From NCBI GenBank assembly GCA_037042185.1, contig JAXQJY010000032.1, positions 3,371,692-3,435,691 of the forward strand: 64,000 nucleotides of DNA, given 5' to 3'. The first letter of the stretch is position 1; each line of letters begins with the position of its first letter. The DNA comes from Sordariomycetes sp. S80-01Y. Its lineage: Eukaryota; Ascomycota; Sordariomycetes. Below the pieces are notes generated by a model, which was given only the letters and a program-made list of their open reading frames with translations, was not told where the DNA came from and did no database searches. Below are positions 1 through 64,000 of this stretch, one piece after another. Both the position numbers and the translations under genes were made by a program.

Positions 1-117
1 CTGCGGCAATTCGTTGTGAGAATAGAAGACATCTGCTCTTCCGATCAATTTTGTTTATTTTCTGTCCATCCGAGCTAGGCTACTTTTAGCTGTAGACATT
101 CAGATCAAGATTTGCCG

Positions 118-673
118 TTAAGGCAGAGCAATGCACTCAATCTCAACGTCGACGTTCTTAGGAAGCGTCTTAACAGCAACGCAGCTGCGTGCAGGCTTGT
201 GAGAGAACCACTTCTCGTACTCGCCGTTCATCTCGGCAAAGTGAGCCATGTCAGAGAGGAAGATGGTAGTCTTGACAACCTTGGAAACAGACGAACCAGA
301 TTCCTCGATGACAGCCTTGACGTTCTTGCAGCACTGGGCCGTCTTCTCGGCGATGGTGCCCTCGATGAAGGTACCGTCAGGCTTCAGCGGAATCTGTCCG
401 GAGCAGTAGACGGCGGTAGGGGTCTTGATGGCCTGGGACTGTAGCAACCCGCATCAGCCAGAGAGCTCATACTGGGTCGTGTTGGCACAGGGTGCTTACG
501 TAGGGACCAAGCGCCGCGGGGGCGTCCTTGGTGAAGACGATCTGTTGGTCGGACATGGTGGATTGGAAGCGTGCTTGTGCTGCTAAGGGTGTGAATCGAA
601 GAGCTGAGGCAATTGAGGCTCGAGCGATAGCTTTGGAGCTTTGATGGGCGAGGTGGGGTGCTCGAGCGAACAT
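118..673 (-). CDS. mmf1: RidA/YjgF family enamine-imine deaminase, mitochondrial (Mmf1-like)
   Basis: Two exons, complement(118..438, 500..673), give 164 residues. The 61-nt intron (donor GTAAGC, acceptor CTACAG) interrupts exactly the family signature: exon 1 ends in LGPY and exon 2 starts SQAIK, rebuilding the conserved GPYSQAIK motif. Other family marks are YCSGQIPL, the substrate-carboxylate arginine in ARSCVAV and the C-terminal VEIECIAL. RidA proteins hydrolyse reactive 2-aminoacrylate and other enamine/imine intermediates of PLP enzymes; the yeast mitochondrial member supports isoleucine synthesis and mtDNA maintenance. The first about 39 residues are Arg/Ala/Ser-rich without acidic residues, like a mitochondrial presequence. 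A second ATG (codon 40, at 556) starts right at the conserved domain and could give a cytosolic form. It diverges from pmt4. Confidence 0.93.
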
Positions 674-1680
674 ACCTTACCTGCGGATCCACGTCAGTTC
701 CTAAGTAAGATAGAAAGTCACGTTGGTATTTGCTTCAGGTACGTACAGGCTGTGCGGTCTGATACGAAGTTGGATCGATGTCAAGAGGAAGTTTCGAGAT
801 GGATTGAAGCGAGACTTGTAGCTTTAGTGAGGAGAGGAGCTCCGCGCATCGGCCCTTCCCCCCACCTTAGCTTCACTGACAGGCTCAGGCACTGGCACAG
901 GGTGACGCTCCCGAGCCGTCGCGCTTTGCTACGGGCCCCGGGGGTGGTGGTTCCCGCGGCGAAGGGTTGCCCTGCTAGACCGGTGTCGATCACTCGAGGC
1001 TGCACCTTTAAAGTACAGTACCTGAGCTTGCTAAGATACTAGCAGTAGTCGATGTTAATTTATACCACAGACTTGCAGGCGGGTTTCCTTGTTTCTCTGA
1101 ATGCTTCAAGGGAAAGGGGGTCGCATGGAGGCTAAGAGGCCAGCAAGGTGCTTGGCATTCTGTCTCAGCCTCAATGTGGCACGCTGGAACGACGGCACGC
1201 GCTGACGCGCCTTTCAGGGACCACTGCCCGCTGCCACTGCCCACCTAGGTAACTGGCCACTGCACTCAGTGCCTGAGAAAGGGTACGTACCACAACCCCA
1301 ATTGAGGTGCCCAGATTTTGAGGGTCTCGATCCATGTCGACACGTTCAAGTTCTTGAGAAAAGGAGACGTTGCCGGCTTCACCTCCAGCTGACTCTGTGG
1401 CAGTCGTTCGGTTCCCTTCTCGCCATTCCTTCTCCTCCCTCTCATTGAATCTCTTTGTGTCATCTTGTGTGTTTTGTCTCCCTTCATTGACGGCGCCGGG
1501 CCGCATTTACTGTCAGTCCTGTCCACACCTTCCCTTGCTTGCGTCGCGTTCCTTGATAAGTGGCGGCAGCTCCAGATAGCCGACCGGAGATCTACTGCCC
1601 AGAGCTTTCTTCCTTCGCCCTCGACCACTCCTCTGCGTACATCGACACTGACTCTTCATCGCAGGGAGCAGTAGGATATC
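674..1680. other. Divergent intergenic region mmf1/pmt4
   Basis: About 1 kb between the start codons of the deaminase (minus) and Pmt4 (plus). It holds a pyrimidine-rich stretch at about 1410-1480 upstream of pmt4, typical of fungal promoters and 5' UTRs. The open frames here lack family features and I call none of them a gene. Confidence 0.6.
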
Positions 1681-4082
1681 ATGGCGCGTCCTTCGACGCC
1701 TGGCGGTCTGCGCCAGAGAAAGGGCGACACTAAGAAGTCCGACGCGACCGCACCTATCGAAACCGACTACAGCAAGCTGGCCAAGGCTCACCAGGGCAAG
1801 GTCAAGGAGGACAAGGAGCGCGATTACAAGATTGCCTTCGTTGTCATCACGATTCTTGCCTTTGTGACCCGTTTCTGGGGCATCAGTCACCCCAACGAGG
1901 TCGTATTCGACGAGGTGCACTTTGGCAAGGTCCGTCTTCATCGCTTCCCAGAGTCCATCTACCCGTCCAGCGCTGACTTTGCTCGCAGTTTGCCTCCTAT
2001 TACCTCGAGCGAACCTACTTCTTCGATGTCCACCCTCCTTTCGCCAAGCTCCTTTTCGCCTTTATGGGCTGGCTCGTTGGCTACGATGGCCACTTCCACT
2101 TCGAGAACATCGGCGATTCCTACATAGACAACAAGGTCCCCTACGTTGCCTTCCGAGCATTGCCCGCTATCCTTGGTGCGATGACGGTGTCGGTCACGTA
2201 TTTGATCATGTGGGAGTCTGGTTACAGCTTGCCGGCTTGCATCGTCGCTGCCAGTCTTGTTCTGCTTGACAATGCGCACATCGGCCAGACCCGCTTGATT
2301 CTCCTTGACGCCACTCTGGTTCTGGCCATGGCTTGCAGCTTGCTGTTCTACATCAAGTTCTATAAGCGCCGTCATGAACCATTTAGTGGAAAGTGGTGGA
2401 AATGGCTGATCTTGACAGGCTTTGCTCTGTCCTGCGACATCTCTACGAAGTACGTTGGTCTATTCGCCTTCGTCACCATTGGTTCGGCCGTGGCGGTCGA
2501 TCTCTGGGAGCTATTGGACATCAAGCGGCCTGGCGGCGCTCTCAGTCTACCAGAGTTTGCCAAGCACTTTGGTGCGCGTGCGTTTGGCCTGATCGTCCTC
2601 CCATTCATCTTCTATCTTTTCTGGTTCCAGGTGCACTTCACGATTCTGAGCAGATCCGGCCCTGGAGACGACTTCATGACGCCGGGCTTCCAAGAAACCC
2701 TGAGCGACAACATCATGCTCCAAAATGCTCTGGAGATCCAGTATCACGACAGTCTGTCCATCCGTCACAAGGAGACCAAGGCCTACCTCCACAGTCATGA
2801 GGACAAGTACCCCTTGCGCTATGACGATGGCCGCGTTTCCAGTCAGGGGCAGCAGGTAACTGGGTACCCTTTCAACGACACCAACAACTACTGGGAGATC
2901 ATGCCTGCGGATGGCAGCGAAGAGAAAGGCCGCGTCGTGAAGAACCACGATCTCGTCCGCCTCAGGCATGTGGTTACAGGCAAGGTGCTGCTGTCCCACG
3001 ACGTCGCTTCGCCTACGTACCCCACGAATCAGGAGTTCACCGCCGTATCGCTCGAGGATGCTCTTGAGAAGCGCGCCAATGATACCCTGTTCGAGATTCG
3101 CATCGAGAATGGCAAGAAGAAGCACACCTTCAAGTCGGTCGCAAGCCACTTCAAACTCATCCACAACCCGAGCAAGGTTGCTATGTGGACTCACTCGAAG
3201 CCGCTACCTGAGTGGGCCTACAAGCAGCAGGAAATCAACGGCAACAAACAGATTCCTCCCAGCTCCAACATCTGGTTTGTTGAGGATGTGCCCTCTGTCA
3301 AGGAGGACGACCCCCGGCGCAACAAGCCCGAAAAGCAGGTCAAGTCGATGCCATTCCTCTCCAAGTGGTTTGAACTGCAAAGAGCAATGTTCTACCACAA
3401 CAACAAACTCACAAGTAGCCATCCCTACTCTAGCCACCCCTACCAATGGCCTTTCCTGCTCCGCGGTGTCAGCTTCTGGACCCAGGGTGAGACCCGGCAG
3501 CAAATCTACTTCCTCGGCAACCCGTTCGGCTGGTGGATGGCTAGCTGCCTCTTGGCTGTCTATGCCGGCATCATTGCCGCTGACCAAGTTTCGCTCCGCC
3601 GTGGTATTGATGCCTTGGATCGCCGTACGTACTTCTCCCGAGGCTCGCGTAGGTTAAAGCTAATAATCTCAGGCTCCCGCTCCCGACTTTACAAGTCGAC
3701 CGGGTTCTTTTTCCTGGCATGGGCTACACATTACTTCCCCTTCTTCTTGATGGGCCGCCAGCTATTCCTTCACCATTACCTCCCCGCGCATGTGGCTTCT
3801 TGCCTCGTCACGGGCGCTCTTTTGGAGTTCATCTTCAACGCTGACGTCAATGAGGAGGAGACAGCTGGCAACAAGAAAGGTCCGCAGAGGTTCGTGACTG
3901 CACGGGAGCGCTTTGCTGGACAAAGCATGAAGGGTGCCTGGGTTGCTTGCGCTGTCGTGCTTATCATCGCCATCGCTGGATGGTACTTCTTCCTCCCGCT
4001 CACCTATGGCTACCCTGGCCTCACAGTCGAACAGGTGAAGCTGAGGAAGTGGCTTGGCTACGACCTTCACTTCGCCAAATAG
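1681..4082 (+). CDS. pmt4: Dolichyl-phosphate-mannose protein O-mannosyltransferase, PMT4 subfamily
   Basis: Exons 1681..1929, 1989..3624 and 3673..4082 give 764 residues, the usual PMT4 length. The enzyme transfers mannose from dolichyl-P-mannose to Ser/Thr of secretory proteins in the ER membrane. Visible: a hydrophobic first segment (about 50-66); the luminal loop with the essential acidic pair in VVFDEVHF (about 75-82); FFDVHPPFAKLL; GWLVGYDGHFHFENIG, typical of PMT4; a central luminal MIR region (about 331-516); and C-terminal membrane segments with HYFPFFLMGRQLFLHHYLPAH. The first intron (1930-1988) is clear. The second (3625-3672, GTACGT...CTAAT...CAG) is 48 nt, in frame and stop-free, so an unspliced reading adds 16 foreign residues; removing it restores LDRRSRSRLYKSTGFF, which fits the family. 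PMT4 members usually act as homodimers, preferring membrane-anchored clients; that is family knowledge. Confidence 0.96.
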
Positions 4083-4629
4083 TGAGGGTGGGGGTGACTT
4101 GTGTAGACTGAGAGGTGCGTCGCTCCTTTATCAACGGAGCACGCGATGGCTTCATGGATCATGTTTAGCAGTACATATAATGTACAGTCGACGTGGCCGC
4201 TTGCACCGGGTATACAAGTGAAGGGAGTTGCGGAAAATTTGTACGAAGCATGGAAAGGGCGGCAAACATCTGGCTGGGAAACGCGAGTCTTTGGTCTCAG
4301 TGACCAGGATTTGGATCACGTAATGATCATCTAGGCCCTAATACTTGAAAATAAAATGATTCATTGTCGAAGTGCGTGTGTGTGCACAGCAACGTATACA
4401 TGGTCTCCTGCAACTGGCATTTTGCTCAGGGCGGTGATCGACCACCAGCACTGTTCATCCAGCCCCTTTTTGTTCGCTCGCAGCAACAACAACTATTGAG
4501 TAAGCACCATAGCGGTTCAGCGCCTCTGGAAGTCACCAAATACAATCATTGCTAAGCCTGTTTCTCGTGTTTTTTGTTTTATTCCAGATATGTCACTGTT
4601 TGTTCCAGCCCTTGCCCGTCACTCTAGGA
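4083..4629. other. Convergent intergenic region
   Basis: 3' flanks of pmt4 (plus) and the unknown gene at 4630-7203 (minus). No recognisable gene or repeat. Confidence 0.6.
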
Positions 4630-7203
4630 TTACACTACCTCCTCCGGTTGAACCTCTCTCCTCAGCAAAGAGCCAGGTCGCTTCTCCCTCTTCGCTACCC
4701 CCTGCTGCCAGTTTCGCAGAGCAGCCTGCTGCTGTGCGTCGCCGGATGCGAGAAGTCGCCGCGCAACGAAGGGAGACTCTTTCCCACGGAAGCGTTTGAG
4801 GTAGAACTTCTCCATGACCAGCCTGGTCGCGCTGTCCGGGTCGGGTACCGAGTACGCCCTAATCACGGTTAGGATGTAGATGATGTCGTGGTCAACCCAC
4901 TGCAGCTTCTGAAAACACCGTACGGCCCTGAAATTGTCAGCTTCGTCCGCAGGGTCGGTGTGTAGCTCGTACAAGTTGTCGGCATCCCAAAACTGCCATC
5001 GGGGATGGGAGATTCGGCCCATGAAGAGCGCGCGGAGGAGGTCCGGGTTGTGACCGAAGAACGTGGCCATCGCTGCTGGCGGCATGTCATCAGGCATGCT
5101 GAAGCGATGACGGAGCTGGCTAAGCAGATTCTCTCCTTCTTCCGTAAAGGGCTGGACTCGCCCGTCCATGTCGGATGAGCTGGAAGAGCCGGAATCAGAG
5201 CCAGAGAGAACAATACGGGCCTGGCTGAATGCGTCGCTGAACCCTCCAAAATGGTCGACAAAGTCACTTTCATCATCTGCCGAACTAGAGTCGGACGATG
5301 ATGATTGGGACTCTGATTCATCATTACTACGATCATCGTGGTACCCCTCATCTCCTGGATTGTTGTCAGATCCGACTTCTTGATCCGCTGATGTAGAGTC
5401 CCCCCTACTGTCAGAGATTCTTGCTTGATCCGCAGTCGTTGGAAGAGAGTGATCTTGCTCGTTGACGTCGGCGGCTACCAAATGCTCCGTCTCATCGTCC
5501 AGGGAACAGGACCGTCTTGCTGCGTCAGCAAGTCGAAGTCTGTTAGGATCCTCAGGTGGTTTAGTTTCGTCTTCATTGCTTGTTGAAGAGGCGGAATCAG
5601 TCATACCTCCCCCGCTACCAACGGCGTGCATGGCCATCTCCCAGCTTTCTAACCACGGTGAGCACTCCAGACAGCCGGGGCATTCGATCTCATAGGGTTC
5701 TGGAGATGGGAAAGATTGTTCTGGGGCCTCGTAGCTCCAAGAAGGCCCACTGAATGAACCGGCATTGCCTTGCTCGCCCTGAAGATCCCAAGCATTCCAG
5801 GGGCCTGGCTGGATAGACGGTAATTCATGATCTGGCTGGGAGTAGAAGCTATCAAAACTGACGTTGCCCCATTCATCCACCGCTGGGAAAGTTTCATACA
5901 TCGCAGAAACCTGTGTGTGAAAGTAAGTTGGAACAAAGTCTTCTGCCTGAGCATCGAGGATAGATTGCTCCTCGCGGTCGACACCTAGACGTGAGGGTCG
6001 AAATGCATGAGCATTAGGGTTCAAGCCGTGTGTATCACTGGCTTCAGGGGTGAAAGTCAGCCTAGGAGACGATGGCCCAACGTTAGTAGCCTCGCCCTCG
6101 CCCATAAGATCTGTAGCCAATGGTAGAGGAGGCTGAATGTTAAGGTCTGAGAGATTAGCAAAAGGGCCGCAAACATCCATTTTATTCCACTCTTCTTCGC
6201 TGACAAAGTCAGCAGGATCCAGTGCCGGTCCCTTACCCTTGAACTTGACAGTCACTGGGGCGGTTTTCTCCGCCAAAGTTTCCCGTGGGAGCTCACTACG
6301 CTCACCGTAGCTCCTAGATTGAACAGGTTCGAGGCCTTGATGAGTGGAGACGTCGATGAAGGACAGGCTGGGTTCAAGTGAGTAAACAGTGACCGCAGGA
6401 GTCAATATCAGGGAAGAGTTCGATCCAGAAGCCGTAGTGGTCGACGGGTTAGAATCAGAGGACTCGAAAGTCTGGGCTTGCTGTGCTTCGTTCGTCTGTT
6501 CGGGGTCAGCTGTACCGTTCTCGTCCGAGGGGAAAGGGGGCGGAGGGGGGCTCTCGGCTCGTGAGTAGGGTGGTGGGGGGGATCTTCGCTCCAGCTCACA
6601 GTCAAAATATTTGTAGCAGCTTTCTAAAGCATCCGTGATATGTCTAAGAGGGATATCACGACCACCAGACCGTAACTGCTCCACGAGGCCGCCTGTTACG
6701 TAGCGGAGGGCTTCTTGTCGCGCCTCCAAGATCTGGACGGCGTCGACGCCTTGTGGCCGTCGAAAAGCTCGAGCCGGTGGCTGCCAAGCGACCAATAGTC
6801 CACGCGTGGCCCTTTCCCGTAATGCACCGCCTTGGGGTGCTTCTCGCGGTGCTCCCTGGCTAAGTTCCAGCCCTCGATCTTGCCTGTTGTTTGGACGATG
6901 TACTGTGAAAGATTGTACAGTTCCATCTCCTTCAGGGTTGATTAGATAGACTTGCCGGGTTCGCCGCCGATGCTGTTCGTTTTGAGCTGTGCGTCGTTCA
7001 GGTCGGCTGGTTGGGGGGTTTGGTTGTCGTGAAGGCCGAGTGTTGGATGCGCGGACCGGAGCACGATCAGAGGCTGATGGACCACCTTCTTGCAACAAGA
7101 GTGTTGCTGGATGGCCTCTAGCCGGTGGCGCACACCTTCGAAGGGGGCTCTCTGGTTGATCAGGCTCCCCGTCGGGGCGAAAGCGCCTGAAGAAGTTTCT
7201 CAT
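4630..7203 (-). CDS. Unknown large low-complexity protein with PPPY motif
   Basis: A single open frame of 857 residues. The frame extends to 7290, but only from a TTG; the first in-frame ATG is at 7203 (MRNFFRRFRPDG), so I use that start. I recognise no catalytic domain. Visible: a strongly basic N-terminus; a folded-looking segment (about 140-205) with QILEARQEALRYVTGG and DALESCYKYFDCEL; directly after it the proline clusters PPPPY (about 208) and PPPPPFP, the first a potential WW-domain ligand; then a long Ser/Glu/Asp-rich disordered middle with an acidic poly-Ser tract (about 630-670); and a C-terminal about 150 residues, richer in Trp/Phe/Leu, that looks structured (HPRWQFWDADNLYELHTDP). 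A fungal-specific adaptor or nuclear protein is possible, but function is unknown. It is convergent with pmt4. Confidence 0.8.
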   Translation of the reverse strand: MRNFFRRFRPDGEPDQPESPLRRCAPPARGHPATLLLQEGGPSASDRAPVRASNTRPSRQPNPPTSRPERRTAQNEQHRRRTRQVYLINPEGDGTVQSFTVHRPNNRQDRGLELSQGAPREAPQGGALRERATRGLLVAWQPPARAFRRPQGVDAVQILEARQEALRYVTGGLVEQLRSGGRDIPLRHITDALESCYKYFDCELERRSPPPPYSRAESPPPPPFPSDENGTADPEQTNEAQQAQTFESSDSNPSTTTASGSNSSLILTPAVTVYSLEPSLSFIDVSTHQGLEPVQSRSYGERSELPRETLAEKTAPVTVKFKGKGPALDPADFVSEEEWNKMDVCGPFANLSDLNIQPPLPLATDLMGEGEATNVGPSSPRLTFTPEASDTHGLNPNAHAFRPSRLGVDREEQSILDAQAEDFVPTYFHTQVSAMYETFPAVDEWGNVSFDSFYSQPDHELPSIQPGPWNAWDLQGEQGNAGSFSGPSWSYEAPEQSFPSPEPYEIECPGCLECSPWLESWEMAMHAVGSGGGMTDSASSTSNEDETKPPEDPNRLRLADAARRSCSLDDETEHLVAADVNEQDHSLPTTADQARISDSRGDSTSADQEVGSDNNPGDEGYHDDRSNDESESQSSSSDSSSADDESDFVDHFGGFSDAFSQARIVLSGSDSGSSSSSDMDGRVQPFTEEGENLLSQLRHRFSMPDDMPPAAMATFFGHNPDLLRALFMGRISHPRWQFWDADNLYELHTDPADEADNFRAVRCFQKLQWVDHDIIYILTVIRAYSVPDPDSATRLVMEKFYLKRFRGKESPFVARRLLASGDAQQQAALRNWQQGVAKREKRPGSLLRREVQPEEVV

Positions 7204-8859
7204 GACTGTTGATTGTCTCGGACAAAGCTCTTTGGGTGTTTCTCTCGAATACTCGTCGTCGAAAAGCCTAGATATCGGTCTCACTTGCAAAGGCTACCAG
7301 AGCTTCTAAATGCAAGTTGAGTCCGAATCCAAAGATTGTTATTTTGAGGGTTTTGAAAAGGAGAAGAAAGATCGCGAAGTGTCGAGATTGGAGCTGCCCT
7401 CTTATAGACCACCATAACGGGAGAGCTCGTGCTTGAAACGTGCCTGTTCAGTAGACAACCGACTTGTGTGCGTGCTAGGCTTACGCTTGTTTTCGCTGAC
7501 ACTGTGAAGTGTTCGAAGCGACGACACAGTTGGTTCTCTGAACACGCGGGTCGTCTCGTGTCGGCTGGTAATTCATCGTTTCACTGAACAAATCGCGAAC
7601 TCGGGCCGGGTTACGTGTCGACTTGAAACAATGACCTGGAAGACCAACATATCAGGTTTCCTTTGTCTATGCATAAACATAGAAGTTCGAAAGGCTACAT
7701 CCACGATAAGCAGCCTCACCGCGGTCCGTCCAACATTTTCTGCCATGCATGTTGTCGGCGGGCACTTTCGTCCACACCGTGGCAGCAGTAGGTCGGGAAG
7801 CATGTATGGCGGATGTACAAGTAAGCGACTTGAGAAACCCTCTCTGGAATCCATACAAGGCCGAATGAGTCAGAGTCCTAAATTAAGACGATGGAGTTGA
7901 GTGCTAACACGCACTAGCACTAGGGGCCTTGTGTTCTACTGAGCTTTCAACCCTATGGCACGTTCCTAAGCCCCGTATTAGATTTGGAGATAGATATTAC
8001 CACCCATCACCGAAAGTCTGTCTCAAGCTAACGGGAGTACATTTAACCCTAGAGCAGAAGAGAATCGTAACAACGACCTGAATCCCTTCACCAAGACAAA
8101 AGTCAAGCGGTGATCCTCTGACGTGTCATCTCGGCTGCTTCTTCTCAACCGTCTTGACTGGTCACTTTTCGGGATCAAGCACGTAGGCTAGTTATTCTTC
8201 ACTCGTTTGTCGTTCTACAAGTTTCAGAGCCGTCATTCGCAGAACCTGCGGCGGAAGCCAGCGGCACAATTTGGCGTGAACGCCATTCCCTCAGCAATAT
8301 TGTCTACACTCAGTACCATCGTATTTGGAGGTTGGCAGATATTGGCAGATGTGCATTGGTTGTTCCATGATCACATCGTGATATATCGCAGGGAAGCAGG
8401 TAGAACAGCAGTGAACGGCCTTTTACTTCGATGGCTCAAACGACGGTCTTGGCCATTGTCCCTGTGTCCATCATTCCAGGAAGCAACAGTTTTGCTGGTC
8501 TGCCAAAGTCCTTCGCACGATTTTTGAGGACTGAGTACAACGTTATGTTGTCGTTTGGGCGCTTCGGAACGTCTTGTATGTCCTTGATGATTTCTCATTT
8601 CCTGTTTAGAGCACAAGTGATCACAACCATCGATCTGGTGGCCATAAAGCAAGTCTTTCTTCGAGCTCTCAAGAATTTTTCTCCCTTTCTCTCCTCAAAA
8701 TATTGCCAAACCGACAACCACAGCGAAACCTTCAAGCTTTGGGAGACTGCCACTCTTCTTACATAGAAGCTGGCGGTCCCAAAGTTCTAGTTCAGGCGAG
8801 TCGAGATCAAATCAGGAATTACCACCATTTAAGCAACAGCAACTTCCACTCCTTCGATC
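7204..8859. other. Intergenic region, 1.7 kb
   Basis: Upstream flanks of the unknown gene on the minus strand and of the small gene at 8860. Short open frames on both strands lack codon bias and domain similarity. I see no gene, repeat or RNA here. Confidence 0.55.
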
Positions 8860-9465
8860 ATGACTGGAAAATCTATCAAGGAGGGCAAAGGCCTTGGTAG
8901 CAAGCTTGAAACCCTCTTCTCGCGCTCCAAAGGCTCTTCTGCAGCCAAGAAGCCCAGCAACTCCGACCAGGTTCAGACTTCGGGTCCAAAGTCTGCTCAA
9001 CAAGCCGATACGCCCGCGCCCCGCCGCCTGGGCTTCATAAATACGGACTCCATGTACTTTGGCAACTCTGTTGATGTTCGCGGTAGGCCTCCCCACCCCC
9101 CTGCTAACCTTCCTCCCCCCCAACCAGTCGCCCGAACCCAGCCGTATCGTTCCAACGAAGAGAGAGCTGAGTACCTACGCCATGCTTTCTGCCTTAGGGA
9201 TGGAAACAATGTCTCGCCCGTTTCTTTCTCAGCGGAGCGCCGCCCTGTTTCTCCAATCTCTCGCGCTCAGGCTCAGCGCTCGGACAGGGCTACTCCTCCC
9301 GTCAGCTCTCGACTAGCTACTGCTCCCGCTAACTCTCTCCAGCGCAGCAATGCCATCCGTCGCCGCAGGACGGATGTAACGGGCGACAACTCGCGCCCCG
9401 AGCTTTACACTGCTCCCGTTCACAGAAGGAACACCACTCTGACTATGTTCAAGCGGAACGGCTAG
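8860..9465 (+). CDS. Unknown small basic Ser/Pro-rich protein
   Basis: ATG at 8860 opens a frame of 201 residues, start MTGKSIKEGKGLGSKLETLF. It is basic, rich in Ser, Pro, Arg and Ala, and probably mostly disordered; no domain is recognised. A possible 45-nt intron lies at 9083-9127 (GTAGGC, branch GCTAACC, acceptor AACCAG). It is a multiple of three and stop-free, so the protein would be 186 residues if it is spliced. The piece it would remove (RPPHPPANLPPPQP-like) is proline-dense and reads like a pyrimidine-rich intron 3' end, so I slightly favour splicing. The gene stands alone between two long intergenic regions. Confidence 0.6.
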   Translation: MTGKSIKEGKGLGSKLETLFSRSKGSSAAKKPSNSDQVQTSGPKSAQQADTPAPRRLGFINTDSMYFGNSVDVRGRPPHPPANLPPPQPVARTQPYRSNEERAEYLRHAFCLRDGNNVSPVSFSAERRPVSPISRAQAQRSDRATPPVSSRLATAPANSLQRSNAIRRRRTDVTGDNSRPELYTAPVHRRNTTLTMFKRNG

Positions 9466-11708
9466 AAGGAGCTTATCTCCGGGCGTAAGCGAGTAAAAAG
9501 CTCAACAAACAGCCCCTCTACGAAGTGCGAGACAAGCGGATTGATCTTGCTAGGAATATTGTAACACACGGGCGGCGTACAGTTGCTGGTTTTGCTCACA
9601 CCTGCCTAGGTGGCTTTTCAGACCGAATAAATTATGTGGCTTTTGGAGACTCTAGCAGTGCACGCAGAAATATAGAATAATTCTTGGTGCGTGAAATCAT
9701 TGGAAAGTATGTGCAGACAGCCGAAGAACTACTAGAAATGCCCTGTAAGGAGAAAGAAAGAAAAAAGGGGTGTAACGGAGCGGTTGCGAAGCTACCCGGT
9801 ACTGGCATGAGAGGATGGACTGGAGTCCGTCGCGCTCCGCCTCAGAACGAGGGGCCTGTCCTCCCATCGAGTGATTTGAGTCAATGCAAGGGTGCTGGAG
9901 TCTTCAGGCGGTTCGCTTGCAAGTGGTTATACGTACTCGGTGTGTGAATTCAAGCTAGAAATTTGGAAGCCTAACGCGGAACGTCCCATAGGGTCCACGC
10001 AGATCCGATCTGTGATGGAAAACTCGCAGGTGACATTGGTCAATCTCGCGGCGTGGCATGCTGCTGCATCTAAGCGTAGCGTCGAAGGCTCTCCAAAATA
10101 GGCTTGACCCGACAGGAATTCAACTGCCTGGAACGTTTTGAACAGTCGTCAGCTTCCACGTTCCCACACACGTGGAGCGTATCCCTCGTTTTGCCGTACA
10201 GTGTCGGATCTGTCTCGAGTTGAGAAGCAGTTTATGGATGCCTAACTCTGATGCTGTCCACTCTAGCGTACGGCCACAGGGTTGCACCGCCCGGGCGGTG
10301 ACAGGCTGCTCAATTTTGGGAGGCGTGATTGGACAGAAACACGGGATAGGGCTGAAGCAGCTCGGGATTGAAGCAAGTCACGGTTCCCGACTCGGCGATC
10401 GATTGGAGTCCATTGTCCAGTGGTGACGAATGCGCAGATGCTGACGACAGGCTGTCCTAAAGAGCGTACAGACCACTCTGCCCCCATGACATTGGCTTAC
10501 AGTGGCCCTCATGGACCTACTGTCTCGAATCCTGCGTCAGTGAAGCCGTGGTGGTCTTGAGTCGGGTCCTGCGTTGAGCACTACTGCATCCCTGCATGGT
10601 CGATCCAGGATTTGCTCATGTTCTCTCATCAAGGTGAACAGTCATCGGCCAGCAAGGCGTTTTCCGTGGCGGCCCCACGAAACGAAACACTTCTAGGACG
10701 ATTCCAGTGAATCTCTGTCCTGCCAGCAATCAGCAGTTCCAAATGACGACGACACGAAACCATCGGGATGGCTTCCCGAAGCCGCGCGAGTCCTCCCACC
10801 AGAATAATTCGTCTGCCTTCTGCGAAAGTCCTCCAGGCTTCACCAGTCTTGCATATCGGCCCATGGGGGAGGACGCACACGATGCCTCCTTGGCAGTTGG
10901 TCCTTACCGGATGAGACGGGGCTGGAGCAAAGCCTCGGGTTTCCGACGATAGGGATTCTGCCTCTCGGAGAATCTCTGGATCGCAGGTTGCTTACCAAAA
11001 ACCGCGGCGCTCTGCTAGTGTAAGCCGCTGCTGCTTACCAGGCGCGACTCCTTCCCCGAGAGCAGGGGTCGCTTCGACTCCACACCACCAACATGAACGA
11101 TTGGCTCAGTCCTTCCAACTCCAGGCAGCAGCGCTGAGGAAGGAACAGCCCACGCTCCTGCACTGTACTTCGTCTTGCGTTTTATGGACATCACCTCGCC
11201 TTTCGCCAATTCTTGACCACTCACCCTTTTTAACCTCAGTCATCCATTCGGTTAACAAAATCTTGTCGCCTTGATTTCCAGTCCGTCTTTTCCTGGACTT
11301 TTGTCAAGATTGTATGCTGCCGCAAATCGCAGACGAACCTAAATAACGAGGCCGCCGGATCTGACTTCACAGTACGAATCTCTCAGCGGAAGACTGTGAC
11401 GTTGACCGCGCTTCGCCTCCTCCCTCCCTCCGCCATTGTCTGCTTCATAATCCATCTCCTCCTCCATCTCTTATCGCCCTTCCGTCTTCCAGCAAACGTC
11501 CCCATCTCATATTCCGTCGCTGCGGTCGTCGTTGCTTTCCTGTGTACCCCTCGATTCGGACTCAAACCCAAATCCCCGTCAACACATCTTTCGGTCACTG
11601 GACGAATAGTCGACGGGTTGCCACACGAACCGCGCTCGACGCCAACAACCGTCGTGTGACTCACGGCCGAAGGATATCCCCAATCAGATAACTTCGAGAT
11701 CTGTCAAG
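9466..11708. other. Long intergenic region upstream of the C2H2 factor gene, 2.2 kb
   Basis: No family-matching frame on either strand. The last 350 bases before the zinc-finger gene are strongly pyrimidine-rich (about 11400-11480, runs of CTCC). A long, gene-free upstream region is common for regulatory genes in filamentous fungi. Confidence 0.55.
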
Positions 11709-14132
11709 ATGGCTTCCGCGCACCCCCGTCGCAGGTCTCCTGCGGCTTGTCCTGCCGACACTCGCGACAGCCTCACCTTTAAGACGTCGGCAGCCCTCCC
11801 CAAGGGCGCAACTTTCCATTCCCCTTCTTCCTCCTCGGCAGCATCGCAGACCACATTCCAACCCCCAAGCCTGCCTCGATCCCAGAGCCACATGGACGAT
11901 GTCGTCGATGCCAACCGTCGTCGTGTCGAGCTCGCCCTAAGCGACATCGACGAGGTTCTGTCTCTAGAGAAGCTCACGCTCTCCCCCAAGAACGACCGCG
12001 AGGAGTCTCTTCGAGACAGCAGCCTTCCCGTCCCTCGTGGCTTCCTCGACCTTCCCATCGTCGACCCTGCCGTGGCCAAGATGGAGTCGCGCCGCGTCCT
12101 TCGCCCGCGATCCATGCGCCGCTCGAACGCTCATGCTTCCGACAGCGGCATTGGATCATCTCTCGCATCAGCCTCCACCAAGGACAAAGTTGAAGGGACC
12201 TCTGAGGGCAAGAAGATGAGGAAGAACTCTACTGCTGCTATCACACGATCGGCCTCGGCCAATGCTGAGGGCCTTCCCAGCCTCGGCCCAAGGGCTGTAA
12301 ACCGCATCCACGAGCACACTCTTGGTCCGCTCCTGGAAAAGGAGACGCTCAAGGACTTCGAACCCATCATTCTTGACGTTCCGCGCCGCATTCGCTCCAA
12401 GGAGATCATCTGCTTGCGTGATGTGGAGAAATTTCTGCTATTCATGGCACCGGTAAGTGAACTTTCTTCGGCCACTGGAGTTTGGGGAGATGCTTATCGC
12501 AAATTGTTGGTAAAGGAGAAGGCAAAATCCGGAATCTTCTATCTCGACTTCTGCCTTACTTCGATTCGATGCATTCAAGCGACCGTGGAATACCTCAGCG
12601 ACCGCGAACAAGTGCGACCCAGCGACCGACCATACACTAACGGATATTTCATGGACCTGAAGGACCAGATTCTGCAATATGGACGAGACCTCGCAGCTGC
12701 CAAGGGAGAGGACTCCCTGAACATCGACCAGTATGTACCACGCTTTGTGCCCATTCAGAGCAAAAGCAGAGCTAACACCCTCGGAAGAGGAGAAGAGATC
12801 AAGCTATACGGTGGTATTGCCGAGAACGGCCGCCCTGCCGAGCTTGTTCGCATCAAGAACGACGGCACCGCAATTTCCATGGCTACGGGTAAGGAGGTTG
12901 ACATCAGCGACGGTCCCGTCCAGTTCAAGCGCTCCCTCAGCCAACAGCGAGAGGACGAAGAGGAGATCATGCGCTCGATGGCCCGCCGCAAGAAGAACGC
13001 TAGCCCCGAGGAGCTGGCTCCTAAGCGATGCCGCGAACCCGGCTGCTTCAAGGAGTTTAAGCGCCCTTGCGACCTCACCAAGCACGAGAAGACACACTCG
13101 CGTCCTTGGAAGTGCCCCTTTGCTACCTGCAAATACCATGAATTCGGGTGGCCCACCGAGAAGGAGATGGATCGTCACGTCAACGACAAGCACTCTGATA
13201 AGCCCGCCATGTTCGAGTGCCAATTCAAGCCTTGCCCTTACAAGTCCAAGCGCGAGTCAAACTGCAAGCAGCACATGGAAAAGGCCCACGGCTGGACCTA
13301 CGTCCGCACCAAGACCAACGGCAAGAAGCCAGGCAGCGTCCACTCGCCCGACAACACCAAGACTCCTACCTCTGTCCAGCAGACGCCACCTCTCGCCAAC
13401 GCTTCCACACCGTCCGATGCGTACAGCGTCCCGACCCCTCCCCAGGATGGCCACGCGCCTCAAGCTTTTGCCAACGACTTCCCGATGTACCAGCCGGATG
13501 CGGACTGGATGGCCGCAACCTACGGACTGCAAAGCGAGAACATGGATGGGATGGACGCCTCCCTCGAGCAGATGTCGCCCTCCTCTGCAGCCTCTTACGA
13601 GCAGTACGCGCCCTACCAGAATGGATCTCAGTTTATCACCGATGAGGACATATACGCCGCTACTGCTCGGCTGCCCCCGCAGCAGCTACCTACACCTGAC
13701 GGGTCGTTGATGTACAACAAAATGATGCCTCAGCAGCACATGATGCACCAGGCTGCTGCAGCTCAGCCTCAGGCTCAGCATTACCAGCAGCCACACCCAG
13801 CCCAGATGCAGAGCTTCAACACTGCGCAGCAGTTCCACGCTGCTCAGGCGCCGCAGCCGCAGCCGCAGCCGCACTTCTCACCCAACGCCCAGCACAACAC
13901 GATGTTGTATACCCCACCCAACAACGTCGATGACGGCTACGAGGAGACTTTCAACGGCGTTGACGGTGCGGATTTCCAGCTGTTCCCCGCGAACGTGGCC
14001 AAGGGCAACTCGCAGGCTCTCTTCGGAGATATCCCCAGCGCGGATTTGGGTTTCTCCCAAGTCTCCCAGCCGGAAATATTCCAGCAGGTCGACCTCAGCC
14101 AGCTCCATTACCAGGACTTCCAACATGAGTAG
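11709..14132 (+). CDS. C2H2 zinc-finger protein with three fingers (putative transcription factor)
   Basis: The open frame gives 807 residues. Three C2H2 fingers lie at about 440-527: CREPGC...HEKTH (C-X4-C-X12-H-X3-H), CPFATC...HVNDKH (C-X4-C-X15-H-X4-H) and CQFKPC...HMEKAH (C-X4-C-X12-H-X4-H). The N-terminus has a short motif FKTSAALPKGATFHSP, then basic RRVLRPRSMRRS. A structured part (about 195-330) includes FYLDFCLTSIRCIQATVEYL. The C-terminal third is Gln/Pro/Met-rich (QPQPQPQPH at about 717), as in activation regions. A perfect donor GTAAGT at 12453 with acceptors at 12515, 12518 or 12521 would define a stop-free 63-69-nt intron removing about 21 residues from VSELSSATG on; the branch site is weak, so I leave it open. 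Nuclear DNA binding is inferred from the fingers; target genes are unknown. Confidence 0.88.
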   Translation: MASAHPRRRSPAACPADTRDSLTFKTSAALPKGATFHSPSSSSAASQTTFQPPSLPRSQSHMDDVVDANRRRVELALSDIDEVLSLEKLTLSPKNDREESLRDSSLPVPRGFLDLPIVDPAVAKMESRRVLRPRSMRRSNAHASDSGIGSSLASASTKDKVEGTSEGKKMRKNSTAAITRSASANAEGLPSLGPRAVNRIHEHTLGPLLEKETLKDFEPIILDVPRRIRSKEIICLRDVEKFLLFMAPVSELSSATGVWGDAYRKLLVKEKAKSGIFYLDFCLTSIRCIQATVEYLSDREQVRPSDRPYTNGYFMDLKDQILQYGRDLAAAKGEDSLNIDQYVPRFVPIQSKSRANTLGRGEEIKLYGGIAENGRPAELVRIKNDGTAISMATGKEVDISDGPVQFKRSLSQQREDEEEIMRSMARRKKNASPEELAPKRCREPGCFKEFKRPCDLTKHEKTHSRPWKCPFATCKYHEFGWPTEKEMDRHVNDKHSDKPAMFECQFKPCPYKSKRESNCKQHMEKAHGWTYVRTKTNGKKPGSVHSPDNTKTPTSVQQTPPLANASTPSDAYSVPTPPQDGHAPQAFANDFPMYQPDADWMAATYGLQSENMDGMDASLEQMSPSSAASYEQYAPYQNGSQFITDEDIYAATARLPPQQLPTPDGSLMYNKMMPQQHMMHQAAAAQPQAQHYQQPHPAQMQSFNTAQQFHAAQAPQPQPQPHFSPNAQHNTMLYTPPNNVDDGYEETFNGVDGADFQLFPANVAKGNSQALFGDIPSADLGFSQVSQPEIFQQVDLSQLHYQDFQHE

Positions 14133-14946
14133 AGCTCGAAGGAATTGGGAACCGAGCTTGATGAACCGGAGGCTGCTGTCTCACACGTGGGCTCGGTTCG
14201 GGCTACGAAATAATGATTTGTTTGATGCAATCTTGGGAAGCTAAGCTGAGCATCCTTTCTGTGTGTTTTACTGGAGGGAGGAAAGAACTGGACGTGATGA
14301 ATGACGAAGATAATTGATTTGCCTTGCTTTGCTGCTACTAAGCTGTTGGCCAAGAGCGGTGGTGAGAAGGGATTTTCACACAACAGATTGCCGTTCCGAA
14401 ATGTCGCAATAGATAGAACAAACTCAGACTTCACTCATTCTTGTCTTGCCGACTACATCACCTCGTGCCACTTCTACTGCAATACTCGTATTACAGTCGT
14501 ACAACCCATCAATCTGTGATCACACGCCTCGGCACGCGTGCACGCCTCCAGGCGCGGTCTAGCCCTCCCCTCTCCCCGCATTCGACCTTCAGCGGGTCGA
14601 AGCGTCGTGGTGGGGGGAGACGAGTCGGGATTAACAGCAGCGGCGTCGGCGAGTCAGGCCAGTCCAGGCGAGTCCAACCCGCCCACAGAGTCGGCTAACT
14701 GAACTCGCTCGAACGCTCAGCTCCCACGAATCTGGACTCGAACCGACTGGAGTTAGCAGAGCACAGCCCACTAACTCAAAGCCTACTTCTGGACTTCCAG
14801 GCTGGACCGGCAGGCGATGTGCGGCTTGGTTTGAGCATAAAACCGGGGGCCTGGCAGCAGATCTACTTGCTACTCGTCGCCCGAACCTGATCTTCCTTTC
14901 CTGGACAGGGTCTGCTTTCTATTACGGAGATTTTCTGTCTGTCAGA
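14133..14946. other. Intergenic region with TATA-like box upstream of pyroglutamyl peptidase
   Basis: 3' flank of the C2H2 gene and promoter of the peptidase gene. A TATA-like GCATAAAAC lies at about 14835-14843, about 105 bases before the ATG. A fragment near 14730-14790 (minus strand) looks faintly like the 3' half of a tRNA but does not fold as one. Confidence 0.5.
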
Positions 14947-15837
14947 ATGGGATCCCAGCCGCCTCAGGAGGAGATCACCGTCTTGGTCACGGGCTTCGGG
15001 GTATGTCTTTCTCGAGACGCCGTCAGGATGTCGCCGGCCCTGTCAGCATGGCTAATGATGCTCCCAGCCCTTCCGCGACCAGTACCCGGTCAATCCATCC
15101 TACGAGATCGCCCGCGGGCTGCCGTCCCATCTTCCTCCCCTACGACCGAAGGACCCGTCGATCCGGAGCACCTCCGCGCCCTCGATACCCGACGTCCGCA
15201 TCGTCGTCCACCCCGAGCCTATCCGCGTGAACTACCAACACGTGCGGTCCCTTGTCCCAACGTTTTGGGACAATGAAGTGCAAGGGAGGAAGATTGACCT
15301 GTGCGTGCACATAGGCATGGCAGGTCCGCGGCCCTTCTACCAGGTCGAGCGGAGGGGTCATCGGAAGGGATACAACAGCAAGGATGTAGACGGCGAACGC
15401 TTGTGCGATGACGAGGAGGACCCTGATTGGATCTGGAAAGGATGTCCGGACGAGATTGAGAGTGATATGGACGTGAAGGATGTGATGGTGCGATGGATGG
15501 GATATAGTCCGGTATGTCGTCCCCCCCCCCACCTGGCATATCCCCCACGGCCATGCTGACCAAGACGTAGAAAGGTTCAGATCTGAGGCTTTCCGATGAC
15601 GCGGGCCACTATCTATGCGACTTCATCTACTATTCCAGCTTGGCTCATCTCTGGAAGCGGGGCTCGGAGAGAAAGCTGCTCTTCTTCCACGTGCCCGCCG
15701 ATGCTTCGAGGGAATCAGTTGAGTTGGGCAGGGAGCTCTGCGTCAACCTGATTAGGTCTATGGTTGAGAGCGAGGTTGCGAAGAGGAGCCTTCCTGAGAC
15801 ACCTGGAAACGAAGACGGCGGCGTCGAGCTCAGGTGA
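14947..15837 (+). CDS. Pyroglutamyl peptidase I (peptidase family C15)
   Basis: Exons 14947..15000, 15068..15511 and 15571..15837 give 254 residues. The enzyme removes N-terminal pyroglutamate from peptides in the cytosol. Splicing intron 1 (GTATGT, branch GCTAATG) joins VTGFG to PFRDQYPVNPS, the conserved GFGPF...NPS start of the family. The catalytic triad is visible: Glu in GMAGPRPFYQVE, Cys in AGHYLCDFIYY, and His in FFHVPAD. Intron 2 contains a run of about ten C residues. Fungal members are longer than the about 215-residue bacterial enzymes because of insertions such as the acidic loop DDEEDPDW seen here. It is convergent with the Cys-rich microprotein gene. Confidence 0.93.
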
Positions 15838-16148
15838 TCCCCAGGAACTCTCTGGCTGACGATGGGATTCGGAGGATGAAGCCATTCGCAAGGGCGAGCT
15901 GTGCTGCAAGACCAGTTCTTTCGAAGATGTTGGGTCACACAAGCGACCTTGAACCGCCTCTTGAATTAATCTAATGATTGCAATGCCGCGCCCAAACCCA
16001 CCACACCCTCTGTCGAACGCCTGACCATGCCAAACCCATCCTCATCATCCTCCAAGTATCTCGCCGTGCCAAACATCACTCCAACCCGACAGCGGGGTCG
16101 TTGGTCGCGCGCGCGCGCACCCTCCGCGCATCAGCTGCTCCGACCAAG
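15838..16148. other. Short convergent intergenic region
   Basis: 3' flanks of pyroglutamyl peptidase and of the Cys-rich small gene; a GC-alternating tract (gcgcgcgcgc) lies at about 16108-16118. Nothing else seen. Confidence 0.6.
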
Positions 16149-16403
16149 TTAGCTGTCCAGCTGCGCCTGGAGATGGCAGCTGCCCATGCCGGCCTTGGGC
16201 GGGTACTTGGTGCCGCCTACGTCGACCTTTGGCTCGCAGGTGCAGCGCTCGTCCTCCGGGACGCTGTCCATGACCATGGCGACGTGGGAGCCGCAGCCCC
16301 ACCACGTCGACTTGCCTGGGCGCCATCAGCCGGGGTCGCACACCGGGGGTTGGTGTCTTCTCTGGTGCTTACCGCAGTTGTCGCAGGTGGCCTTCTTGCA
16401 CAT
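16149..16403 (-). CDS. Cys-rich 65-residue conserved-looking small protein
   Basis: Two exons, complement(16149..16315, 16373..16403), encode 65 residues. Exon 1 is only 31 nt (MCKKATCDNC plus one base). The 57-nt intron has donor GTAAGC, branch GCTGATG and acceptor CCCAG. Seven Cys (2, 7, 10, 18, 35, 37, 57) and a His (21) are arranged as CxxC, WWGCGSH and CTC pairs, suggesting zinc or metal binding. Similar short proteins with the core TWWGCGxHV...MDxVP are, from memory, common uncharacterised proteins in Pezizomycotina; that recollection is unverified. Function unknown. The gene is too short and spliced to appear in simple ORF searches, and its open frames in other phases mislead. Confidence 0.75.
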
Positions 16404-16901
16404 ATTGTTGAGGTTGGTGTGTATGAGTCTTGTAATCACGTGGCGCGTTGCGGGAGCTTAGTCGCAGTCGAGTGATTGACGGCTCTGACGAGGGGAGCGG
16501 CGGGCTTTTATGACGTGAAATGGAGGTCGAGAATCGAACTAGTATTCCGTAGTATTACCTATTTGGTACGTGAGAGGCGCTGCTGGGGTCGGCGACCCGA
16601 TAATCTCCAAGCGCTGTTCCATACCAGTGGTCGCCGAGGTTGACCCTTTTATCGCCGACTGCACTGCCTGCAAAATGGGGAAGCCCGTTGTAGCCGCTCG
16701 CCGGGTACGAGCTGGAACACTTCTCTGCTTGGTACTAACAGTAGTAAGTAGTGATATAGCTGATGCCTCAACAATGATAGACTTGCTATTTCCTTATATC
16801 TTGGGAGCATGGCCAGACTTTGCCATTGGGTTGGTCACGACATATAAGCGGGTTGCGTTCGATCACCTGTTGAAGAGCACGTCTCTGTAACCACCATCCC
16901 A
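16404..16901. other. Intergenic region between microprotein gene and kel3
   Basis: 5' flank of the Cys-rich gene and 3' flank of the kelch gene. No gene recognised; a T-loop-like string near 16535 (minus) has no tRNA around it. Confidence 0.55.
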
Positions 16902-19098
16902 TCATCTTCTTCGACCACCGCCCGCACCGGCGTCTCCCTTCTCCGCAAGACTGACAACCTCCTGGATGCCGGCCGCCTCCTGCTCCTCCTCCAGGGCCGT
17001 GATCTCCTCCCTGGAGTCCCACCACTTCTCCTCGCTGAGCTGGTAGGCCTTGGCCTTGATCTCCTTGATGGGCATCGACTCGGGCTGCACGTTCTTCCAC
17101 CGCAGGCTCGTCATGAGGATCTCCTGCCACTCGTTGGACGTCCGCACGAAGAAGTCGCGGCGGGACTCGAAAGGCTGGTCGCGGGGTCAGTGGGGGGTTT
17201 GAGCAGCGGCCGGGATGGAGTTGTACTTACCCTTGGGTGTGGAAGACCGTCGTCAACGGTCGATGATGCTGCGTCGTCTTCCGTAGACGACGTTGGCGCG
17301 GTCTGATCGGAAGCCTCCGATCCGCCAGCCTCAGACATCTCATCCTGCTTCTTCTTCCTCTTGCTGGGAGTGACGGGCTTCTCAGCCTCTTCGTACTCTT
17401 CCCCGTCCTCTTCATCGTCCTCATCTTCGTCTTCGTCGTCCTCGCCCTCATCCTCATCCTCGTCTCCACCTTCGTCGTCGGAGTCGATCCAGTCCTCGAC
17501 GGGACGTTCGAAGATCTGCTTGCACCCATCCAGTTTGTCCAAGTTGATGGCGTACATGTCGTCAAAGGTGAACTCCCGGTCGCCCTTCTCGTATGTTCCG
17601 CCGTAGATGTAGAGGTTGTCTCCCTGAACCGCGAGCTGTGCGTTGAAGCGGATGTGAGGAGGCTCCAGGCTGACGGGATATTCCTTCGCCGGCTTCTCCT
17701 CTTCCTCCTCTTCCTGCTGCTTGTCGAGCTCGATGTCATCCACATCATCCAGGGACGCCCCCATCTCTAAAGCTTGCAGTTGCCGCAGAAGCTCCTCGTC
17801 GCCACCTTGCCGTCCACGCCGACCTCCTCCCCGCTTTTGGTCCTGCAGCCCCTTCTTCTGCTGCTGGCGCGGCTTCCTCAGGGTCAGTGGCATGAAGCGG
17901 TTTCGCTCAATGTTCCAAGCAAACAGCTGATTGAAGAACTCGCTGTCCATGCCCTCTTCGCTCGCTTCGACATCGTGTACTCCGCCAAAGAGAATGCCAC
18001 GGCCCTTGTGCCAGGTCATGGTAGCTCCGGCTCGCGGTGGGTTGGGTGAGTTCGTTGGCCGCTTTCGCCTTTCCCAACGGACTGTTGGGGGTGCAGTAGG
18101 CGCCGCACCCTCAGCTGGCTGTGTCATTCGGAGGAAGAAGCTGTCTTCGTGAACCTTCGGTTTCAGGATGTTCTTCTGCCCTTGAGATTGCCCCTTACCA
18201 CTCTTCTGCTTCAGGTTGACGACGGCCTTTATTCTAGAGTATCCTCCATAGAGAACAGCTCCCGATTCGTGCGGCAGGAAGGTGAAAGATGACCGGGCAT
18301 CGGGCTTGAGCTGCGCCTGGGGCAGAACGGGCGAGTGCCAGACGAAGTTGACGGTGTCGAAGATCCACAAATCAGACATGTACCTCGTTTGGTTCGAAGT
18401 GTCCTGGAACCCGCCAAAGAGGATGATGTACTGCTTCCAGTACGTCATGCGGTGACCACTCCTTGCTGGAGGGCTCTTGTCCTTGCCCTTGACCTCGATT
18501 TTGGTCCACTCCCTCGTTGCCGGCTCTAGCCTCCAAAAGTCCGAGTAGTGGTGGAATGTCCCCTGCTTGGGTGAGGAGAACTCACCACCAAAGAGGTAGA
18601 CATGGTTCGGGTTGGCCGCCCTCGTCCACGCATGCCCACTCCGGGGCAATGGTGCATTCGGACTGGTGACGCGCCTCCACTCGTCGCGACTGATGTTGTA
18701 GACGTTCAAATCGCCGTAGAACTGCGCCATCGATCCATTGAAATACTCACCACCAAAGAGCAGCAGGATGTTGCTATCGTGCGGGGAGGCCATGAAAGTC
18801 GCAGCGCCCCTCGGTCGTGGCGGGGCTTCGCTCACAACCTCAGTCACCTTAAGGAATTGCTCCTGCTGGCGACGATACTCCTCGAGGATCTCGTCCAAAT
18901 CGACATCTTCGGCGTCGCTTCCCTCGACCTTGGCAGCCTTGGATTTGGCCTTCTTTTCGCCTTTGCTGGCTTGCTTGGCCGCCTTCTCGGCCTGCGACGA
19001 CGTCAGTTGAAGGCTTTGACGGAGGGGTCGTTCTGGGTGATGAGGGGCACCTTTTTTGCCTTTCTGGCCTCGTTGCCTTTTTTCTTGTCCTTGGCCAT
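16902..19098 (-). CDS. kel3: Kelch-repeat protein of the Kel3/KLHDC4 family
   Basis: Exons complement(16902..17174, 17231..18991, 19051..19098) give 693 residues. The ATG at 19098 lies in a different frame from the long exon; splicing a 59-nt intron (donor GTGCCC, weak; branch AACTGACG; acceptor GTCGCAG) joins MAKDKKKGNEARKAKK to AEKAAKQASKGEKK, which matches the Lys-rich start of this family. Kelch repeats follow: LLLFGGEYFNG, NHVYLFGGEFSS, IILFGGFQD, GAVLYGGYSR, GILFGGVHD and LYIYGGTYEKGDREF, i.e. a six-bladed propeller. A long acidic tract (DEDEDEGEDDEDEDED) precedes the last exon, which ends in a Trp-rich conserved tail (SNEWQEILMTSLRWKN, EEKWWDSREE). Its cytoplasmic role is not well defined even in yeast. 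Confidence 0.92.
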
Positions 19099-19509
19099 GA
19101 TCAAGTAATGTCAGGGCACGAAGGACCGGTTTGTCGCAGAAGCGCAGAGAAAAAAAGCTCCCAGCCAAATTCGTCGAATGAGATGAAGTCTGTGAGGGCA
19201 CAACTGCTGCCATCCACTGCTTGGCCAGGGTCTCCACTCTTCACATAGGCATCCTGACACGGGATAGTAGTTGAATGCAGATCATGTGAAAGTGGTAGTT
19301 GGAGAGTTGTAAACTCTTCATGAGGTTCTCTGCAGGGTTTTCATTGCCATTCTGCTAAATACGTGGACGCATCGCGTGCGCTGCTGCAAGCTGTTCCCAC
19401 CTCGGGCCTAAGACAGCTTAAAGGACTTTGCGTAAAGCTCGATGGCCTCCAAGAAAATAGAGGTTGAAGGTGAGCGGAATCCATTGCATCGACGGGGTTC
19501 TATTCATCC
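19099..19509. other. Intergenic region tgs1/kel3
   Basis: About 410 bases between the tgs1 stop and the kel3 start, both genes on the minus strand. It should hold the kel3 promoter; no motif stands out. Confidence 0.6.
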
Positions 19510-20447
19510 TCACTCGGCCATCGGCTCATTCACAGTGCGGGTAGCCCTACCCGGCATAAATGCCACCATCGCCTTGCTAGCCCCTTCCATGCAATACTGT
19601 ACAACCTCGATCTTCTCGTCTTTTGGCGCTAGCTTCGCAATCTGGCGTATGTCACTCGTCCTCGGTAGGTAAAGAGCATGGTCCATCGGACCACATGCAT
19701 CACTCAAGTCGTCCAGCCCGTAGGGTTGCATAGTGTAAAGATCAAACACCTCATCCGTGCGATATCCCGGACCACCCCACGGCGGGCTCGCAAAGACGAC
19801 GGTTGTATCAGTCTCAGTCCTTAAATCGGGGTGAAGCTGATCGGGCTGCTCTACGAGCAATTTGAGATATTCGAAGCTGTCACCGTGGACCCAAACGATG
19901 GCGTCTGGCGCAACTCCGTAGATCTCCGCATTGTTCTGAGCGCATGCGAGGGTCGCGGCATCTTTTTCGATGGCAATGACTTTCTCCCATCTCTCGGATA
20001 GGGCGAACGCGATAGTGTTGCCGCCGGCGCCGGAGAACATGTCAATAAGAGTGGTTTTTTTCGCATCGATGTTGCACATGTCGTTCGCAACGTGACTAGG
20101 ATCAACCGTTAACGTCGGGACGTGAAAAAGGTGCGGGTCATATGAGAGGAGCCTGCTTACTTTGCGACTGGTTCAGGTGTTACACCAAACCAGGCATCGT
20201 CGGTCATGTAGATGCCTTCGTCATACCAAGAGAAGATGGAGTATCTTTGGGAGAAGTATCTGTAAAGGCGGTCAATGCCACTTCTCGGAGTTGCTCAAAA
20301 GAATCGAACTCACTTCTGGATATCCCAAGGGACCTCGTGCTTTCCTCGATAATGGTGGCAATCATCGGAAAGGTCAAGCCTCTCGGCTGGCTCCATGGAG
20401 TAGCCTGCCGGCTGTGGTTCTGAAAGTTTGCTCATCATCGAACCCAT
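19510..20447 (-). CDS. tgs1: Trimethylguanosine synthase Tgs1 (snRNA/snoRNA cap hypermethylase)
   Basis: Exons complement(19510..20095, 20161..20259, 20314..20447) give 272 residues. Tgs1 converts m7G caps of snRNAs and snoRNAs to m2,2,7G using SAM in the nucleus/nucleolus. The N-terminal family block is rebuilt by splicing: EVPWDIQK | YFSQRYSIFSWYDEGIYMTDDAWFGVTPEPVAN | HVANDM. The methyltransferase core shows motif I DMFSGAGGNTIAF (about 96-108) and catalytic SPPWGGPGY (about 181-189), where the Trp stacks on the guanine. Both introns are canonical (GTGAGT...TTTACAG, 54 nt; GTAAGC...TTGATCCTAG, 65 nt). Three in-frame ATGs (20447, 20438, 20435) compete as start; I take the most upstream. The protein is short and compact, like yeast Tgs1, lacking the long N-terminus of animal TGS1. 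Confidence 0.95.
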
Positions 20448-20969
20448 TCGTGGTATAGGGACACATGTTTATGCCATATTGAGATCCCACCTCTCAAAAG
20501 AGGAAGTTGGGATTTGGTTTTGTTATTCAGGTTGAATCGTGAACTCACTGTAGCCAGCTGTGAAAGCTACCATCGAAGTCACGTGAGCCAAAGATTGTAT
20601 TTGCCGATTACGGGCTCCTTCTTATGACTAAAATTCCAGCAGGTTTGAACATTGAGGGACCATAAAACACTCTCCAATACAAGTCTCTAATATTTCAAGC
20701 ACGTGCAGGAATACGAGGAAGGTTCATAGCAAAAAGCTGGCAATGTTCACTTTCGGCGATAGGCCCCTCGTAGTCGGCGCCACCTCAGTCAAGCTCTTGC
20801 TGAGTCATTCTTCAAGACCCGGTGTTTCTGACGTAGCTCCAATGGCACGCCGCCGAGTTGTTGACCTTAGACCGATGGATTCCACAAGCTCTAAGCCCAG
20901 CGCCAGCATCTCGCTGTAGACTCGCGCCTGATCTTTCCAGTGCTCCCGCGCCGAGAGGACAATACCAAC
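20448..20969. other. Divergent promoter region tgs1/GRASP
   Basis: About 520 bases between two start codons pointing away from each other. No further feature recognised. Confidence 0.6.
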
Positions 20970-22094
20970 ATGTTCAATGCGCTCAATCGTTTCATGTCCC
21001 GTCTTGACGGCGACGCTCCTCAACAGCGACAGCAAGACGGGGGTTCCTTTGGATTCCAGGTGCTACGAAACACCAATCTCGAGCTCTCTATTGAACCATG
21101 GTTTGACTTCATCGTGGGGATAAATGGCCGTCCAATTGTAGGATACTGTATGAAAACGGCTGGAAATATGCTAACACCAACCTCTCAGGAGAACCCCGAT
21201 CCCAGCTTGTTTGCGCAAGAGGTTCGCAACTGCGCTGGTGGAACCGTGACATTGGGTCTCTGGAACGCCAAGGTATGTTGTTCGCCTGCGGACGCCATAC
21301 TTTGAAGAAGACCAGACGCTGATGGAGCCTAGGGGCAACGAACGAAAGAAATGCATCTCTCGGTACCCGCCGACACAGCCTCCCTAGGTCTCTCTTTACA
21401 ATATGCGCCTATTGCCCTTGCCGCCAACATCTGGCATGTTCTCGACGTCGCGCCAAACTCCCCCGCCGACCAAGCATCACTCCTCCCGTACAGTGACTAC
21501 ATCCTTGGAAGCCCGGAAGGTGCGCTACATGGCGAAGCCGCGCTGGGAGAGTTAGTCGAAGACTTCATTGGCCGGTCGCTTCGATTGTTTGTCTACAACA
21601 ACGAATACGACGTCTCGCGGGAAGTTACAATACAGCCAAGTCGAAGTTGGGGAGGTGAGGGCGCGCTTGGCTGTGTCCTGGGATATGGAGCGCTGCATAG
21701 GTTACCTGCGCCTTTGAGCGAGCCTGTTAGTGCACCTGGGGAGACTATGTTTGACGGGGTACCGACTGAGAAGACGGACCGAAGTTTCGTTCCTGCTACA
21801 GGGGCTGGCGCGCCACCAGCTGGCGGGGGTGCTGACTACCTCGTACCAGCACAAATGGTAGGCGAAACACCTGTGAGCACTGGCCCGCCCCGAGGGAAGA
21901 AGAAGGAGAAGCACGGCCGGAGTCCGAATAAGCTCATGGACGACTATTTCCAGGAAGAGGAAGAAAAGAGCCGGGCAGTCGACAACGCACCGAAAGGCAA
22001 GGGCTCAGGGATAGCACCGCCCCCAAAAGCCGGACAAGGGCCGCCGAAAGCCAATGTCGAGGCAGACGCGAAAGAGGAACAAGGGGAGTCATAG
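20970..22094 (+). CDS. grh1: GRASP-family Golgi reassembly/stacking protein (Grh1-like)
   Basis: Exons 20970..21137, 21189..21272 and 21333..22094 give 337 residues. Two tandem PDZ-like GRASP domains are visible: the first with GGSFGFQVLRNTNLEL...GINGRPI, the second with LGLSLQYAP...VLDVAPNSPADQASLLPYSDYILGS and NNEYDVSREVTIQP. The C-terminus is Pro/Gly/Lys-rich and disordered. The protein starts MFNALNRFMSRLDG, an amphipathic helix resembling the membrane-binding N-terminus of yeast Grh1, and has no Gly2 for myristoylation, unlike animal GRASPs. These proteins act at ER exit sites/early Golgi with COPII, and in unconventional secretion. Intron 1 (51 nt) is in frame and stop-free, so an unspliced reading adds 17 residues inside PDZ1. 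The frame opens 30 bases earlier only from GTG; the ATG at 20970 is used. Confidence 0.95.
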
Positions 22095-22253
22095 AAGATT
22101 ATGTTGACAATGAATTCGTGACGAAAGCCAGCTCTATTTTCCAGCTACCGTGGCGGACTGTACGCTTACGTGCGCCTCTCGCAAGATGCCGAACCGGCGA
22201 ACACTGTACATGTCTAATAATGGACCACCAAACGACTCCGTTTTCGCTATTCC

Positions 22254-22884
22254 TTAGTTGATGAAGTTGACAATGAAGAAGTGCAGAAGAAGGCTGCACA
22301 CAACGTAGTCGGCAAAAGCCCTGGGAGAATCGTGTTAGCGCATGATGTTCGTAGCCAACACAGTAGGAGCAATTGTACCTCTCAGGTGATACTTTCGGGA
22401 AATCGGATTTGTTCGCTTCGGTGGTCTGAATTCGCAAAGAAACTGCGGCATGTCAGCTTCGACAGGTCTTGAAGTGGCGGGTCCTTGCTCACCTGTGAGA
22501 ACGAATTGCCCGGCAGTACCGCAAAAGCCAGAAAGGAAAGCATTGAACGGCTGTCGAAAAGGTTAGCGGCGTGCGCCTAGTCTCTCCGGTTTCAACACGT
22601 ACGTAGTTGCCAGCCAAGATACAGTACAGGAACTGTAACGCTCCTACAACCACCAAGAAGCCGAGGAACACATCCAAAAGCTTTGTTCGTTGCGGCGTGT
22701 GAGTGATATAGTGGTCGTAAATGTTGAGGACAACCTTGTCCCAGTTCGTCGCATTGATGGTCGAGGGGCCGCTCGTCTTGCTGGGCTTGGGAGTCGGAGG
22801 AACGGAGCCCACGGTCGAAGTGCCAGCTTGCGTTGTTGCTGCAGCCGAGGGCGCTGGCTCGCGAACGTTCTTTTTCGGAGGCAT
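22254..22884 (-). CDS. ost2: Oligosaccharyltransferase subunit Ost2/DAD1
   Basis: Four exons, complement(22254..22320, 22379..22442, 22493..22550, 22603..22884), give 156 residues. It is a small membrane subunit of the ER oligosaccharyltransferase that N-glycosylates nascent proteins. Family continuity spans all junctions: FLYCILAGNY | PFNAFLSGFCGTAGQFVLT | VSLRIQTTEANK...VSPER | AFADYVVCSLLLHFF and the terminal IVNFIN. Three hydrophobic segments are evident. The N-terminus has an about 45-residue Thr/Pro/Ser-rich extension beginning MPPKKNVREP, absent from the 113-residue animal DAD1 but usual in ascomycetes. The introns are 58, 50 and 52 nt with clear CTRAY branch sites. It is divergent from the TMEM14 gene across about 300 bases. 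Confidence 0.95.
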
Positions 22885-23182
22885 TGTGTCGATCCGGGTT
22901 CTGATGGTTGACGTAGATGGGATCTGAGATGAGAAGTTGGAGATGGTCGTTGTTAAGGCTAGAGCTTGGGACACGAAAGCTACAACACTGGCGCGGTTTG
23001 ATTGGTGCATGTCAGAGGGTGGAGCAAAACCTGGGGAGCAAGTCGATGGTGTCAAATGCTCGAGGTCGGCCGAGGTTCTCCTACCACTGACGTGCTGCAT
23101 TGAATACGACATCTGAGCATCTCAGTCCACCTTCAAATTATCCAAAGTATCTGTCTTCATCCGACTAAACAAAGTTTACATA
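22885..23182. promoter_or_regulatory. Compact divergent promoter ost2 / TMEM14 gene
   Basis: Only 298 bases separate the two start codons, so both promoters must lie here or overlap. No TATA box is evident. Shared control is inferred, not shown. Confidence 0.5.
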
Positions 23183-23611
23183 ATGGTAAGTGGCTATCCG
23201 CCGAGTTCGAGCGCTGTCGGCACTGACATCATCAAAGTCGTCCAACCAGTCTCTCGATGTCACCTCATTTATCCTCGCCGCTCTGACTGCGGGTGGCGGT
23301 ATCATGGGATACGCGAAGACTCGATCTCTCCCTTCCATCATTGCCGGCTGCTCCGTCGGCGCTCTCTGTACGAACCCCAGCTTCCCATGACCCAGGGATT
23401 CCCCTAACCTTGCACAGACGGCATCGGAGGTTATCGACTTCAGAATCGCCAGCCATACGGTGCCGAGCTATCTCTTCTGGCTTCCATCATTCTCGGCGGC
23501 TCTTCGATTCCGCGTGCGATCAAACTGAGGAAGCCTGTGCCCATCGCGCTGAGCGTGCTCGCCTCGTTCGGCTTGTACACGTTCGGTGATGCGGTTCGCA
23601 AGACTTTGTAA
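23183..23611 (+). CDS. TMEM14 family small membrane protein
   Basis: Exons 23183..23185, 23238..23367 and 23418..23611 give 108 residues. The first coding exon is the ATG alone, directly followed by GTAAGT; the 52-nt intron ends after a CTGAC branch at ATCAAAG, giving M|SSNQSLDVTSF. Family marks: four hydrophobic segments, AALTAGGGIMGYAKTRS LPSIIAG, GIGGYRL, and the C-terminal about 30 residues PVPIALSVLASFGLYTFGDA. TMEM14 proteins sit in mitochondrial or ER membranes; the animal member TMEM14C helps deliver protoporphyrinogen for haem synthesis, while fungal function is unestablished. The start is not visible to ORF calling because the intron removes the frame link. Confidence 0.92.
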
Positions 23612-23878
23612 TAACCATGTATTCATCTGCGTACACTCGAATAAATTATTGCAAGATTGAATGAACGCCCAGCGCGTCGACGTCGTGACTCGACCCAAGT
23701 CCTTCTCTAATTGTACATCGTGACGACAAGTCTGACGCAAACCTAGACCGCAGTTGGCAGGGACCAGAAACGCCCAATCATGATATCGTACAGCTCATAT
23801 TAATTGTATATCGTCGTCTAGTAGTTCGCACCGTTGGGCCCGGGCATCGTGATCGGGGTAATCGCTCTCGTGCTCGGG

Positions 23879-24166
23879 TTACAAGCCCAGCTCTTTCTGC
23901 GAAGCCTTGATCCGATCACGCTTCGCTCTGGCGGCTGCTCGGTTCTCGGCTTGCATTTTTGCCCGCTCGCTCTTCAGGCACTTGTCGACTGCGGCCTTGA
24001 GGTCGTTGCAACCGCCCGTTGCTTTGTGCATGAAGCCCTTGGCATGGCAGTCCTCCAGGGAGGCGATGATGTCCTCGCACGCTGCAGCGAGTTTGTCAGA
24101 AGTGAAACAGGCGTTCCCAAAACGCTACATACCGAGTGCGTTCTTTGTGTGCAGATGCGGATGCAT
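23879..24166 (-). CDS. cmc2: Cmc2-type twin CX9C mitochondrial protein (cytochrome oxidase biogenesis)
   Basis: Two exons, complement(23879..24081, 24133..24166), give 78 residues: [11 protein letters not shown] then the twin CX9C core [11 protein letters not shown] and [11 protein letters not shown], separated by [12 protein letters not shown]. The core is followed by a charged helix rich in Arg/Lys/Ala ([16 protein letters not shown]). Twin CX9C proteins are oxidised by Mia40 in the mitochondrial intermembrane space; Cmc2 is needed for cytochrome c oxidase assembly. The 51-nt intron (GTATGT...CTGCAG) joins L to A. Length and start MHPHL match the family. It diverges from prefoldin subunit 2. 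Confidence 0.93.
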
Positions 24167-24388
24167 TATGGTCGATTCAGAGATGGTGAAGAGAGGTCAA
24201 GGATTGGCGGGTTTGGAGGGTCGACGACGTTGAAAAGCTTGGACCAATCCGAGCCTCGGGGGTTCTCAGGCTCACCTCAACCCATATCAGACAACTTCAC
24301 GACCAAAACACAACTTTCTCGGGCCGTCCTTTCGCAGCACCCTGTACAAAGAGCCAAAAGACCCTTTAGTGCAGTTTTTGATACGAAA
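24167..24388. promoter_or_regulatory. Compact divergent promoter cmc2 / prefoldin 2
   Basis: 222 bases between opposed start codons, the shortest divergent spacing here. The sequence is moderately AT-rich towards prefoldin; no TATA box is evident. Confidence 0.5.
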
Positions 24389-24995
24389 ATGGCAGCGGCG
24401 GCGTCCTCGTCGCAGCAACAGGCCGCTACCCAGCAAAAGCAGCCTCAAGGTCAGTCTCTTACCAGCCCGGGGACGCTGGATCAGCACGATTCTCACAGCC
24501 GCACAGTTGACTTGCAAACACAATACTCCAACTACAAGAACACGCTGCAGCAAATAGCGCAGAAGATTGGCGACATCGAGCAGGAGGCCGAGGAGCACAA
24601 GTTCGTCACCCCACTACCCCTCCTTGGTCAGGTTCGAGTTGAAATTGCTTGCAACACTACCTCATAATTCCATCAAGGTACACATTCGCTGATACCTTTA
24701 TACAGGCTTGTGCTGGAAACTTTGGAGCCGCTTTCTGGGGATCGCAAGTGCTTCCGACTGATCAACGGTGTGCTGGTTGAGCGGACAGTCAAGGATGTCG
24801 TGCCGGCGCTGAAGACGAATCAAGAGGGGCTGAAAAAGGTACTGGACGATATGGTGAAGCAGTACAAGTCGAAGCAGGATGAACTGGACAAGTGGAAGGT
24901 ATGTTGGCATTGCCGTCCTCTTAAGTGCCCGAAAACCATCACACTAACCTGCAATTCTACAGAAAAAGCACAACGTTCAAGTCGTTCGTCAATGA
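24389..24995 (+). CDS. gim4: Prefoldin subunit 2 (Gim4)
   Basis: Exons 24389..24449, 24507..24600, 24706..24898 and 24963..24995 give 126 residues. Prefoldin is the hexameric cytosolic chaperone that hands nascent actin and tubulin to CCT; subunit 2 is of beta type. Visible: an Ala/Gln-rich N-terminus; a first coiled coil (YSNYKNTLQQIAQKIGDIE); the beta-hairpin region with CFRLINGVLVERTVKDVVPAL; and a second coiled coil (GLKKVLDDMVKQYKSKQDEL). The last exon is 11 codons ending HNVQVVRQ. Intron 1 (57 nt) is stop-free and in frame; an unspliced reading would add 19 residues. Intron 2 is 105 nt with branch GCTGATAC. Exon phases agree throughout. Confidence 0.93.
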
Positions 24996-27963
24996 TGCCT
25001 ATGCTAGCTTGGTCTTTAGACGATCACAACCGGTTTGAATCCATGAAGAACTCTTGCGGCGCAACGCGACTCCCTAAGGCGATGCACCCAATGTGAACCT
25101 CGCTTGCAAGCCATCCCGTGACAGCCCACCTCTGGAGTTCGCAGCCCACACGGCAACTCACAGCCCATCATGAACTCCGCCACTACTGACAAGGAAGGGA
25201 AGGCTTCTCAACACCAGGCACCAGGTCCGTCATCAAAATCTATATCACGTGATGCACGGTCCGTGGCGCGTCCTGCAGGTCACCCACCCTCAAGTCGTAA
25301 TCGAGGGGGGATGCGCTGGCAGTATCGATCTCGCCCTCGGCGTGGGACGGTTTCTGCCCAACGATAGTTACACCAGGCGTTGGCCCTGGCGTACAAAATT
25401 GGGCTCCGATTTTTGACAATAGCTGCGGACCTGTTGATTAGAGAGGACCTGGTGAGTTGAAGCACTGTTTGCCCGCGATAAGTCCACACCTGATCCAGAC
25501 GAGCCTGTGGCGTGAGTCAACATCTAATAAGAAACGTCAAAGTGTGGCACAATAATAGACGGTGAGTCAAAAACAACCTTATGAGGTCAACCCCACGGAT
25601 GGCTATGTTCAGAGCCCAAATACCAACCGTTCCGTGAGGCTTGGGTCTTCGTGTGCATCAAGACTGCGTGGCAAAGCACGTCAGGTAGGTCTGACAATAC
25701 GATCCAACTACGACTCCTTGGTGTGCACAGATCGGGAGATGCTTCCTCAAAAAGCGAGGGAATTGGACATCTACACAGGTTGTGTACCCATCCCCTAGTT
25801 TCAGACTGTCGTGGGGGGTGATTGGGCGAAAACCTCGAAGCTGCATGGCGTACAGTAGCGGACAGGAGGAGGGATGAGGCTGCATATCGTTCATTGCGCG
25901 GAATGTCATCAATTGAAGAGAGGACAACTGGGATTCTTCATCAGGGATTTAGTCTAACCAAAACTGTGAGAAGACTCATCGTCAGCCTTCCTTAATAGAT
26001 GGAAGGCGGGCTCATGTCTTCATTTACGCTCGCAGCATAGCTCAGTCGCAGAAGGTATCAAGTGCATTATCTCGCTTACGAAGAGACCGAAAACGAAAGC
26101 GGTACAAAGGGGACTGATATGGACCTCGTCGGTTTGCTGCCTCGTATTTTGTTTCTTGTGTCCCCCTCGCCGTACGGGTGTGTCCCGAACAACCATCCCG
26201 GAATGGCAGGGGAGGCGGCGCTTGCCGGATGATCTCGTCCTTGACCGATACTTTGATGACCGCAGTAACGAGAAAAGTTCCCAGTCTTAGGTTCGGGTGT
26301 TCTCATTGAGTGGCACCTTTCTGAGCTGGGGTAACGTCCTCGTGGAAGCGACATGCGTGAAGATCCACGGTCCGAATACTCGGGTTTGGGCCTGTGGATA
26401 GCCAACCAGTCATTGATGACTGGATAATCTCCCTTTTGAAACTTATACTGGAATTCAAAAGGGAGCACTTGTGCTCCTGTACATTCTCTGTGCAACGGCT
26501 GCCGCGCATAGCACCATCAGCCACAGCCTCACCTTTTGCAGCCTGGACTTCTGGACCTGGACTCTGGCCGTTGATGCGCACTAACCCTGACACTGACACT
26601 ATAGGCGGGAAGATGCGTCCAAATATGAGGCGGGCAGGTCGCCGGCTGCGGGCAGGCGGCCCAAACTTGGGTGAATCGAAGCAGGGAGGCTGTCTACACA
26701 CCGCTTCTCCCAGGATCTGACTTTGGTAGCAGGGGCGCCTCGGGCGGTCAGGAGTGGGGGATGGATGGATTCAAGCATTCGGATGCTACTGAAGAACTCT
26801 AATGTGAAAGCGCAAGAAACATGACGATGCAGCTTGGTTTTCCCGATGAGGTGATCTAAAGAGACTTGAAAGTAACCTGAGAGTTCAAGTTGGGACCGTA
26901 GGGAAGAGCTTATGTAATCTGTTTATCGACTGCTGCGGCGCAGCCGTGCGTTGGTGACGGCACGCTGAGATGCGTCCCGGTACGACTGTTGAGGGCGCGT
27001 ACCAAAACAAACTGTCGCATCCATCAGAAGTAACGATCGCAGCCTTGTGTCAACCGTCAGCGCCAAGGTGCTTGATTGCGGCGAGCGATTCACAGTGCGA
27101 AGGAGTATTTGCGCGTCAAAAGGTGAGGCACCTACTGTAGAGGGCAGACCTTACACCGTGTGCGGAACCCCACGTCAAGCTTGGAAGCCTCCACATTGGA
27201 TGCCGCCAGACTCGGATGCGACAGGAAGACTAACTTCAACTGAACAACTCAGACACCCTCCCACTGCAGCGTCCATCCGCCCGCACCCCAGAGACGCGCA
27301 GTAGCACGTTCGATTTCGACCTAAGCACCGACTCTTCAAGGTACCAATTGACCCCAGCTTGCGTCAGGCAATCCTGTGCGCGCGGCCTGAAGCATCCCGG
27401 CAAGGCCTCTGCGCTGACGCGATCTTGCAGCGCATCCATTGACGAACGAGACGCCGTCGCTTGTGTAACATCGCCGTATTTACGACACGCCAGCACAGTG
27501 ACAGCAAACCCAAGCTACCATACTGCTTCGATACACCCCACGGCCGACTCGACCCAGACCGATCTCGCGCCCACCGACGTTACCCCTTTGGCGGTATAGC
27601 TGCAACTGCGCTGCGTGCTGCTGCGGGCTGTCCCACCCTCCCCTCCTAGGCTGCGTTGTCAACCCATCAGCTTCTCTCCCAACCTACATCATACCGTCGC
27701 GCCCAAGCAGGCGTCATAGGCCCCCGACAGTGCGGGTCAGGTCCAGATCATCGCCAGCAAGTAGGGATTGTCGCTGAGCCACGGTTCCTTGGTACTCATC
27801 TGCACCCCAAGGGAGTGAACCCTGAGGCTTGCCTACATCACACTACAGCGCAAAGCACCCTTGCGACGTGGCCCACCGCGGCAACGCATCATCGCCTACC
27901 AGCGAGGCTCAGCTGTATCGTCCCGAGATCATACAAAACGGCTAGCAGCTGCAGGTAGCCACC
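24996..27963. other. Long gene-poor region, 3 kb, upstream of hap3
   Basis: The longest gap in the window. No frame on either strand shows family similarity or sustained codon bias. It contains the triple inverted-repeat block at 26406-26477 and probably the extended promoter and 5' leader of hap3. Long 5' leaders are usual for fungal regulators. A non-coding RNA or a decayed insertion is possible but I cannot show one. Confidence 0.5.
26406..26477. repeat. Three consecutive perfect inverted repeats
   Basis: Within 72 bases lie three perfect hairpins. Arms CCAGTCAT/ATGACTGG at 26406-26423 (8 bp, 2-nt loop); CTCCCTTTTGAA/TTCAAAAGGGAG at 26429-26465 (12 bp, 13-nt loop); and GGAGCAC/GTGCTCC at 26462-26477 (7 bp, 2-nt loop), the last sharing GGAG with the right arm of the second. 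No terminal repeats or target-site duplication are obvious around it. Confidence 0.8.
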
Positions 27964-28826
27964 ATGTCCGACTCTCAATCCCCTACCAAGGATGCCGACC
28001 AAGGTGCACAGTCGCCAGAAGAGATGAACGAAGGAGACCCACAAGGCGCTGGCCTCGGCTACGAGTTCGAGGGCGTCAAAGAACAAGATAGATGGCTCCC
28101 TATAGCCAATGGTAAGTCCTATTGTCCCCTTCTCGGTCCATGATTTGCTCGTTGCGCGCCGTACCTACAGCCGTGCATAATCGACCATGTCTCTCAACTC
28201 GTCCAAGTCTCCTGAGTCGTCTCGCGGGGCGGCGCCCGACAAATGCGAGGAAACCGATGCTAACATTCGCAATTTTGCTCCAGTCGCCCGAATCATGAAA
28301 AATGCACTACCAGACAACGCCAAAATCGCCAAGGAAGCGAAGGAGTGTATGCAAGAGTGCGTAAGCGAGTTCATCTCCTTCATCACCAGTGAAGGTAAGT
28401 GGTGATGCCCATGCACCTCGCCTACCACTGATTGACATCTACTTTCCAGCTTCGGAGAAATGTCAGCAAGAGAAGCGGAAGACTGTCAATGGCGAGGACA
28501 TTCTCTTTGCCATGACCTCACTCGGATTCGAGAATTATGCAGAAGCCCTCAAGGTTTATCTCTCAAAGTATCGCGAGGTCAGTACGTCAAGCGCGGGCCA
28601 AAGCATTGGCAATTAACAGCAGTCACAGCAACAGTCGCAGAGTAACCGAGAGCGCGTCATGGAAAACGCGGGTGGCTGGGCTGGAGGTATGCCTGGGAAG
28701 GAAGGCATGCCTGATGCCACGGGCGACTTTGGCGAGGGTGCAAACCATGTCGAGGGCGGCGATGTTAACTACATGTACGCGGGCCAACCCGGTCACAATG
28801 GCGCCGGCCCTGGAGAGGGCTATTAG
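27964..28826 (+). CDS. hapC: CCAAT-binding factor subunit Hap3/HapC (NF-YB)
   Basis: Exons 27964..28111, 28284..28394, 28450..28577 and 28620..28826 give 197 residues. It is the NF-YB histone-fold subunit that pairs with Hap5 and, with Hap2, binds CCAAT; in fungi the complex works with HapX in iron and redox control. The core is rebuilt by splicing: [11 protein letters not shown] | [20 protein letters not shown]...FITSEA | [26 protein letters not shown], ending KYRE at residue 129. The tail (about 130-197) is Gln, then Gly/Met/Asn-rich, typical of ascomycete HapC. Intron 1 is long (172 nt); intron 3 is only 42 nt (GTCAGT...TTAACAG). If intron 3 is retained, translation ends 14 residues later, keeping the histone fold but losing the tail. 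Confidence 0.95.
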
Positions 28827-30705
28827 TTTGGGGCTCTCTTAGGCAACCTCAACGATGCTCAAGGCACGGATGGGTCTTTGCTGAGATGGAAGGAGGCAGA
28901 ATCCCAGTCCGGATTACGACCTGCCTGGAAATGAGAGTGGCGCTTAGGTTGTGGTCTGCATGAGTCAAAGGGTGGGATCTGAGCGAATAGCTCAGTGGAT
29001 CTTCGGTGTTGAGGGCGCTGTGTGCAGCGCATTGAACGCCGGGCTTTCTTTCCAGGGGAACAGGTTAAGCTTCGCCCAACGACCAGATCGGTCGTGAGCT
29101 TGACTGGACCTGGTCTTTGTCAGCCTGGAGCGACACACTAGTCTGTGGTATTTAATGTGGTGTTGGTATTGGTTATATTAGATTCCCTTCAGGTTTGGTT
29201 TCCCTTTCACTTCCGTCTCATTCCGAGCCAAGATCAGTTCTTTCGGCGAGGGAATGTTGCTACCACCAAGTATGTTAACTCTACTGAGTTATGCCTGGCA
29301 TTGAATACAGAACTCTGATATTTCTCCCTGCTTACGATGATGAATGTGCATTTGCGAGATGGAGGATGTAGCTGGCGTGGCACCGGCGCTTTCATTTAGC
29401 TCAGGAGGGCTCGACAGAGCAACCATCAATTGACAACACGCTTCTGCTCCAGTCTACAATCGTTGTTGTATATGTGCTCGAGCATCTTTACCTCCACTTT
29501 GTCGTTAAGTGCAAACACCATCAGGTTTGGTACTTGCACCATGTGTCGTGCTGCTGTGCTCGTGGCACATTTATCTCCTTTCGCTACGGTGGCTGCTTGC
29601 TGTGTGGTTTGCAGTGTTTTCCGGTCAATCAATGCATTGACTTTACTCCGTATAAACTTCAATCGTTAGCTACGAAGGTTTCCAATATGAAACCCCTCAG
29701 TAGAGAGCTTCATGGTCTCAAATAATGAACCTCATCCAACTTGCTGTTTAAACATTTCGCTCTCTCTCAGCGACCCAAAATACTCTGCTAAATCAGGGCG
29801 ATACACGCCAAACCACAATAACCACTGGTATATAGCATAGGAATACCACGAAGAGGCTTGAGCTAATCATTTGGCCTGTAGCAAGACATAGAGATCATTT
29901 GAGAATGGGTACTGAGGGTGCAGTAGGCCTTGGTGCGCATGAGGAACAAATAGGCAAATACAAATACGACATGAGGAGCTTGATTTTAAGATCCTTCTGA
30001 GTAGATGAGCAGACGGGATATTCATTATCGCTTACCACAGACTCACTTATACAGAATTGATTTGAGAACATGTAAAGCGCCCAATCTGTATTTTGGAACC
30101 ACTGCGGGAAGGCTTCCGTCATTTCAACTTGTGGTCGGTGCTGGGGTGATGAGCAAGCCACCTATGTACAATTGAGTCCCATGAACGGAACACAGAGGTT
30201 ACTCAGTAGTAGGCTGAAGTAATGGTTGGCTCTGACTCTCTTCCAGTCATCATGAGCCATCGCGGGCTTGTACCATTTGAGGGCTGACACTGTAGTATCA
30301 GCGTCTAAGCTGAGTCGGGGTGGCACGTGCTCACTCCACTGCGGTCATCGCCGGAGTGGTCCGCAGCCCCACTATGAATCCCTACTAGGTTTACCTGCAG
30401 ATTTGGAAAAAAAGTTGCCCTTTGCACCTCTCACCTTGGTTTCAACGCCTCCCCGCATCATTTTCTCGACCTCTCGCGCTCTCCTCCCGTCGCCCGCGCA
30501 AAACGGCATCGATTATCGTCGTCAACCGCTGCTGTACTCGACCGGTGTTGTTGTATTGCCTTCTATTATGACCGACAGCTCCTCGCACGCGCTGGCTCAA
30601 CACACATTTCAGTCCATGATCATACCTTAACGCCGTCGCAACCAGCTGCTCCTGCTCCCATCGAACGGCTAGCGAAAGGGGCCCCGGCAGTCTTTCTAAC
30701 CTCCC
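28827..30705. other. Intergenic region hapC/rrn3, 1.9 kb
   Basis: No recognisable gene. Short frames near 29430-29670 are Cys-rich in both strands' readings and lack start context; I treat them as chance. Confidence 0.5.
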
Positions 30706-32760
30706 ATGCGACCTTTTACACAAATGTCTCGGACCACACCAGGTCCCGCGAGGAACGCCACGCCTTCCAAATCGATATTGAAGCCGTCTTCTGCCCTTGG
30801 CAAACGGAGAAACGACGATGCGGATGTAGCCTTCGACGACCTTCCCAGCAGCCCGACGAAACGACGCAAAGTCCTCTTCGACGAAGTGCGCAATCGAACA
30901 TACGAGGTGGGAAAGAGGACCATGGACGAAGTCAAGCGGGAAGTGAGGGACGCTCTTGAGGGGCATCGACGGGGCAACGACGGCTCTTACGACACGCTCA
31001 AGGAGCTATTCTCCAACGATACACGCCCATCGATGAACGAACACGAGGAGGCCTTGAAACCCCAAGAACTGCGAGCCTACGTCATCGCACTTACGAGCTG
31101 CATGCCGTTGCTGAAGGACAGGGACTGCAATGGCTTGGTCAAAGCCATCATCAATTGCCAGTGGTTAGGGCGGGATGATGACTTTGTCAAGGTCTACAAC
31201 TACTTTTTGGCGTCTCTGATAAGCGCTCAAGGGTCTTACCTGTCACCAGTCCTGACCATGATGGTCGAGAACTTCACCCTCACGCGGTTGTCTCAATGGA
31301 CTGTAACCGACTACCCCGAGGTTGGCCGAGACACCATGCGCGATCGGCTGCACAAGTCAATTAGGCATTTGCTGCAGATATTTCCAGGCGCCCTGGATAT
31401 TCTGAAGAGCTTGCTCCGCGCGAAATTCCCGTTTCCTGATCAGTCAGTTAAGGATCATATGGCCTATATTCACAATATCCTACGCATCAAAGACTATGCG
31501 CCTAGTCTTACCGAAGCAATTTTGGACGTTATACTCTCTCGCGTGGTCAATATTGACTCTCAAATGATGGTGGATCTGGAGGACCTCGACGACGATATCA
31601 CCGCTGCAGTTATGTACGCAATCAGAGACAACCAAACAGGTCCGACGAATTGGGATGATGACGGCGACGACGAAAGCGATAGCGATACCGAGTCAGTCGA
31701 CAGCGACGACCCCGATTACGACAAGGAAGCGGCGAAGATCAAGGAGGTTAAGGACAATGTTGAGAAGATGGATGCGATCCTAGACACGCTTTTCGCCTAC
31801 CACACCGCACTTATCACGTCGGACCCCAGTTCCGACAAAGCATTCGATGCCTTCACCGTCATACTCCGTGAATTCGACGAATGGGTGCTCCCAACATACA
31901 AATCGAGGCATACACAGTTTCTCATTTTCCATTTCGCGCAGAAGGATGAGAGGCTCTCGGACGCCTTCTGTGGGCAGATGATACACATTGCCTTCGACCA
32001 AACCACACCGACGCCCCACCTCTTCCGGCAGTCTGCCATTGCTTACCTGGCGAGTTTCGTTGCTCGAGGTGCTCACGTGCAGCCGGCGTCAGTGCAAGCA
32101 ATATTTGACCTCATCATCCACCACATGAACGAGTACTCGGACAAGCACGAGGCGAATTGCTCCGGTCCTGACCTGAGGCGTTGGCCAATCTTTTACAGCC
32201 TTGCGCAAGCCGCCATGTACATCTTTTGCTTCCGGTGGCAAGACCTTGTGGTTTCCGCACCAGAGATGGTCGATCCGGCCGACCCAGCTTCGTACCTGGG
32301 CCAGGATCTCGAGTGGCCGGGCACCAACAGGCACGATCTCCTGAGCCACATTCGAGGCAAGTTCAACCCGCTCAAAGTTTGCGCTCCGGTGATTGTCGAA
32401 GAGTTCGCCAAGCTGGCACATCGATTGCAGTTTGCCTACGTCTACCCGCTCATCGAGACGAATAAGCGCCTCCGCCTCACGCAATTCATGACATCCTACG
32501 CCACAGGAGGCGCTCTGCGGGACGCCGGATACGAGGCAGGAGACGAAAGCCTCCACGTTATGGACCCTTACTTCCCGTTCGACCCGTATCAGCTGCCCGT
32601 GAGCAAGAGATGGCTCGAGGGAGATTATGTGCAGTGGAGAGGCGTTCCCGGTCTGAACGCAGACGAGAGCGACGACGACAGTGACGACATGGAAGACGAC
32701 GACGAGGTGGATGACTTGGAGGAGGCTACGGGGACGGAAAGTGACGGCGTTGACGAATAA
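30706..32760 (+). CDS. rrn3: RNA polymerase I initiation factor Rrn3 (TIF-IA)
   Basis: Intronless, 684 residues from the ATG at 30706; a second ATG at 30724 (MSRTTPGPAR) may be the true start. Rrn3 binds Pol I and brings it to rDNA promoters; its phosphorylation links rRNA synthesis to growth. Visible: a basic, disordered N-terminus with PTKRRKVLF; an all-helical HEAT-like body characteristic of the family (ELRAYVIALTSCMPLL, AIINCQWLGRDDDFVKVYNYFLASLISAQGSYL); an internal acidic loop (about 317-345, DDDGDDESDSDTESVDSDD); the conserved FLIFHFAQKDERLSDAFCG; RQSAIAYLASFVARG; and a C-terminal acidic tail. The acidic loop matches the segment known to be disordered in yeast Rrn3. Lack of introns contrasts with its neighbours. 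Confidence 0.95.
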   Translation: MRPFTQMSRTTPGPARNATPSKSILKPSSALGKRRNDDADVAFDDLPSSPTKRRKVLFDEVRNRTYEVGKRTMDEVKREVRDALEGHRRGNDGSYDTLKELFSNDTRPSMNEHEEALKPQELRAYVIALTSCMPLLKDRDCNGLVKAIINCQWLGRDDDFVKVYNYFLASLISAQGSYLSPVLTMMVENFTLTRLSQWTVTDYPEVGRDTMRDRLHKSIRHLLQIFPGALDILKSLLRAKFPFPDQSVKDHMAYIHNILRIKDYAPSLTEAILDVILSRVVNIDSQMMVDLEDLDDDITAAVMYAIRDNQTGPTNWDDDGDDESDSDTESVDSDDPDYDKEAAKIKEVKDNVEKMDAILDTLFAYHTALITSDPSSDKAFDAFTVILREFDEWVLPTYKSRHTQFLIFHFAQKDERLSDAFCGQMIHIAFDQTTPTPHLFRQSAIAYLASFVARGAHVQPASVQAIFDLIIHHMNEYSDKHEANCSGPDLRRWPIFYSLAQAAMYIFCFRWQDLVVSAPEMVDPADPASYLGQDLEWPGTNRHDLLSHIRGKFNPLKVCAPVIVEEFAKLAHRLQFAYVYPLIETNKRLRLTQFMTSYATGGALRDAGYEAGDESLHVMDPYFPFDPYQLPVSKRWLEGDYVQWRGVPGLNADESDDDSDDMEDDDEVDDLEEATGTESDGVDE

Positions 32761-33640
32761 TGAACCCATGATTAAGTTGGTTTTGGACGATATATAAGAG
32801 GGATCTGCTCATTGAGATTTAGCAAGGCGTTGGCAATCTTGGCAGAGTAGACATAGGGTATATTTCCGTGAGCAATCTGAGCCAATAAAGCAGGAAGATG
32901 CATTTCAAGCACAGCAGCCAGTGATTTCTTTACTCTGGTACAGGATCATGAGAAGCACTTCAGCACCGTCCTTATAGCTAGGGTGTAGGGGTTAGGGGAT
33001 AGGGCGACGAGCAGTCGACAGAAAAGAGGAACAATGACAAATACCTCGACGTGTGGATGGGGTTTGCGTGCGTCTGGCAGCTCTGACGCACTGGCCAGCA
33101 CAGCCGACAGCCGGGTGACGGTACTGTATGGAGTGCTGTGCTCGGTACGTACGTGGCCGGGGAAATGTCAGCGCAACGCCACGCGGAAATGAAGGAGGGG
33201 TGGCAGACCATGTAGCCCTATGGAGAGGGACTACTCTACTAGACTAGTCCAACACTCCGCCTGTCACAGGTGCAGCGGTACTGCTGTGCCCCCTTTTCTG
33301 TCGGCCCGCCACTGAGGCTGGCACTGCCAGTGACAGGGAGTAGTCCGTAAGCACCCACCATCACCCCGACGTCCCGACGAATCGTAACAGCTTCGTCCGT
33401 TATCATCATCCCGCCTAGCCCTTCTTCTAGGACGAGGAGAAGCGTTTCCCGAGGAATATCGAGTCTTCTTCCCTCTGCCCTCTCTGCTTGGTCATTTCCT
33501 GTCGCCGGGACGATTCCAACGCACCCCGCGGCAGTCACCATGGTCGACTCATAACGTCGGCTCACGTCACCCTCACTCTGAAACCTCGCATCCCAAGCCC
33601 AAATCATCGATAAATACACCCATTCCCACCCTCCTAGAAG
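32761..33640. other. Intergenic region rrn3/bZIP gene
   Basis: 3' flank of rrn3 and promoter of the bZIP-like gene. It contains the G-rich telomere-like tract at 32981-33004. No gene seen. Confidence 0.55.
32981..33004 (+). repeat. G-quadruplex / degenerate telomere-like tract
   Basis: GGG-TGTA-GGGG-TTA-GGGG-ATA-GGG: four G-runs of at least three with loops of 3-4 bases, satisfying the standard intramolecular quadruplex pattern. It resembles imperfect TTAGGG repeats, the fungal telomere unit. It is about 220 bases downstream of the rrn3 stop. Confidence 0.75.
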
Positions 33641-34874
33641 ATGTCGGAAACAGGCGACCGCTCGTCGATTTCGACGCTCTGGAGCAAGAGCAAGCAGGTC
33701 TTCAAGGGGAAGCCGCCCTCAGCATCCGAATCGCCAGGAAGCCGGACCAGCGAATGTGAGTCTCCACGGTGCGACCTCTCCCTCCCGCAACGGACGGACC
33801 CTCGTTGTCGCAGGACGGGTGCTGACACGCCGCAACAGCCGACCAGTCCAAACATCAGACGCGTCGCGCGCAGGTCCGCAGCGCGCAGATCCGCCATCGG
33901 CAGCGCAAGGCCAACTACCAGAAGGAGCTCGAGCTCGAGCTCAGCCAGTACCGCGAGCTCATCTTTCGCGGTGAGGCAGAGGCGGCAGCCCTGAGGGTGG
34001 AGAACGATGCCATCAAGGCTAAGCTGAGCGAGGTGGGCGTCTATCTGCGCGGCACGCCGGGGAGCCGGGAAAGCAGCGTGCCCGTCCAGTTGACGACCCC
34101 GGAAGGGCGTGAGCTCGAAGTCTCGGGGACTACTCCAGAGTTGTTTGGGAACGTTGACGTTGATGAGCTTACCGCTACGCTGGGCATGGATGGTGTCATG
34201 GGCACGCCTGCGTTTGCTGTCAGTAGTAGCTCGTCCGGGGGGAGCCTGCTCAGCGGCAGCAGTCCGGCGGGAAGCGATCCAGGGACATGGCTGTCGCGGG
34301 CGCAAGAGTACACAGCCATCAACTTCATCCTTTCGTTTGTCTCCCGCTCCCTAGCTCCGAGAATGCAGCTGACGTCCGCCACAGACTCGAGCATATCTGC
34401 TGGGACCACTTCACGCTGGGCGATTTTCCCAGACACAACTACGCGGATCCGCCAGACCCAAAACCTGTGTGCTCGGACCCCGATCACGGCCATACGTTGA
34501 TGGCCACCAGCTACGTCATGCAAACCGCGCCATCTACGTTTTACGACGCTCGCGCGGCCTTGCGGGAGCATCAAAGGTACCCAGCTTCGTCGCCTTCCCC
34601 GCCAACCTTTGAGTGGCAAACTCCTGCCATCAGTCTGGCGACTCTGAGAGGATTGGCGTCGTCGTTGAATCCCGGAGACAAGGAACTCACCCCAGTGCAG
34701 GCTTGGTTCGAGCTGGCCGAAAGATACGGGACCGACAAGATGGTGCACGAGAGGACGCTGGAGTTCCTGAGGAGGGAGTTCAAGGGAGTGGTCAAATGTG
34801 TGGCGTACGGGGCGGCAATGGAGAGGGGAGCATTTGAAAGCGTAGCCGGACGGGTTCTCGGCTCGTTTATCTAA
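33641..34874 (+). CDS. bZIP-like transcription factor with Asn-less basic region
   Basis: Exons 33641..33755, 33839..34334 and 34385..34874 give 366 residues. The basic region (about 44-65) reads RRAQVRSAQIRHRQRKANY and runs into a heptad-like helix with Leu/Ile (LELELSQYRELI...AAALRVENDAIKAKLSEV). Aligned with Yap-type basic regions (RRAQNRAAQRAFRERK), the invariant DNA-contacting Asn is Val, a feature I associate with a fungal-specific subgroup. The third exon encodes a C-terminal domain (LEHICWDHFTLGDF...HTLMATSYVMQ) of the sort attached to these factors. Introns: 83 nt (branch GCTGACA) and 50 nt (donor GTTTGT). Nuclear regulator by inference; targets unknown. Its stop is 56 bases from that of dopA, tail to tail. 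Confidence 0.85.
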
Positions 34875-34930
34875 TTGTAACTGTGCCTCATGTTGGGTAG
34901 CTATCTTCGTGCGTGACAGTCGATATACGT

Positions 34931-37900
34931 CTATAAAGCTCTCGCTATGGTTCTTTCGTCAAACAAATCTCGCAACAGGCCCTGTAGGCAGGCTTCGTTG
35001 TCGACATCCCCCATTGCGTATGTTGACTCAAAGGCGTAGATGCTCAGCTGCCCGAAGAAGGGCCTCAGAATCTTGGCCACCAGTTCATCCTTCCTCTCAA
35101 TGGTGACTTCGTCGCTGATCCCTCCCGCGCCGATGAGTGGACGTCTGTGGGTGCTGCTGGCTGTCAGATGAGCTGCTGCCTCGGAATGGGGCATGGATTG
35201 CCCAGCGCCTCGGCCCAGCTCTTCCGACAGCTCGTCAACGAGTGCCACGGGTTGTGTGGTGGAGTAGCGGTAGACAGCGTCGATGGTGTCCGTGATGAAG
35301 AGCCACTCGTGCAGCTGGAAGTCGTCAGGGGCAACACAGACCAGGAGGTCAAGTAGCTTGCACGCCTGGAGGATCGATAGGTTGGTGTACATGTCGGATG
35401 CGTTGCTGTTGTCTGGCGCCACGACCGAGGAGATGGCGGCGTGGAGCTCCGTGTTCACTATAGGCCAGAGCATGGCCAGGTGAATGGGGCTTACCTTGAG
35501 TATAAGAGCCCTCAGAAGCATGTAAACATCTGCCCTGGTAGTTGACGATGGGGAAGAAGTCGACGTTGCTGCCAGTATCTCAACGAGCTTGTCGAATATG
35601 ATGGGCAAGTCGGAAACGAATGCATCCTGCGCCGAAGCAAGCACTAAGGTGGCCATCCGCCGTAGGTTGACCTGAGTCTTGCGATCCGCCTCCAATCTGG
35701 CCGAGGTGGCGCCCACTCCAAACACGATGCCTGCTGTTGTCGGTGCATTGATGCGGCTCACGATGTCGCTCATCTTTTCCTTGTCTGCAACTGCCCACTG
35801 TCTCAAAAGTGGCAGCCACCCGTCCTCCACAAGGGCCAGATTCATTGAGAAGAACCTGGAGTCGTTGAAAGCTTCTCCAACATCCTTCTTCCAGGTCTTC
35901 TGGTTGTTTTGTAGCCTTGAGAGCTCATGCAACAAGCTGAGCGTGCTTCTATTGACCGTGTCTGGAAAGCTCTTTGAGCGGAAGGTAGGTCCAATCACGT
36001 TGGTCGAGATCGTGCCAGCCGCCGAGAGCACACGGTCAGTTTCGACCAGAATCTTGGATAGGTTCGGAACTATAGAGGCGAGGATCCCAACCACATCCTC
36101 AGGTTGGCGGGTTGAGGCTGCGGTGCTGCGGCGACTTCCGTCGATTTTAGGCAATTTTTCGGACGAGCCATTCATGTTTGCAGTCTCTAGGGTGATGGGG
36201 CGCGTGGTGAACAGGGCGGTCAAGAGTCGGAGGAACAAGTCCTGCAAGTAAGTCAGACAGTCACAAGGCATTCGTCGAATGTGAGCTTACCCCTAATTCC
36301 CTGCGCATCTTCCGCTGCTCGCCGAAATTGGTGTTGTCAACTTTTTCGCCCAATATTGCCGCGAATTCGAGTAGACTCGGGAGGTTTTGACGATGAGGAA
36401 ACGGGTTGCTCAGGAGGTCTTTGAGGAAAACAATGCAGTCCTGCCAGATCTCGTCCATAGCATCGTCGTCGAGCGATCGAGTGTACTCGACCAAGAATGT
36501 TACCAAGTTCGAATCCTCAAGCGAGATAGTCATAGTTGATCTACGAGAGGGTTCTAGCGCCCCGGGATTGGTCCTGCTGTATATCGAGTTGAAAAGGGCT
36601 GGGATCGAATGGCGCGGCCGGGACGCCTCGAGAGCAGATAAGAGGTTGAAGACTTCGGCTGCACTTTGTGGCGTAGTTGCATTCCTCCAGATGTCGATGA
36701 CCGTTTCGAGACACTCCAGATTTTCTACGGTGAACAGATGCTCCAGGAGGCGTCTAGCTCTGTTTCTCATGCGTAGAGACGTATGGTGGAAGGTGGCTAA
36801 AGACGCAGTGTCCTGCTGTGAAGCATCTTCGCCCAGACCCCACGACCATATCCTGTAGCACATGCGGGTTGCATCCTGAAAGGCCAAATGAACCGTGAGT
36901 CTGTCGTTGGCTGTGGCGCTGCGTGAGTGATGGCCATCGGATTGGAACACGCCGGACACCATACTGCCGAATAGAGACTGCGGTTGATCTGGGTTCTTAA
37001 GAAGTTGCGCTCGCGCCTCCTCTGACAGCAGTTGATCATGGGCTCTTGCAAGAACCTGCTCTAGTCCGTTCAGAAGGTATATCAGACTTGACTCCGGAGA
37101 CCCGGCCTCATGTGCAACCACTGGGCTCTCTTCAGAGCGGAAGGTGTCCCGGAGATGGCCAAACGTCGACCCAATCTGCTTGCAAAGTGTTTCAACCAGA
37201 GGTATCAGCACCTGGAAGATTGAGTCGGCGTAGAATGGCAGACATTCAGCGAAGAATGCTATCCAGCTGTCCAGGACTTGCCTACTCTGATTTGAGCTCA
37301 AAGCAGCTTGAAGGCATTTCAACAGGAGCGGTGGAGGGGGTGTATAGTTCGGTCGAGCATCGCTCATTGATAACGATGGTCGACTTGCTCGCGAAGGATC
37401 TATGCTCGGGTTCCTCTTTTCCGATGGTGGCGTGGCCGGCAGCTCTGCGGGGCTCGCATCTCTTAGTTTGAGGGCATCGTATACAACATCAAGCAGAAGA
37501 ACTTGGACGTAGGGATCTGCGCCGCCAATGGACTTCCACAATCTGTCAAGGAAGACATTCTCCAAGCTGAGATGGGAAACCACGGTCGAACCGTGTTGGC
37601 TCAGCAGGAACTGGTGTAGAATCCCGAGGGCGAAACGGTGAAGCTGTGATACCCTTTGTTCCAGCTCCTGGTCTTCAGACTCCGGATCTGCCGTGACACA
37701 GCGCAAGCAAACGCGCATGAAGAATTCCTGTAAGGTCATCTCACTCTCTTCACCGCCACCTGCTTGAAGGTTAGCAGACGTAACAGCAGCCACTCGGACG
37801 GCTTACTGCTGATGTGCATGGACTGCCCGTGTGTAGAGACATGTTTGGAGGCTAGGACCGCCCAGGCAACGTCCCCGCAAGCACTCAATACATTCGACAA

Positions 37901-40799
37901 TGACCGGAGGTAGTAGAGGCATAAATCTACATCATCATCGCCGGAAAACTCCTTAGGCTCGGGTACGAACTTCTCGCTACCCATGTCTTTGAGATCTGAA
38001 AGGAAGTTGATATCCGAAAGCTTGTAGACAAATAGTAGAAACAACCTGCGAGACATTAGGGAAGGAAAGACGCCGAAAGAAGATATTGTTTTACCTGTCG
38101 ATGCCAGTCATGTTATTCAACCATGACTTGACGGTCATGTAATGTTGAGTTGTATTGTTTGTTAATGAATCCAGGATAAGGAACAGTGGCCGAGTCAACA
38201 TGATCTCGAAATGATCCATACCTGCAAGTCGCGGAACAGCCTTGGCCTCTGAAATGGAGAGCTTCGAACCCCTTCTATCTGACGGGTTGTCTTGCAGAGT
38301 GTGCGACCAGAGCACGCTGAAGGTGTGGCCGTTTTCCACTCGACGCTGAGGCGTGGACGAGGGGTTGTCATCGGCTACTACGAGACTTGCCAGGCTGGCC
38401 TCGATGTCTCGATTCGACAAGGATAGCGCAGCCTGTAGCTCCCATAAACATCGGACCGTCTCGACATGATACTTTGGTTCTGGAGCCGCGAGATAGGACC
38501 AGGCATGGGGCACAAGCCGTGACGCCAACCCCGATAGTTCCGATAGAGATATCCTACTAGCAGTCTGTAACTCTATTGAGAGCTGAACCATCGGCGAGAA
38601 GTGAGAAAATGGCATGATTTCAGCAGACTCCATACGGCCCCTCAAGAAGGTCATCAACGATTCGATGTCCAGAGTGTAGCTAGAGGGCATCTTAGCCAGC
38701 GCTAGTATCAACAACCGAGCTGCGAAGGATCCTGGCAGGGCGCCGTTCCGAACGAACTGTACGGTCTGGTGCAAGATGAGCTCGCCAATGTCCGACGGCG
38801 AAAAAGGCGGCGGGGCAGCCTCAATATTTCCTTGCTCATTGACATAGAAATCTTGTATCCGCTTCAAAAGTTCCGCGTTTGACATGGTGTCGACGGCTGA
38901 CTTTTTGGATTTGTGTTGTGCCTTGCTCTCGGGGAAGGCCCGCTGTGGCACAAGATCCAGAAGCGTGATGGCAATGGTGAGCGCTGCTTCCATTATGTCA
39001 GACACCCAGTCGTTACTGGGGTCGCTCGGGCGAGAGCGCTCCTTTAGATCTTGCAACATTCCCAACGTGGCTAAGCAAGACAGTGGCGCATGGACTGTGA
39101 CCATCTCTTCCTCTCGAACATTGAAGTTCGTGAGAATGAAGCGAGCTGTGGCTAGCTTCTTCTTTCTCACCTCCACGGTGGCAGAGGAAGGACCCAGAGC
39201 CTGGGCTAGCAGCGAGATCAACTCGCTATAGATCAGGCCGCTCTCGATACCATCGAAGAAGACGCTAGCGCTCCTCAGAACTTCTGCGAATTCTGCCCGA
39301 GATGATGCCTGATCCTGGAAGAGATGGACATTCTCAATGATTGGGAGAAATACTTCTGGGATGACTAGGCCACCGATTTCCCAGCGATCCATCAGGGACA
39401 GGCATATTCTGTAAGGCCGTGCCCTCTCCGTCGGACTCCTCTTGTCTTCGTTTTCTATCATACCCAATAACGCCCGAGTCAATGGCTGCAAGCCAAATCT
39501 TTCAAAATAGTTTGTTCGTGAGGAAAGATATGATTGATGATGGTCCGCAGGTGTGGTAGGCGATTCCAAAATCTGATCAGCATCCCCTCCGGGAGACTCA
39601 GGCCCGAGGAACCATGCCCAAAGGCGGCGATTCAGGCTCATATCTCGTCGAATGACTACGCCAACTGCCGCCTTCAACAGTAGCTCCAAGTCCCCAGGCT
39701 TCACTTTCTGCTGCAAGACATTGGAACTTAGGGGCAAATGAGTAACAAGCAGGTCTAGAAAGCCACGCTGAATCAGCAGCTGATCGTCCAAAAGTCCACT
39801 AGCAAAGCAGCGGATAAGTAGACCCGGTTCAGGAGATGTCGTTATGGCGGCGACGGCCTCGTTGGTTTGGCTAACGAAGCCGTTCTTCACACTGGCTTCG
39901 ACCGGCCCTATTGACGCGCCACCCTGGGCTGGCAAATGTTTCACCAGGTACGCTAGACCTCCGGGTCGCCTCCCGGGGCTGGTGATGCAGGCGAGAAAGA
40001 AGCATTGCCAGAAGTAGTCGTCGCCTGTGGCATGATCATCCGTCAGCAGTTCGCTATCCACGGGCCGTATAGCTTCCTTGAAGCTTGCGACCAATTTTAG
40101 AGTTCGATCAAAATCCTCGGCCGTCTCATCCTCCAAGCCCGGAAGTAGAGCGAGGATAATCGCTTTCATCGCCGGCCGAAGGGATCTTGGATCAAGCCTC
40201 AGAATAAAATGTTCCACGAGGTCAAGATACGGCGACCGGACCGACAGCGAAGCGAAGGAGAGTACCGAAGCTAGACCTGGTAGGTACAACGGCAGGTCTC
40301 TTGATAGTCCGTCCTTTCCGATCGTCGAAAAGACGTAATGATACACCTCGAGTGCTCTTTGATGTACGCCCGATGGCAGCGAAGGGGTTAAACATTGTGA
40401 TAGGCGCTTGGCGACCAATGCTCGGGATGGTATCGCGGTTATCGAGGAGGGTCGTGCTTGAAGAGCCTTAAATAACCGAGTTAAAACAATCCCAACCCTG
40501 GGCCCAGAAAGCCACGCACCTTTAGTAGCCGATTTAGGAAGGATATGTAGTCTGCCCACTCTTCCAATGCCGTTTCGAAAAGCGCCAATGCTTTGTCGAC
40601 CAGCGCCGCATACCTCCGGAATGTTTTGTCCTTGAGCAGGTGATCCTCAGCTAAACGGCATTAGTTGCGTAATGAAACCGGAACTGTAGGGGTTTATACC
40701 TCCTCCAAGCTGGTTCCTCCATTGTCTCGGTATCGGTGAGTCTCGGCCAGAGCTCTCAGGGGACACAGACCGTCGAGTCGAGGCCGGATCAGGTGCCAT
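34931..40799 (-). CDS. dopA: Dopey family protein Dop1/DopA (endosome-Golgi trafficking)
   Basis: Six exons, complement(34931..36241, 36291..37759, 37807..38045, 38095..40466, 40520..40650, 40700..40799), give 1873 residues. Introns are 47-53 nt. The first ATG near the 5' end (MEEPAW) runs into a stop after splicing; the ATG at 40799 (MAPDPASTRRSVSPESS) joins correctly to EDHLLKDKTFRRYAALVDKA, the Dopey N-terminal start. The conserved N-terminal domain continues with LFETALEEWADYISFLNRLLK | ALQARPSS and LPSGVHQRALEVYHYVFSTIG. The rest is a long helical-repeat protein with C-terminal Leu-rich helices. DopA/Dop1 forms a complex with Mon2 and the Neo1 flippase at the trans-Golgi/endosome; in Aspergillus it is needed for normal development. 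The gene is head to head with mon1, but Mon1 is not its known partner Mon2. Confidence 0.95.
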
Positions 40800-41349
40800 C
40801 GTTGCGTAGAGTCAGGGTTCCGAGTACCGTAAACATGCTTTGTCGTTCAGAGGTCGAAGGAGCGTTTGAGTTGGGAAAGTGGTGTGACGAACCGTTCAAG
40901 CAAAAGACGGCAAAGCCATCCAGCTGGACCAGTGCTGTAGCGTGAGGCTACGTTTCGTTCCGACTGGAGTGGGTGGGATGTGTGAGGCGTGGTACGTCAG
41001 AAGGGGGACTCGGCAACTATTGGCTGGTACGCGGCAGCCTTGCCGGCTGACCCACCAGAGCTCCCCCGACCGAGCCCCGCCATGACTTAGGTGGACTGTC
41101 GCGGCCTTCCAGATTGAAGATGGACTTTGCGACGACACCACACTATGCAAACAGACCGACCGACCAGGGCGATGTGCTTGCTTCGAACTTAGATCGACTA
41201 TGATACCCTTATGATGGAACTGTCCCGCCTTGACGGTTCATCACAAGCCGCCGTAGACCACGACGAGGTCTCCCAGTCTGTCCCTGAACAACGGTCACAA
41301 CACAAACGCTGCCACATGAAATGCGAGACGAACAGTGCGGCTCTCTACG
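40800..41349. promoter_or_regulatory. Divergent promoter dopA / mon1
   Basis: 550 bases between start codons of two endomembrane-trafficking genes. Upstream ATGs of mon1 lie at 41316 and 41321. No TATA box is evident. Confidence 0.5.
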
Positions 41350-41357
41350 ATGGCTAG
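41316..41357 (+). promoter_or_regulatory. uORF overlapping the mon1 start codon
   Basis: ATG at 41316 opens a 13-codon frame whose TAG (41355-41357) lies just after the mon1 ATG (41350), in the other frame (GATGGCTAG). A second upstream ATG at 41321 opens the third frame and also overlaps. If transcription starts upstream, these would limit mon1 translation; the transcript start is not known from the sequence. Confidence 0.45.
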
Positions 41358-43143
41358 TAACGCGCCTTCCGTATCTTCCGAGGACGAAACCCGACCTCCG
41401 CTGCCTCCACGACCATCGACCAGCACATCTTTAGACCACCACAACCTTCAGGCAAAGGCGACCACGGCTGTCACTCCAGTTGACATTCAAACCCTGTCGT
41501 TTCCGGACGGGTCCAGGGGAACCTTCCCTTTTCCTGGTTCCAAGAACCTCGCCGAAGCCGTCGAGAGTGGCCGCACAACCCCCGATCGAGGAGCAAGCAG
41601 TGCCAGTGGCGAACATGATGAAACGGCGAGCGTGGCGAGCTTTGCGCCGACGGGGCGGCCCGCTGCTGATATTGCGAGTTTGTTGGGCGTTGAGCTCAAC
41701 AAGAACAGTCCCGCATGGAATCTACTCCGTACGCAATCAGCCAGCGTCAGGCCGTTCGAGACCAAGAGGAGCGACGATATTGTAGACGGGTTCGAGGGTG
41801 AATTTGCGCCGCTCCCAGAATATACAGGTGATGAGTCCCGAGACGATGAGAGGCTATCCCTTTGGAAGTCTAAACGAAAGCACTATATGATCCTGTCAGC
41901 GGCTGGTAAGCCCATATGGAGCCGCCACGGAGATCTGGACCTGATTAATTCGTCGATCGGTGTTGTTCAGACGATCATCTCGTTCTACGAGGGTTCCCAA
42001 AATCGTCTTCAAGGATTCACGGCTGGTCGCTCCCGATTTGTCATAATGACCCAGGGCCCTCTTTATTTCGTTGCGATCAGTAAGCTTGGAGAGAGCGACC
42101 TTCAGCTCAGGGCCCAGTTAGAGGCTCTCTACATGCAAATATTATCAACTCTGACGCTGCCGACCCTGACGCGAATCTTCGTCAACCGCCCGTCTAGTGA
42201 CCTACGCAAACCACTAGAAGGTACGGGGTCTCTTCTATCATCACTTGCCGACAACTTCACCAAAGGCAGCGCTTCTGCGCTGTTGGGCTCTCTCGAATGC
42301 TTGAAGCTACGAAAATCCCAGCGACATGCCATCAACAACACCTTCCTCAAGCTCAGATCCGACAAGCTCTTGTATGGACTCATTGTTGCGGGCGGAAAGC
42401 TTGTCAGCGTAATAAGACCAAGGAGGCATTCACTGCACCCCAGCGATCTTCAGCTTATCTTCAACATGCTTTTTGAGGCAGAAGGTATCCGGGGCGGAGG
42501 AGGCGAGAATTGGATTCCGCTCTGTCTTCCTGCTTTCAACAACAAAGGCTATCTTTACATGTACGTCAGCTTCTTCGATGATGCTGGCGCCAACACGGAA
42601 GAAGAAGAAGCTGCCCTGCCAGCTACATCCTCCGCAGAAGAAATCGCTATGGTTCTGATCAGCGCGGACAAGGAGAGCTTCTTCGAACTGAAGCATATGC
42701 GCGACACCGTCGCTCAGCAACTAGCGAAGAATGGAAGCCTGAGCCTCATACGAGCCGCTGCGCATGCCGGGCGACCCAAAATCTACGAAATTGCGCCCGG
42801 GAGTCAAGTCAGCCACTTCTTATATAAGTCGCGAGCCAACGTACAGTTCTGCATGGCGGCCTTGGAACCGCAATTTGCTGGTTTGGATGAGCGAAGAAGG
42901 CTTCTAACAGCATATCACGAGCTTCAAACTGCCGTTCACGCCAAGCATTCCCAGCTCAAGGTGTTGCATAGCGTCACTGACGAAGCAACTTGCCTCGCTT
43001 GGGTTACACCAGTGTTCGAGTTCTACTGCGTGGCTGGCCCGCACGTGTCTAGGGCGTCCATGACACAGGGGGCGAATAAAATCATACAATGGGCGAAGAA
43101 AGAAGAGGAACGATTATTCATAATCGGCGGAGGTGTATTTTGA
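41350..43143 (+). CDS. mon1: Vacuolar fusion protein Mon1 (Rab7 GEF subunit)
   Basis: Intronless, 597 residues from the ATG at 41350 ([13 protein letters not shown]); the frame opens 15 bases earlier only from GTG. Mon1 with Ccz1 activates Ypt7/Rab7 on late endosomes, autophagosomes and vacuoles. Family blocks: [21 protein letters not shown] (first longin, from about 175), [95 protein letters not shown], and the C-terminal [27 protein letters not shown]. The N-terminal about 170 residues are Ser/Pro-rich and disordered, as in yeast Mon1, where this region regulates activity. Divergent from dopA. Confidence 0.96.
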
Positions 43144-43353
43144 TTGAACATTTGCCCAAACCTCTCAAATCCAAGAAGTATACTTCCACTTCCTCTCGAC
43201 TCCCCCCCCCGCGGGTTCTTGTATGTCCTCCCACGCTTTGACGAGCTCAGCCTGCATGCGACCATGCCCAACATGTGCCCCACCCACTGGTCTTAGTTTT
43301 ACTCTCTTGGATGATACTCTGTTCGTCGGGATCGCGCTTGTACTTGGAAATGG

Positions 43354-43908
43354 TTAAAGGAAAGCTCTCAGCTTGGCCTTCATTTTCCTAAATCGTCGCG
43401 TAATGGTCTTCCCAACACTGGCCACTCGCCCTTGCGTCTCGCGAGCCTCTTGGCTGTCCGAGGCTTGCGCAATAGACTGCCCCATTTCTCGTTCTCTTTG
43501 GATCGCAGTGAGCTGTTGGTGTAGATAGTTCGCATTCACACATGCGGCACAAAACGTGTGTCCTCCAGGGAAACGTTCGTTTGCCAACGTCCGATGCAAT
43601 GGAGCACCCAGAGGTGAGGTGGTGCAGGCAGTAGGAGGGGTGGGAATACAGGTTTCGTCAATGCTGGCTGTGAAGGTGGTAGGTGCAGTTGTCGGCGTAT
43701 TGGCTTGGTTTGCGGTGCGTCCGGTGTGGAGGCCATGGGCAATCAAGGAACGGTTGGCGCGCTCTTCTGCTTTTATTAGACTGAGCTCATCGCCGGTCCA
43801 TTCCTCTTGGGGGTCTGCGCCACGGTACGAATGGTACGAATGGTACGAGAAGTAGTCGGTGGCCGGGGCGTCGGGGGCCACCATCCGCAGGCGATATTGA
43901 GGCTCCAT
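43354..43908 (-). CDS. Unknown 184-residue protein
   Basis: ATG at 43908, single exon, MEPQYRLRMVAPDAPATDYF. No recognised domain. A HSY tripeptide is repeated three times near residue 22, encoded by a 9-bp tandem repeat (43824-43850). A pair of Cys in HTFCAACVNANYLHQQL could bind metal, but there is no complete finger. The C-terminus is strongly basic (GKTITRRFRKMKAKLRAFL), a possible membrane- or nucleic-acid-binding tail. Convergent with mon1 at 210 bases. It could be a genuine lineage-specific gene; I see no homologous family. Confidence 0.6.
   Translation of the reverse strand: MEPQYRLRMVAPDAPATDYFSYHSYHSYRGADPQEEWTGDELSLIKAEERANRSLIAHGLHTGRTANQANTPTTAPTTFTASIDETCIPTPPTACTTSPLGAPLHRTLANERFPGGHTFCAACVNANYLHQQLTAIQREREMGQSIAQASDSQEARETQGRVASVGKTITRRFRKMKAKLRAFL
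43824..43850. repeat. 9-bp tandem repeat inside coding sequence
   Basis: GGTACGAAT twice, followed by GGTACGAGA; on the minus strand it encodes the HSY triplet repeat. In-frame 9-bp units allow length change without frameshift. Confidence 0.85.
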
Positions 43909-44863
43909 ATCTCACGACATGGACTGCGGCCTGTTGATGAGCAATGTTGCAAACTCAACAGATTGAGATCACGAAGAAAATTATACTGGTGGGTTGGGGG
44001 CACCAAGGCATCGTAAAAGTCAAGACTAGGTTGGGACGAACTTAACCACTATGGTTCGTGCAAAGTGCTAAGGGCTCGAAGATATCAATTAGGCTTCTGA
44101 AACTCGCTGTATCCATCGTTCGCCGTCAGAACACCTTGCAAGTAGAAAGCGCCTTGGACTGCTTTGAAGATGAGATGAGAAGAGCTGAGGCCCTTGGTTT
44201 AGTGAAGGGAGTGTTGCATGATCGAGGGGAGTCTCAACAGGACCAGCAAAGCATTAGATGGGCGACTTCATGTTATTTGCTGGTTACAAAGAAGCTACAC
44301 GAGCTGACTGAGCCAAAGTTAAAGCTGTCCAAATGCATCGCTCCTTCGGTTTGCTCTTGTCTCCTGCCACGTTCAACTGGGAGGTCGAGTTCAGGGCTGA
44401 TTGAAGTGATAGGAAAGTGGCCCCTTCCCCCTCCAGCTTTCACCACCTGCGGGCACTTTCTCCTGCCACGACAACATGAAGGAGGTCATCTTAGTGCTTG
44501 CGTTCAGATGACCTTTCGCCTTCAAGTTCATGTCGACTTGAAGGCACCCAGCTGAGGTACTGCATCCATGACCTCGATCTCGACTTCTGTCTGAGCTCGA
44601 ACCTGCTTTCCGTCGTCCTCATTGACCCGCCTTCCGGCATCCAAGTGCTGCCCTTCTCGCTCGGTTTGAACCAAGAGCCCGCGATCCCCTGTCAGCGCCG
44701 TCCTGAACGTGCTTCGTCTCATTTGTCTGGACGGGGACCCGGGCGGCTACAAATCATCGCCAGAGTCGACCCAGAGCCCATGCCCACGCTGTAGCAGTGG
44801 CCCTCGTCATCTCTTATCAGACTTTTTTGGCCTCGACTGGGCATCATTAATTCCTTTTTGGAC
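43909..44863. other. Divergent intergenic region, 0.95 kb
   Basis: Lies between two unknown genes. A 165-codon frame at 44058-44555 opens from GTG only and has no family similarity; not called as a gene. Confidence 0.5.
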
Positions 44864-47800
44864 ATGAATGACCAACCGCTGCCTGTCATGAGTCTCGGGG
44901 GGACTCGGACTTCAGCACACGCCACAAGCCAAAGCCCGGTCCCGAATCATCACAAACGCCGAGGGAATATCCGCCACAGCAACACATCACAAGGACTTTT
45001 GCGTCACAGCGTTCAGCGGACTCCTCTGAGAGCTGTTGATGACAATGCCATTCTGCTCAAGTCCCCTGGACCTCTGGAGAGCATGCTCAAGACCACCACA
45101 GAGACTGGAGACATCGGTCTCTTTACCATTGGGTCTAGGCCTTGGCCTGCTACGTATCATCAGCCTCCGCACCGGAGACCGATACTACCAGAAATGCCTG
45201 TCGCGAGCTCCGGTCACAGTCGGCACTTCCAGGACCGGCATTGCTTTCAAGATGATCGCCTGGGGCTCCCTTCGTCATATCGCGATACAACATCGGAGAT
45301 TCTATCACTGTACGACTCGGAAGCCCAATTTTCAAGGATTATCACCCCGTCAAACGAGGATGAGCAGCGGACCTACTCTTTGGGGCCTTGCACCTCACGT
45401 CAACTACCCTCCCAAAGATCCACGGCTACGCTTCAGGACGTGTCAAGCACAGGCGCACCTGAATGTCCAAGATCCCCTTTTCCCTATCCAACTCGTCTCA
45501 AAAGGCCGGGCATGAGGCCTGCATCACCTGCAGTTACGAACAGTGGAACAGCTTTGTGTGTTAGAAGACCTGAGGTTGACCGATCTTGTCAGGTATGTTC
45601 TGTTGGTATCTTTGGGAAGCTTTCTGACAATCTCTTAGCATCTGCTCTATGAAGGCCATAGAGCAAACCAGACGTACAGCCCATGTCGTCCACCTCCCCT
45701 CTCCCTGCGTTCAGAGGCCAACAGGTCGACGACGTCGCTGCCTTCCCGCTCGTCTCCAGGACTACATCGCGCAGTGCGATCTCCTTACAGGTCTCGCACA
45801 CCAACATCATTACGTTCAGGAACTCCACACTCACTAAATACGTCTTGGAAGGCCCCTGTCGACCGGGGACTACGTTCACCAAGTGTGGGATCCATCGTCG
45901 AGATGTATCACAGGCCCACTACCTCCAACTCATTAGGCCCGCCCCTGCGTTCAAATGGGTCTTTCTACTATGACTACAGCGAGGAATTTGAAAAGGATGC
46001 TGCTCCTGTTTCTGAGCTTGGTGTTCCAATCTGCCCGATTCCTCAGCGTGCTCCACGTCTTGGTCGGCCAATGGTTCTCAGAGTAGAGGACAAAGGGACG
46101 TTTGCTCAGAACGAAAGCGGCAGGGAAGACACGAAAGATCCAAAGACTAGTGGATCGATTCCTGAAGAAAACTCAACTGGGGAAAATGCCGCTGTTATGG
46201 AAAAGTCTGATGAACCTGGTTGCATGGTGGCGTCCACCAGGGTACGGTGCGATATTGATGAACTCAACAACCCGAATCTGGCAAAGGTAGACTTCGAGAA
46301 TGTTGCTGACAAAGAGGAGATACAAATTCCAAACAAACTGGGGAGTGAGTCTACTCGGTTGGAAAACGACAACGTGCCGGTCTCGATCGCCCAAGTTGTC
46401 ACAACAAAACTGAAAGAGCCCCCTGAGCAGTCTTTATCCACTCCTGGGGATCAAGCCTATCCAAACCCTTATACCCTTGGCATATTTTACTCAATCGGAA
46501 ATCCCGCTATCCCGGTAAAGTTCCTCTCTCCCGGAAAGCGATGTCGTCGTTCCAACACTATTGGCACTGCAGCTGCTGCTGGAGCCTCATTTGCCTTAGA
46601 CAAGAAAGAATCCTGTTTGGTTTTGAATCAGGACCGGGACATTTTTGGACCGGAATTTCTCGAACCAAGGAAACTTTCGACGTCTTCTGATCGACTTCCA
46701 GAATCTCATCTTCCTCGCAAGCTGTCAACTAGGCTCAAAAGCTCAGAGGTCACTCAGCTCGTAATGGATTCGAGTCAGTCGCAAGACAGCGATGCCGGCT
46801 GCTCAAACCTACAATCACAGGATGAATTCGCTCTAATATCTTCACAAGAGCAAACAGAAAGCCCGACGGATGTTAACAAGTTGTACCACAAGCATCACAG
46901 GCGCAACCTCGCTGCGACCCATATCAGCGCCGCAAGAATCCCACATGTCAGCGATGGTCATGATGCCATTCGGCCATATCACAGTCCTCCAGAGGTTCTT
47001 TCGCCTAGATCCATGTCGCAACCACGTCAGTTGAAGGTCAACAAGAGTATTCCTCAGCTTATGAAAGCCTTGCCTCCGTTACCAGGGCAGTTGGGAATCT
47101 CTGGCTTTGGTACTTGTTCAGAGGAAGCGACAGAGCCTTCAGGGGAGGTTCAGTCATTCCATACATCGGAAGAGACAGGTACGAATGGCGAGTACCCAGC
47201 AAACCAGCCTGATTGCAGTCCAACGAAGCTCAAGCTGAGACTCAAGCCACTTCCGGGTACAACACCACCATATGATGAAGCCTCTGGTCCCTCAACCCTA
47301 GACAAGGCTCTCTCTCTCGCAAAGACTGCCTCACCAGCGCATCGAAAATTGAGGATCAAACTCCCTCGCAACGCCGGCCTCCCCGCGCTCATTGGTAAGG
47401 ATGGGACCGTACTTCGCAGCCCGGCGTTGAAGCAGTGCAACTCCCTCGCCGATCTCGAGCATTGCGCACGCAGGGGCATGTTTACCGATCAGTGCCATTT
47501 CAAAGATGCATTCGTTGAGCCAGCAAAAATATCAGAAGAAGTCAATCATTTGGATGTTTGCCATCACGATGAGGCGCGGGGTGAGCAGTTCGAGGTGGCA
47601 GACCCTGCGCATCACACAGTCATTGGAAACACACAGCCAACGCCAACTTCTGGTGAATTTGGATTCTGCAGAACGCGAAGTATGATGTTGAAAACAAATC
47701 AACCTCACCATGACGGGCTGCGACAAAAGCTGTCGTTCCTGCGGCTGCGTCTTGGAACCGCTCACGGTGTACGGGGAGCTCAGAAGGAGACTTTGCTACC

Positions 47801-47999
47801 CTTTGGTATCAGAGGCGGGCCAGACTCACCCCTGTTAGAGTCATCTGAGACCGACATAAAGAGAACGCATCCCAAGGTCATGGTTGGGCGGACTGGCAAG
47901 GCCCAGCTTCGGGTCCGCAGATGGGCGAAAGGCGCGAAGAATGCTGTGCGCAAAGTTATAAGAAAGACTTTGGATCGTTCGACCAACCTGAATGCTTGA
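44864..47999 (+). CDS. Unknown large Ser/Pro-rich protein
   Basis: Exons 44864..45592 and 45639..47999 give 1029 residues. The 46-nt intron (GTATGT...CTGACAATCTCTTAG) joins in phase and continues Ser/Pro/Arg-rich text (HLLYEGHRANQTYSPC into VRSPYRSRTPTSLRSG). The first ATG is at 44864; six bases upstream the frame opens from TTG only. No domain is recognised. The sequence is disordered, with short conserved-looking patches: SIVEMYHRP, YYDYSEEFEKD, LKLRLKPLPG, HRKLRIKLPRNAG and a very basic C-terminus (KAQLRVRRWAKGAKNAVRKVIRKT). The basic tail could target membranes or the nucleus. A scaffold-like fungal protein is the most I would say. Confidence 0.72.
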
Positions 48000-48314
48000 A
48001 CACTTCGGCTACGGGATCCCCATAGACCGTGGATTTGCGTCTTGTATGGATCGCTTGGACTCTCTTGAAAAATCGGTCAAGTTGAAGTTGAATTGTTGGC
48101 GACCATTCACTTATGCCCATTAGATAGCGGTTACGGAGGTAAGGTATTGAAAAAAGTATGATACTAGCCTCAAGAGTGTCAAGCCTCGACAAGGTATAAT
48201 CAAGTTTTCGAATCTCTCAACCAACTTATCAGTCGTCTCGCCTTCTCTCTGCGCATCGCCCATGAGATGTTGGCAGCACCCGGACATGCTATTATCGCCT
48301 TCGACTAGTAGCTG
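48000..48314. other. Convergent intergenic region
   Basis: 3' flanks of the unknown gene and of the carboxylesterase. Nothing recognised. Confidence 0.6.
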
Positions 48315-50408
48315 TTATTTATACAAGCCTGTCTCTATATCTCTCCAGAAATTACATCTTCCCAGCTGTCCCTTACCAAGTGCCTCCATAGTAGAGTTGC
48401 TCGCTTCCAAAACCATGCGCTGTTGGTCCTCCCCCCACGTCTTCCAATCCGGCGCTTTGTCTATCTTGTGCGTATTTGGATTCAGTGATCTGACAAAGCT
48501 GATAAAATAGTTCATGACTAGTGGTACAACGTCGGCGTTGTAGGTTTTGTAGCTCTCTGGTGGGTTGTAGGTCAACATGTCCGGCCCAAAGACCGCCGGT
48601 GCCTCGGTGACGTGTGGGACACCCATGCCTTCAGCATCAAGGATGCTGTCGTGGACATTGTACCGGTACGAGTATAATGATGTTGTATTCCTGGACAGTG
48701 CGTCGAGGACCGAATTAGTTGGGCAGATGAAGGTGGATTCCCCGTAGGCGCGGGATGTCGAGGGGAACCATGGAGCGTGTTTTGGCAGACTGCGCTCACG
48801 TGGGTAATGAGTCAGGAGCTCATCAGCTTGGGTTGAGGTCAAATTTGGATGTTGATCTTGGAAGAACCTGATGAGGTCTTTTCCGGTAGAAATATCCGAG
48901 GGTGGAAATATTGAACCCTCTGTCATGCGTAAGAGAAGGTCTGGGGGCCGTTTTTGGATGTCACATACCATTCGTGCAGGTACCAAATAGGCAAGGCACA
49001 CGGACAAACTTGTCGTCCCTGTAGAGGCTTGAGGGCAAGTCTTGGAGGAAGTCTCCATCGATGCAAGGTGTCCAGTAGAACAATGGACTTTTGGACCTTC
49101 CGGGGAACGGCATCTCGATGTTGAGACTTTGAATGGTGGCTTTGTCCTTTCCTCGTAGGCACTCCATTCTCTGGGTGGAGTCAAGGCAGCCTGCCGCATC
49201 CATAGTTCGGTTCATTTGGTACTCTAGCTCCTTGACTGGGGGGTGATGAGGGACAAAAATAGACTCAGCTATGGCGCCGACAAAAAGGTCATCGTTGCGG
49301 CCGCCATATGCAGCCATATGAAGAGCTACGGAACCGGCGCCAGCTGAAATGCCGTGTATGACAACGTGGTCTGGATCACCTCCGAACTACGATCGTCAGT
49401 GAATGAAGCCTTGCAAAGAGGCAGATGTTATTACTTTGGGTATATGTTCCTGCACCCACTTTAGCAGCAATCGCTGGTCCAGAAGGCCGACGTTGAGGTC
49501 GCCATCATGGCGAACCTCCTCACCGGCGAGAAAGCCCCAGAGACCAACGCGATAGTTGAAGTTGACGAATACAATGTTGTTTTTGGAAGTTTCGACAAGC
49601 TGAGAGCCGTTCCAGTTATGATTGGCAAGCCGGCTGTAGCCTAGTGCGCGGCGTCAATTGGGATGTCTTAAGTAAAGGGGGGTTGTCCTGGTCTCAACCT
49701 ACCTCCACCTTGGATGAAGACCATGACAGGCAGCTTCATGTCTGTCGTTGCATTTTTTGGCGCCCAAACATTTGCGTATAGACAATCCTCATCTCTGAAG
49801 TCGTCCGCATGATCCGAAACACCGAGACATATAGGGCCAAACTGAGCCAAGGTCAGCCATGGCTGGTGTTCCAAAAAGCCGTGCCTTACCTTCTTCGCCT
49901 TTTGGGTTTTGTCCTCAGTCTCTGGGGTTTCCGGTGCTCTCCAGCGGAGGTGACCTGTGGGAGGACGCGCATAGCGCATTCCCAGGTACTCGCTGACTCC
50001 GTTTGGGAGGTAGGTGCCGGTGTAGTTGGCGTACCCTAGGTCAACGACAGGGCCATCTTGGTCACCGGTATGCTGTCGTGGTCAGCCTCAGCAGATGAGC
50101 ATGCAATGACAAGGCGCTTGTGCTCAGGATAAACATACCTCCAGGCCCAACCCCAACCCCAGCCCCAGGGCGAGCGCAAGAACAACCGCGAGGGTGACTA
50201 CGGCTGCCAAGAGTCTCGGCCGGCGCGGCCGCCACTTGTCGGGCAGCTTAGCGGCATCGGCGCCGGGAATGCCGGGGGTGGAGGCGGTCGATGGTGTGTC
50301 AAGCGGCATATATGCGGCGCCGGCCCCGAATTGAGTCTGCCAATGGAGCGGGACGAGCTTGGCAAAGAGGGAGACGATTCGGCGCCGACATCCTAGAAGG
50401 AGTGACAT
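48315..50408 (-). CDS. Membrane-anchored type-B carboxylesterase/lipase
   Basis: Six exons, complement(48315..48919, 48969..49386, 49435..49640, 49703..49841, 49890..50072, 50139..50408), give 606 residues of the alpha/beta-hydrolase carboxylesterase family. Residues: catalytic Ser280 in HGISAGAGS (GISAG instead of the usual GESAG), Glu406 in CTNEGSIF (its codon is split by the last intron) and His508 in GVPHVTE, all in expected order. Also seen: [28 protein letters not shown], the oxyanion-hole IQGGGY and [12 protein letters not shown]. There is no signal peptide; a cytoplasmic N-terminus is followed by a transmembrane segment at about 65-88 ([20 protein letters not shown]), so a type II anchored ectoenzyme is likely. 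Intron 2 (49842-49889, 48 nt) is stop-free and in frame. Substrate unknown. Divergent from the GH94 gene. Confidence 0.9.
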
Positions 50409-51218
50409 GAGGCTCTTTTCGGCGGGCGGGGGTCACAGTCGAGGGGCTGGGCGACACGTGATGAGTCGAGATTGCGGTGTGCGGTCGATGCGCGTCAACC
50501 ATGGTGTTGTCCCGTTTGAGGATGAGGACAAGGCCTTGAAGGTGTTTGAAGGCGACACATCCTCTCTATCTCAACCGACGATCAGGTGACGTCGTCCCGT
50601 GGGTTTCAGTTTCAGCCTGAGGTCTCTCTCGGACACGGCAATCGCAGCAAAGCAAACGCGCCTTCCCTCCGAGTTGCAACTGATTGATTCACCTCATTCG
50701 GGTTTCACACGTGACCCTAAGGCGCCCAGCAGATATCTGTCCGAAACCACACTCTCCGAAACTCCCACAGGTTACCGAGACACAAGCCCGTGCGCGGTAC
50801 ACGAGATGCGACACGGTATTCACCAAGTGGTACCTACCGCGTCCGTGCCAGTGGCCTCCTCCACATTTAGGGGCCGCAAAACCGGCGGGGCCTCCGCCGG
50901 GGTGCCTCGAAACCCCCACTGTTCAGCAACGTCGCGCCGCCATCCCATCTCACAAACCATTCAATTCCCGGCCACTTCTGCGTCGTCTTAGGCGCCAAGA
51001 TGGCCATGAGGGACTTCCAACGGACACGTCAAGGCCGTCTCCGTCCGCCAGAAATGTCAGTTTCTACATCGGACGGCCACGGCTCTCTATTTAGCCTAAG
51101 CTGATCCACCTCGCTGCCCCGGCCGGTGTTCAAATACATCACGGAAGCTGGATTCACCGCCCACGGCTTCTCACCTTTCCGCTGCTTCTCAATTCCTGAT
51201 TGACAGCTGAACGGCAGA
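50409..51218. promoter_or_regulatory. Divergent promoter esterase / GH94 phosphorylase
   Basis: 810 bases between start codons of two catabolic-type genes; short open frames inside lack support. Shared regulation is possible but not shown by any motif I can identify. Confidence 0.45.
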
Positions 51219-53609
51219 ATGCGTTCCTCAATCGCCCAACACAGCCACATGTTGGCGCCGACTCAAGATGGTCTGCGCTACGAACTCACGAGCCCGACGG
51301 CTTTGCCTGTCGCCAGCGGCTTTCTCTGGAACCAGAAGATGATGATCCAGGCCACCTGTCGCGGATACTCGACTGCCCAGTTCATGCAGCCAGAGCCAGC
51401 CAAATACTCTCATTCCCCCAACATCGAGGCCAAAACTTTCATGCAGCCAGAACAGAACTACTACGCTCATCACCCGGGTCGCTTTGTCTACATCAAGGAT
51501 GAGGAAACGGGACAGCTCTTCTCGGCGCCTTACGAACCTGTGCGGGCCAAGCTGGATCGCTTCAAATTTTCCCACGGGCAAAGCGACCTTACCTGGATGG
51601 CTGAAAAGTTTGGTATCGCTGTCACCATGACATTGACGCTGCCTACAAATGACGTTGCCGAGCTGTGGACAGTCAAGGTCGAGAACAGGTCGGACCGTCC
51701 GCGCAAGCTCAGCGTCTACCCTTACTTTGTGGTCGGATACATGTCGTGGATGAATCAGGGGGCCAAGTACCGCGAAGATCTGGGTGGTGTAGTTGCGAGC
51801 AGCATCGCGCCGTACCAAAAAGCAGAAGACTACCCAAAACAGAAGTACTTCAAAGACAAGACATACTTCCTCTGTGAAAAGGCGCCATTATCCTGGGAGA
51901 CTCGCATGCAGGCGTTCGAAGGCGAGGGGGGTCTGCACGGCCCATCGTCAATCATGGAACTTGAGGAGCTATCCAAGAGTGATGCCATCTACGAGACACC
52001 AGCCGCTGTTGTTCAGTACAAGGAGCTCTTCGAAGCCGGAGGACAACAAACCTACCGCTTCTTGTTTGGCCCCGCCTATGACGATGCCGAGATCAAGTCC
52101 ATGCGCTCGAAGTTCCTGAGCGAGGAGGGCTTCGCCGAAGCAGCCAGGGACTATCTCACATATGTTCAGGGTGGCGGGGGTTGCTTACGCATCGAGACGC
52201 CCGACAAGGGCCTAGATAACTTCGTCAACAACTGGCTGCCTCGCCAAGTTTTCTACCACGGTGACACCAACCGACTTTCGACAGACCCTCAGACCAGAAA
52301 TTACTTGCAGGACAATATGGGCATGGCGTACATCAAGCCAGGGGTCTGCCGGCAATCTTTCCTGATCTCGCTCTCACAGCAGAAGAAGGACGGCTCCTTG
52401 CCCGACGGCATTCTTCTAGCGGAAGGCGCCACCCTCAAGTACATTAACCAGATCCCTCACACCGACCACTGCGTCTGGCTACCAGTGGCCCTGGATATTT
52501 ATCTCGCTGAGACGGCTGACTACGCTCTGCTCGATCAAGAGCTGGAGGACACATCCGGTGACAAGTTCACGGTTTTGGAGCGCTTCAGTCGTGCCATGGA
52601 CTGGTTGTTGCAAGCCTGCGATGAACGCGGGCTCAGCTACCTCGCACAGGGCGACTGGTGTGACCCGATGAACATGGCCGGGATCAAGGGCAAGGGAGTG
52701 TCGGGATGGCTTACAGTAGCCACAGCGTACGCCGTAAAGCTCTGGGCCAACATCTGTGAAGATGTCGGCAAGACAGACTTGGCGGAGCACTTCCGGAAAG
52801 GCGCGCAGAAGTTCAACGAGAGCGCCAACAAGCATCTGTGGGACGGGGAGTGGTTCTCACGTGGCATCACGGACGACAATGTCCCCTTCGGCGTTTCCTC
52901 AGACAAGGAGGGTCGCATCTGGCTCAACCCGCAGGCCTGGTCCATTCTTGGGGGTGCAGCCTCGAAAGATCAGATTGCCAAGATGCTGCCTCAAGTGGAG
53001 GCTCAGCTCGGCTCGCCCTACGGTGTGGCCATGTTCGCCCCGCCCTTCAGTGGGATGCGTGAGGACATCGGCCGTGTGACCCAGAAATTTCCGGGCAATG
53101 GCGAAAATGGGTCGGTTTACAACCACGCTTCCATCTTCTACATCCATGGGTTGTACAGCATCGGCGAAGCCGACCGCGCTTACACGCATCTACGGCAGAT
53201 GATCCCTGGACCATCTGACGAAGACTACATTCAACGTGGTCAGATGCCGGTCTTCATCCCCAACTACTACCGCGGTGGCTATCACGTCTATCCACGCACA
53301 GCCGGTCGCTCAAGCCAGCTGTTCAACACAGGTACCGTATCATGGGTATATCGCTCCTTCATCGAGGGCCTCTGCGGGCTCAGAGGTGACGCCAAGGGTC
53401 TTGCTATCAACCCACAGCTGCCCTCCCAATGGGACGGCATCAAAGTGCAGAGAGAGTTCAGGGGTGCCAAGTTCAATGTGGACATTCGCCGGGCGGATGT
53501 CGAGACTGTCCAGGTATCGCTTGGCGGTGAGGTCCTGCCCGAACCCCGGGTCACTGGGTTCAAGGCTGGTGAGACGTATGAGCTTTCGGTTTCCATCCCC
53601 AAAGCATAG
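51219..53609 (+). CDS. GH94 family phosphorylase, cellobionic-acid-phosphorylase-like
   Basis: Intronless, 796 residues from the ATG at 51219 (a second ATG at codon 11). GH94 enzymes reversibly phosphorolyse beta-glucosides. The N-terminal beta-sandwich (LSVYPYFVVGYMSW) leads to the (alpha/alpha)6 catalytic domain, with QDNMGMAYIKP, the general-acid aspartate motif GDWCD (about 478-482), NMAGIKGKGVSGWLT, NGENGSVYNHASIFYIHGLY and FIPNYYRGGYHVYPRTAGRSSQLFNTGT. Single-domain length and layout match fungal cellobionic acid phosphorylase described in Neurospora crassa, which splits cellobionic acid (a product of cellobiose dehydrogenase and oxidative cellulose breakdown) into glucose-1-phosphate and gluconate; that assignment is from memory. 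No signal peptide, so cytosolic. The family is mainly bacterial; with no introns, ancient transfer is plausible. Confidence 0.9.
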   Translation: MRSSIAQHSHMLAPTQDGLRYELTSPTALPVASGFLWNQKMMIQATCRGYSTAQFMQPEPAKYSHSPNIEAKTFMQPEQNYYAHHPGRFVYIKDEETGQLFSAPYEPVRAKLDRFKFSHGQSDLTWMAEKFGIAVTMTLTLPTNDVAELWTVKVENRSDRPRKLSVYPYFVVGYMSWMNQGAKYREDLGGVVASSIAPYQKAEDYPKQKYFKDKTYFLCEKAPLSWETRMQAFEGEGGLHGPSSIMELEELSKSDAIYETPAAVVQYKELFEAGGQQTYRFLFGPAYDDAEIKSMRSKFLSEEGFAEAARDYLTYVQGGGGCLRIETPDKGLDNFVNNWLPRQVFYHGDTNRLSTDPQTRNYLQDNMGMAYIKPGVCRQSFLISLSQQKKDGSLPDGILLAEGATLKYINQIPHTDHCVWLPVALDIYLAETADYALLDQELEDTSGDKFTVLERFSRAMDWLLQACDERGLSYLAQGDWCDPMNMAGIKGKGVSGWLTVATAYAVKLWANICEDVGKTDLAEHFRKGAQKFNESANKHLWDGEWFSRGITDDNVPFGVSSDKEGRIWLNPQAWSILGGAASKDQIAKMLPQVEAQLGSPYGVAMFAPPFSGMREDIGRVTQKFPGNGENGSVYNHASIFYIHGLYSIGEADRAYTHLRQMIPGPSDEDYIQRGQMPVFIPNYYRGGYHVYPRTAGRSSQLFNTGTVSWVYRSFIEGLCGLRGDAKGLAINPQLPSQWDGIKVQREFRGAKFNVDIRRADVETVQVSLGGEVLPEPRVTGFKAGETYELSVSIPKA

Positions 53610-54377
53610 TTCGGGCTGGGCGGACATGACGGAACGTGCAGCTTGCAAAGCAGAATAGGAGGGTTGGGCGAAGTCGATGTTAGACGGAAAAATAACGGGA
53701 GACATTGATTCAAGACGACGATCCCAGATATACCCTATCATTATGACTGTGAAGTTTATCCATTCCAAATGGTGGCCAACGCCTTGCGCTTAAACTCGCT
53801 AGGCTACCCTTCGCCGAACCCGCGCCAGGTGAAACCTCACCACACCCCTGACCCCCTTTTTTTCCGGCGCGACCCACTCTGCTCCGACGTCCCAACTCCG
53901 ACAGCCCAGACGACGTCAAACTACTCTCAAACGTCAACATTGCACGCTTCGAAATTGAGCTTCATTGACATTGGAAGGTTGTTTTGGTTGTTTTCATCGT
54001 CGCCGAGATGGCGCAGCTCGATTGATGGAAAATGCTATCGGGAAACCCCGCCGCTTCAACCAGCAGCCCTGCTTCGAGGTCCTGTGGTTTAACCTGAGAA
54101 CACGATCTGACAAGGGGCAACATGGCAGATTTTGAGATTGTCCTGATTCGGTTTTCAGTTGCCGGTCAGTACTGGATATAAAGAAGGCTCGAAGCATCGC
54201 CTAGCAAGTTGGTCTCAACAACCTCAACTCAACATCTCAAGTCCATTACAGCTGTGCTGCCTCCGTCGCTTCTTCGCTTCTCACAACCGGTCTGGTACCT
54301 TCTTCGAATACCCTTCTTTTCTGGAGTTCCTTTCCTGTTCATAATCCACAAGACGCCACAGCATCCCCTCTCTTAAA
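53610..54377. other. Intergenic region with promoter of the secreted-protein gene
   Basis: 3' flank of GH94 and promoter/leader of the small secreted protein, including a TATA box at 54177. No gene recognised. Confidence 0.6.
54177..54182 (+). promoter_or_regulatory. TATA box upstream of the small secreted protein gene
   Basis: GGATATAAAGAAGG about 200 bases before the ATG, followed by a CT/CA-rich leader (ctcaacaacctcaactcaacatctc), the usual layout of strongly expressed fungal genes. Confidence 0.55.
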
Positions 54378-54932
54378 ATGCATTTCTCTGCCCTCGTCAT
54401 TGCTCTGGCTACTGCAGCTACCTCCAGTGCTGCTGCTCTCCGCCCGCGCCAGAGCTTCACCGCTACTACTTACGACGAACTCTCAATCAGCGGTGGTGTC
54501 GCTGGCAACGCCCAACAGGAGGCGCTGGACGTCCTGCGCGCCCCCTTGCCAGCCAACGCAGCAGACGTGTCCGAGGAAGACCTCGACTTCCTCGACAACG
54601 TGAACTCCATCGCCAACGATGCTGAGACCGAGGCCTTCAATGTAGCCATTGATGAGGCTGAGGGTGATGAGGCTGAGGCTCTCGAGGTGAGAGACAGCAA
54701 AAAGTAAACAAGACATCCGATGACTAATAATAAACAGCGGGGCAAGACGAAGAACAAGGTCTTGAAGCTCACAGCAACAATGCTCAAGCTGCAGGCCCAA
54801 GCAGCTCAGGGTGAAGATGTTGCAGAGAAGATGGCCGAAGAACAAGAGAAGCTTGCGAACAATGTGGCGCAAGATGAGGAGAATGCTGGCCTCGAGTCTA
54901 CTTTCCTCTCCTTTGACGCGAGCGCTGTGTAG
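54378..54932 (+). CDS. Small secreted protein, 167 residues
   Basis: Exons 54378..54686 and 54738..54932, intron 51 nt (GTGAGA, branch GACTAATAA, acceptor AACAG). The signal peptide is clear: MHFSALVIALATAATSSAAA, then LRPRQS, possibly a dibasic-like processing point. The mature part is acidic and helical: YDELSISGGVAGNAQQEALDV, DFLDNVNSIANDAETEAFN, then KTKNKVLKLTATMLKLQAQ and an acidic tail ending STFLSFDASAV. It has no cysteine, unlike most effector candidates. From memory, proteins with the same SISGG...VNSIANDAETEAFN blocks recur in ascomycete secretomes as uncharacterised small secreted proteins. A TATA box and CA/CT-rich leader suggest strong or inducible expression. Function unknown. 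Confidence 0.85.
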
Positions 54933-55128
54933 ACTTGGAGCCTTTGACCAGGTGTGCGAGCAGCGTCAAATGTATAACATCATTTACCAAAGTCGTCCCG
55001 CGTGGGCCCCTCACGGTGGTGACCCTATTCAGATGTGTACATCGAAAGTCCATTGAGTGGTGGTTGGGGAACAGGGAGAGCTTCCAAAGTGTGGTAGCAG
55101 GTTTCCGCCTCAGGGGGCTTTCAGTCGA

Positions 55129-56141
55129 TTAGTCATTTCGTATGAAGCCAGCAAGAAGATGTCTCGAAGCTCGAAACATCTAGCTTTATCGAATTCATTT
55201 CCAAGTAGAGTGATTTGATAAGATCCTCACCTCGACACGCCACATTAGAGCAAAGATATGAAGTTCCAGAATGAAAATCGGTATCGTCTGTACGAGTGTG
55301 CCAAAGTAGCCCCAGAGCGTTGCCATGCTGCTGAAATGTTCCATCCACAAAGTTGTCATGAAGATCCAGTCGCACTTTTCGCACAGAGGGACCGTTTGGT
55401 AAGCGACAATGCCAACAGTCGATATGGCGGGCAACAGCGGCACCTGATCAACGGTTCGAGCTTGCCGCTTCTAGCGCCGACCTACTTCTGGGTCATGATT
55501 GAATGCCTTAGCTGGTCAGAGGCGACTTGTTCGGGGGGTCATGTGTTGGGAGGCTCACTCTAGCTTCGCAGAATCGCTGGAGGACCGTTCCCAAAACCAA
55601 GGGTCATCCGAGGTATTGGTTGCAAGCTGTTACAGATTCACAAAGACCATTTCTGAGCGCACAAGTGTGGTCTGCTCCTTTGGCCACCTGCAGCGGACCT
55701 TGTCCAGCTTGAGGCAAGGCATTAGCGACGAGAGCAACTTCACTTAGGATAAGTAACACCCAGGGACATCTCTCCTGGTGAAAACTGATCATATGGAGGA
55801 CAATGGTGAGATACCTGTTGAAATCCGGGTGTCTGAACCCCAGGAAGGAGGTGGCAAAGTACTTTGAGCCTGCCAAAGCAAGAATATGGGCTACAAACAC
55901 CCGGAACGCACTTCTGATTTGCAACATGATGTAGAGGTGGGATACATCGCAGATTCTGACGGAGAATACGGTCGTTGTGAGTGACGATGTTTGTGGTTTG
56001 GTCACAGATAAGCTTCGAGAGACAAGGCGGCGTTGAACAGGATTCAGCATTGCGCCTGCCGATGACGACGACAAACAACGCGTTGAGCAAATAAGGCACG
56101 GGCCAACACGTTGAGAGGGCCAAGCAGCAACGCCTGCTCAT
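55129..56141 (-). CDS. Possible multi-exon membrane protein, structure unresolved
   Basis: Several hydrophobic frames lie head to tail on the minus strand: LLNALFVVVIG near 56085; LQIRSAFRVFVAHILALAG near 55900; and a long membrane-like stretch GIVAYQTVPLCEKCDWIFMT...LWGYFGTLVQTIPIFILELHIFALMW at about 55235-55430. A clean 51-nt intron (55180-55230, GTGAGG...GCTAG) joins the last to a terminal exon ending LLAGFIRND (stop 55129-55131). Upstream junctions are ambiguous, and frames break at about 55440-55620 where DDPWFWERSSSDSAKL appears in yet another frame. It is either a real multi-pass gene with tiny exons or a decayed copy. I do not recognise the family. Exact exons should not be taken from this entry. 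Confidence 0.3.
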
Positions 56142-56809
56142 AGGCTCGGGTGCCAGTGCATCAAGGTCCTTTGGACAGTCTACTGCTAATTAGTAGTACC
56201 ATGCACTTCGCCTCGGCTGTATCTGGTGGCATGCGTACTTTAGTCTGACACAGGCGCTGCAATACAGCTCAAAGGGCGGGTGATGCAGCGATCACATAGA
56301 GGCACGAGCTAGAGGTACCGCCCCAACGCCCGGATCTACTTCAGCCAAGGCTCCGGTGATGCAGTGCCAGGTGCTTGCAGGGTAAGGTTGGTGCCTCGAG
56401 CACGATATGGCGATGAGCAGTGTCTTGTCATATCATGGATATGAGCAAAGGAAGCGGTTGCAAAGGCATCGAAACCAGCGACCTGATCTTGCCCCAGACG
56501 ATTATTTAGCTGGGGTAGACTAATTCGTCCCTCTGGCATTTACTCCGTACCAGTCACAGCATTTATACTCGGAACGTGAGGGCACTTCGTGCCAATGCCA
56601 ATGCCAGCGCCGGCGCCAGTGGTTGGGTGGGTGGGTCTGGGGTGAGCCAAAAATAGCATCAGCACAATGGGGTCCGGATCGTGCTCCAGGGACATCAAGA
56701 CATCAATTCAAGATACACAAACACCACAGACCGCCAAGCAGTCAAAGCGACCGGCGCACGGAGAAGTAGCCGAGCCGTGATGCAATTTGGGTACCGCAGC
56801 TGAAGTTTT

Positions 56810-56832
56810 ACGACGACGACGACGACGACGAC
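56810..56832. repeat. GAC trinucleotide microsatellite
   Basis: Seven to eight perfect (ACG/GAC) units outside any gene I can support. Confidence 0.85.
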
Positions 56833-57515
56833 AAAGACGAAAACAACGGCGACGCTGACGAGGAGCGCCAACAGATTGTGACTGCGACTGTGACGACAAG
56901 GCGGCCGGAGGCGCTCCATCCACGCCGTGATTGGGGACTGAGGGCTGTTGGTCGTCTCGGTGCATATACAGACATAAGTACCTTCGACGATGCAGTTACC
57001 AGTAACTTATAATGCTTCTGGGGGCTAGTACAGTACCTACAGTAGCAGTACCAAGGACTAGTAGTAGTAGTGAAGTCGGTGATGGGGCCGACGGCGAGGA
57101 CCCTGCGAACTTGAAGCGGAGCTGTGCTGGTGCCAGGCCGCTTCCACATGGAGAATCTCACCCCTTTCAGCTGCACAACGCCACCTCACGGTGCCCTCCG
57201 TCACCATTGTTTCTCTCCGACGACTTTTTTAAACTTGCCTTGACACTCGCACCGGTCCTGTGTATTCATCTCCGCCTACGCTACTGCTGTCTGTCCCTAT
57301 TCTACCTTTTCCCTTTGCGAATCCTGCGCTTCGCGACGCGCCAGCTGCGGCGCAATCTTATCGCCCCGACCGACGTAAGCAGCCGTCCAACTCTGTACAA
57401 CGCCTGGCCTGCCCACTCCGACCAACATACACAAGACTGCCATGGCCCTTCGCCGGTGTCTCGTGCGTTGACGACAGACTGATCCTGCGTTGCCGCTGCG
57501 CATTCTGTCTGCATC

Positions 57516-60500
57516 ATGGTCTCCGAGACCAAGGGCAAGCGTCGAGCGGACGAGCCTTCGCCCGTCGAGATACTGCCCGACGAGATTATACAACAGTGAG
57601 ACCCCCCCGAGCTCGACCTGTCTCCGACGTTAGCTAACACCAGTCTCTCTTACCAGGATCCTCGCCGCTGCCGACCCCAATGGCTTCGCCTCCCTCATAC
57701 TGCTCAACCGCAAATGGCGGGCTGCGTCTCAAAGCGCCCACCTATACCTCCATCACCTACAGCGATGCCCATCTATAGCCGCGACCGAATCCAAACTTCC
57801 ACCCGCCGACGACGATGCTCTGCCGAGTCTGCGACGTCTGTTTGCACAGCAGGTGAAGCGAACCCTCTTCGATGCCTACCTTCGACCCCGCGAGACCCTC
57901 ATCCGTTTGGTATCCAACTCCATCAGCTCGTCATCATGCCCCGGCGGGGAGGGTATGCAATTCAATACTTCCCCTCGCTCTCAGCTGTTGCTCGCATACA
58001 ACTCCTCTCGTATATACATCATTGACGTCCGTGGCGATGGTGCCGAGGTCAAACGCGAGTTCAAAATCATCCGGCGCCCGGTTGCCGCGTGCGTCAAGGA
58101 TGATGCATCCTTGCTCGTAGTGCTGTCGAGCGAAATGCAGGTCGACATCTACGACCTCACAGAATCACCTCCGCGGAGGAAGCAAGCCATCATCCTGAAC
58201 AACACACCTCGGACCATCGCGCTGTCGCCATGTGGCTCCGTCTTGGCTGCCGCCTATGAAGGAGGCATAGAGGTGTCGTCTTTGAACCCAGGTGGGCTGC
58301 CGTCAGAAAGTCGATCCGTCAAATGTGACGCCGTTGATACGCTAGCTTTCTCCTACGACGGCACCCAGATTCTCGGGACCACCACCAATTCCTCGCCTCC
58401 AAGCACTGTCATCTTAACAGCACCCTACTACGATCCTGGCAACCTCCTTACCGACGATGGCATCAGCGCCATGTGGACCACTTCCATTCTGTTTCCCAAC
58501 TCGAGCCGCGACTGTAGTCATGCGGTTCTACTACAGGACGGCAGTCACGAGGAAGCAAGCTGGACATTCGCCTACGACCGAAGCTTTGAAACTTTCCGCG
58601 CCGTACGGATCGACGACCTGCGCAACGGCACTACCTATTTCACGGGTCCGGTCCCAGAGGCAGCTTCGCAAGCAAAGATGCTCCCCTCAACCTTGTCCGG
58701 GGCAACCTATCACGGCGAGCTCGTGGCCGCCGGCTTCCACCGGAAAGAAGTCTGGGTCTATGGCATTCCTGAGGATCTAGATGCTGTCCCAGAGACGGCT
58801 TCGTCCAATTCCGACAGGAACAGTACGTCTACTGGCTTGGGACGTCATGGCAGCGAACGTAGCAATGGCTCCCGTCTTCCATCATCAAGGGGCCAAGATG
58901 CTGAGGACGGACGCCTGCCACAATGGCAGTTGCTCTGCGACAAGCTGCGGAATACCCTGGTCCCAGGCTGCAAGGTAGCTGAGCTGTCAGGTGTTAGCAC
59001 CGCCAAGTGGGTAGCGAATTTCAGCAACAGCCCCCTCAAAGAGCGACTCGTCGTTACTGCTAAAGGTGTCAGTGGCACTCGACTGGTCACTGAAGAGGAA
59101 GATATCGACTTCGTCGACGGTGGTCGCGTGGCTCTTCTTGACTTTGACTACACCATTTCCAATGGTCAGAAGACAGAAATCACTGTCGAGGTAGGCACCG
59201 ATGAAGCTGAGCCCTTGGAGGAAGAACACCGCGATATAGAAACAGAGGTTGCCATCGTTCGCCGCCGGACGGTAGCCCAGAAACATGGAGGTCGAAGTGC
59301 CCTTCTCCGTGCCGCCACGAGCGCCAAACGTGACGTGCCCATCATCCCATCCGTGCCTGCTATGCCTGGAAGCTCGGCAGGGAACTCAAATGACGATGAC
59401 GACCCGCTGAAGCCGCGAAAAATTGGTTCGAACCCGGCAAGAAACATTGCAAACGACGGCCCTGATGACGAGGAGTTTGCGACCATCGAAGAACAAGAGG
59501 CCTTGGAATCCCCCTACGCTCATGCGAGCCCTCGATCTGCCCCTACTCTACGACGTGCAGCTACTGCAGCGGCTGTGAATCAGCGACTCAACCCTCGGCT
59601 GGCGGACGGCCGGCCCATAGAGTATCGCCGCGCTGACGGTCGACGTGAGCATCCTCACGAAAGCGACGCAGATAACTGGGTGCCGCCTCCACCTCCATAT
59701 CAAAAGGAGGACCCGGGAGATCTGCCAGCCTTCCTCAGTGGACCTGCTGTAACTCCTATGGGAGCGCCGCCAGTCCCTCCCCTGCCCTCAATGCCAGCAT
59801 TGGCTGGTCTCCAACGAAATGGGCCACACTCAGGACGACCTACAAATCACTCTTCGCCTGATCTGCTGAATAAGGATCGTGAGACGGGTGATCCCGGTCG
59901 GATGTCTCACCACCAGAGGACAGCCAGCGACTCGACAACGATGAGCCGGCCACGCCCGGATGACGTTCCTCGTCCGATGTCGAGCCCATCAGCCCATGTG
60001 GATGCAGATGACCTCTACAACGCATCACCACCTCGGTCTCCTCTACCGCCCACGGCAGACTCTCAACCTGGGTCCCAGCGAGTAGACACTATCACCTTGG
60101 CACCAGCGCAAGACTCGCAACCTTTGCTTCAGCCTGTCGATCGACCGATGCCGCCGCAGCAACCACCTGCGGTTGTGACTGAGCAAGATACTTCCTCGCC
60201 AGTGACGTCTGACGAACCGCCTCGGCCAAGCTTGACACTGCAAGTGCCACAGCCCCCTGCAGAGATTCTAACTTCGCATGCTCCAGAGCCTCCCAGGATG
60301 AGGAGCCTATCGAACGCACAGACATGGCCGGCTGGCCTTGAACAAGGCCCAAGCCAGCCTACGAGCCATCCGTTTGGAGCCCCCTATTCAGCCCCCTATC
60401 AAAATACACCTGCAGGCTACGTTCCCAACCTTCCACCCCCGAGTTCAGAGCAGATAGCAAGCCTCAACAGGAGGATGAGCCAAGGCACACCGCAACGACT

Positions 60501-61110
60501 TTCGGGAGGGTGGTATGATCAACAACATCCGCCAACATCCTGGGGTGGTCAGGCTCCCCATCCGCGCAGCTCTCATCCTGCAGCTCCAGCTCCAGCTCCA
60601 GCCACCACATGGCCAGCAGGCCCGGAACAGCCCCTCATTATAAGCACACCGAGGGGCGTTGCCGGCGCCTTCGACCCACCAGACCGCCAGGCATCTAACA
60701 GGCGCAGTGACATGCCAATCGTCGCGCCCGTCCCCAGGCATCCTCGCCAGGCTCACGGCCCAAGCTCGAGGCCCACAGTCGAGCGGCTCGAAACCATCTA
60801 CAGTATTGCGCCGTCGCAGCAGTCCCAAACTCGCCAAGGACGCAAGCTCATGCCCTTGTGGCGGCGGTCTCCTTCGGTCTCCCCCGGTGCCGTCCCCGTG
60901 GGCGTTGCCCGACAAACAAGTCGCGCTGAACGAAGCGCTGCAAAGAATATGAAGGACGCAAAGAAGAGGGGCTGGGATCCCCAGAAGAGTAGGAAAAAGA
61001 AGAAGAAGAGGAAAGATTACGACATGGCCAGCAGTGCTGGGTGGACAGATATCTCTACGAGTTCGGCTATCAAGGAGCGCTTCCAGGAAAAGAGATGTGT
61101 GGTCATGTAA
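57516..61110 (+). CDS. F-box-like protein with beta-propeller-like region and CaaX box
   Basis: Exons 57516..57595 and 57657..61110 give 1177 residues. The 61-nt intron (GTGAGA, branch GCTAACAC, acceptor TACCAG) joins EILPDEIIQ to QILAAADPNGFASL, an F-box-like N-terminus (about 16-65, ending LLNRKWRAASQSAHLYLHHL). About 110-500 looks like a WD/beta-propeller region: LLLAYNSSRIYIIDVRGDG, ACVKDDASLLVVLSSEMQVDIYDL, RTIALSPCGSVLAAAYEGG and DTLAFSYDGTQIL. Residues about 560-1100 are disordered and Pro-rich, including a CAGCTC-repeat-coded PAPAPA at 60581. The C-terminus has a polybasic cluster (KSRKKKKKRKDY) and ends RCVVM, a consensus CaaX farnesylation signal. A membrane-tethered F-box-related protein is the inference; substrate and SCF membership are unknown. 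Confidence 0.85.
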
Positions 61111-61593
61111 AGCGTACACACTGGTGTCATTTGTTCTCATGATGATTTATGGAAAGCGAGGTTTGGTTTTTCTTTGTATTCTTAGCGGTACATGCATAGC
61201 GCGGGTCCAATTATCCAAGGCGATGGGAAACAAGCGTCGACACAACTATGCAAGCCACGTTACCAAACTACAGCGTATTCTTGTCGCATTTGTCGTCAGC
61301 ATCACCTTATACCATCACAGTTGGCACTCAAGTGGAAGGGCGGACGGCGCAGTTCCGGGAAAGCTGGGATAAGTCAAATATATTATGTAGCCGCACTATC
61401 AAAGTCAAGCCTTGAGAGTAGATAGGATACGACTGTCAGAAGGCCACCAACTCCACCAATAATGAATGCCCCAGGACAAACCAGAAATCTAGTGGGACAT
61501 AAGCACATGTAAGTAATCAATATAGTCAATCAAGCTCACCAACCCCTATAGACAAGGGCGAGCACTCCTAGTCTCCTCCTCCGCAAACATGGG
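61111..61593. other. Convergent intergenic region
   Basis: 3' flanks of the F-box-like and the surface-protein genes. Nothing recognised. Confidence 0.6.
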
Positions 61594-63027
61594 TCAGATC
61601 TTGGGCGACTGGCCGGGGAATTGGCAGTACGTCTTGCTCGTACCGACCCCATCCATACCTGTCTCCTTCATCAACTTGTTCATACTAAAGTCCGGGAACT
61701 GTGTGATTCTGTCATGGTCGGGCTCCGCAGCGCATGATCGTCGGGAGCCCTGACCAGCCTGCCCATCATTGGGGTCGTTCTGGGAATCGTCCACGATGAG
61801 TATCGTCTCCGACGAAGCGTCATCCTCGGCTCGGGCGGGGCGCTTGGGCTGGGGGGCGAGCTGACGCGAGCGGCGAGAGATGCTCCGTGCCATCTCTGGA
61901 TGCAAATGACGGGAATGAGTCCTTGATGTTGGTTTCATGGAGCGGATCGGCGGGACGGATGCGCTGTTGACGTTGCCTTTGCGGACGAACTCGTTGGAGG
62001 GGATCTGATCGACCGGAGTCTCGGGTATGGATGGGTTGGGCGAAGCGCCTCCGAAGGGAAAATGCGAGGAGCCACGATCGCTTCGACTGAAGCGAGAGCT
62101 GAGCCTCCTCAGCCGGGACTGCCTCGCATCCTGCGGATACAATACTCCTAATCCGTCTCCGTCGTCGTCCAGCCCCTCGCCTGGTTCGGTGTCCCTCTTC
62201 TGGAGGAAGTCGCAACGACCAAAGTCATGGTTCTGGTCAACGTTCGTAGGTCCAGAGATGTTGCGACCGTGGAGGATTTGAGTTGTTGGCGGCTGAGAAG
62301 GCGGCGGCGTACCAGCCGGTCTGCGTTTGGCCCGTTTGCGGACGCAAACGAAGAGGATGACTGCTACGATGAGGAGAACACCGCAGGCGCCCACGACACC
62401 TCCGACTATAGATACCGTGTCCGGTCCAGAGTCTTCCTTAGAGGAATCACCCGTTTCCGACGCTGGATCATTTGTCGCCGTCGGATTTGCCCCAGTTGTT
62501 GAGCTCGGGCCAGAGGACGGTTCCGATGTTGGGTCTGAGCTGGCGGTTGATTTTGTTTCCGTTGGGTCTGCTTTGCCATCCTCGTCCCCATCAGCATCGG
62601 GACGCTTCGACTGGTCACTATTCTTCTTGCACTCTTTGCCGTCCTTCCCGTCACCACAGGAGAAGCCGAAGGGACAGCATCCATCAGCGCCACATCTCTC
62701 CAGCTCGACATCAAACACTGTTGTCTTGAGTGGCAGCGAATGATCCTCCTCTGCATCCTGGGCGCGGATGTTGCAGGTAATGACAGGGAGAGTCTGGCAC
62801 TCCTTGCCCTCCGGGCAGCACAGGACCGTGGTGTCGCCAGCAAGGGACATGCACCTTGAGCCCTCCGGACAGCAGAAGTAATCGGGAAAGTTGTTCCCGC
62901 AAGTCTCGAATCCTTTGGCGTCGCAGGAAGACTGTTGGCGCGCGAAGATGGACGAAGCGGGTATTCCCGTCGTTGTTGTTGCTGCTGCTAGTAGCAGCAG
63001 CGGCAGAGCGGTTGGCGATCGAAACAT
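61594..63027 (-). CDS. Cys-rich single-pass surface protein (sensor-like)
   Basis: A single exon of 477 residues from the ATG at 63027. Layout: signal peptide (MFRSPTALPLLLLAAATTTT); Cys-rich ectodomain at about 35-133 with paired motifs YFCCPEGSRCM, VLCCPEGKECQ and GCCPFGFSCG; Ser/Thr/Pro-rich stalk (about 150-200), a probable O-mannosylation region; one transmembrane segment (about 205-229, VSIVGGVVGACGVLLIVAVILFV); stop-transfer KRAKRR; and a Ser/Arg-rich cytoplasmic tail of about 240 residues. The architecture resembles fungal wall-stress sensors of the Wsc/Mid2 kind, but the Cys spacing is not a WSC domain. A receptor or wall-anchored sensor is the inference. The stalk would be a natural substrate class for Pmt-type O-mannosylation. 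Confidence 0.85.
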   Translation of the reverse strand: MFRSPTALPLLLLAAATTTTGIPASSIFARQQSSCDAKGFETCGNNFPDYFCCPEGSRCMSLAGDTTVLCCPEGKECQTLPVITCNIRAQDAEEDHSLPLKTTVFDVELERCGADGCCPFGFSCGDGKDGKECKKNSDQSKRPDADGDEDGKADPTETKSTASSDPTSEPSSGPSSTTGANPTATNDPASETGDSSKEDSGPDTVSIVGGVVGACGVLLIVAVILFVCVRKRAKRRPAGTPPPSQPPTTQILHGRNISGPTNVDQNHDFGRCDFLQKRDTEPGEGLDDDGDGLGVLYPQDARQSRLRRLSSRFSRSDRGSSHFPFGGASPNPSIPETPVDQIPSNEFVRKGNVNSASVPPIRSMKPTSRTHSRHLHPEMARSISRRSRQLAPQPKRPARAEDDASSETILIVDDSQNDPNDGQAGQGSRRSCAAEPDHDRITQFPDFSMNKLMKETGMDGVGTSKTYCQFPGQSPKI

Positions 63028-63751
63028 GACGACAAGTCTAGTATGTTTTCAGAGTTGTATAAGTGTGGTTGTGTATGGGCTCGGCCCAGAGCGCAGTGTG
63101 TTGGTGTGCCACTTGTTGTTGGTGATTGCAAATGCGGTACGTGAGGATACTTGGACGAATGTTAAGAAAACAGAAACAAATAGCGTGGTCAGCTTGACAG
63201 AGCAGCTTCTCGTAAGTGAAGCTTCCAGTTCTCGACAAAGCTGGCTGGTATCAACGAGTGGGCGAACAAGGCGGACCAGCGCCAGATGAGAGCGACAAAG
63301 GAGAAGAGACTCAAGGAGATGACGAAGGAAGCTTTTCCGCAAGACCAGGAGAAGAATGAAAATGGAACAAAGAAGAGGAACTAGAGGTGAGAAGACCGTC
63401 TTCGTAAGCGGGAGTAATGCCGTGATGCAAGATCCTGCAAAGACTGCAGTAACCGCCGCAGTGCATGGCATTGCCGTCGGGCCCTCTGCAGACCATTCAA
63501 CAGGGCTCAAATCCCCTTGATGGAGTCATCGGGTCCACCTGCCCAGGACATCCACCGACCACTCGGCTCAGCCTGCCGGCTTATTCTACGGAGTCTGTTT
63601 TGATAGACGCCGGACGAGGTTGGAGGATAGGCCTTGAGGGTCCCTCAGGCGGACGGCCATGGTTGGTTGTCGCGCATCGTGGGCGCGATTGGTTAGGCGC
63701 CTGATTGGGCGGCTGCGAAGAAGCTATTTTGGGAGGCTCTGGGCGCCAATC
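63028..63751. other. Divergent intergenic region at right end
   Basis: Promoters of the surface-protein gene and of the partial gene at the right edge. No repeat or RNA seen. Confidence 0.5.
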
Positions 63752-64000
63752 ATGCCAGCGGCTCGTCGACGGGTCGAGGCAGCAATAGCCGCCGTCGGTC
63801 GCGTGCAGAACGAGTCCGTTTCAATGGGGACATGGCTTCACAGGAGGGTGCTGACGGGAACCGAGCACGTTCATGTCGTCGACGAGGCTGGCGCACGGAC
63901 CTCAGCTACCTCTAGGTACCTGGGCAAGTACCTGCCCGCCGACGACCTCAAGGGCACCGCGGCCGCAGTCATGGATCCCGCACGCCGCGCCGCCGTCGAG
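63752..64000 (+). CDS. 5' part of an unknown gene, truncated by the window edge
   Basis: The ATG at 63752 opens a stop-free frame of 83 codons that reaches the last base. It begins MPAARRRVEAAIAAVG, continues MGTWLHRRVLTGTEHVHVVD and ends GTAAAVMDPARRAAVE. GC content rises and third positions are mostly G or C towards the edge, as expected for coding DNA here. I do not recognise the product; because only the start is visible, introns or a different start cannot be excluded. Confidence 0.5.
   Translation, partial: MPAARRRVEAAIAAVGRVQNESVSMGTWLHRRVLTGTEHVHVVDEAGARTSATSRYLGKYLPADDLKGTAAAVMDPARRAAVE

What the first reader, a model, noticed from the sequence alone, without database searches (positions are those of the whole stretch)
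60995..61110. F-box-like protein ending in polybasic region plus CaaX box (CVVM)
The last four residues are Cys-Val-Val-Met, a textbook farnesyltransferase signal, preceded by KSRKKKKKRKDY. Together these are the two elements that anchor Ras-type proteins to the plasma membrane. On an F-box-like N-terminus with a propeller-like middle this would make a membrane-tethered adaptor, possibly recruiting ubiquitin ligase to membrane proteins. Farnesylated F-box proteins are known elsewhere (animal FBXL2 is prenylated), but I know of none characterised in this fungal family.
Basis: partly seen in the sequence, partly recalled or inferred. Interest (0 to 1): 0.7.

Follow-up and report, generated by a model that had tools for sequence, protein, structure and literature searches.

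The report
Fungal F-box protein with farnesylation signal
A single-copy fungal protein with a weak F-box at its start and a strongly conserved but unstudied domain in the middle ends in the same four-residue signal that attaches a lipid to Ras, so it is probably a membrane-bound adaptor of the protein-disposal machinery; proteins built this way are already known in yeast and animals.

Summary
A two-exon gene (57516-57595, 57657-61110) encodes 1177 residues ending EKRCVVM-stop. Cys1174 is the only cysteine after residue 465. The cluster RKKKKKRK (1139-1146) lies 27 residues upstream, not next to the box. The middle (104-550) is a full-length match to Pfam DUF7165 (710 bits); the F-box-like match is weak (18.8 bits, cut-off 24.3). 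A splice-site scan found no intron reaching the tail. The genome encodes a farnesyltransferase beta exon, and a Ras-family exon there also ends CVVM. CVVM is the human N-Ras box, and its gel shift needs farnesyltransferase in a yeast assay (PMC11152559).

The architecture has precedents: yeast Rcy1 and fission-yeast Pof6 are F-box/CaaX proteins. In this genome 2 of 42 F-box loci also end in CaaX, an Rcy1-like protein (CSVM) and an FBXL2-like F-box/LRR protein (CFVM). Best reading: a farnesylated F-box adaptor with a propeller-like DUF7165 domain, acting at a membrane. Farnesylation is likely; ubiquitin-ligase function is inferred. No fungal orthologues were reachable, so conservation of the tail is untested. 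Interest 0.4.

The parts
57516..57595 (+). exon 1, start codon and first part of the F-box-like motif (PVEILPDEIIQQ)
57596..57656 (+). intron, 61 bases, GTGAGA...CTAAC...CCAG, splits the F-box-like motif
   Evidence: predicted from sequence, no transcript seen
57657..61110 (+). exon 2, rest of the 1177-residue protein, TAA stop
57570..57756 (+). F-box-like motif, residues 19-60 (spans the intron), 18.8 bits, below cut-off 24.3
57886..59226 (+). DUF7165 (PF23749), residues 104-550, 710 bits, profile 1-442 of 442; propeller-like
59227..60957 (+). Pro/Ser/Gln-rich, probably disordered linker
   Evidence: read by eye; no Pfam match in this part of the exon-2 protein; no disorder program was run
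60991..61014 (+). basic cluster RKKKKKRK, residues 1139-1146
61096..61107 (+). CaaX box CVVM, Cys1174

Best explanation
A single-copy fungal adaptor: an N-terminal F-box-like motif would bind Skp1, the DUF7165 domain (probably a WD40-like propeller) would bind a client, a long disordered linker gives reach, and the C-terminal Cys1174 is farnesylated by farnesyltransferase (Ram1/Ram2), then presumably cleaved after the Cys and methylated. Lipid plus basic residues hold the protein on a negatively charged cytosolic membrane face, most likely plasma membrane or endosomes, where it brings Skp1 (and, if the F-box works as in SCF ligases, Cul1/E2) to membrane proteins or vesicle cargo. Shown here: gene, tail, DUF7165, farnesyltransferase beta exon, single copy. 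Inferred: farnesylation, membrane site, Skp1 binding, client, SCF activity.
For: CVVM at the end of a long coding frame, with no tail intron found. Only Cys in the last 712 residues. CVVM is the N-Ras box, and the NRas reporter did not shift without FTase (passage of PMC11152559). A Ras-family exon of the same genome ends CCSKCVVM. An FTase beta exon matches the solved fungal Ram1 4l9p at 1.6e-48 (that 4l9p is from A. fumigatus is recalled). The F-box-like motif keeps the Leu-Pro start. Two other F-box frames in the genome end in CaaX with Met at X: Rcy1-like CSVM and FBXL2-like CFVM, 2 of 42 loci; in the first 22 loci 6 of the other 1005 frame ends fit the same regex. The FBXL2-like protein also has a basic run (RRRRRR) 26 residues before its Cys. 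Rcy1's CAAX box is needed for its localisation.
Against: The F-box match is below Pfam's cut-off. No orthologue was reachable, so conservation of tail and lysines is unknown. The lysine run is coded partly by AAG AAG AAG AAG, so it may owe something to triplet slippage. Rcy1 and Pof6, the closest precedents, are classed as non-SCF. The propeller rests on weak profile matches to one piece, no solved structure matched, and the AlphaFold model was useless (pLDDT 34). I did not search for the FTase alpha subunit or the post-prenylation enzymes.
Confidence: 0.55

Rival explanations
1. Rcy1-like, non-SCF: the protein is farnesylated and binds Skp1, but works in endocytic recycling or polarised traffic without building a ubiquitin ligase.
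For: The characterised fungal F-box/CaaX proteins Rcy1 and Pof6 are classed as non-SCF.
Against: No Sec10-like domain here; DUF7165 instead. The non-SCF class was assigned by lack of a conserved F-box proline, while this F-box-like motif has Leu-Pro at its start; the Rcy1-like protein of this genome also has it, so the criterion does not separate them here.
Confidence: 0.2
2. Lamin-like targeting: the basic cluster is a nuclear localisation signal (KKRGWDPQKSRKKKKKRK is bipartite in form, judged by eye) and the farnesyl group puts the protein on the inner nuclear membrane, or it shuttles between membrane and nucleus.
For: Cluster is 27 residues from the Cys. In A. nidulans Fbx58 and Fbx67 are described at plasma membrane and nucleus, and shuttling was suggested (passages of PMC9744329). 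Nuclear lamins are listed as FTase substrates in PMC9141697.
Confidence: 0.15
3. The CaaX box is a chance ending or is not modified; the protein is a soluble cytoplasmic or nuclear F-box protein.
For: A loose CaaX regex fits 6 of 1005 frame ends other than the two F-box/CaaX ones; five of the 8 genomic CVVM-stop matches end frames of 110 residues or fewer that I did not resolve.
Against: CVVM is a proven FTase sequence in N-Ras, the Cys is isolated in a 712-residue stretch without another Cys, and basic residues precede it.
Confidence: 0.1

Closest known systems
Rcy1 (S. cerevisiae) / Pof6 (S. pombe) / Sls2 (Y. lipolytica), F-box + CaaX
   Same: N-terminal F-box and C-terminal CaaX in one fungal protein (passages for Rcy1 and Pof6; Sls2 is named there only as their homologue); CAAX needed for localisation of Rcy1
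   Different: Their middle is Sec10-like (recalled for these three; found in L012), not DUF7165; this genome has its own separate Rcy1-like gene, L012, with a Sec10-like domain and ending CSVM
FBXL2 (animal F-box/LRR, geranylgeranylated by GGTase-III)
   Same: F-box protein held at membranes by a prenylated CaaX (passages)
   Different: LRR instead of DUF7165; X = L (CVIL), geranylgeranyl; this genome has a separate FBXL2-like gene, L031, ending CFVM
DUF7165 proteins (PF23749)
   Same: Full-length 442-position match, 710 bits
   Different: No paper under either name in the held library, so nothing to compare function with
N-Ras / fungal Ras
   Same: Identical CaaX box CVVM
   Different: No GTPase domain; basic cluster far from the Cys and no neighbouring Cys for palmitoylation

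Membership tests
DUF7165 (PF23749) | match over the curated cut-off along the profile | tested here: met
   710.5 bits, cut-off 26.7, 1-442 of 442
F-box proteins | F-box over the Pfam cut-off | tested here: not met
   PF12937 18.8 bits of 24.3; PF00646 12.4 of 20.5; so called F-box-like only
F-box proteins | Skp1 binding | not testable with these tools
   needs an experiment
CaaX proteins (FTase substrates) | C-terminal Cys-aliphatic-aliphatic-X, X = Met for FTase | tested here: met
   CVVM-stop; FTase beta exon present; the Met rule is recalled, CVVM itself is shown for NRas
CaaX proteins (FTase substrates) | farnesyl group on the Cys | not testable with these tools
   needs mass spectrometry or a mobility shift
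CaaX proteins (FTase substrates) | terminal Cys conserved in orthologues | not testable with these tools
   no fungal collection held; no hit in one scan each of bacterial/archaeal and viral contigs; one copy in own genome
Rcy1/Pof6 family | Sec10-like domain (PF07393) | tested here: not met
   not among the Pfam matches of this protein; present in L012
FBXL2 family | leucine-rich repeats | tested here: not met
   none among the Pfam matches; present in L031
WD40/beta-propeller | propeller profile over its cut-off | tested here: inconclusive
   sub-cut-off matches only, for residues 127-300: THOC3 15.9 bits, WDR36/Utp21 13.8 and 12.3 bits; residues 301-421 matched DUF7165 alone; AF2 without alignment failed, pLDDT 34

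The most novel reading that the evidence does not exclude
Filamentous fungi keep a set of at least three unrelated F-box adaptors (DUF7165, Rcy1-like, FBXL2-like), each farnesylated at a Cys-x-x-Met end, that together put Skp1 on membranes; the DUF7165 member is an uncharacterised, lipid-anchored substrate receptor whose farnesyl tail has been overlooked, possibly because C-terminal GFP tags hide it.
Probability: 0.35. Interest if true: 0.6.

Novelty: new variant of a known kind. Interest (0 to 1): 0.4.

Why it matters
If right, it adds a third domain type to prenylated F-box proteins and gives the DUF7165 family, on which I found no paper, a first mechanistic handle: membrane anchoring. It also warns that systematic F-box localisation work with fbx::gfp fusions (PMC9744329, passages), if the GFP is C-terminal, would mask a CaaX signal. 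It links farnesyltransferase, proposed as an antifungal target (recalled), to protein turnover at membranes.

Tried and rejected
Relatives: one scan each of bacterial/archaeal and viral contigs found none, as expected for a fungal gene; the own genome has one copy (the second row there, E 0.436, I take as no relative). The tools said that this genome has no relatives held, and metagenome scans were capped at 0, so I did not try them.

Structure: AlphaFold of the first 584 residues of exon 2 (residues 28-611) without alignment gave pLDDT 34.2; I ran no fold search on it. PDB sequence searches gave nothing up to E 1 for the same stretch and one match at E 1.3 for a smaller piece, which I disregard.

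3' intron: a donor/branch/acceptor scan of 60500-61140 found one candidate (60513-60707, 195 bases, upstream of the tail and in frame) and none touching the tail. GTAAAG over the stop codon (61107) fails the donor filter of that scan, and I see no CTRAY branch site in the next 80 bases (read by eye). Only transcripts would settle it.

Rejected: adjacency of the polybasic stretch to the CaaX box (27 residues apart); FBXL2 as a farnesylated precedent (it is geranylgeranylated); 'no precedent in fungi' (Rcy1, Pof6).

Literature: DUF7165/PF23749 0 papers; F-box + CaaX + Neurospora + farnesyltransferase 0; F-box + CVVM 1, the yeast assay paper; F-box + beta-propeller + CaaX + fungal 2, listing only, neither about fungal F-box proteins by title or abstract start; looser searches seen as partial listings: 25 of 225, 15 of 24, 12 of 56, 12 of 671. 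The original Rcy1 papers are not held. NCBIfam gave nothing for this protein.

Full report
What is there. The gene has exon 1 at 57516-57595, a 61-base GT-AG intron with a CTAAC branch site, and exon 2 at 57657-61110; joined, they encode 1177 residues with one stop, at the end. The last codons are K R C V V M stop, with the Cys codon at 61096-61098. The finding's sequence observation is therefore right. Its wording 'preceded by' is loose: RKKKKKRK is residues 1139-1146 and the Cys is 1174, with 27 residues between; the residues directly before the Cys are IKERFQEKR.

Is it chance. By the protein's own composition CVVM has probability 3.5e-7 and a general C[AVIL][ILVM][MSQAC] about 1e-4; Cys1174 is the only Cys after residue 465. 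A scan of the whole genome for codons of CVVM followed by TAR gives 8 matches against 3 for the pattern read backwards. Among the 8 are this gene, a Ras-family exon ending CCSKCVVM and an Smr-domain protein ending HCCVVM; the other five end open frames of 10, 47, 48, 76 and 110 residues that I did not resolve. Third-position GC in the 120 bases from 60958 is 0.68 and is 0.45, 0.35 and 0.47 in the next three blocks, which hold or follow the stop; since the coding blocks before it range from 0.35 to 0.72, this is weak support. A splice-site scan of 60500-61140 found no intron that would remove the tail.

What the protein is. Pfam gives a full-length match to DUF7165 (PF23749), 710.5 bits, residues 104-550. 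The N-terminus matches F-box-like at 18.8 bits, E 0.0014, under the cut-off of 24.3, and F-box at 12.4 bits; the motif is split by the intron, and the gene is absent from the six-frame F-box lists. One of two DUF7165 pieces (residues 127-300) gives weak matches to beta-propeller profiles (THOC3 15.9 bits, WDR36/Utp21 13.8 and 12.3 bits) and to DUF7099 (21.8 bits, cut-off 30), all below cut-off; the other piece (residues 301-421) matches DUF7165 alone, and the tail piece nothing. Residues from about 551 to 1127 are Pro/Ser-rich by eye and look disordered. The gene is single copy.

Machinery. PF00432 matches lie at three places of the genome. By best solved-structure match they are farnesyltransferase beta (L015, fungal Ram1 4l9p, 1.6e-48), Rab geranylgeranyltransferase beta (L013) and possibly GGTase-I beta (L014, 5.6e-10, barely ahead of FTase beta at 1.9e-9). 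I did not search for the alpha subunits or the post-prenylation enzymes. CVVM is the human N-Ras box; in the yeast assay of PMC11152559 the NRas variant shifted with human FTase and not without FTase (passage seen). So farnesylation is the likely modification. This step is inferred, not shown.

Control census. I looked at the 42 loci that two searches put over a Pfam F-box cut-off (41 by PF12937, and one more by PF00646; the tool calls such counts lower bounds, and the 19 rows below the cut-off were left out apart from that one). I fetched 22 with wide flanks and the other 20 with shorter stretches. In 2 of 42 the F-box frame itself ends in a CaaX box; in one of the 42 (L039) a stop inside the match kept the frame from being read, so it counts as a miss. 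One, L012/L042, has an F-box and a Sec10-like domain and ends CSVM: it is the Rcy1/Pof6 counterpart by domains. The other, L031, is an F-box/LRR protein whose best solved match is FBXL2 (2.3e-39) and ends GGRRRARTMGSCFVM, with RRRRRR 26 residues before the Cys. In the first 22 loci, 1007 frames of at least 40 residues end downstream of the F-box start on the same strand; 8 fit the regex, the two just named and 6 of the other 1005, which include the other F-box frames. The background was not run for the last 20 loci. Genes with later exons have their true ends unread, so 2 of 42 is a lower bound. The window gene is a third such protein, found first and so not part of the count. All three have Met at X, which I recall as the FTase type.

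Known counterparts. Rcy1 has an N-terminal F-box and a C-terminal CAAX box; [quoted passage not shown] Pof6 is listed as CAAX, Rcy1-like, non-SCF, the class resting on a missing F-box proline (passage of PMC2910015). FBXL2 is geranylgeranylated by GGTase-III through CVIL, which controls its localisation at membranes (passages of PMC9141697). So F-box plus prenyl is a known kind; F-box-like plus DUF7165 plus CaaX is a combination on which I found nothing in print (for DUF7165/PF23749; for F-box and CaaX terms, seen as listings, some of them partial). In A. nidulans 73 F-box proteins were tagged with GFP; the text names two, Fbx58 and Fbx67, at the plasma membrane, while a figure legend gives 1.4% (passages of PMC9744329). 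The cassettes are written fbx::gfp, which suggests C-terminal GFP that would block a CaaX box; that is my inference, and I could not see which protein carries DUF7165.

How it most likely works. Farnesylated and processed, the protein sits on a membrane by lipid plus basic residues; the F-box-like motif brings Skp1, DUF7165 picks the client, and the long linker lets the head reach it. Whether Cul1 follows (ubiquitin ligase) or not (as for Rcy1) is open. A nuclear reading of the basic cluster, giving nuclear-envelope anchoring or shuttling, is a real rival. I put about 0.8 on farnesylation, 0.55 on a membrane-anchored F-box adaptor with ligase function likely, 0.2 on the Rcy1-like non-SCF version and 0.15 on the nuclear version.

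Limits. The lysine run is partly AAG AAG AAG AAG, though Tandem Repeats Finder reports no array over it (its one row is 60865-60888).

Noticed in passing
L031 (G000:C11:282000-288500), 3-2069 +: F-box/LRR protein, best solved match FBXL2, ending GGRRRARTMGSCFVM with an RRRRRR run upstream: a fungal FBXL2-like protein whose CaaX ends in Met, unlike animal CVIL.
   Followed up: partly
window 51204-53609 +: Uninterrupted 801-residue frame with GH94 catalytic and supersandwich domains (197.5 and 93.5 bits): a phosphorylase-type enzyme; its intronless frame would fit transfer from bacteria, untested.
   Followed up: partly
window 61594-63048 -: Gene convergent with the F-box gene: 484-residue frame, Cys-rich extracellular-looking part, one probable transmembrane segment by eye, no Pfam match over cut-off (MGC-24 22.7 of 28.5 bits).
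   Followed up: partly
L022 1504-2181 -: Smr-domain (DUF1771 + Smr) protein ending KHCCVVM, i.e. another apparent CaaX protein.
   Followed up: no
L021 and L024, ORFs ending at 1512 +: Short open frames of 76 and 110 residues ending CCVVM, Cys-rich in L024 (no Pfam match); could be small CaaX peptides such as pheromone precursors, or chance.
   Followed up: no
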